From Prunella strophiata (taxonomy: Eukaryota; Chordata; Aves; Passeriformes; Prunellidae): DNA of 64,000 nt. Below, piece after piece: positions 1-64,000 of the stretch. The DNA is taken from NCBI GenBank assembly GCA_036583965.1, contig JAZBQD010000015.1:19224310-19288309 (forward strand). The letters are read 5' to 3'. The notes beneath the pieces were generated by a model, which was not told the DNA's origin, ran no database searches, and saw only the letters and a list, made by a program, of their open reading frames with translations. The translations under genes and the position numbers were made by a program. The number at the start of each line of letters is the position of its first letter. Within the stretch, counting starts at the first letter, position 1.

Positions 1-2123
1 AAATCCATAAATTCTCATGGTATTTGGGGAGGCTGTCCTCAGTTTCTAATGATTGTATTATACAAATAATCTAATTGATGGCAATCTGGACACATCCTGA
101 ACTGCAGATAACAAGTTTACTACCCTGACATTGACAACATCCCCCAGTTGTTTTGCTGATTGTTTATATTTTAACTGACACTCATTGATTTGCTTCACCA
201 GGTAGAAGTGAATAAAATTCCTGTTAAAGAAACAGCACCTGATTTCCCGTCTCAATGCTAAGTATTAAGACAAAGCAAGAGACTCCCAGGTATGCTATGC
301 TATTTTTTTTTACATTTTCATAGTTTGCTGAAAGAAACTATGTTGTAGGAATCCAGGTCAAACAGAACAAGGTCAAACACCTTCTATAAATGTATGTACT
401 GTCCTAAAGAAATGCTATTTGTAGGGTTAGATTTATTATAAAATATTTTGGTGGCTCATCTAAAGATCTGTGGAAGCAATTGCTTACTAATTGTGTTCCC
501 TGAAAATTACTAAAAGATGAATTTGTGGCACTGGATATTTGGTGTCAACCTACTCTAAATACAGTCAGACAATAATAGAATTCTGAATTTAATAAATGTA
601 TTTCTCTTTTTATGTAGATATGCCATGTGAGGTAATTTTAAAAGTAACATGGAAATTTAATGTATTCCCCATGTTTTTCCATGTTTCAGCTGTAACTGGC
701 TGTATTTCAGCAAGCTTACTTCAAGTAAACATTAATTATTACACTTTAAATGGGGATGCTTCAGAAAAATAATGATTTGATGATTCCTTCATGAAACCAT
801 ACCTTTTATCAAGGAGAGAAAAAACAAAAGGAAAAATAAAATTTCTTCACATCCCATTTCTACTTCTATGTACTGAACCCAGAGGCCATAATTCCCCTGT
901 GTGAAGAACACAATAATTTTTATAGCAATTATTTTTTTTATTATTGCCTATATTATGGATTAATTCCTAAAGCCTGCTTCAGCTTCTGAACACAAGATAA
1001 AAGCACACTTTGCCATAAAAGAGTTCTTGAGCCCTTGTGCATATTTTGGAGAGGATTCTCCAGGGCAGTCACTATGGAAGGGTGATCTAAAGTTTCTCCC
1101 TTAAACTGCAATTAAGGAAGGTATCCTGGGAATGGGACTGGAAAGGAGTTATTGACTTTTCTTTGTCACCTCTTCTGTCAAACATTGCCCACAGACTTCT
1201 TTTGTTGGCTACAGAAGGGATTTTTTTTTTTTTTTTGTTCATGATTGTCTTCAAAAAAAAAAAACAGTTCAGCTGCTGAGCTTTATATGCTGCTTAATTA
1301 TCTTTAACTTGCACACCTATCAGCTATTAGGCATAACATATTAAAATTGTAATTCAAACTCTTAATGAATTCCCACTTATAAGAAGTCTTTGTGCAACGT
1401 GTCACTACAAGAAGGGCAAACTGCTTCCTCTGAAAACAGGAGGGAGAGTCCCCCACACATCCCACACTGTGTTTTATTTCACTGAGTTTTTGCCTCCTCT
1501 CATGCCCTCAGTCTTCACTAGTCAGAGACAGCCAACATGTCAACAGAAGAAATACTTGACAAGGGCCTCAAAAAGAGTTAAATGAATTGTCTCCTACTCC
1601 AAAAAATAACCCAGTTTGAAAACCCAGCATTTATCTAATTCTAGGAAGACACAAAAGGAAAAATAAATACCAGTACTGGTTGGATGAAATGTTATTCTCC
1701 CACTGAGTCTCCAATTATTCAAGCAATTTCCAGTAATTTGTCCAGATTAAGTATCATTGGAATATACAACTGCTATTATTACTGAATTAAACCTTTTTTT
1801 TCTCTTTGTGTAAAGCTAAAACAATACACTGAAAAGATCATTAAAAACACGGCCTGAGTTAGTGTAAAACAGGGTTTATGTATAAAAACTTGTAACATGT
1901 AGTAACAAGCTGCTGTTGCCTATAATTTGCTAAATGTTAGGACTGTGCTGGCTGTCCTCATTCCCTACAGAGATGGCCACGTGCCAACTCCAGCCCAGCC
2001 CTTTGAAAGGGCAGATTCCAGAGATCTGCAAGGTCCTTCACAAAGTAATGGCTGCTTTCACTGAATCCCATCATAAAAATTCACTGTTCCTGATTTAGTA
2101 TTTTTTTGATCATGATCAAAGAC

Positions 2124-2410
2124 TCATAGAATGGTTTAGGTTGAAAGGGACAGTTAAAAGTCATCTAGTCCAATGCTCTTGTGATAAGCAGGGACACCTT
2201 CCACTACACCAGGTTGCTCAGAGCCCCATCCAGCCTGACCTTGAATGTTTCCAGGGTTGAGACATCTACCTGTTCCAGAGTTTTACCACACTTGTTATAA
2301 AAAACCTTTTCCTTATATCTTATCTAAACCTACCCTCATGTGGTTTAAAACCATTACCCTTTGTCCTGTCACAACAGACCATGCTAAACAGGTGGTCCCT
2401 GACTCATAAT
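2124..2410 (-). mobile_element. CR1 retrotransposon 3' fragment
   Basis: The plus strand starts CATAGAATGGTTTAGGTTG, the reverse complement of a bird CR1 3' end, and continues with the usual blocks: a variant of CATCTAGTTCCAA, GGGACACCTTCCACTA, CAGAGCCCCATCCAGCCTG, and CATGTGGTTTAAAACCATT followed by CCTTTGTCCTGTCAC. CR1 is a non-LTR (LINE) element whose copies are mostly cut short at the 5' end. This one keeps only the 3' UTR and the extreme end of ORF2, is diverged, and cannot move. The left limit is clear; the right limit is approximate. Confidence 0.85.
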
Positions 2411-5400
2411 GACCTTTGTCATGAACTACATCCCAGGGCAATAGCTCCCATGCAGCATTGACCTTCAGTGGTCTCCTACTCTTCTTAAATTTTCATGATA
2501 TAACAATAATTCCTATGTTATTTCTACATCTAGCAGTTAGATATAAGCTTTCTAAATCCTACTTTATTTAAATAATATATTTTGGGTTTTCTGAGCATCC
2601 CCTACTAAGCAGTCCCAGAGAATGCAGGTACACTTTTCTGTCTGCTTACATGGTAACAGTAAATTTTTCCATTCTCCCACTTTTGGCATTTTCTACTCTA
2701 AGGTCAACTCCACCCCAAATATCAAGCTAGGTACACAGTACAGTTTTATACCAAAATAGCTTTGCTGACTGACACAGCTGTTCTGGGAGAATTCCCTAGT
2801 TGTTAGTGCAAGTGCAGTTATATCAGCAAAACAGGATTCTCCTAGAACTGCTTGTTTTGCATGCCCACCTTAGGACTCATTTACTGGTACATAATTCCAG
2901 CATTCCTACATGGGAATAGTGGTTCCACTGATCCCATCACCTTAACAGTTCCTGCCAGCAGGACTATACCTTCAAGTAATTCAGGTCTTGTAGAGATAAT
3001 TTCAAAGTCTTGCACATTTTAAAAGGATACAGATTTGAAGAGCTGAAAGAAATTACTTTCACTACATCTCTTTCAAAAACCCAACAAATCTTAGTTTCTA
3101 AAAATAAAATTGTGAAATTTTAATATAAAAAATAGTTTTAAAAGGTAGAAATGGAAAAGTCTTTTGGTTTTTTTTCTTGGAAACATAAGCTGCTTTTAGA
3201 TGCATAAAGATACCAATTTTAGTTTCTTAAACAATATAGTTGGATTGCTTGTCCTGCATTTGGCATTCTCTTCTGCATTAAGCTTTCTTTAAGGAACATA
3301 AAGGAAATCTATAAAAGTAACTCTTGCTTTAATTAATTAATGGTAATATTAATCACATGTGAAAGCTGTCTATTCTTATTTAAACAAAATATATTTACTT
3401 TCCCCTCCAATGTCTATGAGAAAACCACAAAACCAAAATAAAGTAATAATTTTTCTGGATAACAAAAGGAGTTTTTAATGGGTTAGCATGAAGCAACACA
3501 ATGTAGATAGTTCACAAGTAGCTAAGTGGTTAGAGAGAGAAGCTCTACACTGCTGACTATTTCTGTTTTGATTAAAATAATTTCACATCTTTATGATCAC
3601 AAGGTGATCTGCAAATCACAAGGTGTCTTAGAACTTGGCAAAAAGTATTCATAATGCTTCATCAGGGAGAGAAACCAAGAGCACAGAAATAAAAAGCTAC
3701 ATGCTTTTTTTGAGGAAAGAAGTGTTGAGAAAGAAACCCATGTGAAAAAATATCAAGCAGTTTGAAAAACTAAAGGCAAGTGGTGGGCTTTTTTTTTATT
3801 TTATTTGGTTTGGGTGGTTTTTTTTTTGTTATAAATGCATACATTCTATCTGCTTCCTCTGTTTTAATTCCAATCCACCTTTTTACCTCTGAGAGTGACC
3901 TTTATAAAATTCATCAGACCCATCAGCTCAGAAGCAAGCTGTAATTATTCATTTATATGCTTAAATTATATTATTGCAACTGCCTGTGTACTCCACTGAA
4001 AGTTTTCAGAATGTCTTAGAGGAGGACAGTGTAATTAGTTTCAGATACTCTAATTTCATGAAACATGATTTGTTTCCCTTATAATTCCATCTTCAGCAGA
4101 GATGGCACAAAACCAGTATAGAACTATTGGCACTTGAGTGGCCTGTGGAGCTCAGTATCCTGAACCTCTGTTGGTGCTGCAATCTGCTGATGTTACTGAG
4201 AAGGAGGTACTGCAGAAAAGCTCTCTATGGTCTTTATGCTTGTATTCTGCCAGGAAAAAAATACAAAGAGCATCCTGCTGAGATGAAACGTGTTTTGCAA
4301 ACAACATGTAAAATTATGAACATGTAAACAGCAGGGTGGAAAGCAAGGTGTGTATCTTTCACACATTGTTCTCTGCAATCAAGAACTGCAGTAACTAGTG
4401 AGAACACAGTTTGCCAAGGACAGAGCAGGTCTGGTTCAATATGTTTGCCTTTTAAAAGTAATATGTTATCATCAAGTGTCAAAAGCCTTGGTGAGTCCAA
4501 ATGTCAGTGTTGAAGAGACATTTGTCTTGCAAGACAGTCAGCTAATTTCAAAATACCCTGTAGAAGGTTAATATATATTAAGGTGATGTGATTTTGCAAA
4601 GTTCTGTGCCTATTAGGTTATCTGTTTTCTTGAGACCATAGATTACATTCATTGAAAACACTGTGTGCCAGAGTCCTGTGCATTATTTCAGTGCAGAACA
4701 ACCAAATGGGGGGGTTTCTGAGGCTTCTTATGCTCTGCAAAGCACTGCAGAGACTTGCCACACCAATTTTGTAAATCATGCTCTTTCAGACTGCCTGCAC
4801 TGTGTAGTGCACAGGTAGCCAGCTCCATCCATCAGCCAGCCTGGCTGGAACCATCATATGGTTACATCCATAACCTTGTGGTCACCATCCATATGGTTAC
4901 TGCTAGCTGGTAGAGTGGAATCTCTGAATGCCTCAGAGTTCCAGAATGTCTGTGGAAGCTACACCATTTTAATGATGTCATAAATGTCCCTTCTTGTGGG
5001 TGCAAATGTATAGGGTGCAAATACTTTAAACCTTAACTAGGATTTTACAAGGGGACCATATTCACTGATTAAACACCTTAATTTTAATGGTCAGCACTAA
5101 ACTCACTGACTAGAATCTGAGTCAGTTGGTGGGCACCAGAATCTAGCCAGAAATAACATTAAAAATATTTTCCAAGCAAAGTTTAAATATATTTTTATCT
5201 GCTGATGTCATGTTTATCTGACAAAATCACAGATTTCAGTTTTATTTTGTAAGTTTTCACGTTGTTTGTAATTCTGGCAGAGGAATGTGTGCTGTTGTCA
5301 TTAAATGTCTCTCATTGCCATGGTGTTTTAGTCATAGCAGTGTCTCTTCAGACATGCTCACACAATCCATGAATCCCAAAATGCCACTAATGGAAAACAA

Positions 5401-5487
5401 TTTTATTTTTCTCTTTCATTTGTTTATATCTGGTAATCCACAGCTGTGTCTACATGAGCAAATACAATATCAAGACACTTTCTGATG

Positions 5488-5830
5488 CATAGAATGTGTT
5501 GAGTTGGAAGGGACCTTAAAAATGATCTAGTTCCAACCCACCTGCTGTAGGCAAGGACACCTTTCACTAGACCACATTCCTCCAAGCCCCATCCACCCTG
5601 GCCTTGAACACTTCCAGAGGTGTGGCATCCTCTCAGCTTCTCTGGGCAGCCTGTTCCAGTGCCTCACCACACTCTGAGTAAAGAGTTTCTTCCTAATATC
5701 TAATCTAAACTTTCCCACTTTCCACTTTAACCCATTACCTCTTGTCCTATCACTACATGCCCCTGTAAAAAGTCATTCTCCAGCTTTTTTGTAGGCCCCC
5801 TTTTGGGTACTGGAAGGCTTCTATTAGGAA
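5488..5830 (-). mobile_element. CR1 retrotransposon 3' fragment with ORF2 tail
   Basis: CR1 copy on the minus strand, 3' end at the left (CATAGAATGTGTTGAGTTGG). Read in reverse it encodes the last residues of the CR1 ORF2 reverse transcriptase protein: [20 protein letters not shown] and LPREAERMP (positions about 5718-5630). The pieces CCTCTTGTCCTATCACTACA and GTAGGCCCCCTTTTGGGTAC are standard for the family. It is better preserved than the copy at 2124 but 5'-truncated and inactive. Confidence 0.92.
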
Positions 5831-8635
5831 CTGGATAATTTTACTGCTACATTTTCAAAAGAGTCTCTAGTACAGTATCAGCTTAAAGCTGTAGAGCACC
5901 TCCAAAGATGTTCTGATTCAGGAGTTCAAATGGGCCAGAAATCACAGCCAAAGTCTGTTTTGGTGTATCACAATATAGATTTGCATAACTGTGCCAACTG
6001 GACTCATTGCTGGGGACCACCCTGTGTGATTTAACACTGCAATACAGTAGAACCTTCTCTCAGGTATGACACTGCTACAGATTTAAAACTGCCAGGCAGG
6101 ATTTGAATTGCAGATGTAAAATATGAAGTTTTACAGCAATTTATTTGACCTCAGAGTCACTGTGCTGCAAATAACATTTCCTCAGTTAGCTGTTTGAAAG
6201 CCAGTTAGCCATACTATCACCATATTAATGAGTTCAAATGGGATTTGAAACACCATCTACGGAGGCTTAATGTGTGTGCATAACCTGGAACTCTTAGAAA
6301 CCTTTCATTCACATTTCATACATGTAAAGTCACATTTCACAATCTAGCATTTCAGGACTGAGAGTAACAGATAGAAAGCAACAGAATGAAAGTAAAATTT
6401 CATTGACTTAGATTCTATTACTACTGTTACTATTGTTACTAGTGCACTAGCTAATATTGGTTACAGACCAGATGTGCTGATACAAATTTGGCATTTGGTA
6501 TATCCTACAAAATACTGAATAACTTAAGCTTCTTTACTTATGCTGACCTTTAAGAAATAAATTTTACTTCTCCAGCTAGTAGGGTGTCCCATCCAAGATA
6601 ATCTAAATATATCATAGTTTCCAAAGATCCCTCAGATATGAGGTTCATTATCTTCCATGTATAATTTAGGCTGTCACCTAAAGAGTAAATAACTGAAAAT
6701 AAAAAGGTGAGAGGTATGTAATTGATGCCAACCTCAAGATAATTTTGTTCATCTGCAAAACCACTTATGAGCATAGGTCTGTGAATAATCTTCACAAATT
6801 TGATCAGTTTTGTCAGGATTATACAATACTTTCTATCTTTACTTCAGAATCTGGCTACTTTTTGCTGCATATTTAGTTAATGATAACGCTGGAAGAGCAA
6901 GAAAGCTTGGACATGAATATAGAAAACACTATATGAACTCATAATTTGAGATTTTTTCCTAAAAAAGTTTGCAATCTTAATGGTATAGCAGATAAAAACC
7001 TCAGGCTGCAGCATAGAAAGAAATGGCACCAAATTTACACTACCCCCAGTAAATCAGCAGCAAAAACTTCCTGCCATCTGGATAATCTCCATCAGCAAAG
7101 AATATTTCAAATGTACTAGCAAATAACATCCTACAAATCTTTTCATATGTTTCTATATTAAGAGAGAGTTTGTATCAACTTCCTTTTCACTAGTGTTATT
7201 TCAGACTGGCATATTGAAGTGAGTATTATGATTTCCTCTGTGGAAGGGACACTGAAACGTGTGCCTCTTTCTTTAGCTCCTTGTATTAGCTTTTTAAAAT
7301 AAAAACCAGCACCAATATAATTCAAAGAATTCTATTGTTTTTCAAGGGTCATCACAGTCCACATTGCAAGTGGTAAGTGACTCATCTAAGGACAAAAGTG
7401 TTGCTCTGAGAGAAGAAAAGAGCTTTAACTAAAGAGAAAGGGAAAACCAACCCCCAATGGTTCATGACAGTGACATAATATGTTTACTTACATAACACAA
7501 TGAACCTAGTACTTTAGCCTCAACTCAGGTACTGGAAACTACATCAGCTAGGTCTGGCCAGGCTAAATAGTTTTGCAGATTTTGTCACTTGTATGCCTGG
7601 AGTTAGCTCAGGTATTTGTGGCCCTCCTGTGCTGTGTGGCCATGATATGCACCAAGAGTCATCTCATTTCACTTCTGCATACCAAAACTAGGAGTCTAGT
7701 TCAAACCAGCTGCCTAGGCTGCCTCTGTACACAATGGACAAAAATTTGAAACAACATGACTGCAATACCAGAGTGCCAACTATAGCAAATGAATGAATTT
7801 TCAGTCCCAGAGGAGTTAACAGCCAATGCTAACTGAAAATAGAAAGCCTATGGACTCCAACAGGAACTGCACACAGCCACAAAAATATCAGAACCAAACC
7901 TAGAAGATGACAGAACCGCAAAAATCTGACTCAGCTGGTGACTGTCAGCTGTGTAAAAGGGCTTCTCAAATCCTTTTGGACTAGTAAAGGCACATCAAGA
8001 TTTGAACTCAAGAGTGCAAGGTGGTACAAAACACAACTTCTGACTCACCTACCCAGAAGCCCAGGAGCAAATTTAAAGATAGATGAAACAGACAGGTCAC
8101 CTGCAGCCCACAGTCCAGACTGTGGCTGCTCCTTTGCAGTACACACTTGTGTGTCTGTTTACATACATATGCATATTTATATTCATGCATACAGAAATGT
8201 TGTATTGTGTTTATTCCCACCCACTTGTGTCTGCATCATATTTTGTACAGGAGAAAAATTGTACAGGAAAAATTGTAGGAGTTAATGCTGGACTGATAAA
8301 AGCAATTAGGGCAACAGCCCAGCTGTATGGAATGTCTCACAAGCAATGTATATTTAATTTGAAATATTCTTAGTATATAAATGCTATGCTAAAAATAATG
8401 CCCAAATAATCAACATAACTAAGTTTTTTATTTTAAAAAATGTATTTTTTTTACATCTTCCTCCATAAATTTCAGCTAAATAGTACATAAGCCATTTCAC
8501 ACAGGAGCTGAGAAATATTCCTCCCACTTCTTTTGGAGTGATCTTTCAAGGAACTTTGGGTTCTCAGAACCCTAAAAATCAAGCCAATAATTCTTTGCTT
8601 ATTTCTTCCCTTTTACCCTGCTTCTTTTGTTTCAG

Positions 8636-8665
<30 letters not shown>
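8636..8665. repeat. Poly(A) run, 30 bases
   Basis: Uninterrupted run of 30 A directly after a pyrimidine-rich stretch ending TTTGTTTCAG. No retroelement body was recognised to its left, so it is listed only as a mononucleotide repeat. Confidence 0.95.
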
Positions 8666-8667
<2 letters not shown>

Positions 8668-11600
8668 TACACATTTTGTTAATTAAAATTCCTCTTTTTT
8701 TTTTCTGTATGAATACTGGCTATTGTTACTTTCTAAAATAATCCTTTGTGGATTTAACAAATGTCAGGATTCTGCACCAGCATTCTTGTTTAGAGAGCTC
8801 TTCAAAATTCAATTAGAATAGAAGCAACCCACTAAGTTGAGCAAATGAGTTATTTGAATACTTTTTCTACATCTGCCTATTATGTAGTGCATCAAAAATA
8901 GTTGACTCTTGTCTTAATTTTACAATGCAAGTCTTTAGTTAATGTTTGAATAAAGTTTAGTTAATAAACTTTAAATTTTCTCTATAGCTCTCCTTATTCA
9001 GTCTCTCCATGTATAATGATCTTAATGTCTTTGTATTTAGTTTGGGGAGTATCTTTAGCTTCAGGGTCATTTAATACACAGATGAGTTCAGTTCTGTATG
9101 CATGAAAAGAGAGAAGAATGTTCTCCAAGAATGAATGTGACAAATGAGCATATGAGAACATTTTTTTCCCTGTAAATATTTAGAGAATGTTTTAAATTTT
9201 AATTTAAGCCTTATTTTACTCTATGAAATGTCATATATAGCCAAAAGGTACAGACTGCACAGCTAAACTATTGGTGCCAATGCCTACTAAAGACACCTCC
9301 TGTCTTAACTTGTACCCATGCAAATATATAGCTACTCCATGAACACCTCTAGATTATCACTAAATTTGAGGTTTCATAAAAGTGTGTCAGGTAAGCACAG
9401 CAATCAGTTGAGTTATGCACCTGTTTGACTTAAAATAATTTATAATTAAGATCATAGTTAGAATATTGTTTGTAGGATAAATATATTATTGAGCAGTAGT
9501 AGAGATAAAAAGCTTAATGAAATGTTAAGCTCTTTAACTGGGATGATGAAAACCAGCTTTGATATGAGCTACTTATACTTTTGCCAAAAGCCAACCAAAA
9601 TTTATAGTAGATTAAGACTTCAGAGTGAGGAAAGAGATGTTACTTTAAGGACCTGAATCTACCATGCTAGATAAGTCACACAAACTTCTGGTTTCCAACA
9701 TCCACACAATCTAGCAGTCAGACTGCTTTTTTCAAGTCCCAGAACAGAGGCAAATATGAACAAAACATAAGAAAATCAAAATGGCCATATCAGAAAAAAA
9801 ACAAAGTTCCAATTATTCAGTATCCTCTGTTAGCCTGGCTAATACCAATGCCTAAGAAATATATGTAAGAAAAGAAAAGTAGGGGAAAGAATACCTTTAT
9901 TTTGCTGACTGCTGGTTTAGAGGCTGAGTTAGATCTTTTTGTGTTTAATTGCCATTGCTAGATCAAATCCAACTCACTTTGTCTAATCTCTTTTTGAGCC
10001 AGTATATCCATCAGGTCCATGCAGGTCCATCCTATAGAATGGGTCCCTTAGTCTAAATTTGAACTGTGAATTATTTCCTCCTGCTTGTTTGCCTGGTAAT
10101 TGTCTGCAATGCTCTAGTTCTTGCATTGTGGGAGCAATGAATAAATCCTTCTGTAGTCACTTTTTTTTACAGTATCCCTTAATTTACAGGCCTCAAACAT
10201 CTCCTTCAGTCATTTTTTTTCTGGACTGAAATCCTCCTTTTTCACATTCTTCATAATCCCTGCTGCAATCTCTTCCTACTTCCTTCAGCTCTGTGTCCTT
10301 TCTGGGGCTGTGGGGCCATTAGAGGTGCATACATGAGAATAATGTTTTCTGTGCTACTTTGTGATATTATTTTCCTAACAATTGTAGCTTCATATTTTGA
10401 GGGAAAGAAAGCACATAGGAATTTGAGTGTGGAGACAAAACAGAGGGGAAAAAAACATTAAACCACAACTTCAATTTGAGATGACTAAATAAGAAGTGAA
10501 CTCTCTCATTTTTTAACAACTTCTAAGCTGTAAAGAATGACTGAAAATATTTCTTTTCTATTTTGGAAAGCCTTGATACATAAAAATCTGTCTTCAGACA
10601 GTGAGCAACTCTTGAGTGCTTAAACTCAGGGACCTGTGTCTCTTTCAGCATACAGTATTTGACTCAGGTACTATGCTTACTTTGTGTGGCATCCAGCATG
10701 ACTGAAGTGTATCAGATAATCCCATTTCAAGTCTGGTGTATAATTGACAGAGAAAATTATAAGCTTGAACCATTTTACAAAATGAAATTATAGAGAATAA
10801 TGGGAAACTTTTTTTGCCTTCCTAAGTAGGAAAGTCTTTGAGTGTAAGTAGAATTTTGTGATGCGATTAAGGAAAATTAGTGGCTAAGATGTTGGCAAAC
10901 AGCTGAAGAGATCTGTCAGAGGAAGCCAACAATCATGTCTGGAGAGAGAAATGTTAGGTGACAATCATGTATGAGTGAATGATAAAACAAAAGCCATTGC
11001 TTCCTAGGGTGCACTCCAAGAAATGACAAAGATCTATATGTAAACTGGAAAACATTCTAAAACACAGGACAATACTTCAATCTGTGGTTTGACATATATT
11101 GTGCAATTAATTTCTACATAAGACTAGGAGAAACCACTGATCCTCACTGTCAAATTTCAGTTGGGAGGAGAAAAAAAACCATCCCATTCATGCAGTTCAG
11201 GACAGACAGATAAAAATGAATTAAAAGAATGCCTGTAGCTAGCTACCCAGAAAATCTGTGGCCCAAATAACATAAGGGAACCTGTAGACAAAAACCCTAA
11301 TGCCTGCTGAGAGGTGGTGATTGTAGTGAAAGTCTGCAGGGACATAAGGCCTGAATAGCCATTTACTAGCTCTGCACCCTAGGAAAAGGATTTTTGATAT
11401 AGGCAAGTACATGAAAAGACCACTTGGAAGACAGATAATTGGTGCAAGTAGTTTCCATTTTGAATTCAATATGTCCAAGGATGGGATTTCTTATAGAAGA
11501 GAAACAACTTCAAACAGAAAACATTCACTGTGAAAGGAAACTTCAGCAATTATATGAAGATTGGGGACATGGGGAAATTTGCAACAGCTGCAGGGGAAAA

Positions 11601-14600
11601 TAAACTGAGGACACTGCTGAAGACAGCTTCAGAAGATCATGCTGGGAGGGTTACCTTGTGAGGTTTGAAGAGCCACTGAAGGGTTCAGAATTTATCCTTT
11701 CAGATTGGGTGAAACTAGCAGAGAATCGTGCCTATTTTTATTACAGAGACTGCAGAGGCTTTGATGATGTTTTGGATTTCTAACCAAATGCCCAGATAAC
11801 ACACATAACTGACATTATAGGAAACCTGACTTTGTTTTCAACTGGCTAAAGCATCAAGTAATGTGGTCATTGCCTTTTCCACTGCCCTCAGTCCCTAGTC
11901 CATGCTCCCTGAGGGGCAGGGAGGCAGGTCATTCCAGCTGGTACCCTGACCAGCTCTGCCTGCCAGCTGTGGCAAACTCTTGGCACAGAGATCCAACTAC
12001 TACACTTTAAATCACAACCTCCAGTCACTCTGAGGCAGTAAAAGAGGGAGTCTTTGCTCAGTGACTAAAGTTTAGCAGTTCTGACTCCAATATTTTTTTT
12101 TTCTGCAGTGCTTTTGCAGGTATCCTGCCTGTGGCACAAGGCTTGGAATTACATGATTTTTGAGGTAAAAAACTATTCCAAACTATTCCATCATCCTGTG
12201 ATTTTATGATTTTTCTGTTAATCAGGCTAATATTTTCTTTTGTTTGCTTGTGCTTTCTCACTATGGTCCTACATATTGGCATCATATCCAAGGTTACTGC
12301 TAGAAGGCTGTTTTACCTACACATAAAGACTGCTTTGTAAGATGCCATCATATCTTTGATTCACAGTTTAAACTCAAACACACAAATTATCACACAAAAG
12401 CTACCTAAACACTTTTAAATTAGGAAGACTCAGGCACTTTGTGTCATGGCTACCTCAAGAACTAGGTCCTCCTTTTGTAATTACTCCACTGGAGAGTGTC
12501 AGCTGTACCTAATCTATCAAACAGAAAAGATGTCAAGAGAAGGTTAGTGTTAGAAAAGGATTCTTTACTTTCTACTGTAATTCTACTTAGAGATCAGGAA
12601 TCACTAAATTTTAGGGGAGTCTGTGAACCTTTACTCCTTCCTTAGGATTTAATTTTTAGAAACAGTATTATATGAAAAGAATCCTTTAAGAAAATGTAAG
12701 AAATTTGTGGAAGATCATAGTACTAAATAATGTTTGGTCTGTGAGATACTGTGTTTATAAATCAACTATTTCATAAGAGAAGATCCTTTAGCCTCAGTTT
12801 ATATCAGGTTCATTTTAAATAAAAAGTCTGACTGAGTGCTTTGGGCACTGGAGGGGGTGTCAGTCCAAAACATTTCTGGAAAGGGATCCTTGGAGCTGCA
12901 GGTCCCTTGCTGCAGGACTTTGGAATCCATGAGGTTTGAAAAGACAGCATTTACAGGTGGCCACATTGTTATTTTTTAGTGTCTCATCAAGATGCATTAA
13001 ATGTTTTGTGCCACCTGCCCTGCTTTCCTTGGACTTCCACAGAAGTCTCAAAGGTGCATTAGGCCTCAAGATCTGTTTCTTTGCCACAGTCCTGTTTAGG
13101 AAGATTAACCAGTGAGAATATGGGAGGAAAAGGTCAAATGCAGATCAATTGGGGTAAGAAATAATGATGCTGAGGTAAAATAATATTAGCATCATAAGTG
13201 CTGAATCTGGATAAACAGTCATCTGAAAATCAGGTTAACAGATTTCTAAAAGAGCTTTGGAGTTCAATAGCAAGGAACACATCTGTTCTTCCTTTCAACT
13301 GAGATACTTTTAGTGACCTTTTCTTTAAAAAGCTGCACTCTCAAGAATACACATTTATTATTTAACATTTTATTAAATACTTCTGCAAAATCAAAGGATA
13401 ATGTACGTGCTCTGAATGTCTAAATGATGAATTTGAGAGTGGAATGAAGTTGCATTCCTGTTCCTTTTATGGTTCTCTGTACTGGAAATTTATTTTTAGA
13501 ACAAATAAAAGTAACATTGTAATTATCCTTTTATGCTTACAGTTTTGGTATTGTATTAAAAATGTCTTAAAAGGAACACATGGCATTCACTGGCATTCAA
13601 ACACTTGTGAAGTTGCTCCATTCTGCTTATGCCTGTTTCTCCACTGTTATAATTTTCCATCAGTCTGTCTATATTATATTTCTATTTCTGCAAGTTATCA
13701 CTTCTGTGAGCAAATACAGTATTGTTTGACAAAATAGAAGGAGACAGAGAATTCCTGATTTACATTATTAAGATCATATTATGTAATTAATTGCCACAAA
13801 ACTTGTTAATTCTAATTTAATATGACCAGATGAAGTGAATACAATAATGTTCAGAAAAGTATCAAAATATTGCGTGCTAATAGTTGGGATACAGCTCAAA
13901 AGGAGTGTGGGTTTCTGGCATTGTAAGACAAAAGAGGGTGCAAAAAGAAGTGTATGAAAAATAAGTGTGCTGGCATAATGTTAATGGTCATCAGATGATA
14001 TGAATGAAGGTTCAACATTCATTCAGGAAGTAGGAAAAGCACCAAGTGTGCAGAAAACCACATTTCTGTCAAAACAGCTGGGGCGTCAATGACATAACAG
14101 AGCTGCAGGTTAGACAGAATAATTTTAGGCACTCAGTACACTCTACACATCAAACATGTATAGGACTAATCTTCTAATAAAAGTTAATTCCACTGAGCTC
14201 TACCCTGTCTGACAACCTTATATTAATTTCTCCATTACTGAATGAGTATCCTCCAAAACTCATTTTCTGAATGTTCATCCTTACCTCCCTTGTTGAACTA
14301 AAATAATATAAATATTTTTTTCCATGACTGTATAGTGGTGTACATGTGTATGTCAAACAGAGTGAGTGAGAGAGAGAAACAACTGTCTTCTCTTCCTGCA
14401 AGAAACCTTCTTCATTTCCCCTCTTTTTTTTTTAATGGACACAAACCACTTTGTTCACATGCTCCATTGTTTTCTAGCCACTGAACAACCATGTAACCCA
14501 AACCTGAGTGCCTAAAACTGTAAAACAGAGATTTTTACCTAAAAGAGAGATCATTTACCTGGTCCATAAATATGCAAGGCTGTATTTTGAAATGGAAGCA

Positions 14601-17600
14601 AAGGAACTTACTCAAAAATGATGTATAAATAGGTATTGATAATACAGTCCTTGCCATGGTGTACCCACAGTTGTGAAAATATTTTTTTTAGTTTTTCTTC
14701 AGTCTATACTCTGTGCATCTAGCTTAGCTGTGAAAGTGAAAGGAAAAGAAGTAACTTGATGAGGAGCAAAACTCAGGACAAGAGGATGAACCGTGAGGGA
14801 TGTTGAAATTCAGGACACTGAGGTTAAATTTATGGACATAAAAAGGAAGAAAGTCTGTCAGAGCAGTAGGTAGGGAAAATTATTTTTAACTACCAAGTGC
14901 ATGAGGGTTTGCTGACAGACAGGAGAAACCAAAACATGCTGGGCTGCAGGACAGAGCTGCGTATACAGCACAGAACTCTACTAGTACAACAATAGAACTT
15001 GACTGCTCTAGGGAAACAGTGTTACTGTAAAATAACTGTTTGCTTGAAAAAATTAACTGTTTGAAATTGTATCTACTAAAACTAATCTTTTTTTCCCAAT
15101 ATCAAGTGTCATCATTCCTGTGTCTGTCATCATTCCTGTCCTCATAAAAATAAGTACTCTGCACTTATGAAGCTAAGCAAGGATCTACAATGAAGTCCTG
15201 AAGAAAGTAACAGGAAAAAACAGCTCCAGGAATAATCAATGGTGAAGTCTTTAATTTAATGTAATTTAATTCAATTTAATTTAATTTCAGTCATTCTTTC
15301 AATTGATCTTCTTCCTGCTTAGGGCTTAGGCTTTTGCAAAACAAAGCTTTGGTGTGTTTTCAATCTGGTAAAGAGTGGGTGGAAGTAATAGTTGCCATTA
15401 AGAAATCATTTCCATGCCTTCATGTAAACCTCACTTTTCTTTCTTGGAGCACTTCTATGGCCTTCTTCACACATGACTGAAATATATTAAATTTTGCACA
15501 TGAACTGCATATGGAGAGTGATCAGTACATTGTCCCTGAAGCTGCCTCTTGACAGATCAGAAGAAAAAAATCCCACACCTCTTAAAATGCCAATTTATTG
15601 CAAAATGAACATGAAGAACTACCATGGTGCAGACGAACTTGCATGGAAGAGTCAGAAATGAAGCTGTTGCTTGGCTTCCAGAGAAAGCATAAGTATAGGC
15701 ATTGTCACATGGTGACTTTCTCATCATGTCTCAGTTTGGAAGATGGGAGTGGAGTTCAGTTAGAATAATATCTATCACATATATAGAATATATCACTTTT
15801 CATCAAGAGAATTACAGAAATTCAGAAACAGAGAAATCTCTTAATCCAGTTATCCACTGCCAATGCCAGAGCCAGCTTGTACATGCTCAGGAAGCCCATT
15901 CAGGAAAGGAGCAAAAATTCTATCAGCATGAAGCTGTTAGTTACTGTATGTTGCACAAACTGCATTTTTAAAAATAACTCAGCCTTTCCACAATATACTA
16001 TTAATTGTTATGTTAAGAAGACATTAATTTACTGACTTACATACACTTGGCTTTAAATTTGGTGAGAAACCAGCTCATGGCATAGTCCCTTAGAAAGATA
16101 TTGCAAACTCCATGACCAAGCACCTGAGCCAACTCACACATTCAGCTGGCAACTCTGTGCTCAGCCCAGAAGTGAAAAGTGACAGTGACAGTGAGAAAAG
16201 CTCCATTTCAGGACTGAAGTATGCCAGCAATATTGGTTATCCTGTCCTGATGCACCAAGGACACAGCAGTGCCCAGTGCTGCAGCCAGGCAGGGTCACTG
16301 CAGCTGCCCAGCACAAAAGCCAGGACTGTAATTCCTCAGCAACCCCTGATAAAAGGTTCTCACACAGTTACCTGCCTGCCTCTGGATGTTCTCCTCTAAC
16401 TAACTTTTCAACCCATGAAACATTTTCATTTACATCCATGGTAGCTGGAGGGATTAACTTCCCAGGGGTTTAATGAAACCGAGGAGCCCAAGCTCAGGCT
16501 GGACTGTGCCAGTTCAGCACCATCTGCACAGCTCGTGTCCCACAGGAGGGAGGGCATGTGGGAGGGACTGAGAGACCTCCATGGATGTAGGAGGTTACAA
16601 CTGAATAAGAGATGTGATCTTATTGTTCCAATGAGACATGCAGTCTCCAATGCTTCTAATATTTGTAGAAAAATTTAAGTTAGGAATAAATAAAAAATGT
16701 ACACATAGAATACATGTATGTGTATATGTGTATTTTCTAGAAATCTGTGACAGAAGTGTGTACCACTCAAACACATTTAAATCAGGAATGCCTTGAGACT
16801 GTTGAATCTAATTTTTTTTTTTCAAGTAATCAAACATTTTCTATTTTTCTTTATAAAATTAAGAGATATTAAAAAAAAAAAAAAACAACACCTCAGAGGC
16901 ACCTTAAGGTAACACAGAAATCCAGATAAACTTTTAAATCAAAATAAAAAGAGAATTTAACACAGGTGTCTTTTTTTTAATGTGTTGAGGATGGCTTTGT
17001 GAAACTATAATCTCATTTCCTGTCCCCAACAAAGCAGTGATTTTCAATTAATATTTTTGCTTATTAGAAACAACACTTTTTAAAAATTAAATTTACTTTA
17101 ATATTAACTATTTAATAATTAATATTAAAACAAACAGGGGATACATTAACAATATGTGTATATTTTTAATGAGCCCAAACAACAGCAGAAAGCTAATTAA
17201 GTCTTACAAGGAATGGGGAAGAAGAAAGCATAACACTGAGGAAAGAAAAGGAATTGCTCTCTGAGTTGCTCCTGCTTTCTCAGGATTGCCCTGGTCACTC
17301 CAAACTGTCCTACACAATTCTCCTTCACAAAAGCTTTTGTCTTTTGCTATAATTTTTCCCAGCTGTTAGTCTTCCTCTAACTGCCTTGTTCCTGATTCCC
17401 ACACTCTAATGTGCAGCCAGAGCCATGCTGTCATTTAGTCCCCTCCTGTGTGTGCCTTCTTCTCCCTCTTTCACTGCTATAATTGCTGAATTTCTCCATA
17501 CTCCACTTCCCTCACCTCTTGACTTCCTCTCACATTAAAGTCTGCATTGCTGCCTCCTGCTGTGGTTCATCCTCATCAATCACTGCTGCTCTCAGACCAT

Positions 17601-20600
17601 GGCTCATCTTTGCTGAAAGTCTTTTCAAGAGGCTCCCTGCTACCAGCCACTGACCCTGAGCCCTTCAGCCTGGACCTGTACACTTTTACTGGGCAGATCT
17701 ACCTTGCCACCTTCCTTTGATGCCAGTATTAGTCCATGATATTAGCAACTTCCATTCATACTGATTTAAGACCCATGTCCTAAAGACCTGTTTTCACAGA
17801 ACAGAAAACTTTCTTCTTAATATTTTTAACTATTAAGACTCTTTTCTAAAACCTAGAAAATTCCTAGGAGGTCACTTTTTTTCATATCTGATATCATGTC
17901 AAGGATACTTACTTTTGGTGAGATCCAAACTGTCTGTGCTGAAAACAAGCAACCAAATATGTTCACCTCTTTGGTGCTTAGACACTGGACAGACATGCCA
18001 TAACTCAGGATGAGAGATAGAGAAAAAGCAGGAATTGATGGGCTGAAGGTGGATCTGGAAAATGCAGTTAACTCTGCTAAAGGAAGGAGCTTAAATTAGC
18101 TGAAAATGGCTAACTAACTGCCTACAAAGTATTTTCATAAGGAAACAGAATTCTTGGTGATATGCCCAAAAATTTAAATGGAAAATAAGTTCAAGGATTT
18201 TAATGAGTTTTACCTGTGTGATCACTGATTGTGATTTTGGCCACTTCTATCCTGTCCACACTTACATATATATATATGAGTGTGTTTGTGTAAAAGAAAA
18301 GAATTAGAAAACACAAAGCTATAAATCAGAATAAAAAATGTGGAAACAGAGGCTGCAATAGGATTTATATGTAGGTCCTTATTATGAGCACATTGTTCTG
18401 CCATCTACCTTATCCTCCTCATGTTATTTATTTTTGTGGTCTACTTATTCATATGCAGTTGAAATTAACCAAGGCATTATAAAATTGTAAGGAGTTATGG
18501 ACAGTGGATGCAGACAAATAAATCCTCCATCATATAGGGGCTGACTGCACAAAAATAGTTTTCTCAGGCTATGTTTAAAATACCAGAGACTGTGATAATT
18601 TTATTTATCCTTACAGATAAAACCTTAAATGATCATAAGATTGAGAGCTTTAGAGGTCTTTTCAGAAGGAGACCTTAAGGTTCCTTTCCACATATACTGC
18701 ATACCTTCAAATGCCAGATGAGTATAGAATGACACTAAGGTCAAATCAAATGACAAAAAATTTCTTTCTTAATCCTGAAGGGGTTAGAATATGCAACTTG
18801 GACAAAACTGGCACATGCTTAGATTCATCTCCCCACTGAGAAAAAACAAGCATGGTTGTAAAATCCAGGATCCAGCTTTAACCATCTGAAAAAAATTCGT
18901 TTCAGAATTGCAAAGAATTCTTTTCCCAGTAGGGTTCTGTTCAACAGTTCCAATAATCAGCCAACACACTGCATGCAAGCATTTGTCTAACTGGAATAGC
19001 AAAAGGCATGCAAGTTAATGACTTCTACTGAGCACTGAGCACTTAAGTCTTCATAGGAAAGCTGCTGAAATGATTGATCTGTGTAATTCCATGCAGCCTG
19101 ACCTCTGAGGGCTACCAGCTGCTGGCACCTGGCTTGGCAGTGCAGTAACAGAACATGAGGAGGCTCTCAGCCTGCACACTGCTGAGAAGTGCTGCTTTTA
19201 AAGGTAACTCCTATGGCAAAATGGTCTCCAGGCACTGATGGAATGGCACAGGGAACCATTCTGTCCAAACTTTCATGTGCATTATTTAACTGCAAGTAAA
19301 CTGCAAGATACTTGACTGCAATTAGTTTCCTAAGCGTTCTGGTATTTTTGTCCTTCAACCTGATGAAGACATTACTTTGGCTATTGATTGGGTGATGAAG
19401 TTAAACCACAAAGCGTGGGAATGGCAGCAGTGACAGAGATGAAGAAGATTCATCTAGTTCTTGTCTCTTAGTGGTCTTACCAAAGAGAGAGAGAAGAAAA
19501 GAAACAGGTTTGCTTGTGTGTGAAAAGTGGATTCACAGTCTTCCTCCCCTTTGTGAGGGTCAGATTTCCTCAAATGAACTACTAATTTAAGTGGAGCGAC
19601 TCATATGCTTTTTAGTATGTACTTAGCTAATTTCCAACATACATAAATAATATTCAAGCTCGGAAATAAAATCTACATCGGAAATAAAATCAGAATGTCT
19701 GTAAAGCAGACAATCAATAAAAAGTCTGCCTAAACAGTTTTTCTTCCTTCAAGTTATGCAGATTCATACAAATCAATTTTATTTTCATCCTCTGGATGGG
19801 AGCTCACTTTTCAGTCACTAATGCAAGTCATGGGATACAGAGATTAGGATCAGAAGTTTTTCAGTTACCTACAAACTCAATCAAGGAACAAACCAAATGC
19901 CTGCTCTGTAGGTGGGTCCAAGAACAGCAGGGAGCTCAGCACTGCTAGTGAAACAAGAGGACATAGCAACTGGGAAAGAGTAACAGAACAAGAAAATACA
20001 GCTGGTAGCAGGGAGAAGTTTTTGTCCTGTTCAAGAAAGAGAATGCTTTGGTGAAGCAGGAAATGCTTCTCACTAGATCTTCAAATTCAATGGTATTTTT
20101 CTGATGTTCATATATCATACGATATTTCTATGCTGTATTGAAAAAAAAAAAAAGTAGAATATTGCCTTACTAGAACATGTAAGTTACAAATTTTAGTATA
20201 TCTAAAATAGAAAGTCTCTACAGAACTTAGCTTTGTTTTTTTAATGTGTTACTATGTTATCTTTTCTACATAAATATTTAAATTGGCAGTGCCTTAACAC
20301 TGCAGGTTATACAAAAGATATTGCATTAATTTAAAATTTAAAAAAATATTAAAGAAATCCACCTTATGAAAAAATTCATAATGCTGGTAACTATTAATTA
20401 ATTTAGTTAGTCAGAGGGAAGTAATTTTTCCTTCACAGTACAAATTTGTTCTTGACAGGTCTTACTTCAGCAACTAGTAACAAGAACAGTACTACTGTTC
20501 ACAGTATTACTGTGAATATTTTCAATTAAGTCTCAACATGATTTCACAGACTGAGCTAAAAATATTTTTTGCTGGCACCAAATTCTAAGCAGACAAGGGC

Positions 20601-22719
20601 AAACCCAAAATATTAGAGTACTATAGTTACAAAAATGAATAAAATCTGATTGTAACTTTTGGAGCAGAGATATAATTAGTATAAGAAAACATATATTGTT
20701 TAACATTTCATGAAACTTAAATGACCATGACTGTAAAAAATTGAATGTCATTCACACAAGCACTTGCAAGCATAGAAAAAACTTCGAAAAGTAGATCTAA
20801 AAGGACAAACCCCCCTCCCACCATTAAGGAAACTATGTTTTGCTTACCTTTACCAAAAAAATATAAGACTGCTAAAAAAAGAATCTCCCAAAGGATCTCT
20901 TTATCTTATATAGGTAGACAAAGAATCTTGCACACATTATTTAGGTGATAAGGAAAAATGTGGGTTTTTGCATTTGTTAAGGGGCAATTCATCTTTTCCT
21001 AGATAGACTGCATTACAAATGGTTTGCAAACTACCTAAATGTTTTTGTCCTTCTATGAAATGTTCTCCATGACAAGTTTGGCTCCCTGAGCATGAAAAGC
21101 AAGTTTAACTGAACTCACATATGCCTAACAGTATTAGAGAAAATTGTATCACTTTGTTCAAGCAATACTCAAAATGCAATAACAAAACCTGTATTGACAT
21201 TTAAGAATAATACATGGAAAAATTCCTCAGTTGTAAATTACCAGAATATAAAATCCTGCATCAAAAATGCACAGTTCACCACTGCACTCCTTGAGCTAGA
21301 TTCTCATGTTTCTACTTAATTTAGATGCACTTGGGATGTCTTTAATCTATCAATTTCCTTAGTATCCATTGCCAAAGCATTTGGTATTTGTAAAGTATAA
21401 GGATGTGTTTTACTTTCTCAAATTTAAAATCAACTTAAAACTTTAACCTGGAGTTCTCCAATAGCCTTAAGAAGCATGATGTACAATCCAGAAGGATAGA
21501 AAAAATAATTTCACAAAATCCTTTCTGTTGTGCTAAAACAGAAAATAGAGTATTGACAAGTTTTAGGTTTATATTAGGGCACTCCATTGACTTGTGCTGG
21601 TATCAGGTAATTTCTCTTTTCTGTTGTTTTCTTATCCTCCCCTGTGTTTGTCTCACTTCTCTATACAGACTGCAAAATCACACATGAATGAAAAACAGCT
21701 TAGTATTGGATACAAGTTCCTAAAATGCAAAGGAATCTTTCATCTCATTCCAAAGTGAAAAAAGTTCCTCAAATTCAGTATTTTTATCTTAATTTTCCTT
21801 CTAATTTTGATTCTATACAAGCTGAGAAACAACTGACTTGCCACCATGGAAATGGCAGGGCCCTATCTTACACATGAACATTCAGAAAACACAGGTCCTG
21901 CACATTCTACCTCAGGGACAGGTCTGGCAAGCTTTTAAAAATGCAGCTGCAGAACTTGGCTCAAGAAATTTAGTTTTGACTGCTGCTTTATTTTATTACA
22001 TCTCTAGAGAAGCAGAGACCAAATGTCTGTCTCATATTGCAACTAACCAACATGTATCTGTGATTGGAGATCTGTGTTCAGAGCCCCTCCCTTGCTGAAG
22101 GAAAATAAAAAGTTTCCCAGTTTCTTGGACCGTACCTGGCATCCACCATCTGGCACATACCTGAGATGCACTATTTTACAAACTGAAGTTTTTGTTAGCA
22201 CACAAAAGAAAGAAAAAGGATGATCCCAGTATGAGAAATAAAGCATGGATAAGAGACTTGACTATAAGCTAATAGTTAGGGTATCTTGATTGTGAGCAAA
22301 AGGTTCAGCTTCCTGATCAAATGGTTGCCTGTGTATTTATCAATGGTACACTTAAATAATTTTAAATTACTCTGTTAATATAATTTCTCCTGTAGAGTTC
22401 TCTGTTAAGAGTTTACTGTTAGTGGCATGTGTCAGTTTTGGGTGTTAGCATCATCACACTTGTTCTGTGGAAGACAAAGCCAGTCTGAAGAGCCTGGAGG
22501 TGCACTGTGAGCCACAGCCCAGTTCATTATACACAAAGTGCCTGCAAATATGAATAGCACAACTGTATTCTCAGTACTTGCATGATTTCCCATCCCATGG
22601 GGTGTTTAAAAGCAAGAGTTCTGTAACTTTTACCTCCCCTGTAAAAGTTTATCCTATGGACACCATGGATTGCTCATGTCTGTAAGGCAGACCCAGCAGC
22701 AAATGAAATGGGCAATGGG

Positions 22720-22777
22720 AGAGTGCAGTCAAATTGAGTTTCTGTGACAGAGTGCAGTCAAACTGAACTTCTGTGAC
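22720..22777. repeat. Tandem duplication, two 29-bp units
   Basis: AGAGTGCAGTCAAATTGAG starts the first copy and AGAGTGCAGTCAAACTGAA the second; both end CTTCTGTGAC or TTTCTGTGAC. The copies are adjacent and differ at three of 29 positions, so this is a small old tandem duplication. Confidence 0.9.
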
Positions 22778-23698
22778 ACAGGAACGTAACTTGGATACCA
22801 GTCAAGGCCAGAGAGCTGTTTTGAATTAGTCTGCCAGCATGCCTCTATTACCACCTTTTGTTTTGAGGCCATTTTCATGATTTTTTACTTTCAGGCAATT
22901 ATTCTATAAATTCACTTCTATCCTTAGAAAGAGAATTCCATTTATCAAAGGGTTATTACTAGCATTGATAGCATGAGTAGTGTTAAAGACATAAATTCAA
23001 TATTAAGATACAACTTGCCAAAAGAAATTTAATATTGCATTCCATTTAAGCACAAGGAAAGAAATCCCGTATTACTATGAAATGTTAAATTAAAAAAATA
23101 TGCAGCCCTAATGAATCTGTAAATATAACTGTAATATTTATTTCTTTTTGGTGTGCAAACCATGTCTCTGAAAATTGTTCAACACCAAAGTGTTACAGCC
23201 CTTTTCCTGCTGGCCCTTGGAGATCTGAAGTAAATCTCCCTTCACAGCCCAATGCTATTTAGTGATGATGGTTCACAGAGCAATGGATAGATTAATATTG
23301 TCCTTCTAGAATAACACAAAGAGTATTCATTGAGGTGGCTATGCATGAAATGGACAAAACTAGAGATATTATTTGAACTGAGAAAAAAACCCAACTGAAT
23401 TTTCTTCCTTGAAGTATAAACTACATATATACACAGAACTGTAACTGCAGATGAATATCGCAGACATTTCAGGCAAAGTGAAAATTGAATACTTGCCAAG
23501 GTATGAGATTGCCCTATAAAGTTCTTTTTTTTCAACTCTCGAGTTTCAGTAGAATGAAATCAGAGCCCTCTTTCACAGAATAATAAACAAGAAATTCTCA
23601 TATATATCACATGTTAACTAAGGGATTAAAAAATCCCAAAAGGAGTTTCTAAATGGAAACTTTCTTAAGGAAAGCCTAAATTTTTCCTTATGTAACAC

Positions 23699-23741
23699 AA
23701 AAAAAAAAAAAAAAAACAACAACAACAACAAAAAAAAAAAA
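23699..23741. repeat. Compound A-rich microsatellite
   Basis: A run of 18 A, then about four CAA units, then about 11 A. Simple-sequence DNA, probably length-polymorphic. Confidence 0.95.
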
Positions 23742-26700
23742 TCCCAAATCTTGTTTACTGCAAAAACAGAAATAAAACAGCTTTATAGATTGGGGTTTTT
23801 TATGAGATGTATATTTTTTTAACAGAGATATGAGAATTCTTTCACTCTGAAAAAGAAAAATAGTTTAGCAGTATTCTTACTAAGAAAGATCACCCTACAT
23901 TTCTCTCTATTTTTGCCTCTAATTATGGAAAGAAAAAAATATTGTGGAAGGTCAAGCTAAATGTTCTGCTCTCACTTAAAACTTTCTCCATTTTCCTCCC
24001 TTATTAATGAGTTCAAGTAGTAATATAAGAAACTTTCTTTTTAGTAAACAATTGCAGAAAATAATTTTTTAATGGTAATTAAGGATTTTTAATATCATAA
24101 ATGCCTACAACCAGGGGGATTAGTTCTACTTCTACCACAGGTAGATGGAAATCTTACAGGTGTGTACCTCACTGAGTTGATAACTATATTACAGAAAAGT
24201 TTGATGAGTTATTTGTGACTGAGGCAGTATGGCTCAGTTGGTGTACATGATCTGTACCTTTTTTCCTAAAATTAAGTCTTTTATTCTTATTCCCTAGTTT
24301 TACCACAGGGCTTCCTTCCCATTTGCCTGGAGTTTCTCCTCATATATGGTATAAGGTGTCTCCTACACTTTGTGTGTGAGAAATGTCTTCCAGAGGACTT
24401 CTATAAGATCACAGCTGGCATTGGCTGGAGTTCAGTTCTGGCATCTCAAGTCTGTGTTTGTTTTCACTGCATCCAATTCTCAGAAAAGCTTTGTGAACAT
24501 GTGAAGACTCAAACACACACCTCCTTCCTCTACAGAAAAATCTGTTAAGGACAGTTGCATAAATTTTTCACTGCCATATCTCCTTTCCTAGTCTTTTCCT
24601 ACATGTAGAGAAAACCAGCAGAGTATAATGACATCTTAAAGCCTTTTTAGTTTGCAATTAGAGTCTCCTTATTTATTAGCATACTTTTCAGGGCTTATTT
24701 AGTAAAAGCTGATTAATTCTCTTGGTAATGTATTTATTATAATGGTACTTTCTCTTTGGTAAAGGATTCAGTTCACAATTCTCAACTAATGAGTAAGATA
24801 AATATGCCCTAATCTCTTGTCAACTGCTAATCCTATATTTCTATCAATATATTATGTGTTAATTTTGAAAGTAAATCAGATTACACATCAAGAATATTGA
24901 TGCAAGTGTAATACTACACATTAAGCAATCTATTGCATTAGCAGTCTGTCTCTGGAATAGGAGAGGAAATAAACCCCCAAACAAATGGCTTGTTTCAAAT
25001 TGCCTCTGTTATATATATGATTTTAAAAAATTAAAATACATGTCCAAATTAAAAGTGGTGGATGATAATTTCAGTTGCCATTTTGACCACATAAATTAAT
25101 TCTGGAGATAGAAAATAACAATTATGTAAATGTTGTAAACAATTATGTCTATTATGTAAACAAATACACTTTTATTCAGTAAATTGTATGCTTACCATAT
25201 AGTATCTCATTTTAGACAATGAAAGGCAATCAATGTAGTTTCTCCTTTGGTCACCACAATTCCAAGTGATTAAGCACCCCCTTTTTAATAGGAACATCAT
25301 TGACTATATGTGTAGTAGAAGACTTTTTATATAAATCAAATTTTGAACTGAGAAATGTAAAGTTCTATACCACACCAAGACCAATGTTATCAATAGATTC
25401 CTCTCAATCATTCCATAAGTTGAGGAAATTGCTCTATATGCTATGTCATTGGTTCCTAACAGACATAAGTGAGACTGTTCTACTTGTAAGTACAGCACTT
25501 CAGACTGCAGTTTCAACACTTTTCACACCATACAGAATCCAAAAATTGGTTTTAAACACAAAATAAGATCTCACTCAAATGTTTTGCTCTGAGACCTAGT
25601 TCTCTTACATTTCTTCTAAGATGAAGCCATGAAGCATCAAAATTTCTAAATACTTTAATCTCTTTTCACTTGGGACCTCTCCAGAATTTGTTAAAATGGA
25701 AATGCCTCATTCTGATAAAAACTGTTGAGTTCACACAACATTAATCATCATTTTGCTGGCACAGAACCAACTGCTTGTTTGTACTTTTCCTACAGAGAAA
25801 CTATAATTTCAATAATATATGGCGAAGTTTAACCTCAGCAAAATTATGAAGGATGTTAAAAGATCTCCTAACACTGTCTCAAAATTCCACTTTCACAGCC
25901 CTATAACTTCATGCCACATTTGGCATCCTAGCAAGGGTTCTTAGGTGACATGGAGCAGCATGTTTCCACAAAGCAAGTGCAGTTCATGCAGCATCAGCTG
26001 CCCCCAGCCCCACCTGCTACGTTTGCATGTGCAGGGCCCTCTGGAGTGCACCACATTGGAGAAACACTCTGCAGAGACACACCAGGGCTCTGATTTCTAT
26101 CCAAACATAGTTACACCTCTCTGCAGGCATTTCTGCACTGGTCACTCTCGAGTCATGCTGTTACTTCCCTTTTTAACTCTCTTTTAATAGATTCCATCTA
26201 TTTTAATCACATTCCCAAAGACTAGACAGGACTCAGTCCCTGAAGTGCGCTGGACCCGCACGGGTGACCCAACATACACATGTGATGTTTTAGTATATAT
26301 GATCCATGGAGTGCCCCAGATTCTGAAAACATGCCTTAAACTGCTTTGGCTCTTGGCTATAATCAGCCTACAAACACAATAGGTTTTGGCTAACCAAAGA
26401 AAAGACAAAATATTCACCTTGCTGAAAGAGAAACGGCAGCTAAATAAGGGCAGTGAAGGCACCCAGGTATTTGCCTGCCAGAGACAGCACAGGTAAATTG
26501 AAAGAGATGCCTAAGATGGCATAATAAGAGGATGGCAAAGATTTTACTCATTAATGAAATATAACTGAGAATTAGGTCTGCATCTCTATATATGTCTGAT
26601 CAGTTCCCTCAGGGCTGACCAGCAGGAAAACAATTTCATTCCAGATATGAGTAGGCTAAGTCTGTTAAGAACTGCATTTTGCATTCTATCTTCCTCAGTA

Positions 26701-27761
26701 AAGAAAGCCATCTTTTCCACAAGGAAAAATGCCTGTGGAATCAGGACCTGAATGTTACAAGATAAACTCCTTCTAACCCATCAGATTTTAGCTTCTAGAA
26801 TTGATAACTTGACTCAAGAATATGGAGTATACCTTTAGCTATTTTTTGGAGCACTGGAAAGGTACAGGAACCAGAAATAAAATAAATTCTAATTTATCTT
26901 GCTACTCTGGTCTTCAGAATCTTGTCATTTACTGAAGTCTTAAGTAAAAGCTACCTTATGAAAAATTACTTTTGTGTCATGCTATTTACCCATAAAACAT
27001 ATTTTCCTACCTGAAAAAGACTACAGACCAGAATAAAAAATACATTTCTGTATCTATTTTGAGTGTCAACTTCTTAGCACTATGAAATAACAAGAAACAA
27101 TACAAATATAATTTGAAAAGGCATTTAAAACTGACCTTATAAGGCATGTATTGTAAGTCTGATACACAGTCCTGAAAACAGTTATGATGACCTACTTTCA
27201 GAAAACTTCTGGCATAGATTTAGTTATAAAATATGAACGAAGAAAACCACTGAAGTAAAATTATACTTTACAAAACACTTGGAAAAAGCTTCAGAGATAC
27301 AGATGGACATTTCTACACTGATTTCCATACGAGCACAAAACTTCCTATAGAAGTAGTGTTATCTTCTGATGTTGGTATGCTTTTTCAAGTCTGATATGTA
27401 AGGAGATACTTAGCCAGCCCATTGAATGATATAATATCTTCAGAAAGTACCTAAGAAACTTTTATACTTAATCCAGTTTCTACATGGTACCAGTGCCCTG
27501 ACAGCTGAATATCTCCTGCCTCTCAGTTCCAGAAAACTGTACTTACAAGACACCTACAGGAAATTAGTGTTTTGGTTCCAGATTGTACCAATACATTATT
27601 ACTTGTGCAGGCACCCACCATCTGAGAAAAGGAACATGATGAGGCAAGCCAAAGAAATTTATAAATTCATTAAACACCTTATTTGCACGTTGTATTCCTC
27701 TGGTATCAATGTACAATGCTGGTGTCCAACATCTTCTGTGAGATGTACCAATGGATGGAAA

Positions 27762-27945
27762 CAGAACACTTTGGGTTGGAAGGGACCTTAAACACCATCT
27801 GGTTACCACCCCCCTGCAGGGGGGCAGAGACACCTTCCACTTGGTTTGCTCAGAGCCCCATCCAACCTTGCCTTGAACATTTCCAGGGATGGGGCATCCA
27901 CAAGGCAACCTGCTCTGGTGTCTCACCATTCTCTTTGTGAAGGAT
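27762..27945 (-). mobile_element. CR1 3' fragment
   Basis: Minus-strand CR1 end: CACTTTGGGTTGGAAGGGAC, then the family blocks around GACACCTTCCACTTGG, CAGAGCCCCATCCAACCTTG and TTCCAGGGATGGGGCATCCA, fading after CTCACCATTCTCTTTGTGAA. The terminal ATTCTATG repeats are missing or mutated at the left edge. The longest reverse open frame across it (142 codons) is a chance frame through CR1 plus flank, not a gene. Confidence 0.88.
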
Positions 27946-28029
27946 CTGAAGACATGCAAGGCTATTTCTTCATGGTGTGGCCTCACCCTCACTAACCCAA
28001 CAGGCCATCACGTTGTGTCACTGTAGGCA

Positions 28030-28440
28030 CAGCACCATGCACACACCTCATCCAGGGCCTGATGTGTGGCCACAAGCCTGCTCACCACAACCAGCAATGC
28101 CAGTGTGACCCAGCTATTAAAGGTGCTGTCCTGTAGCAGCAGCCACATGTGGCCACCAGACAGGGCCCCTTGGAGACACTTGTCCAACAGAGCAGCAGGA
28201 GCAGGTGTGCAGCACCAGCTCTACAAAACATCCCTCAGCCCTTACCTGCATCCCCACACCCAACCAACACGAGGGGCTTTTCCAGGAGATGGCAGCAGGA
28301 GCTGCTCTGGCTGCTCTGGCTGGGGCCAGGCACAGGCCAGCCCTGAGCACAGGCCAGCCTGGGGAGCAGCCAAGGGACAGGGACTGCCAGCCAGAGCCAT
28401 CAGGCTCCCTGCTGGTCCTGCTGCTCCTCTAACAGCACTG
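28030..28440. other. GC-rich block of unknown origin
   Basis: About 400 bp far richer in G and C than the surrounding intron, with repeated CTGCTCTGGCTG and CAGGCCAGCC words and few CpGs. Open frames of up to 144 codons cross it on the plus strand and 77 on the minus strand, in several frames at once, which is what GC-rich, stop-poor DNA does by chance. It adjoins the CR1 fragment at 27762 and may be part of another old repeat. No protein family was recognised. Confidence 0.45.
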
Positions 28441-29544
28441 CATTACAGCTCCCCACTCAAGGGTTTGTCTGAACACCTTACTCACAGTCAGTGGGTCTAA
28501 GGACTTTGAGTACTCTATGAGACAGTTATATTTCACATTTGTCTCTGACTGAAGCATTTAATCAGTCATTGGGCAACTGATTGGATATAACAATCCAATC
28601 TGAAGCTGAAGAGAAAAACTTCAGCTTAAAAGTACCAAATAACAAAGACAGGTGTGTATTTAAATCAGATCTAGACCAGACACACAATACAGATTCTCTC
28701 TTGTGCTGAGACATACTTGAGCAATGTACAAAGAGCTGACAGCCTTCATTTAATAGCTCTTATGGCAAGAGAGACCAGATTAGGATAATAAAAAGTGATG
28801 TAGTGCATTGCATATGATTTGATATTCAAATACATCTATACAGTTACATAGCTCTGTACTATCACAAGGCAAAAATTTATACTTCCAGGTAAGCAAGTAT
28901 AATTTTTTTTTCTTGCCTAACCAGACACTTCCCAGATTTGTATACAGGTGACTTCTTCTTTTATCTGTCATATATTTCAAAGAAAATAGAAATGTACATG
29001 AACCTGCCCTTTCCATAACCTGCAAGTGAACTGGTGAAACACAAGGCAGCTGCAAAGATTTGCCTACTGATGGAGTCATCAGCGTCTGCATGATATTCAG
29101 GACGGACTTTCTCTATATACATTCTTTCCCCTCTTCTTCATTCCCTTCTGTTCATACAGCATTCAATAAATCACACAGTCAAGCTTCCCACCCTCTTCCA
29201 CATTGCTATCTCTCATTTCCTTTCTTTTTAGTTCTACTCTTTACAGTACTTGAAATCCCACCCACACCCCCCAAAAATTTACTTGAAAAATTTACCACAG
29301 TTTCTGACAGTGCAAATCATTGTTTTGCTCCATTTTGTTGTACATTAAAACTCTTATCACTTAGGTTTGGAAAGAACCAAGAAATCTCTTATCTGTGTTT
29401 GAATGGTGGTTAGCACAATAGAGGCCTTCAGATGGGACTTCACACAGCAGGGCACTGTAAACTTACGGTGAACTGCATGAAAACATTACAACAGTTTTTT
29501 CTTAAATACTGAAAATACAACATATCTTCTGTATATACCTTGAA

Positions 29545-29562
29545 ATATATATATATATATAT
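29545..29562. repeat. AT dinucleotide repeat, 9 units
   Basis: Nine AT units flanked by TGAA and GCATAC. Short microsatellite with no further meaning seen. Confidence 0.95.
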
Positions 29563-30213
29563 GCATACTTATATAAATTGCTTAAATGCTTCTTTTATAT
29601 GAATGTTGTTCAAACACAAGTAACTTTTTTCCATGTAAAATACACTTGTCCTATACAGTGTCATTATTTGATATTGAGCTTTTCAGAGTGCATTATATGG
29701 ATTGTCCCCAGAATAGGAAGAAATAGAAAAAAAGTGTGAGATTTTAAATTATTTAGGTATCAAAGCAGAAAAACTCTCCATTTTCCTAGGCAGCACATTG
29801 AAGTGTCCAATTTGAATTGAGAGAAACAGAAATAAGGAAAATTTCTATGGATGGCAAATATGTTTGTAGGCTGAAAAGAAAGTAATTAAAACACAATAAA
29901 GACATTTGCACTAAAGTAATATAACATATAATTTTGTTCAGGAAAATTGCTTTGTTTCAAAATAAGGTTGCATGTTAAAAGGTGAAAAAACCTCATGTTG
30001 AAATATACAAACACTATCTGTGACAAAAACAAAAGCATCTTGCAGCATTTCAGTATTCAGCATTTCACAAACTTCAGAAAGGAATTCCCCCCAAATGGAA
30101 GTACAGCTCATGTTGGTTCCTGAAATGCTGAAAAGTAAGGAATTAGTGTATTAAGCAGGTTCCTGCAAGTAGAAAATAAAAGCTTCAGTCCAACCTGAAA
30201 AGGATCTTTGCTT

Positions 30214-30233
30214 AAAAAAAAAAAAAAAAAAAA
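30214..30233. repeat. Poly(A) run, 20 bases
   Basis: Twenty A about 180 bp beyond the donor of the RIMS2 exon at 30413, read on the plus strand. In the RIMS2 transcript it is a U20 tract, which could bind U-rich-binding splicing proteins (inference only). Confidence 0.95.
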
Positions 30234-30412
30234 GATTAGTAAATGTTCAGAGTAAAAAAGATAATTGACCATTTTCTTCATTCCACAGAATATTGCTGAT
30301 GAGGCAACTTCAACAGGATCTTCCAATGATTAAACTGTAATACATAAATATTATATTATGTACATTTACTGATAATTTGAGAGAGAGAAAAAAAAAAAAA
30401 TCTAGTTCCTAC

Positions 30413-30654
30413 CAGTTTGGCTGAGCTGTGACGTGCTGCGGCTCTTTCTCGACAGCCCCACGATGGCGACCATCTTTGCACCGATGCTGGAGCGCCTCTT
30501 CTTGCTGCCGCCACCAACGGTGCCCACGGCCGTGTCCGACTGGCTGCCGTCGTTCTTCTCCAGCGTGTACATCTCCCCGCTGATGCTGGTGCTCTTAGTC
30601 ATGTTCTTTCCTGAGATGGCCATCTGTCTGCTTTGCATTTTGGATGTAAAGACA
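30413..30654 (-). CDS. RIMS2: RIMS2 internal exon before the C2B region
   Basis: Second recognised RIM2 exon, 242 bp. The acceptor is CTGACAG, with AG at 30656-30655, and the exon starts TGTC. The T completes AGT (Ser) with the AG left by either upstream exon. The protein reads VFTSKMQSRQMAISGKN, then MTKSTSISGEMYTLEKN, NDGSQSDTAVGTV, a Gly run, and KKRRSSIGAKMVAIVGLSRK, ending SQLSQT. The donor follows ACTG (GTAGGA from 30412), leaving phase 1, as expected if the next residue is the Glu of the conserved SQTE motif. FTSKMQSRQM and GAKMVAIVGLSRKS mark RIM2; RIM1 as I recall it reads SLSAKVVAIVSRRS here. The RRSS motif is a plausible basophilic kinase site (inference). This exon corresponds to the N-terminal part of the short RIM3-gamma protein, so a gamma-type start would lie upstream of it. 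CpG density is much higher than in the flanking intron. The next exon toward C2B was not found in 1-30412. Confidence 0.95.
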
Positions 30655-30656
30655 CT

Positions 30657-30745
30657 GTCAGCCAGTTGACGGATAAACAGTGCAGACAAAGAGTAAAAAG
30701 GGGAAGACAGAAAAGGACAGGTTTCAGATGGAAGGTTTTGGGAGA
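30657..30745 (-). promoter_or_regulatory. Long AG-free zone before the 30654 acceptor
   Basis: Minus strand, 89 nt without AG before the acceptor at 30656-30655. The main pyrimidine tract (CTTTTCTGTCTTCCCC and following T-rich bases) lies well upstream of the acceptor, and the last 25 or so bases are not pyrimidine-rich. This points to a distant branch point, a layout often seen at regulated exons. The same layout occurs at the cassette exon 18.6 kb upstream. Confidence 0.5.
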
Positions 30746-33700
30746 CTAAAGGGTAAAAGCAGCTAATCACACAGGTTGGGTTTGGTTTTAACAGGTAAAA
30801 GGAGAAACCTTAATTCTAGGTTCTTGGTTGGTCCAATTGACTCATCAAAATTGTGTTTTAAATCACAAGCTCTTATTTACTGATTGACTTAAAACTTATT
30901 ACCAGCAAAAGCATACCAAAGAATTATTGCATCCATATATCACATAATCACTTTTTGTTTGGAAAATTTAAGTTCTGCCCTCAATGCTGTGTGCCTCTTC
31001 TTCTCACATACATACACAAAATTAAGCTATATTCCTCTGGGAAACAGACACTTGATTCACTACTGAGATGAAAAGAACATCAGTCTGAAGCCCAGTTTTG
31101 ATTACTATACATTCAGATATTTCAAGGATGTTCTCAGTAATCTGGTTTAGCTCAGTCATTGTACAGTAAGTGAACATCTATAGGTTTTTTCTCCATCTCT
31201 GCATCAACAAATACAGGTACTAGATATGTATTTCACACAACACTTGTCTGTTATGTGGCATAGGTCATCAGTGCTGATAAAATGGAATTCAATTCTAATG
31301 TATCTTTTATACTTGTTTAGAGACTCTGTAAATGTGCTCTATGTGGCTGCATCTGAACTATCTGCTGCAGCATTTCAGGTGTCCCAGGGGAATCTGATCT
31401 ACCAGTGGTCCAGGCTCCGGGACCTTTCCTTTTCTCAGAAATGGAAATATTCACCGATGACAACAGCACTTATCCAAATTTTGCCCTGACATCTAATTGG
31501 TAGGTGTCTGAACAAATATCCAGAACTGGAAGCTCTGGGGTACATGAGGGCCTGAAAATTTATTGAGAATTTTCTATTTCAATGAAGTTCTTGCATAGAA
31601 CTTGGACTTTTATTATTCTTTTCAGTACAGTGATTCTCACCAAAAAGTCCCATGATATGCCACTTTAAACAATCCACAAAACCATGGAATATTTCTGGAA
31701 CCCAGGAGAAATTATTTTTTTTTTTATTAAATCGCCAATATATAAAGGCTAAAATGAATATTTTTGTTTCTTAAACAGATTTTCAAATACATGCAAAAGC
31801 TGTTGCTAGAGCTTTAGTGTTCAGCAAATGTCTCTAGAACAAATTTTTCTGAGTTTACAAAAAGTATATACTCCTTTTCCCTTACCTATAATAGCCTGAA
31901 ATCTATTTCATAAAAGGAATGGCATTATTGTTTATTTATGAAGACTTTGCAGTACATATTCTGTCAGTAACTTATCTATGGAATTAACACAGTGCCCTCA
32001 AAATTAAATGAAGACTTATAGCTTAGCCAGAACCCAGAGAAAGCTAAGAGCTAGGTTCATACAGAAGACCTTTACCATTGAAAAAATACCGAGTGTACTT
32101 CTCAGGGAAGTTACAAGGGAAAATATGAATGAGAGTTTGGATCAGCAGATGGAGAAGCACAAAGCAAAGCTGAGAGAGAGCCACAGTGGCCTTGCCTGGA
32201 CACAGTGGTAACCTGAAAGCTTTTTTTTTTACCCTCTTGTAGCTCTCTTTGTTATATGTTAGTACACACTGACTCTCATTAGTACGTTTATCACCAAGGG
32301 AGGAGTGGGATAGGATGTGGGTAAAGAGGAAGGCAGGGAATCAGTAAAAGAGAATTTGTATTTCTGCGTCTTATTAGCATTGTGTTAACTTGCTAGATGA
32401 TAACATCACATGCTGTATTTTTTATCAAACACCTCTAAGAATTCAGTCAAAGAAAACAGATGACACAAAAACTAGTCCTCAGTTTCAACATTATCTTGCA
32501 GGTTAAAAATACTAGAGGTCTAGAAGCAACATGGCTGTGAAGAGCTAGTATCTTCAACTTTATCTTAAGTAAAATTTAACAAGAATCAGAAAATTAGAGC
32601 CCCTTATCCAGTAATGCTATTTTTAATCCAAGTTCTCAAAGGAAATATTATTAATGTGTGCTTTCAGTACAGGTCTCTCTCTTTTCAGTATTTTTTAAAA
32701 TCAGATAAAATTTGACAGAGCAGTAGGAAACTAAAGCTATTTAGTTTCTAAAACTGTTTGGAAAACAGATCCCTGGACACAGATCTTATGCATGCCTCTT
32801 TGGGGAAGATTGCAGAAGAAGTCATAGAATCTCTCCTAGTGGAAGCTCATTCACAGATACAGGCTGGTGGGGGAAGTAAGTTTTTCACTGCTTGCAGACC
32901 AGTGATCAATTTTTCAGTGATCAATTTTTTCAAAAACAATACCCAGAAAATCAGTGAGTTCCTGTCATATGGAAAACAGTAATTAATGCCTTGTTTTATA
33001 AGTGATATTACCATTCAATAAAGTCCTATGTCATCAGTGGGAAAAAAAATATTCTGCATTTTAATATAGAAGTTACACAGAAGGAAAAGTCACCATTTCC
33101 TGAGTTGAATGTGCCTTTGAGGTGCTTTTTTGTGTCCTTTCCAAGATGTAGCATTCTACTTAAGTGGACTGGCATTACAATAGTTGCCCTTATTAAAGAA
33201 ATCAGTGTGTTTGAAAAGGCTGGTCACTACAGTTTCACTGTGCAGTTAGCTATGAAAGTATTATGATTTGCTAAAGTTTGCTTCTTGGCTGCTGTCTAAA
33301 GGTTTCTGTATCACAAAATGTTTTGCTGTGTAGCCCTGCCAGTAATGATGTAGACTTCAGTCAGACACCTTCTCTTGGCCAAACTTTTGAGAAAGGTAGG
33401 AAAGGGAATTCAAATGAGGAGAAAGGGATTTAGATTTAAGTGGATGTGCCAAATACTAGTACAAATGTCTGATACTCAAAATTCATTCACAAACCTCTAT
33501 TTCTTTTTTCCCAGTCAAGATCTAAAACTATTTTCTTCAATTAAAGGCTTGGGGTTTTTCTCCTTCTCTAAAAGCAGCAGAGAATATATCTTTGCTACAG
33601 TCCTAACCAGCAAACAGCCCTTGGAGAAAACCATCCCATAGAAGGGACTTTGGTTTTTTTGCAATTCCTCTCTTAGCAAAAAAGCTTTGAGAAATGCATA

Positions 33701-34680
33701 CTAGGAGAGTTATGAGTGGTTTATAGTGCCTCAAAATGAACCTAGAGTGGTCATGAGCACTTCCTTCATCAGCATTCTGAATCCTTTCTGGCCATCTAAA
33801 CCCTCATTCACTAATTTTTCTTGGCAGATACTTGATACCCTCTCCAGTAGAAGCCATCCTTCTACCCAGCCTGCCTTTTGACAGTGCCACAAATGGATCA
33901 TTCTCAGAAAAACTGGGTGTTGTATGTCAGATTTGGCTCCTTTTTCAGGTAATAGAAATGTTGACCTCAGAGTAAAATTTAGAAAGTAAATCATACAACC
34001 TTTTTCCTTCACAGGAAACAGAAATTACTGGAAGTTTTCTTTATATGTACATATACACAAACCTAATCTCACACACATCCAGTTAAATAAGTTCAACAAT
34101 ATTTTAAAACAGACAATATATAAAATTAATTTATGAAATTGTATGAGTTAATGAATAGATATGCAGTAAAAATAGGGTTCTCAAAGTGTTTTATAAGATA
34201 ATAATTTTAAAAATAGTCCTCAGCAAAGAAAATGTACAGCCAGATGCTGGAGGGAGAGGAGAATAAAATAAAGGGGGGGATAACATAATCATCATTTTCA
34301 AATAATATTTAATATGAAATAATAACATAATAATACTATTATTAGAACCAAAATAAGAAGAAAATCAGCACACAACCCCAGCTGTGTGGCAGCCCACAGC
34401 CTACAGCAAGAGCAGAGTGAAGGTGGCAGCCAGGCTATTGCCTTTGGCTTAACAGGACCAAACTATCAAGAAGAACAGGATGAAGGGCAAAGCTCACACA
34501 GGAACCTTGCTTCCTGCACTATCCCAAAATCCAGGAAGCCTCTTGAGGAAACCAAGAGCTGTAGATAGGTCTAAGTGTAAACATCTTTTCAGACACTTCA
34601 GTTTTCCAGTGAAAAAAGAAAAAGGAAAGATGCATAAATTTTAGAGGAACACATTCTCAAAGCTAAAGCAGAAAGTCCTT

Positions 34681-34703
34681 AAAAAAAAAAAAAAAAAAAA
34701 AAA
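34681..34703. repeat. Poly(A) run, 23 bases
   Basis: Twenty-three A just upstream of the CR1 copy at 34850-35717. CR1 elements do not end in poly(A), so the run is not the tail of that element. Confidence 0.95.
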
Positions 34704-34849
34704 GACATCTATATAGGTTTGTAATTTAAAGCCAATGGTGGAGTATGAGTCCTAGCCATGAAATAGTATTCTTAAAAATAAAATATGTTAGCCAGCTGAG
34801 GAGAGTCAAACAGACAGATACCTGTGATGTCAAAGGTATTCTAAAGTTT

Positions 34850-35717
34850 CTCCAAATCTATACTAGATTAGGAGAAGCTCCTGACTCTCTTGAACACAGA
34901 GAGGCTCAGCAGAGAGCCTTTGACAAATTAGAGGTCTGGGAAACCACCAACCATGTGAAATTTAACAAAGACAAGTGCTGGATTCTGCACCTGGGATGAG
35001 GATTCTATGTACAGACTGGGAAACGAGTCTGGAGACCAGCACCACAAAAAGGGACCTGGGGGTCACAGGCAAGTTGTCCATGAGCCAGCAGAGCCCTGGC
35101 AGCCAGGAGGGCCAAGAGTGTCCTGGGGGCATCAGGCACAGCATCACCAGCTGGGCAAGGGAGGGGATTGTCCTGCTCTGCTCTGCTCTGGGGCAGCCTC
35201 ACCTCAAGTCCTGGTGGCAAATTTGGGCAGCACAACATAAGAAGGATATAAAAGCATTAGAGGGCACCCAAATGATGGCAAGGAACATGGTGAAGGGCCT
35301 TGAGGGGAAGACATATGAGCAGCAGATCAGGTTACTTGGTCTGTTCACTCTGGAGGAGACTGAGAGGAGACCTCATTGCAATCTGGATCTTCCTTGCAAT
35401 GGGAGGAGGAGAGGCAGGCATGGATCTCTTCTCTGTGGTTCCAGTGACAGGACCCGAGGGAATGGCCTAAAGCCATGTCAGGGGAGGTTTAAGTTGGACA
35501 GTAGATAAAGGTTGTTCACCCAGAGGGTGGATGGCCACTGGAACAAGCTTACTGGGGAAGTGGTCACAGCACCAGCCTGACAGAGTTCAAGAAGTGTTTG
35601 GACAGTGCTGTTACAGACACATGGTGTGATTCTTGGAGCTGTTCTGTGCAGGGCCAGGAGTTGGACTTCTATGATGATTTTGGGTAGCCTTCCAACTCAG
35701 GAGATTCTATGATTCTG
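34850..35717 (+). mobile_element. CR1 retrotransposon, 3' part of ORF2 and tail
   Basis: Longest CR1 copy in the window, plus strand. The first part encodes the end of the ORF2 reverse-transcriptase region: AFDKLEVWETTNHVKFNKDK followed by CWILHLG, then in a shifted frame KRDLGVTGKLSMSQQ, GIRHSITSWAREGIVLLCSA, MARNMVKGLEGKTYEQQIR, LLGLFTLEETE and [11 protein letters not shown] frame change near 34999 and stop codons show that it is dead. The 3' end has CAGGGCCAGGAGTTGGACTT and finishes with ATTCTATGATTCTG, the CR1 terminal repeat, at 35703-35717. The 5' end is truncated; the left limit is approximate. A run of 23 A lies just upstream (34681-34703). Confidence 0.93.
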
Positions 35718-38700
35718 TTAAATTTAATATGGTCCTGGTAGCCAATGAAGAGTTCTATGCCACACCTGGAGCAGTTAATCAAATGTGTTAAGCCTGTTCT
35801 CTGGCCTTGACAGCCTGCATACACACAGCAGGCTAGCTTACACTAGCTTACATCCTTCCCAAAACAGGGTTTTATCAGGCATCCTGCACAGAGGGAAACT
35901 GACCCCAATTTATGCCATCTCCTGATCTGAGTCAGGGGCACCTTATCAGTGTGTCCAGCACAAAGCTAAGCCAAAGAGAACACAAGCTTCTTCAAACAAT
36001 ATATATGATCAAGACTATGTCCTGGCTCTATTTTGCTTACTGGTCTAGACATAGCCTTGAATTCCTTGATGAGATTAGAAACCTCAGATTGTTTTCAAAT
36101 TGTGATATTCAACAGCCCGATTCTGGCCCATAAGCTTTTCCTGAATGCTTTTAAAGGAAAACAGTAAGCAACTATAAAACTGCTGCTCAAACACAGCCTT
36201 CTGGAATTGCAGTGTTAAGGTTTTGGATTTCTTAAAGGCATTAATCTTCACTGTCTTTTGCAGAGACTCACCTGTTTTCAAAACTGAGAGTGTAATTATT
36301 GTCTGGTAAATATGTGCTTTCAAAGTCTTCCAGACTCTTACTACAGCAGATAATCAGAAATGATCTGGTTTTTCTCTCCAGTTTGTCAATATTTGTACTG
36401 AATTACAGAAAGATCAGGAAACACTGCCAGAGAAACTTCCAAAAACCAAAAAAGTATTAGAATTGGCTACTTGGAAAACAATTCTTTCTGAATTGTTGCA
36501 TAGCCAGAGAGGAATTCCATAAAGTGCCTAAGGAAACCCCCACAGAAGAGAGTAGAGAAATAGGTCTCACAAGAAGATCTTTGAGTTAGTCTTGGTATCT
36601 CCTGCTTTAGGCAGACCATTCCCTTGATATCTGACCAAGATGGAAAGAAACTGTTGTGAGGTTTGGGTTAAGGAGAGGGAAGATTTCACAGTGCAAAAGA
36701 ATCTGCCTGTCCTAAAGGCAGTGAAACTGATTTGAAGCCACTTCACCTGGGAGAGTATATGGCTTGTAACTCTTGCACTGGGTAAGATGGACTGCACTGT
36801 GGGCAAATGTTCTAGATCCTAAACAGGTTCCAGATAAAATCTTGGTTTATTCAATATTTTTGGATCCTAGGTAGTAAAAAACAAGTCAGAAGCTTCATCC
36901 TACCTCTCTAAGTTTCTGATGGACTTGAAAGCACTTAATAATCTTACAAGAAAATATTAGTTTTAGAACTATTTGATACTATTTTTGGCTGTTATATTTT
37001 CCATGAAGCAGGTGCAGACACAATAAATGCTCATTGCAGCATATATACTAAATGGAAAATCTCGTTCTGTTGCCATAGATAAAAACCTGCAGTCTTTGGC
37101 TGCATGTTTTGAATAAGTTGCAGAGTTGGAAGGCACTGTGGTCAGATTCCTGTCTACAGAAACAGAAATATTTTCTAAAAACTGGCTGATTCATAAAGTA
37201 AGTGCTAAATTTCATCATGAATCCTTTGTTTAGGCCAGAAAACAAAAAAAAGCTCACCCCAAAATACAAACTAAAAACCCCATGCTGATATCCCAATACA
37301 TCTGCCAGCTCAAAATAAGTCTCAGTGACAGAAACCCCAGAGCTGCCACTCAGCTTCCTCTTCCCTCTTCACTAACCTGGTAAGTTCTGCAGTAGTAATG
37401 ATTTATAAAACCATCTTTTAAATCAGGCCCTGGCTCTGAACCTCACCAGTCTGTGGCAGAAAGCAGCACAGGGAGCAGTACAGAATCCTTATACACAGTG
37501 ACTTTGAAATCACTAACTAATTACAAAGAATATCACTTATTCTACAAAGACTAAGACCTTATCTGTTTCAATGACTGATAGACTAAAACTATTGTGAAAA
37601 ACTTCACTTATCAATGAATACACTTGAAATGAAATGAAAACCAGTGTTATGAAGTACAGGCATTTTTCCAATCTACAATGCTGTTAATGCTTTGAAATGT
37701 GAAGGAGAAGATATCAATACAATCCATTGTACTATGTATTGTTGGTAGGATTTTTGAGGATGCTGATTGTATTTTTCAGTTGTCTTTACAGCAGTATTGG
37801 AAATCACAACTTGTAATCTCATTGCTCTGCCATAAACATATGTATCAGAGAATTAGATTTAGACAAGTCATTTGGCAGACCATGCAGATTTCTTTATTTC
37901 TTTATTTTAAAGTCAAAGCAAAATTAATATTATTGCTTTCCAGCTCTGTTAATGATCCCTAATGAAAATAAGGCATCTATAATAGTGAAAATCCACGTTG
38001 CCAAGTGTGTACAGCTGTGGGCTGTGATGTCCTAGGGAATGGATTTTAACAATTTTTCAGTTGTTGTGAAAGATATTTACTAATATATGTCTCCTGTGAG
38101 ACTGGAAGACCCACTGAAGACTTTGTTTACTGCTTTTTACAAGCAGGAGATGAATTTTAATGCCATTCATAATGGACCTGTTAACTCAATCAGAGATGCT
38201 CTTATTTCATTAATTTACTGAAGAAATTTAACAAAACCAGCATTATGGGGACAGCTGTGATGTAGGAAATAGCATTTCCATGGGAACAATGCTTCTGGCC
38301 AATACATGAACTCGTCTGCCAATTCACATCCAAGAGAGACACTGCAGGTTCAAAATTATAATGACTCAGTCTCTGGAGATCCACTTGGTCAAAAATTATT
38401 CTATTAACTTATTGGTGGTATAAATCTCTAATAGCTACTGGAGTAACTTAATTATTAGATTTATTTTATTGAAATTATAACAAGAAAGTTGGGGGGAAAA
38501 ATAGAGCAGTCTTCATAATCTATTTTGTTATGTACATTGCTTTTCAAATAAAACTAGTGGCCACATGTTTAACTATAAGTAGCAATATTTTGATATGAAA
38601 TTTCTTTTTTCAAAGGTCTCTTTCATTACAAATCATTAATACCTCACCTGCTACAGTACATAGGTTGACTTCGAGCTGTATTTCCCCCTTTCTGGTAAAG

Positions 38701-41700
38701 CTGTCCACACTGCTTTATTATTATAAATTAATGGAAGTATAACTTCTTCCATGATCTCTCTAGCAAAATTTTTTCAAATAGGAACAAATGGCAAAATCAT
38801 TTGGGATCAGGGCATTAGATTATTTACAAATCATAGCCACAGCAAATGAATTATACAGAAAAAACACTGTAACAGCTAGCAGTTTCCAAATGCTAGCAGT
38901 TGAATTATACACAGAGCTTCAGAGATTTTTGATAAAATTTCTCACTTTCTCTGATAGAACAATTGGCTACTTTAAAAAATAAAAATACATTTGATATTTT
39001 AATTTAAATTGCAGTTATAATGAATATTATATTAATATTCATCTAGTGTCAATACATTTTCAAGTTTTTCTCTACAAAGTTACAGAAAAGCTTTATTACC
39101 CCGCTAACAGTAATGAATCTTTGATGAAATCCCTTTCTTTGATACAGTGAACTAAACCAGTTCTCTACTCTGTGTGGATACAAAAAAGAGTCTAGTAAGA
39201 AAATTAATTGAGGTCTAGAAGTCTTGCATTAGTCAGCTGTCATATTCATTGGTAATAGAAAAGTCCACATGAGTTCTGAAGGTTTGGCAATAAAGTACAT
39301 TGCAGTCAAGGACTGAGCTTTGAATAACATCCAAATTCTTTGAGTTTAGAAATCTTCGTTAACCCCACCTGCCAAAGAAGCAGTTTGTAAAAGCTGGGTA
39401 CCAACTAGCTTGCTAAATTAAAACTGATCATGAGCAACCTGATTTAATCGAGACTGGTCTCTTGCAGAAATGCACCTTGCATGTACTTGATCTGAAAATT
39501 AAATGTTGTGTGCCTGCTCCAACCTGCTGTTTAATTAGTCTTCCAACAGGGAGGGAGGAGAGGGCCCAGTTTTCTGTATTTACACTGCTGTGTCACAATC
39601 TACACTGCAAACTTGCTTAGTGCTGCTCAGTGTTGTTTCTTGAAGGGCCTGAATAGAGCTCTATGAAATGAAAAGTAAGCAGTGAATTGCTAAACCAGAC
39701 ATTAAATCCAAGTATGTGTTCCCAGACCTCAAATCACCAGAGAAATAATGTAAAATTGAGTCAGGAAAGGGAGAAAAATTTCAGACTTGAAGACTGAAAT
39801 GCTTGAAAATATACAGAAATAAGAGACATCATGTTTTGTCTGAGGGTAAGAAGTACCATGATTTATCATCTTGCTAAACTGAAATTGCTGTGAGGGAGAT
39901 TCACGTATTTAGAAAATTCACTAACAGTCAGAAAACTTTGGAAGATAGACATAGGGGAACTAGACAAGATGCACAACCCAGATTACATTAAGAGAAAAAT
40001 CACATAATACACAGGGAAGAGCCAAATGTCTTGAAAGGGCTTTGTTTAAATAAATTGCTGTCAGCAATATGGATCTCACTATAGCTGCATCTATACTTCA
40101 CTCATGAAAGACTGTATTTCTTTGATTAGTACTGCACAAAGGGAATATGCTCAGGCTCATTTTAATGCTTATGTGCATGTATGTGGCAGTGACTGTCTAA
40201 AGAATAAAACAACTCTAACATTTCCTTCATCCTTGTAAATTCAGGTTGCTTGAGGACTCTGAAAAATCAGGGTCAGAATAGGCACTGCTAACATCTCCAA
40301 AACTCATAGCATGTCTCTGAATTGATCTTCTGGGAATGGGAACTAAATGGACACGAGCAAGAGATCTGAAGCCGTAATTACTTCAACCAAAGAGACATTA
40401 TCTGGGACATCATGATCTTGCCTGTCTGACTTCTGTCACTTTGACAAAATGACTTTGAGTCACTTTTGGTCTCTGGGGGAAATTATAAAAGCATACAGAA
40501 AACTTAAGACCATCATAAAAAAGAAAATGTGAGGAAAGGTGTCTCGCATCTTTCTGAACACGAGCCTGAAACCTTTGTTTTTCTGAGCTGGAGAAGGCAG
40601 GTCTATCACAAAATGTCCCTGCTGAGACAATGTGTACATGGCACACACATTGTACATGGCACACCATGCAGATTTGAAGCAGCTTTCCTCTTTTTTACCT
40701 TGGGCCTTCCATAGGAATCGTGTTTCTGTCATGGCTACTGTCTGGGAAGTGCTGGGCTCTCAGTGGTGTTTGTAAGGAAATTTGATTTCCTGCTAGGGGA
40801 ATCAATGATGACACATCTCCCACCTTGTTTAGCTATCACCTTATGGACTTTAGTAGAAGTATGAATAGTGAAACAGGTGCAGTGAAATTACTGAAAATGT
40901 TTAAATGTTTGGTCAAAAACCATTAAAAACAGATATATGGGCAATGCCAACCACTGGAGCACTATCTTTCCATAGCTATTAAGCACACAGTAGTAAGACC
41001 AGCACTTTTTTATCCTTAGTTAAAGTACAGTACTTGCTAGATGGGCCTGGCAATGTGTTTCAAAGGCAATAGCACAAATCCAGCAACTGCATTTTAGAAA
41101 TACTTCTAAGAAGTAACATGAAGGAGTTTATGTTTGCTTCTCAGAAGGCTAAATGATAAGCTTAATGAATTATTTTCAATGAAGTACATTTTTAGGAATA
41201 TGTATTAATTTTACAGAATCTTCTATTAAAATAATACTCAGGTAAAAAGAGAGAAAAGATGGCATCACTAAGACAGAGCCATATCTGTCCAATCATAATG
41301 TCCAAAAAAGAAAAGCCTTATAAGCTTCAATATTCAATCCCTTGTTTTTATAAGTTTCTACACCACTTCTAGTTTTTGCTGTTGCTATTCTTATCACCAG
41401 ATCTGTTGTGCTCAGTCCTGTACAAATAAAGATTTTAAAAGTCTGTCTATTGAAAACCTTATGATTCAATCTAGCTTTATATATTTTCAGAAAAATAATC
41501 TTTTTATAACACACTTAAAAGTGCAAAAACTAATTTCAACATTTATATTTGCTGCAAACCCTCATTTTAATTTTTTCCTTCATCTCTGCTTCCTTGCATG
41601 TCTACAGGGCTTTCTCCCTTGCATTTCTTGTGGTTTTGTTTTGTTTAAACTACTGATGCACAGTTTTTAAATAAACTTTAGTTACAGGAGTGCATCAGTG

Positions 41701-42720
41701 CTTTATGGATCACAGGTCATAGCTGAATCAACAGAAATAAAAGTGCAGGTTTCATTTCATGGAGAGGGAAGTACTCTCAAAGATATTGCATTGCAGTCAA
41801 AGTAAAAATGTCTGAGTTCCCTGCTGGATGCCTTATATCAAAGCTGCAGACTGTTTCAAATGACTTATTTTTACTGTTCACCTGTTACTAATGTGTACTT
41901 CCAAATTCATCAATTTATTTTATCCCAGAGTATCAAAATGAATTTACTAACTGTAAAAAAGCCTATATGTCTTTTGTATTTAGTCCAAAGTAACAGGAGA
42001 AAATAAGTCTCCAAGGGTTTCTATAGACAGTGACAAATAACTTAGAAACAGGTGACTTTACTAGATTTCTTAAATTATTTTTATTCTATTCTCAGTATAG
42101 ATTTCATAATAAATATATTTGTTCATATAATTCTGTTTGGAACCATTGATCTTCTGCATATTATTCCATAATATTTTTCCAGAAGCTACAGATAATTTTC
42201 TTCTAAATGTCATCTACGAAAATGTAAGAAAACAAATGGCCAAATTATTGTCTATGTGAGTTGGTACATACCCAGTAGCACTATGAATTTATAGCCTTTG
42301 AATATTTGCCTTTCTGTAGAAAATCAAAGATAAAAATCTTATATTAAAAAGTAGTGGCTTTGAATTTATGCTTCAAACAGGCAAGAGTTTTTCATAAACT
42401 CCTAACAGATTCCACACAGATCAATAACACTAGGAAAATTTTACTGAAAAAACCTTTCTTTTTGAGTCCTCTATTTTTAAAGACACAGACTGGCAATATG
42501 TAAGCAGCTCTGCTTATCTAGTCATAAGAGTGCAGAAGAGTTATGTTAGAAAGACACAAAATAAAGTTTCTGCTTCTTGTTCAAGGACCCAGTGCATCCC
42601 ACCTGCCCCAATTACCTGGATAATGCAACATTTTGCAGCTGAAAGGAGCTGGTGAACATTGCACTGCAACCTGCCATTCTCAGTCCAGGAATGGCAAGAT
42701 CACTTTGTTGAAAAAGTTGA

Positions 42721-44528
42721 CGAGCGAGCGAGCGAGCGAGCGAGCGAGCGAGCGAGCGAGCGAGCGAGCGAGCGAGCGAGCGAGCGAGCGAGCGAGCGAG
42801 CGAGCGAGCGAGCGAGCGAGCGAGCGAGCGAGCGAGCGAGCGAGCGAGCGAGCGAGCGAGCGAGCGAGCGAGCGAGCGAGCGAGCGAGCGAGCGAGCGAG
42901 CGAGCGAGCGAGCGAGCGAGCGAGCGAGCGAGCGAGCGAGCGAGCGAGCGAGCGAGCGAGCGAGCGAGCGAGCGAGCGAGCGAGCGAGCGAGCGAGCGAG
43001 CGAGCGAGCGAGCGAGCGAGCGAGCGAGCGAGCGAGCGAGCGAGCGAGCGAGCGAGCGAGCGAGCGAGCGAGCGAGCGAGCGAGCGAGCGAGCGAGCGAG
43101 CGAGCGAGCGAGCGAGCGAGCGAGCGAGCGAGCGAGCGAGCGAGCGAGCGAGCGAGAGAGCGAGCGAGCGAGCGAGCGAGCGAGAGAGCGAGCGAGCGAG
43201 CGAGCGAGCGAGCGAGCGAGCGAGAGAGCGAGCGAGCGAGAGAGCGAGCGAGCGAGCGAGAGAGCGAGCGAGCGAGAGAGCGAGCGAGCGAGAGAGCGAG
43301 CGAGCGAGCGAGCGAGCGAGAGAGCGAGCGAGCGAGCGAGCGAGAGAGCGAGCGAGCGAGCGAGCGAGAGAGCGAGCGAGCGAGAGAGCGAGCGAGCGAG
43401 AGAGCGAGCGAGCGAGCGAGAGAGCGAGCGAGCGAGCGAGCGAGCGAGCGAGAGAGCGAGCGAGCGAGCGAGCGAGCGAGCGAGCGAGCGAGAGAGCGAG
43501 CGAGCGAGCGAGCGAGAGAGCGAGCGAGCGAGAGAGCGAGCGAGCGAGAGAGCGAGCGAGCGAGCGAGCGAGCGAGCGAGCGAGCGAGAGAGCGAGCGAG
43601 CGAGCGAGAGAGCGAGCGAGCGAGAGAGCGAGCGAGCGAGCGAGCGAGAGAGCGAGCGAGCGAGAGAGCGAGCGAGCGAGAGAGCGAGCGAGCGAGCGAG
43701 CGAGCGAGAGAGCGAGCGAGCGAGCGAGCGAGCGAGCGAGCGAGCGAGCGAGCGAGCGAGCGAGAGAGCGAGCGAGCGAGAGAGCGAGCGAGCGAGAGAG
43801 CGAGCGAGCGAGAGAGCGAGCGAGCGAGCGAGCGAGCGAGAGAGCGAGCGAGCGAGCGAGCGAGCGAGCGAGCGAGAGAGCGAGCGAGCGAGCGAGCGAG
43901 CGAGAGAGCGAGCGAGCGAGCGAGCGAGCGAGCGAGCGAGCGAGCGAGCGAGCGAGCGAGCGAGCGAGCGAGCGAGCGAGCGAGCGAGCGAGAGAGCGAG
44001 CGAGCGAGAGAGCGAGCGAGCGAGCGAGAGAGCGAGCGAGCGAGCGAGCGAGCGAGCGAGCGAGCGAGCGAGCGAGCGAGAGAGCGAGCGAGCGAGCGAG
44101 CGAGAGAGCGAGCGAGCGAGAGAGCGAGCGAGCGAGCGAGCGAGCGAGAGAGCGAGCGAGCGAGCGAGAGAGCGAGCGAGCGAGCGAGCGAGCGAGCGAG
44201 CGAGCGAGCGAGAGAGCGAGCGAGCGAGCGAGCGAGCGAGCGAGCGAGAGAGCGAGCGAGCGAGCGAGAGAGCGAGCGAGCGAGCGAGCGAGCGAGAGAG
44301 CGAGCGAGCGAGCGAGCGAGCGAGCGAGCGAGCGAGCGAGCGAGCGAGCGAGCGAGCGAGCGAGAGAGCGAGCGAGCGAGCGAGCGAGCGAGCGAGCGAG
44401 CGAGCGAGCGAGCGAGCGAGAGAGCGAGCGAGCGAGAGAGCGAGCGAGCGAGCGAGCGAGAGAGCGAGCGAGCGAGCGAGCGAGCGAGAGAGCGAGCGAG
44501 CGAGCGAGCGAGCGAGCGAGCGAGCGAG
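42721..44528. repeat. Giant CGAG tetranucleotide array (452 units)
   Basis: 1808 bp made of 452 four-base units in unbroken register. Units 1-109 (42721-43156) are all CGAG. From 43157 on, about 49 units (hand count) are AGAG and all others CGAG; no other variant was seen. Variants are commonly 4-7 units apart. The tract has one CpG per CGAG unit (about 400 CpGs) and is about three quarters G+C, inside AT-rich, CpG-poor intron. The RIMS2 transcript carries the complement (CTCG). No stop codon can arise from the pure unit, so the visible frames stay open with Arg-Ala-Ser-Glu repeats. That is a property of the repeat, not coding evidence. Confidence 0.98.
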
Positions 44529-44718
44529 CTATCTATCTATCTAGCTATCTATCTATCTATCATCTATATCTATCTATCTATCTATCATCTATCTATCTAT
44601 CTATCTATTATCTATCTATCTATCATCTATATCTATCTATCTATCTATCGATCTATCTATCTATCTATCTATCATCTATCTATCTATCTATTCTATCTAT
44701 CTATCTATCTATCTATCT

Positions 44719-44789
<71 letters not shown>

Positions 44790-44797
44790 CTATCTCT
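44529..44797. repeat. CTAT (GATA) tetranucleotide array
   Basis: About 270 bp of CTAT units starting in the same 4-bp register directly after the last CGAG unit. Unlike the CGAG array it has many slips: TATCATCTA (unit shortened), CTATATCTA, CTAGC, TATCGATC, ATTCTAT and a TATCTCTATCTC end. The opposite strand, which is the RIMS2 sense strand, reads GATA repeats, the motif of the Bkm-type satellites. The longest clean run is at its right part (about 44720-44788). Confidence 0.97.
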
Positions 44798-47700
44798 GTT
44801 GGAAGCACAGACTACCTGTACTGCAATTCTGCTAAAAGATTGATCACACAGTGGGGGAAGAGTCTCAGGCTACCATCTTCTCTTCCAAACATGTGGCCTG
44901 TTTGGCTACAGAGGTTAGACACAATTAACTTCTTTCATCTAACAGTGCAGTTGAAGCAATCATTGAAATACTTTTGAAATAGCTTTAAAAAACCAAACAG
45001 CACATACACATTGAAAATAGATTCTTAGTGTCTGTTATCTTTTCTACTTTTTTTTTTTTATATATATTTTTACCAGAATAAAGACTTTCAAAACCATTAC
45101 TGGCTTCCATCCCTGTGAAGGAGCTTGCAAAGACTGCATTGACATGCTTTTTCTTCAACAAAAATACTGCATTTAACTGTTAATAGCTGCAGTCACAGTG
45201 GAAGGGACATAAAACCTGAAATACTAAAATTACAATTTAATTAAAAACTAAGAAACAAATTCTCATCAGGAATCAGTTTTAAAACCTACAATTAAATTCT
45301 CTAAAGTCTTTTTTTTTACTGAATGAACTAAAACTAGAAAGTAAATTTGAAATGAATCTTTATACCTAACAATGGAAGGGGGACAAAAAGCATTAAGAAC
45401 CTTTAAAAAGAGATAAGGGTTTTATATCTGAAAAAATACATTACTTAAAGCTATACATTGCACTCTGATTCTTGAATTTTTAAGTGCTCTGCAAAATTAC
45501 ATCCCAGCTGAATTTTTCCACTACAAATTTTCCTTTCTTGGTTGTGTCATCTTGTTACTTAATCAGCTCTATTCCTTCTACCATCTTCCAGAATTCACTT
45601 TCTTTTTTCAAATGGGATAACACTGATTCCTTCCAAATACATAGCAAAACTTTGTGACTTGCACATGCTTTTTATTTCCCATCTCTGCCCTCTCTGTCCA
45701 CCCACACATTCAATTTCTTTGTCCACTCCCTCACCCTTTCAAATGACAGATGCTGCAGTGCTTTTCTCCAGCCCTGGCAATTTACCCAATAACCCCTTCA
45801 AGGATACTACAGAAAAGGTGAGTTTCATAGCCTTTCTATTTGGTTGTCTCATCTTCCTCCACACATCAGTAAAAAGCTACCCTCTCTTTTACACAGTTGT
45901 ACATAATTAATCCTTATTTCCTAGTATCTTGGCACTTGTTCCCTATCATGTTTATCATCTCTTATTCAAGACTGAGAGATCAAGTCCTGATCATCAAACC
46001 TTCTCCTCATCCACTTGATATATTTTTAGCAAGCACCTCATATTTTGTCCTCATTGTCTTGAATGCTTGAAAACGGCTCTCCAGAAAGATTCACAAAGAT
46101 ATCTTATTTTCTCTCCTCAAATCTCCCCTCAGCATTCATTCTCTGTTGTCAAGATGTCCCCAACACTGTGTTGTAGGTTGTACCTATCTCCTGTGGAACA
46201 TCTCTTTGCTCTTCTGTGCTTCCCTCTCTGGACTCATTTCATTATTTAGACTCTGTGTGCTTGGAACAGAAGTTGTATTTTTCTACTGTATTTCAACAGT
46301 GAAATCTTGCTCTGTCACTACATTTGCTGTGTATTTATATGGTGAAACAAAACTACTGTGACTATCATAATTAATGCTTGGAATTGATATTTTAAAAAAT
46401 ATTAAGAAGGGATAAAATTTAGGACAGTCTTAAACAGATTACCTTCAATAAAAAGTATTAATGATCAAAGATTATATCTAAGAACCCTTTATTTTGGTCC
46501 CTGAGATTATCAAGGAGATGGAGTAAGAAAAAAAGTCAGTGAACTATACATAATAAATATTCAACAGCAAAGCTGGAGTCACCCTTTGTTTGATAACATT
46601 TATTGCAGAGAAAGAACACAATTATGATTTCCCTAGAGGTCAAGCATATGCCAAAGTTTAGTTTTACAAGGTTTAATTAAGGCAAAATCTGATGCTGCAA
46701 TTATTTATGCCAAAAAAAGAGAAATTGATTTAATGTGCTCCAGTGCTCCAAAAGCTAATGCTTTTTATTGTGCCAAGGTACTCTTTGAAATAGGCATGGG
46801 ATGAATTAGTGATGGATGTCTGTGTTTACAGTCATTGCAACCCACCCATGATCTCAGCAGATTGAAGACCTTAGTGGGACTATTGCCATTACTCCTGAAG
46901 CACATAACCACAGTAACATCAAGAGCTATGAGGGATCCTTAACAAGGTAATTTTTGATGATGGAGTGATTGTGAGCAGCCCCTGCATTCCACAGTGCCCA
47001 GAGGAAAGGTGGCTGCTGTCCAACTACAGATGCACCTCTGAAGTAAAAAAAATGAAAATTCTCATCTGCAATATAACTTTCCTTGATGCCCAAGATCTCA
47101 AGAACTACATGGTAATTTACTACTATTCTATCAAGGAAGAATTGGCCACCTTTGTTCTGCTGGGTCTCTCAAATACCTATTGATATATTTAATTGATGTG
47201 TTTGGTTACTTTTAGTATTTGTGGTGTGTCTGAAAACATTCTTTTTTGGAAGCTGAAGTCATTACCTTATTTTATAAATTTCCAAGTGTGTGTTATTTTA
47301 AAAATTGCCAGAGAAATGAGCAGAAGGCACTGAATTTTCAAAAATGCTGATTTGATCCTGCCTTTGGTCTTGTCCACTGAATACACAAGTCATAATATTT
47401 CAACATGTAAATGGACACAACTATGTGTGTATATAAATGTGTATACATACCCATAGCTTCCCCTATCTAATAATCAATCTGGTTTTTCTGTTTAATTCTT
47501 ACCCTAGAAAAATCTTCAGATAATGCTAAAAATGAGCACTAACTCTACCATAGTAAAGGAAGGTGAACATAAACTTTTCTCTTTATTCACAACTTGCATA
47601 CTAAAAGTGGTCAAAATGTGCAAAGTGGGGAAATAATATTAGAGACTGATTCCCATGAAGGGAGCCAAAATCTAACACAAAAGTCACTACACAACAGTCA

Positions 47701-49225
47701 CTTATAACATCTTGTTTCTTTATGGAAATTCCTGACTTGTGTCACTTCTTCCTGAAGGCAGAGAGCAGCTTGCAGCCAGAAGAACAAGTTGGCTGAGGAA
47801 ACAAGGAGCTGTTTCTCAAAAAGGACTTTACTTTCTATGGGGGACAGCATATTGGCTAAAGACCAGCTTGAGTGAAATCTAGAAACCTGGAACAGAGTCA
47901 TGCTTTTGAAAGGCAGGACTTTCAGATCCATTAGACTGGGAAATTAGTGGGAAATAGAAGAGAAAAAGGTCTTTAAATAATCCTTTCACACACTACCATA
48001 CAACAGGCCCTGGAACACATATGCCAATGCACTCTTAAAGACAGATGGTTCTAAACAACTGGTTTTGCTAAAATCTGAAATGCATGAACATGAGTGAAGG
48101 AATGATGGCACAATAGATAAAGGCAATAGTATGGCAATGTTAGTTCATACCACCCAAGACTGTACACTAGGCATCTTGATTCTTTCTTTGAATTCTCTTT
48201 GTTTTGAGTATGTTATGTATGTGAGCATATACAAATATGCTCATGTATAAGTTTGTAGCAAGGAAAGGAAATGGATTTCCATGGATTGCTCTGTGCTTAC
48301 CCTGATGTATATGAGCACAATATAACAGGAATAAGTTATTTAGAGACAGTACAGAATTTTCAGGCTAAAAGAAAATGTATTTTTTCTGAGATTTTCTGTC
48401 ATTCTTGTGTGACTGAGAATGGGTTCAAGAATATTCATGAAATCTGAAACTCATTTTTTCTAATGAAGAAAGAAGGAATGTTGTATTTGTCTCAATACGA
48501 CATACGTGGATTTTGCAATACAAAAAGTCAGATGTTTACATTGTTTTAAGGATTTGTGGTAAAATGTATAATTCTAGAATATTATCTGATAAAACCAGTG
48601 CCAGTTGTGCAGCAACATTTCTGGATACAACACAGCAGCTGAAGTATGTGACCCTTCCACAATACTGTAATCCTTGACAGTTATTCACATGGAACAAAAA
48701 AAGAAAAAGGAAGACTCTGCTTTATCCACATTGATTGCCAATCAGTATGCACCACAAAGAGGACTGAAAAAAAAAATCCAAATTTTCTTCTTTAGTATGG
48801 CCATAAATATAAGTAAAGATAATTTTGACATGGCTGAGTTTTTACTCAACAAAACATTTTTCCATTAAATAATAATTCAAGTAGGAAATCTAATAGAGAA
48901 ACTTACAATTTCTACTGTTTATTACAGTCAAACCCAAACTTTAGTCTAAACTAATTTAAAAAACAATATGCTGCAGTTGTATGCATATTAATGAGTCAAG
49001 TTGGTGCGCTGCCTCATTTGGTATGCAGAACAAGTTCATTGAAGCTGAGAATGAAACTTGATTAAATATGAAAGTATGATGACTGAAAGCAAAAACAAAC
49101 AAACAAAAAAAAAAAGAGCTGCAGAGAACATAGGCAATAAGCAAGCAAAGGGAACAAAAAGGGAATACAAGTAGGGTGCTGGTACAGGAAAAGAATAGAT
49201 CTATATAAACAGAAATATATTTTAC

Positions 49226-49462
49226 CTGTCATCCTCTTTCCCTTCCTCAGCTTGGTCTTCTTGAGCTTTTTCATCATGCCCTGATTCTTTGATCTCCTCC
49301 TTATCACAGTTCTCTGTCACCTCTTGCCCTTCCTCTTTTTCATTAATTTCTTGCTCTTTTGCTTTTTCCTCCTCCTCTTTTTCTTCCTCCTCAGGAAATA
49401 CTTCATCTTGTTCATCCCCTTCCAACCCTCCCTCTTTTTTCCCCTCTATATCCCTTGTCCTT
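49226..49462 (-). CDS. RIMS2: Probable glutamate-rich cassette exon of RIMS2
   Basis: Open segment of 237 bp (79 x 3) between two recognised RIMS2 exons, same strand. Acceptor: a long T-rich tract, then GACTTCAG ending at 49463. Donor: GACAG, then GTAAAA (49225 downward), weak because +5 is not G. The preceding exon ends in AG. Here A completes AGA (Arg), 78 codons follow, and the final AG takes T from the next exon to make AGT (Ser). Inclusion and skipping therefore both keep the frame. The product starts RRTRDIEGKKEGG, has runs such as EEEEKEEEEK, and ends AEEGKEDD. By hand count it has 28 Glu, 8 Asp, 10 Lys and 3 Arg in 79 residues, so it is strongly acidic, probably helical or disordered, with no known domain. 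The purine-rich codons (GAGGAG, GAAGAA) could also act as splicing enhancers. I do not recall this insert in mammalian RIM2. The alternative is a purine-rich low-complexity tract that is open by chance, but the fit of length, phase and both splice sites argues against that. Confidence 0.75.
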
Positions 49463-50438
49463 CTGAAGTCAACAAAATTGAAAAAGGCATGCAAAAAGAA
49501 AAAAAGAAAAGAATAAATTAAAGTTAGGAGAAGAGCATGCATGAAAAAAAGGAAACTGCAAAAGAAATTAAATCAAAAGTAAAGGATAGGAGCAGACACA
49601 ATGTATGTCATGCTTGCTAGGAGTCCAGCCTACACTAGAGAGCTTTGGAGCATTTTCTTAGTAAGTCCCTATTCAAATAAAACTTAGCATGGCAATACCT
49701 CACATTTAGAAAGAAATGTGTGACAGAAACAATGTAGTCCTAACAATGCTCATATGAGCAGATGCTTAAATTTGTAAATGCTTTCTTTTAAGAGGACAAT
49801 TTTCTGAGAACTACTATAGGTGATGGAGGTGGGTTACACCTTCTAGAAAAATTATCTTTCCTTTGTGCACCAAATGAAACCCAAAGCTCATCTGAGTGCA
49901 CACAGGGTGCAGGCAAAGAAAATGCTGTGTTTTGGTCACAGATACACAATGTACAGCTTGTTGAAGAGCAGCTCAATGATTGTACACCTACAGTTAAATT
50001 GGACCAGTGTAAGTATTAAACAAATGGCATTGGTCTCTGTAAGTATTAAATAATACATCTATAAAAGTTCAGGGTTCTATTTAAAAGAAAAATAAGATGC
50101 CTCTGCTGGCACAAATTTTCGCGTTAAACTGTCTTTTCAGCCATACTAATTATATTTTACAAAATGGTTTTCAGAAAGTGTGTCTAATGCTTGCTGACAG
50201 CATCTGTTTGTTATTTCAGTGTATGTTAGATAATCCAAGACAACAAAACTTGGCTAAAAACAAATTCCATGAAGACTTCAAGAAGCATTAGGTAAAAAAG
50301 ACGTTAAAGCCAGTATTTCGCAAAATCCCCTGCAAATGTCATTCTAGGCGAAATGCTACTGTCAAATACAAATATTGCTAAGTGTTCCATTACTGAAATT
50401 GCTCAGCTATGGCTGACAGTGCAGCTCATCATGCTCAC
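49463..50438 (-). other. RIMS2: RIMS2 short intron, 976 bp
   Basis: Intron between the exon ending at 50439 and the glutamate-rich exon. Donor GTGAGC at 50438-50433. Its 3' end has a long T-rich tract with TTCTTTTCTTTTTTTC and TTTTTGCATGCC before GACTTCAG. No other exon was seen in it. A short direct repeat GTAAGTATTAAA occurs at about 50008 and 50039. Confidence 0.75.
49465..49555 (-). promoter_or_regulatory. Long AG-free zone before cassette-exon acceptor
   Basis: On the minus strand no AG dinucleotide occurs for 91 nt upstream of the acceptor of the glutamate-rich exon. Such AG-exclusion zones span the region from the branch point to the acceptor; ordinary ones are a few tens of nt. The zone contains pyrimidine-rich words of the kind bound by PTB proteins and a TGC motif. 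It suggests a distant branch point and regulated use of the exon (inference). Confidence 0.5.
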
Positions 50439-50611
50439 CTTATTTTCTTGTTTCCCCTGGGGCGCTCTGACTGCACAGACATGTAGCTCGTGCTGCTGAA
50501 GCGGGAAGCGCTGCTGGTGCGCGACACGGCCGAGACGTCGCTGACGTCGCTGTCCGAAGACTTGTTGGAAACATTGTCTGAGCCTCGGTGGGGATCCCGC
50601 CCTGACCGGTA
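50439..50611 (-). CDS. RIMS2: RIMS2 internal exon, Ser-rich C2A-C2B linker
   Basis: Internal coding exon of RIM2, a presynaptic active-zone scaffold that links Rab3 vesicles, Munc13 and calcium channels. Reading the minus strand, a good acceptor (pyrimidine tract, then TGCAG) ends at 50612 and the exon opens in phase 0 with TAC. It codes YRSGRDPHRGSDN near the start, SDVSDVSAVSRTSSASR in the middle and SERPRGNKKI at the end. The donor is strong (AAG, then GTGAGC at 50438-50433). Length is 173 bp: 57 codons plus two bases (AG). The piece SRFSSTSYMSVQSERPRGN fits RIM2 as I remember it; the RIM1 counterpart has SRLSSTSFMSEQ. The region is rich in Ser and basic residues and has no folded domain. 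It belongs to the linker between C2A and C2B, which is known to be alternatively spliced in RIM proteins. The AG-free stretch before the acceptor is about 42 nt, an ordinary length. The start methionine of the surrounding open frame lies in the intron and is not used. Confidence 0.95.
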
Positions 50612-52689
50612 CTGCAAGAGCAAAGGGACAAAGATATGGTGTTGTTGTGACATGCTACCACAGATCAGCTATGGACCTGGTCCCTCCTGCTATCTGAACT
50701 GCCTTTGTCACCACACTGCCTGAACTTTTAAAATGAAGCTTTTCCCCGACACAGAATAGAAGTTATGTCCATTAATTTTACTCTGCTTTGCTATCCTGGT
50801 CCTCAGTTTCAACTTGTACGAAATTTCCAGCATGTCCAAAAGTTTCACAAAGCTTAGAAAAGACATCTAAACCCTCATGGAATATTCTTACCACAACTGT
50901 TTTACCAGTGCAGAAAGGAAAGCAGAGGGATTAGTGACTTGCCTATGATTACTGAGCTCATGAAAGATTAAACAGGAGACAGAATGTGCTGCATGCTATC
51001 TATAAAGTACAAGTCTCTTTTGGGGCCTAGCCTGTTTACAAGAACTTCTAACTGACAAATGTTAATTTTTTTTTCTTTTCTAAGTAAATAGATAAGATTG
51101 TTAACTCAAAAGACAAAGTGATGTTGCAGCTGTGCAAACAAACCTGCATCTTGCTGAACTGCTGGGCTGGGGATTCTGAAAGGATGGGACTGGACTAGAG
51201 GTGATTTGTAGGGAAAATGTACATTTGCCTCAGAAACTAAAAGATTACAAAGGTATTTGAGCTTGTTAGCAGTAATATCAAACATGGAACTGGCAGGTGA
51301 CTGGTGATCAGCAGTAAGCCCATACAACATAGGCAGTGTCGTGCAGCAGTATTCAGGTTAGATCTGAACAAAATATGATGGATATTTGGTTTTGTTACAC
51401 AGTAGTGCTACATTAATGTTAAATCTGTGCCACTCTGCATGGCACTATATGCAAATATAGTAAATAGCAGAAAGGCACTTTTCCTTCTCTTTATATACAG
51501 GCATTCCTGTGTATACAGGAAATCTGATGGGCTGCTACTGGTAATCTTATCAGCAACACAGTACTTCAAGATGAATTGTCAGTGATCACCAGGTGATTCT
51601 TTGGAAATAAGACAGATACAGAAAGATATGAAGAGCAAGCACAGATAGGACTGAAAGAAAACAATGGGAAAAATAATCTACCTAACACACCAGTGGCTTT
51701 TTGAACTCTTGGGGATAACAACATTGTACTCAGCCACGTGGAGAAAATAAATCATAATGCAAAATGGCTGACCTGTGTAGTACTGCAGATGAGAAGAGTG
51801 TCCAGGTTTAGCTGTTAAATTGGTCCCTTTTCTATAGGTTTAGAAAAACTCTCACGAATTACACAGATCATTTGTTTCTGTTCTCTTGCAGGAAATGTTA
51901 CACTGGGAAATATTCTGAAAGACTGTGCAGTATCTAAATAAGATTTCAGATATATCTCAATAGGATTTCAAAATAGCATTTCAGTGCCTTTCCTCAGAAA
52001 TTATTTTTACATGTAGAAATAATAAGTTATTTTTTCTCATTTTAAAACAGGGAAATGAACAAGACAGAAATGCTCATGCAAGTTAGACTGCACATCTGCT
52101 GCAGAGAGTGACCAATCATAGCCATGACTCCACACTTACAAAAATGGTTGCACATTCTACACCAATCTTTATCATTCTTCCTGATCTGTACTAATTTGCC
52201 ATACTTGTGTTCATCAACAACCACTCAAGTCCCTCCCAGCCTTTAAGTCTGAAAGTGAACTCAGCCACCCATAAACTCAGAGTACCTCTGTGATTCCAAT
52301 GTTCAAAAGTTTTAATATCTACTGACCGGTTCTATTGATGTCATTAATGTTTTTGCTTGATGAAGAAGACAATACATTTTATTACTTAGATATTAAATTG
52401 GGAATGCAAAAGCAATGATTAAACAACTGTCCTGATCATCAGAGATAATAGAACATTATACCACAATAAAAGGAGTGTCCTTTTAAAACAGCAGCTACTT
52501 AGGCCCTTCAGAGAAATAAAAAATAATTATGCCTAAAGAATTGTGTATGTATTGAGTCCTATCCCTCCCCCTAACCTCCCCTAGGATGATTCTTCATTTA
52601 AGACAAAGTTATGAATGTGGTTTCTGGTGATTTAGCCTAAAGCTACCAAGACTGGAAAGTAAAGATTGGTGTACTGGGCTACCATCACA

Positions 52690-52930
52690 CACTATGGAAA
52701 AGGCAACCTCAGGTCTGCAGCACTGTCTGAGCCCTGGGCAGATGTCACTGCTGTGCCAAACCCTGTGCTGCCATGGCCACGCTGCCACTGGCTCCCACCA
52801 AGCTAAGGGACAGCCACGACATGATCTCCTGTGTGAGCAGGGGTCCTGCTGCCCACGGGGCTGGGCACAGCCCTGGCATGGCAGAGCTGGCATGGCTCTG
52901 CTTTGGGGAACACAGCACCACGTGTAAGCC
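52690..52930. other. GC-rich block, unknown
   Basis: A GC-rich island of about 240 bp in AT-rich DNA, with CTGCCATGGCCACGCTGCC and GGCATGGCAGAGCTGGCATG words (an internal near-repeat of TGGCATGG). Overlapping open frames exist on both strands and none resembles a known protein or has convincing splice sites. It could be an old repeat or a small regulatory element. Confidence 0.35.
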
Positions 52931-54530
52931 ATTGATGGAAGTGTTAATCCTGTTGCAGTTGGGGGATGGATAATTAGGTGTGGCCACTCATAGAATAACA
53001 GGACTCAGCCTGCAGATCCTACACTGAGCTTGCCCAGCAGCCCATGGAAATGAGCCCTTCTAAATCAAACACAAAGAGGCAAACAGAATCAGCATTCCAC
53101 AAAGTTATTCTAGAGTCATTCTGCAGTACACAGTGTCAAAAACATGTGGTTTTGATTTTCTGTTTCATTTCCACACCTAGAGAATGTCAGTTTTTAAACT
53201 ACTACATAGCAATGTAGAGTATAAACAAATCAGACATTTCCATAAATTAAAAAAAACCCCTTATTGTGTTGGTTTGGAGGTTTTATTTAGCCAATACATT
53301 AGTAATAATCTAGTAATATAGAGTGAAGACTGAGAATTTTTTTGGCAAGAAAAGCAACTTAAAATTAAATAATTTTAGAAATATAATGTGGAAAAGGTCA
53401 TCAAATCATTACCTTGTCTCTTTTTTCTCAGTTGTACATAAAGGTATTTCCTATCAAATGCTTTTTGTTGAGATAGGTGTCACTGAAATATTATTTGACT
53501 GTTACAGCTTCAGGATGTTTTGAGATTAAAACTGGGAAAGTTACTTGATCCCTTCATTAAATTGGAATATCTTAATACACAATACTTTTTAAAGGTTTTG
53601 TTTATACCTTGTCTGACTAACAGTCTCTTGTACCTTGTCTGAGTTAGAGTTACCCATCCTAATATATACAAAAAAGCTGCCTACCAAGGAAAAGTAAATT
53701 AAATTTTAAAAAATTAAATTGTCTTTCTTGCTGGACAAAGTTCAGGTACCTCATATTCATTAACTGCTCCTAATTACCCTTTATTCTGCTGCTGAGGTGT
53801 ACTTTTAACCTTATATCTGACTTAATTTTCTTTAGGAAACTGATTACAGTAGGGTATTGCACATTAGTGTTTCTGTTACTCCAGCACAGAAGACCAAAGG
53901 AACCACATTGTTTGTCTGACAGAAGCCATGCTGCCACTTTAGTTCTAAATTTGTTTCTTAAATTGCAGTTCTACACAAGGCAGCTTTTGAAGTGCTCCTT
54001 TGCTGACTGCCTCAAGAATAAAATTGCACTTCCACTGTGCAAATATTGATTTTTTCAAAAGCATTCGGTCCTCATGTCATATACCCCAACTGTAAAATGC
54101 AACCATTTTTTTTAGCTTTGTGCTACTGCTTTTTCAGCTTTTCTGTGGTTAAAGTTGCCCAAGGCATCACATCTTCATATATTTCACATCCAAATTTCAC
54201 TTTCCTTTATTCCTAAATGTCACCCACTGTATGAAAATATCAACTATTGGACTGAGAAAGTAATTTTTAACCAAGTGCTATCCCCCATTATATCTGAGAA
54301 ACTGACACCATTTCCCATCCCTCTCCAGTGCTGCCCCCGTGTCCTGTGCTGCAGGATTTGCACCATCTGACTGCACATTGACAGGGAACTGCAGCCCCCA
54401 TGGCTGGATCAGCAAGGCCACTGATTCCAGTCATCAGCTCCAGCAACTGCCCTGCGTGCTCCAACATTCCTCAGCAGAAAACACAAGTGCAAGGACATTA
54501 ATGAGCATCACACCTCCCCTGGGTTGAACA

Positions 54531-54573
54531 ACCAAAACCTGACCACCCCTGACCTGGGTGGTCAGGGTTTGGT
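54531..54573. repeat. Inverted repeat, 17-bp stem and 9-nt loop
   Basis: Left arm ACCAAAACCTGACCACC (54531-54547) pairs with right arm GGTGGTCAGGGTTTGGT (54557-54573) at 16 of 17 positions. The loop is 9 nt. In either RNA strand it would form a stable hairpin. No run of T follows and there is no sign of a transcription unit, so its role is unknown. Confidence 0.85.
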
Positions 54574-57014
54574 GAAATGTACCTATACACACTATAATGA
54601 TTAGCTAAAAGGTTTCTTTCAGATTATTTTTTTTCTTTTTTAAATACCAGCCATGACAGTAGGAAAATTATCTCCTGACTTTCCCCAGGCTGAAAATACA
54701 GGCCTCTATTGTTGGAATATGGTTACGTTTTCATTTCCACCCCAATGAAGACTCATATAATAAAGGCAACATTCTGGACTTTATGACCCATTAAGCAGTC
54801 AACCCAGCCTCTTCAAGCTGCTTCAGAAATGGGAAGTCTGCTGAAAGCAGAGGAATTGATTAAAAGTTGCTTTTGAAATTGTAATACTAAGATGGTTTTG
54901 TCCTATTTTGCAGTGTTGAAGAATGAGACTAATTTCACTATTACAGATTCTATCAAACAAGTATTCCAAAGTTTCTAAAAGCATTTTTATGTGTGTTAGC
55001 AGAATAATCAGCTGGAGAGCCTAAAAAAAGGACAGATAGCTGTTAGTACCTATGCCTTTTTAACTTCAAGAGATTACTGTCCTTTAGGGACAAATTCATG
55101 ATTATTAAAGCTGAAAAACAAATACCTACTCTGCTTCCTAATAAAACAACCTTTGCAAACATTTTGACCTCTTTGTAAACTACCAGTAAATGGCTGACAG
55201 GACACATAGAGCTGCAACTTGTCTGACATGGATGCTCTTATTTCTGCAAAGAAACTGGTTTGGAACTTCTAGTTCAAATGTAGTTTTAAAGTGTTTCATG
55301 TTGCTTTAATCTATTGTTACCAGTCTTCCATCTTGGACTATACAGTCATGCAGTTGTCCAGGCAATTTGCATTGTCAGTGATTTCTAAACGTCATTCTAT
55401 TTTATTATCTTTTCTTTTTTTATAGTCTACTCATCAGGTTTTATTTGCTAGCATTTACATAGGGACATACAAATCTGGTCAATGTTTTCAGTGATCAAAA
55501 TGTTGGGAAGATGTTTCAGACAATTGTCTATTGTGCTACTACCAGAAGATTAAAGAACCATTCTGGACTATTTCAATAGTTCTTTGGCTCACTAACAAAA
55601 GCTCTCAAGCAGCCAGAGCACAGCAATTTGAAATGCTGTATACCTCTTGGTGTGAATTCACAACCTCTAAAGGCATTGCAAATTTTAGTTATTACCACAC
55701 ATTATTTGAATGAATGTTACTGGATTGTTTGATTCTTTCTAAAACTTTTGGTAATGGCTGCCTAATGAAGTCTACCATTAAAAATAAAGCCAAATACTTA
55801 CTAACAATTATAACAATAACATTAGACTTACATAAAGCAAAAAATTCAGATGTTTTTACAAAATACCACATACAGATGAGTACATACAATATATGTTTAT
55901 CTTTAGCTTGCATACACAAAAACTTAAGATGAAGGCTATGATTAATCTGCCCTTTTATATAATTTATGCATAGCCAGCTCAATAATCTGTGTTTACATTT
56001 GCCACTCCTGTCAAGATCAATCAAGACAACTGAGGTACAGCCAGCCAGGTCTGCCTTTGCCAGTTCTGCTTTAGCTATCACACGGCACACAGCAGTCCCT
56101 CAGGAGATTAATTCTTGATCTGCTCTTGCATTAGATGTTTGGTATATAATGAGATCCACAGTTGCCTTGGGCTTCTCAATATGGAGCTGCAGCCACCCTA
56201 TCTTAAACTCATTCTTGGCTGCTGATCCTGTCTTCTGCTTTGTAGTCCTGGATCCTATCCTATCTTCCTCTTTTTTATTTCTAATTCTTGGATCCTACTT
56301 TTTTAACCCTATAATTTTCTTCTGATGTGTCACACTGGCATTGTACCAACTGTTTTCCCTTCACCCAGTTCTTGCTTTGTATTCAGCACCCTTTGATCTC
56401 CTGAGCCTGGCCCTGTGCACCTCTACTGGCATTCTTGCCTTGCACTAACACAAAGGACAGAGCTATGGTGTTGTTACTTCTGAGCAGAACAGTGCCTGGA
56501 CCAGTAAATCTAGCTGGATGTACAGTGGTTCTCTATACATTCATCCATCACTCCCATTCCTTATGCGATAATTTTTTCCCCAGTATTCAAAACATTCCAA
56601 TCCACTTCTACCTTGGATAAAAAAGTAGTGACTGTAATCTGATTTGCAAAACCCACCTTCTAAACTATCCAAATTTCCAACAAAATTAGACCACCAATTA
56701 AAACATCAATAAAAAGGAACATCCATATTTCTATTGAATACGTGAAAAAAATTTTCTTCAAAAGTTTTCACATCCTTCCCTTGGTAGTGTGGTGTCATCA
56801 GTTATCAGTTTCACTAACCAGTATTCACATATGCAGACTTACAAAGGAGTTCCTAAAACCTGATTTCACTATGGAACTAAGCAATGCTGCAAATAGCATG
56901 CTACTGCTAAATTAGGGAAGGAAAACAATAAAAAAGATTGAGTCAGCAGTGGGCCTTTGCAGGAGAGAAGGGAAGCCTCAGTTGTACTGACTTGAGCACA
57001 AATAGAACAAGAGG

Positions 57015-57450
57015 AGAGATTATTCCCCTCTATTCAGCAGTCACCAGCCTGCATCTAGAATATTGTAAGTCATGTTGAGACCCAAAGTGAAACACTGACA
57101 TCGATAAACTAGATTAAGTTTATTGGAAGGCCACCAAGCTGGCCAGGGGAGCTGGAGTTCTGACTGGAGCAGTGATGGCCATGGGAGTACCTAAGAGCAG
57201 TCAAAAGACAGAGCCAAGCAATTCACAGCAGCTCTGACTGGCATAAGAAGGCACATTTTTACCAAAGGCACAGTGAAGTAATGGATCAAGTCACCCAGAG
57301 AAGTTGGGCAGGTTTGATCCTTGAATATTTTAGAGACCTGACCAGCTAAAGCCCTGAGGAAGCTGTGTTGATGTCACGCTGACCTTGCCTTGGACTCCTG
57401 CAAAGGGTTGGGCTAAGCTTTTGAGGTCCTTTCCAACCCACATTACACAG
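57015..57450 (+). mobile_element. Old CR1 fragment
   Basis: Diverged CR1 on the plus strand. GAGATTATTCCCCTCTATTC and GCATCTAGAATATTGTAAGT correspond to the well-known CR1 stretch coding PLYSALVRPHLEYC, here GEIIPLYSAVTSLHLEYC-like. Next comes GGAAGGCCACCAAGCTGGCC (the rRATK region), and the end reads TTGAGGTCCTTTCCAACCCA, the usual 3'-UTR motif. Frames are broken throughout and the terminal octamer repeat is not visible. It is older than the copies at 34850 and 5488. Confidence 0.75.
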
Positions 57451-60400
57451 GGTGAGCCAGGAGTTGAAGTTGAAACTTCAAGGGCAGAAATAATACAGAA
57501 GTCACCAATGTATCAGTGCCTAGGGACAACTAGAAATCTAGAGGGAAGTAGTCCAGAGGCAAGACAAATCAAAAGACAAAAAATCATCAGCTTCACATAT
57601 GTTGGCATAGAGTGTAATTTTTTAAAGAACTTTCAAAGTGCACACTGCTATATAAATACAGGGGAGCACTAGAAAATATCCTGGCATTACTTCAAGAGAA
57701 CTTACAGATCCTGTAAATATTTGGTAAAGTAGGAAGCAATATGGCAGCTCTTATTTATTTGTGTCTTTAGGTGAGCTTGAAAATTAGCTTGTCAACAAGT
57801 TTGTCTTCATACAAAAGAATATATTCCTGCAATAATTTTCAAACACCAAGTGGCTTTTTCTCTGACAGGTTTTTTCATACGATATAAATTTGGAATATCA
57901 AGAAACCTCTAATTTCAACTGCACTAATACCTGTTCTAAAATCAAGCTGTTATTGATGCAGAATTAATTCACAAAGATACTTTTATCTAGTCTAGGGAAT
58001 GAAATGTTATTATTTAATCTTACTTTAAGTCAGGACCAAATTTTAAAAAAAATTTGAAAGGAGAGAGAACTTCAAGCTTTCTCTTGGAATATATAAAGTT
58101 ACCACATTATTCCAGACTGTTCAAAATCACAAAGACATTGTTTAAAATCCCACCTCTTTGAAAAACACAGTGGGTGAAAAACTGTTGTTTAAGATAAAGT
58201 AAAAGACAAATAAATCAAGAGAGGAACAATTATAATCATCACCACAAAAAAATCTTAAAAGGCAATCTAAGATGTGTTACATATTGGAGTGAAAATAGAG
58301 AGTTTATAATGGCCAAGAAGGTCTCCTCCTAATATCTCATCAAAAGCTAGCTTAAAATAATTACACATAGAGAGAGCTTCTACATCAAATCATAAACATA
58401 ATTGAAACAGGACTCTGAGACATGACACCACAGCAACACCATGGACCCCTTTGGTGGTATGCCTCATCTACTAGATAATCAGACATCATCTTTAAAATTG
58501 AAGGTAGCTGCTTTCTATTATTTATCAAGGTAATTGAGATGTTTAAGATGAGTCTTAACAGCTGGAATAATAAAGTTGATTTTGAAAGATTAATTGAGGC
58601 AAAAGAGAGACACGGGTACAGCACATGGCTAGGGTGAAACAGCTATAATTGACTATATAAGCTGCAAGGTACAGAAAATCTTGTGTCCTGTGGATGAAAT
58701 TCATCTTGTTACAAGAGCTGATGCCTTGTATCAAGTTATAAGTGAACCACAGAATGCATTTCTCTAACCAAAATATTCTCAACAGTTTATGAAAAAAGCC
58801 AAGATCTTGAAGAATTATGAGTCTACCTAATATGAAGGTGAACAAAGAAAAGCTTCAAAAGAAGAACCTTGCAATCATAATTAAGGGTAGAAGGATATCC
58901 AACAATCACTCCCCCTTTTCCAATGTGAAAGGAATTCAGGAAAGTATACAAAATGGAAAATAAAACAAAGCTCTTTCAATTATTTATTTGAAACATTCAC
59001 TATCCAATTTCCCTTTCACGCTGCTGATCTCCACCATAATTTTTACTGCTATTTAAAACAGGGCAAAGTCAGTCACCAAGTTTCACTTTAGAGAAATGGG
59101 TCCACAGTCTGGCTATGTGATAGCAGGTAATAAACTCTAATGTACATCTTCTCACATTTCCAGGATCTTTTTGACTGCCACAGATTAACTATTCTGTCTT
59201 ACACAGAAGGAAGAAAATTTATTTAAAATAGACACCAGCAATCCTTTAGCAATCCACAGCACCATGTCAAGACTCCTGAAGATGCATCATCATGGACACT
59301 GTTCACTGTAAAAAGTCTGGGCTGTTCAAGTCAGGGCAATTACAAAACACAAGTATCCAGGGACTTCCCAATTTACTGTGCAATTACATTTAACAGTATC
59401 TCCAGTACTTTATCTCCTGGTGAACTTCAGCATGTTTGTAGGACAGCCTGGTGAGCCTACCCTTGCTGAATGGGTCCAGTTTGAGTGATAACTGCTTTTC
59501 CTGCTGCCTTATTTGCCTTCTAACACTTCTAACACTTCACTCCTATTCACATTGGATAAACTGAATCAAAGCATGCTTCCTGCATTTCCATTCCTCAAGT
59601 GGTTCACATGCCATTTCTGCCACCACTGCACTCAAAATCTTTTGCACTTCATATAGTCCTGGCATCCAGTGAATAGCTTATTTTTTTAAAGAGAGTAACA
59701 AGGCAAAATTTCTATTTTATAAAAACCTCTTTTGTCTATGGTTGTTCTACCTAGTTGGGCTTCTTTGAGAAGTTACTTTTCAAATGAAAGCTAGGAAATC
59801 AGAACATATGCAGTTTATGCATTTTTTAATATATATTAACCTGGATTTTAGACTTTATTTCCATAATTTGATTCCAGACCTTTAGTCTCATGAAAACAAG
59901 TACAAATAAAATAAAAATTTGGCAAGGCAACCATGTTTTTTATCACAGAATTTCTATTTCATTACACTTTATTTCAACCCAAAAGGCTGTTAACTATTTC
60001 AGCATACCTGATGGCTTAAGAACAGAAATCCGAACTTTCCCCTTAATCCTACCTTCATTATGCAATATTTAATATGCCTTTCACCAAATTTGTCCTGGGA
60101 CACAGCACCTTCAAAAGAATTCATGCTGAAGAGAACAGCTGGATTGACACATGGCCATCTGGTGAGTGCTTATTCCTGTATGCACAAGTGCCTAAGGCCA
60201 CAATTGTTCAAGAACAGGATATAAATATATCTTTATACATCTATGATTCCACTTTCCAAGTCCTTAAATCCATAGATATCAGAGGAAAGCCTGCAAAATC
60301 AAGCATGGTTTGAGGGGATGTCACATAATCATTTTTTCTTAATGTTTTGCTTTCACTGATTATTAAGATACATCTTGGAAAATCCCTGCACAATAAGAAA

Positions 60401-62514
60401 ATGTAAGTTCAGCTGATAACTTTCCTGAATATTTTCTGCTGATTCATGTCAAGCTAAAGGAGGAACAAATCTGAAAGGTATAGATACCATCATTTCCTTA
60501 TCAATCCATAAACAAGGTAAACTGCTTAGAAAACAATATTTTCCCTAAAACGTATTTCTTCAGCAGCTTTACTCTTGTTTTATTGCAACTAGTGAAACAA
60601 AAGCTGCAGGGAGATCCTGAGCAAGCACACTGCTCCTACAGATCAGAAAAACTGAACTCTCTTTTTCTCTCAGTCATTGTCCTTGAGGGAGTAATTAGAA
60701 AACATTTACTACTTATGTCTCCCATATCTCATTTTAAATACTATGATTTACCTTTGCTTCCTTGTAAGGTTAATCTGATTTCACTTTTACTGAAAACATG
60801 CAACATCTATTAATATTATTTACAATTTCATCTTCACCACAGAAACCACTTAAACATTAGGGCAATAATACATAACATTTGCAGAAAAGAAACAATTAAA
60901 AAATACAAATTGCAACTGCATGAGGAATTTAGTTCATTTCGTAAGACAGGTACTTATATTGGAACTATTCTGAGATCAAAACTTCTGTAAACATTTTTTA
61001 AACTCTTTAATGTCTATGAATTCTTGGAATAACTTCAGATCTTGAAGTTATTTTCATTTTACAAATGTTTCCTCAGCATAGCATTTGCATAAAATTTCCC
61101 AAATTTATGTGACTAGAAACTAGCTTAGATGACAGAAAGGAAACATTTTAAAATGTCTCCTAAATATCACCCAATCTGCTTCTTTACAGTTCTTGAAACT
61201 GAGAGTCAGCCTATTAGCCAGAAGTGAATTTAAGTTATTGTCCCTCACTTACACAACACTATGTCACAGTGTTTTGAATTTTTTTAATAGAAAATCAGAT
61301 GCTAATTAAAGTTCAGATATTATTAATTAGCTAGTAGTTTCAGATTAAACTGCAGAATGATGCAAATCACCAGAATTGTTTTTTACATGATGGCATATGT
61401 CACTCAAGAGAGCAGAAACAGAATTATGCATCCTGGTTCTCTGAAATTAATGTATCTAAGATGCTCTATATGATGCAGCAAATATACATCAAGGATTTTA
61501 TACAGTTTGAAGAAAAAAGATATATCAGAATAATTTTACTGTGATAGAACAAGCAGAACCTCAGACAAAATCATGTTATTTCCTGCTATTATTCACTGAC
61601 TCCAGACTGTCAGTGAAATCTCTGGTAAAACAATGATTTCCATCTGCAGAAGGAGGATAATACTCCTCCTGATAAATTACTAAAGAAAATATGCTCTTTC
61701 CTAGCACTAAACAATACTAGTTCTTGTAAGCAAAGCCTTTAGTTCCCAGAAACAACAGTAAAAAATATCACAGGTTAGAAAGGACACAGAGGTAATTTCA
61801 TGTCTCAGTAACATTCTCACTGTGAGTGTTGTTGAAGGCATTGAGGCTTTACAAAAACCTCCCTATGCTGAGACTCCAAGATCCTGACCCTACTTTGATT
61901 AGCTCCATTGTGCAGAACCACCTTTTTCAGAATAATGGTTCTGTGGTACATCTCTCTAAATCCTTCATATGAGCTACTTGCAGTACAGGTGCTTGAAGCC
62001 ACAGTTATATTCATGAAAAATAACTGTAAGAGTTTAGGTAGTTAAGGTACTCAATAAAATAAGAATCAAAAACCCACAGAGTAATTTGATAGACACGTAT
62101 AGTATTCTTTCCTGTGTAACAGCTGGCAAAAATTCCTCAAAACCACAAACCTATTGTTTGAAAAAAAGTTGATAAGCTGTTTAAATTTTCATTGATAATT
62201 TTGGGGTTGCTATCAAATGAAAACAATGTATTTAATAAAGAGGAGCACTCCCAGATGTGAATAAAACATCCACTACCACTAGAAAAACGTTATAGCTAGA
62301 GTTACAAATGATAGCAGTAAACTCTGGGCAAATCCTTTCTCTGAGGTGTGCTCAGCTGAACCATGGGAGCAGCTCTCCAGGGGCTGTCCCAGGAGCACCT
62401 CCTGGAGCTGGGCAGGGCAGGAGAGGAGTGAGGTGAGGGGGCAGCCACCATTCCTGCCTGCAAATCTGACAGTGCTCTGTCCCTTCTGAGCCACCCTCTG
62501 TGAAGCAGACAAAG

Positions 62515-62880
62515 GTCCTGCTTCTTCAGCTTGGAGAAGAGAAGGCTCCAGGGAGACCTTAGAGAAGCCTTCAGTAAAAAATGCCAGAAAAGGATTTTTC
62601 TATAAGAGCCTGCAGTGATAGAATGAAAGGTAATGGCTTTAAACTGAAAGAATAGATAAGGTATTAGGAAGAAGTTCTTTACTGTGAGGGTGGTGAGGCA
62701 CTGGAACAGAGAAATTGCCCAGAGAAGTTGTGGATGCCCCATACATGGAAGTGATCAAGACACGGTTGGGTGGAGCTTTGAGCAGCCTGGTCTAGTGGAA
62801 GGTGTCCCTGCCCAAAGCAGGGGGATAGGAAGCAGGTGATCTTTAAGGTCCTTTCCAGCTCAGGCCATTCTATGATTCTA
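62515..62880 (+). mobile_element. CR1 3' fragment
   Basis: Plus-strand CR1: CAGCTTGGAGAAGAGAAGGC, TAGGAAGAAGTTCTTTACTG, GGTGAGGCACTGGAACAGAG, GAGAAGTTGTGGATGCCCCA, GGTCCTTTCCAGCTCAGGCC, and the terminal ATTCTATGATTCTA at 62867-62880. It encodes a broken ORF2 tail. The GC-rich DNA at about 62330-62500, immediately upstream, may be more of the same element but I could not match it with confidence. Confidence 0.88.
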
Positions 62881-64000
62881 GGGTTCATTTTGAATCCTAC
62901 ACATTTAAACAGGCTCTGTGCAAGCCCTGCACTGAGATTTCAGGTCTGTCCTTTCTAAGTTCGTGCCACACTTGCCTCGATTTTTCAAGGTCAGCAGTCT
63001 AGCAGATTGATCTAGCAAACCTGTTTCCATCATGGAGCCATTTCTCTAGACTTGTATTTCAAATGTGAATAATGATTTTTTTTAATATATATTTGCATGG
63101 CACAGACTTAAGTAGCACAAACTGGTGCAATACATGTCATCACAAATTATTATTCTAATTTCTTAGAGTTTCCTGATTGTTGCAGCAATTCAATTAACTT
63201 CATATGTTCTCTGTTTTTGAATGTCACACATTGGCACCCAGCCATTTAGTAAATATTTCCCAGTTAATTTTTTTTTTCCTGTAGATTTTCTCACCTATTA
63301 TCAGCATAACGTCAATTTCAGAACAACTTAAATAATTAATTCAAGCATAGTCACAGTATTTTGCACACTAATTGCCACTTAGTTCAATAGCATCTTGGAA
63401 CTTTACAGCTTAAATTCAGATAAAAACTGAACACAGAAATAATTGAGTTTACTATGAAAAGACAGCAGCTCTGAACTAAAAGACTAACAGCTTAGCAATT
63501 CACTTGTCTATACAAAGCCATTCAGAAAGGAAAATATATTCTACTATAAAAAAGATAGCAGGATTTAAGATAGATTGCAGTGATTGCTCTGGATGGAAGT
63601 TGATCAAAACATCTCCCAGGTGAGTTTAAAATGTGATAATTAATGGAATGGTTACAATGCTCAATTGAACCTAGCTTTTACAGAGAGCCAAAATAGAATG
63701 ATGGTTTTGCTTTTTCAATTTTAGGGTTTTCAATTTCATCTTTTCTCTTTGAGATTAATTGTAAAATTATAAGGTACTTCAATAACATTCTATAATGTAT
63801 TTAACCTTCTTCTTTCTAAACATGATTACCAATAGAAGCTTACACAAAATCTAAGAACATGTGACAACAGAAAGTACCTGTCCACAGCTAGAGACAGCCA
63901 GCATCAGTCTCCTTTCAGATGTTTAAATTTCAGCCACAATCATTACATGTGAATGTAGTAATTTTGTTATTCACAGTATTACATTTAAAAATACTCTAAA

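What the first reader, a model, noticed from the sequence alone, without database searches (positions are those of the whole stretch)
49226..49462. Glutamate-rich cassette exon in RIMS2
A 237-bp open segment with acceptor and donor sits in the intron between two conserved RIMS2 exons. It is divisible by three and has the same 2-base phase at both ends as the junction it interrupts. Inclusion would put 79 residues (28 Glu, 8 Asp, 10 Lys) into the C2A-C2B linker, next to very basic, Ser-rich sequence. Acidic blocks can bind calcium, basic C2B surfaces or SNARE partners, so the insert could tune vesicle priming in particular synapse types. I do not know this insert from mammalian RIM2.
Basis: partly seen in the sequence, partly recalled or inferred. 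Interest (0 to 1): 0.87.

Follow-up and report, generated by a model that had tools for sequence, protein, structure and literature searches.

The report
Glutamate-rich optional exon of RIM2
The stretch is a real protein-coding exon of the synapse gene RIMS2 that birds and mammals share; it is already in gene databases, so it is not new, although I found no paper saying what the extra piece of protein does.

Summary
Window 49226-49462 (minus strand) is a 237-nt, frame-preserving exon with good splice sites between two RIMS2 exons; its 79 codons hold 28 Glu, 8 Asp, 10 Lys. The same insert at the same junction is in all 144 bird RIM2 rows fetched (23 species).

The novelty does not hold. All 120 mammal RIM2 rows (37 named taxa) carry an orthologous 82-84-residue insert at that junction; a primate insert finds this exon by tblastn at E = 2.9e-17. 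The exon predates the bird-mammal split and is in public models; ten paper searches found no description of it.

The acidic-block idea is weakened: net charge is -19 to -26 in 19 distinct bird inserts but -4 to -16 in 27 mammal ones, and the Glu run varies in length. A C-terminal core is better kept.

New lead: two UGCAUG (RBFOX) sites lie 26-79 nt upstream. By published rules they predict repression in RBFOX-positive neurons and inclusion in RBFOX-poor sensory cells. That is inference: no RNA was examined, skipping was not seen directly, and the RIMS1 paralogue and non-avian reptiles were not tested.

The parts
49226..49462 (-). The 237-nt RIMS2 exon (79 codons, phase 2-2)
   Evidence: Splice sites and frame; the same insert in bird RIM2 models; primate insert matches here at E = 2.9e-17
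49457..49468 (-). CAGAAG tandem acceptor at the exon's 5' end; the second AG gives an insert one residue shorter (RTRD in place of RRTRD)
   Evidence: Sequence; both forms among Acridotheres tristis models (P0016, P0049). A still later start (RDIEG) is in P0053 and P0122
49488..49493 (-). UGCAUG (RBFOX-type) site, -31 to -26 from the exon
49536..49541 (-). UGCAUG (RBFOX-type) site, -79 to -74 from the exon
50439..50611 (-). Upstream RIMS2 exon (YRSGRDPHRG...PRGNKKI)
   Evidence: start read from the CAG|TAC acceptor
30413..30654 (-). Downstream RIMS2 exon (SVFTSKMQ...SQLSQT)
   Evidence: end read from the ACTG|GTAGGA donor

Best explanation
A genuine RIMS2 exon that predates the bird-mammal split. 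SHOWN (about 0.97): splice sites, frame, presence in bird models, orthologous insert at the same junction in mammals. INFERRED (about 0.45): it is an optional spacer. It adds about 79 charged, mostly non-hydrophobic residues between the proline motif RQLPQLPPK and the Ser-rich stretch before C2B, so it changes the reach and charge of the tether between the RIM-BP/calcium-channel part and the C2B part of RIM2. The better conserved C-terminal core, with one Ser (Thr in one bird) that has acid at +3 in nearly all rows, may be a CK2-type phosphorylation switch. INFERRED (about 0.3): RBFOX bound to the two UGCAUG sites upstream represses the exon in RBFOX-positive neurons, and RBFOX-poor cells include it.
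For: Splice sites and frame. Insert present in 144 of 144 bird rows and 120 of 120 mammal rows fetched. Bird-primate alignment score 160 against mean 67, sd 8, maximum 112 in 5,000 shuffles. tblastn of primate insert and of whole squirrel RIM2 to this exon, E = 2.9e-17 and 3.8e-13. Order RQLPQLPPK - insert - C2B in the consensus; RIM-BP site between the C2 domains (PMC6960213, passages); C2B binds liprin-alpha and PIP2 (PMC10634917, passages). Acid at +3 of the conserved Ser/Thr in 263 of 264 rows, which are isoforms and not independent. One predicted helix, residues 24-50, mean pLDDT 60.8. Two UGCAUG in the 100 nt upstream: 7 of 10,000 shuffles reach that. Upstream RBFOX sites generally inhibit inclusion (PMC10987577, passages).
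Against: No RNA was examined and no isoform without the insert was fetched, so 'optional' rests on the matching phases and on recall of RIM2 forms without it. The names are mostly predicted models. The UGCAUG test was chosen after looking; with 200 or 300 nt upstream the fraction is 0.23% or 0.87%, the window as a whole has no excess of the motif (42 found, 48.7 expected), and conservation of the sites in other genomes could not be tested. The structure model is of low confidence. A group of four YCAY within 45 nt downstream, which would point to NOVA-promoted inclusion, is not significant (11.8% of shuffles). No binding or phosphorylation evidence.
Confidence: 0.6

Rival explanations
1. The insert works through its acidity: the Glu/Asp block binds Ca2+ or shields the basic C2B region.
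For: 28 Glu and 8 Asp of 79, net -23, beside flanks of net +4 and +9.
Against: Net charge falls to -4 to -16 in the 27 distinct mammal inserts against -19 to -26 in 19 bird ones, and the Glu run is the most length-variable part. No known Ca2+-binding family matched: 0 Pfam families, 0 PDB sequences. It could still hold in birds.
Confidence: 0.2
2. The exon is constitutive, or nearly so, in birds: a normal part of the linker with little regulation.
For: All 264 rows fetched contain it, but the searches ranked for it, so this says little.
Against: Phase 2-2 and length divisible by three allow clean skipping. The RIM2 form I recalled from memory lacks it. RIMS1 has optional segments in the same protein region (PMC10634917, passages).
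Confidence: 0.17
3. A chance open purine-rich segment, or an artefact of gene prediction that is not used.
For: 2.4% of shuffles keep the frame open; the database names are mostly predicted models.
Against: Same junction, frame and conserved core in birds and mammals, far above composition-matched shuffles.
Confidence: 0.02

Closest known systems
Bird RIM2 isoform models with the insert (e.g. Chamaea fasciata X22, P0002; Corvus cornix X18, P0004)
   Same: Same insert, one residue different in P0002, same junction, same gene
   Different: Only small residue changes, Glu-run length and the exact acceptor used
Mammalian RIM2 isoform models with the RPKGIEEGGKEGD... insert (e.g. Chlorocebus sabaeus X13, P0146; Pan troglodytes X25, P0241)
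   Same: Same junction (KKI|...|SVFT), same kind of sequence, shared core
   Different: About 45% identical to this exon, far less negative, shorter Glu run, and a longer C-terminal end (QWNKEDLQRRFSQDD) without a counterpart in this window
Optional segments of RIM1 (rat N83-W105, H1084-R1169, A1207-T1378, as given in PMC10634917, passages)
   Same: Optional coding segments of the paralogue, two of them in its C-terminal half
   Different: Whether one is the paralogous exon was not tested: the genome search did not complete
Rims2 splicing events reported in Rbm5 knockout brain (exons 20-22; PMC7381114) and Srrm4-mutant inner ear (PMC3464207); passages seen
   Same: Regulated splicing of the same gene in mouse
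   Different: The passages do not let me match those exons to this one

Membership tests
RIMS2 coding exon | Splice sites and a phase that fit the neighbouring RIMS2 exons | tested here: met
RIMS2 coding exon | Present at the same junction in RIM2 proteins of other species | tested here: met
   144 of 144 bird rows and 120 of 120 mammal rows fetched; both searches list only the best 120
Cassette (skippable) exon | Transcripts with and without it | not testable with these tools
   No RNA data; rows were ranked for the insert
RBFOX-repressed exon | UGCAUG close upstream of the exon | tested here: met
   Two sites within 79 nt; 7 of 10,000 shuffles of the 100 nt have two or more; post hoc choice of motif
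RBFOX-repressed exon | Inclusion rises when RBFOX is lost | not testable with these tools
   Needs RNA-seq or a minigene
Musashi-promoted photoreceptor exon | UAG cluster in the proximal downstream intron | tested here: not met
   One TAG (+23) in the first 200 nt, two more at +273 and +278
Known Ca2+-binding or other catalogued domain | Match to a Pfam family or a solved structure | tested here: not met
   0 Pfam families and 0 PDB sequences at E up to 1

The most novel reading that the evidence does not exclude
A RIM2 linker module kept since before the bird-mammal split is switched off by RBFOX in ordinary neurons and switched on in RBFOX-poor sensory ribbon-synapse cells (photoreceptors, hair cells), giving them a RIM2 whose C2B part is differently spaced, charged and phosphorylated relative to its calcium-channel part.
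Probability: 0.2. Interest if true: 0.65.

Novelty: already known. Interest (0 to 1): 0.33.

Why it matters
The exon is already in public gene models. What may be useful is the comparison: an insert shared by birds and mammals, a core that is kept while the Glu run drifts, and a concrete regulatory prediction that existing brain, retina and cochlea RNA-seq could test. RIMS2 variants underlie a congenital human retinal disorder with neural and pancreatic features (PMC10049380, passages), so knowing which RIM2 form sensory synapses use would matter.

Tried and rejected
Pfam and PDB sequence searches with the insert gave nothing. Musashi-type control was set aside for want of a downstream UAG cluster. 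NOVA-type control was not significant. The mammalian C-terminal extension was sought in the window; the best match had E = 1.1 and was elsewhere (whose output was cut in the middle). The 330-nt form from acceptor 49555 is in none of the 120 rows. Ten paper searches listed no paper that I recognised as describing this exon; I read passages, not whole papers, of 14 of them. The 2017 photoreceptor RIM study was sought by an identifier recalled from memory and is not held; I saw only what a review says of it. The first translation was in the wrong frame and was replaced.

Full report
WHAT IS THERE. On the minus strand, window 49462-49226 reads as an exon: 78% C+T over the 100 nt before it, acceptor TTGACTTCAG|, 237 nt, donor CAG|GTAAAA. 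Its RIMS2 neighbours are 50611-50439 (YRSGRDPHRG...PRGNKKI) and 30654-30413 (SVFTSKMQ...SQLSQT). The junction it interrupts and its own two ends are phase 2, so it can be added or left out without a frame change. Of 20,000 dinucleotide shuffles, 482 kept the needed frame open, so an open frame alone would be thin evidence.

BIRDS. A protein search with flanks and insert listed 120 RIM2 rows, all birds, 99-100% of the region covered at 90-100% identity: songbirds, crows, a parrot, raptors, an owl, a gannet, a penguin, an owlet-nightjar and a goose. With 24 further bird rows this makes 144 rows from 23 species, by my count of the printed names. One search found the insert between ...KI and SVFT in 120 of 120 rows. 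Forms beginning RRTRD and RTRD occur in one species (Acridotheres tristis, P0016 and P0049) and fit the CAGAAG tandem acceptor in the DNA; two rows begin later, at RDIEG (P0053, P0122). The Glu run differs by a few residues between species.

MAMMALS. Birds fill any list made with the bird insert (120 of 120 rows each, the second in spite of human-like flanks). All 120 rows were mammals, 37 named taxa by my count. One search printed the insert for 111 of them by one pattern and the region of the other 9 separately: all 120 carry an insert beginning RPK at the same junction, 82 or 84 residues long. Bird and primate inserts align with score 160, against mean 67, sd 8 and maximum 112 for 5,000 shuffles of the primate one. 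By tblastn against the window, the primate insert hits this exon at E = 2.9e-17 and whole squirrel RIM2 hits it at 3.8e-13, both at 45% identity. So the exon predates the bird-mammal split. Non-avian reptiles, amphibians, fish and RIMS1 were not tested.

WHAT IS KEPT. One search aligned 19 distinct bird and 27 distinct mammal inserts; its pattern dropped 36 bird rows (crows and a jay, with Met before the KI), which one search had shown to hold the insert. Shared positions: EGG.EGD near the start, then, after the Glu run, inE...G.e.t..c.KE...eSG..eK.q.D..E.Gke. Net charge is -19 to -26 in the bird set and -4 to -16 in the mammal set, and the Glu run is the most length-variable part. One Ser in the core (Thr in Peucedramus) has acid at +3 in 263 of 264 rows, the exception being P0122-type SGHG in one bird row; rows are isoforms and not independent, and reading this as a CK2-type site is recalled consensus, not a test. 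AlphaFold2 on the 78-residue piece with 25 relatives gives one helix (24-50) with mean pLDDT 60.8 and pTM 0.25: low confidence.

HOW IT MAY WORK (inference). In the alignment of whole proteins the order is RQLPQLPPK, insert, C2B. RIM-BPs bind RIM between the two C2 domains (PMC6960213, passages), and C2B binds liprin-alpha and PIP2 (PMC10634917, passages). The insert so alters length and charge of the tether between the two.

REGULATION (inference). Two UGCAUG sites lie at -79 to -74 and -31 to -26. Two or more occur in 0.07% of shuffles of the 100 nt, 0.23% for 200 nt and 0.87% for 300 nt; 0.2% of all 100-nt sense-strand windows here hold two; none lies in the 300 nt downstream or in the 300 nt upstream of the two neighbouring exons. 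The motif shows no excess over the whole window, and it was chosen after looking. A review says that RBFOX bound in the upstream intron generally inhibits inclusion, and that photoreceptors and hair cells express little RBFOX (PMC10987577, passages); a mouse study saw no RBFOX protein in photoreceptors (PMC4991804, passages). RIM2 is the RIM reported at photoreceptor ribbons (PMC11536687, passages). Together these suggest skipping in ordinary neurons and inclusion in sensory cells. Against: one genome only; a non-significant YCAY group downstream. A photoreceptor-enriched human RIMS2 isoform with an unusual 5' exon is reported (PMC10771650, passages); whether it holds this exon I could not see.

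VERDICT. Observation confirmed; novelty not. It is an exon already in public RIM2 models of birds and mammals. I found no paper on its function in the searches, which cover only open-licence papers.

Noticed in passing
window 42721-44789: In the same RIMS2 intron a 1.8-kb array of CGAG units (42721-44529) runs into a CTAT array (44529-44789). It gives spurious SER/ARE-type tblastn matches to the Ser-Arg-rich parts of RIM2.
   Followed up: partly
window 49457-49468 (-): CAGAAG tandem acceptor at the exon start; database isoforms use at least two starts one residue apart, and two rows a later one.
   Followed up: partly
window 49226-49555 (-): An upstream acceptor at 49555 would make a 330-nt version that is also in frame; none of the 120 bird rows has it.
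   Followed up: partly
mammalian RIM2 inserts (e.g. P0148), C-terminal end: Mammals have a further conserved end (QWNKEDLQRRFSQDD) that the bird inserts lack and that has no convincing match in this window: a longer exon or a second one.
   Followed up: partly
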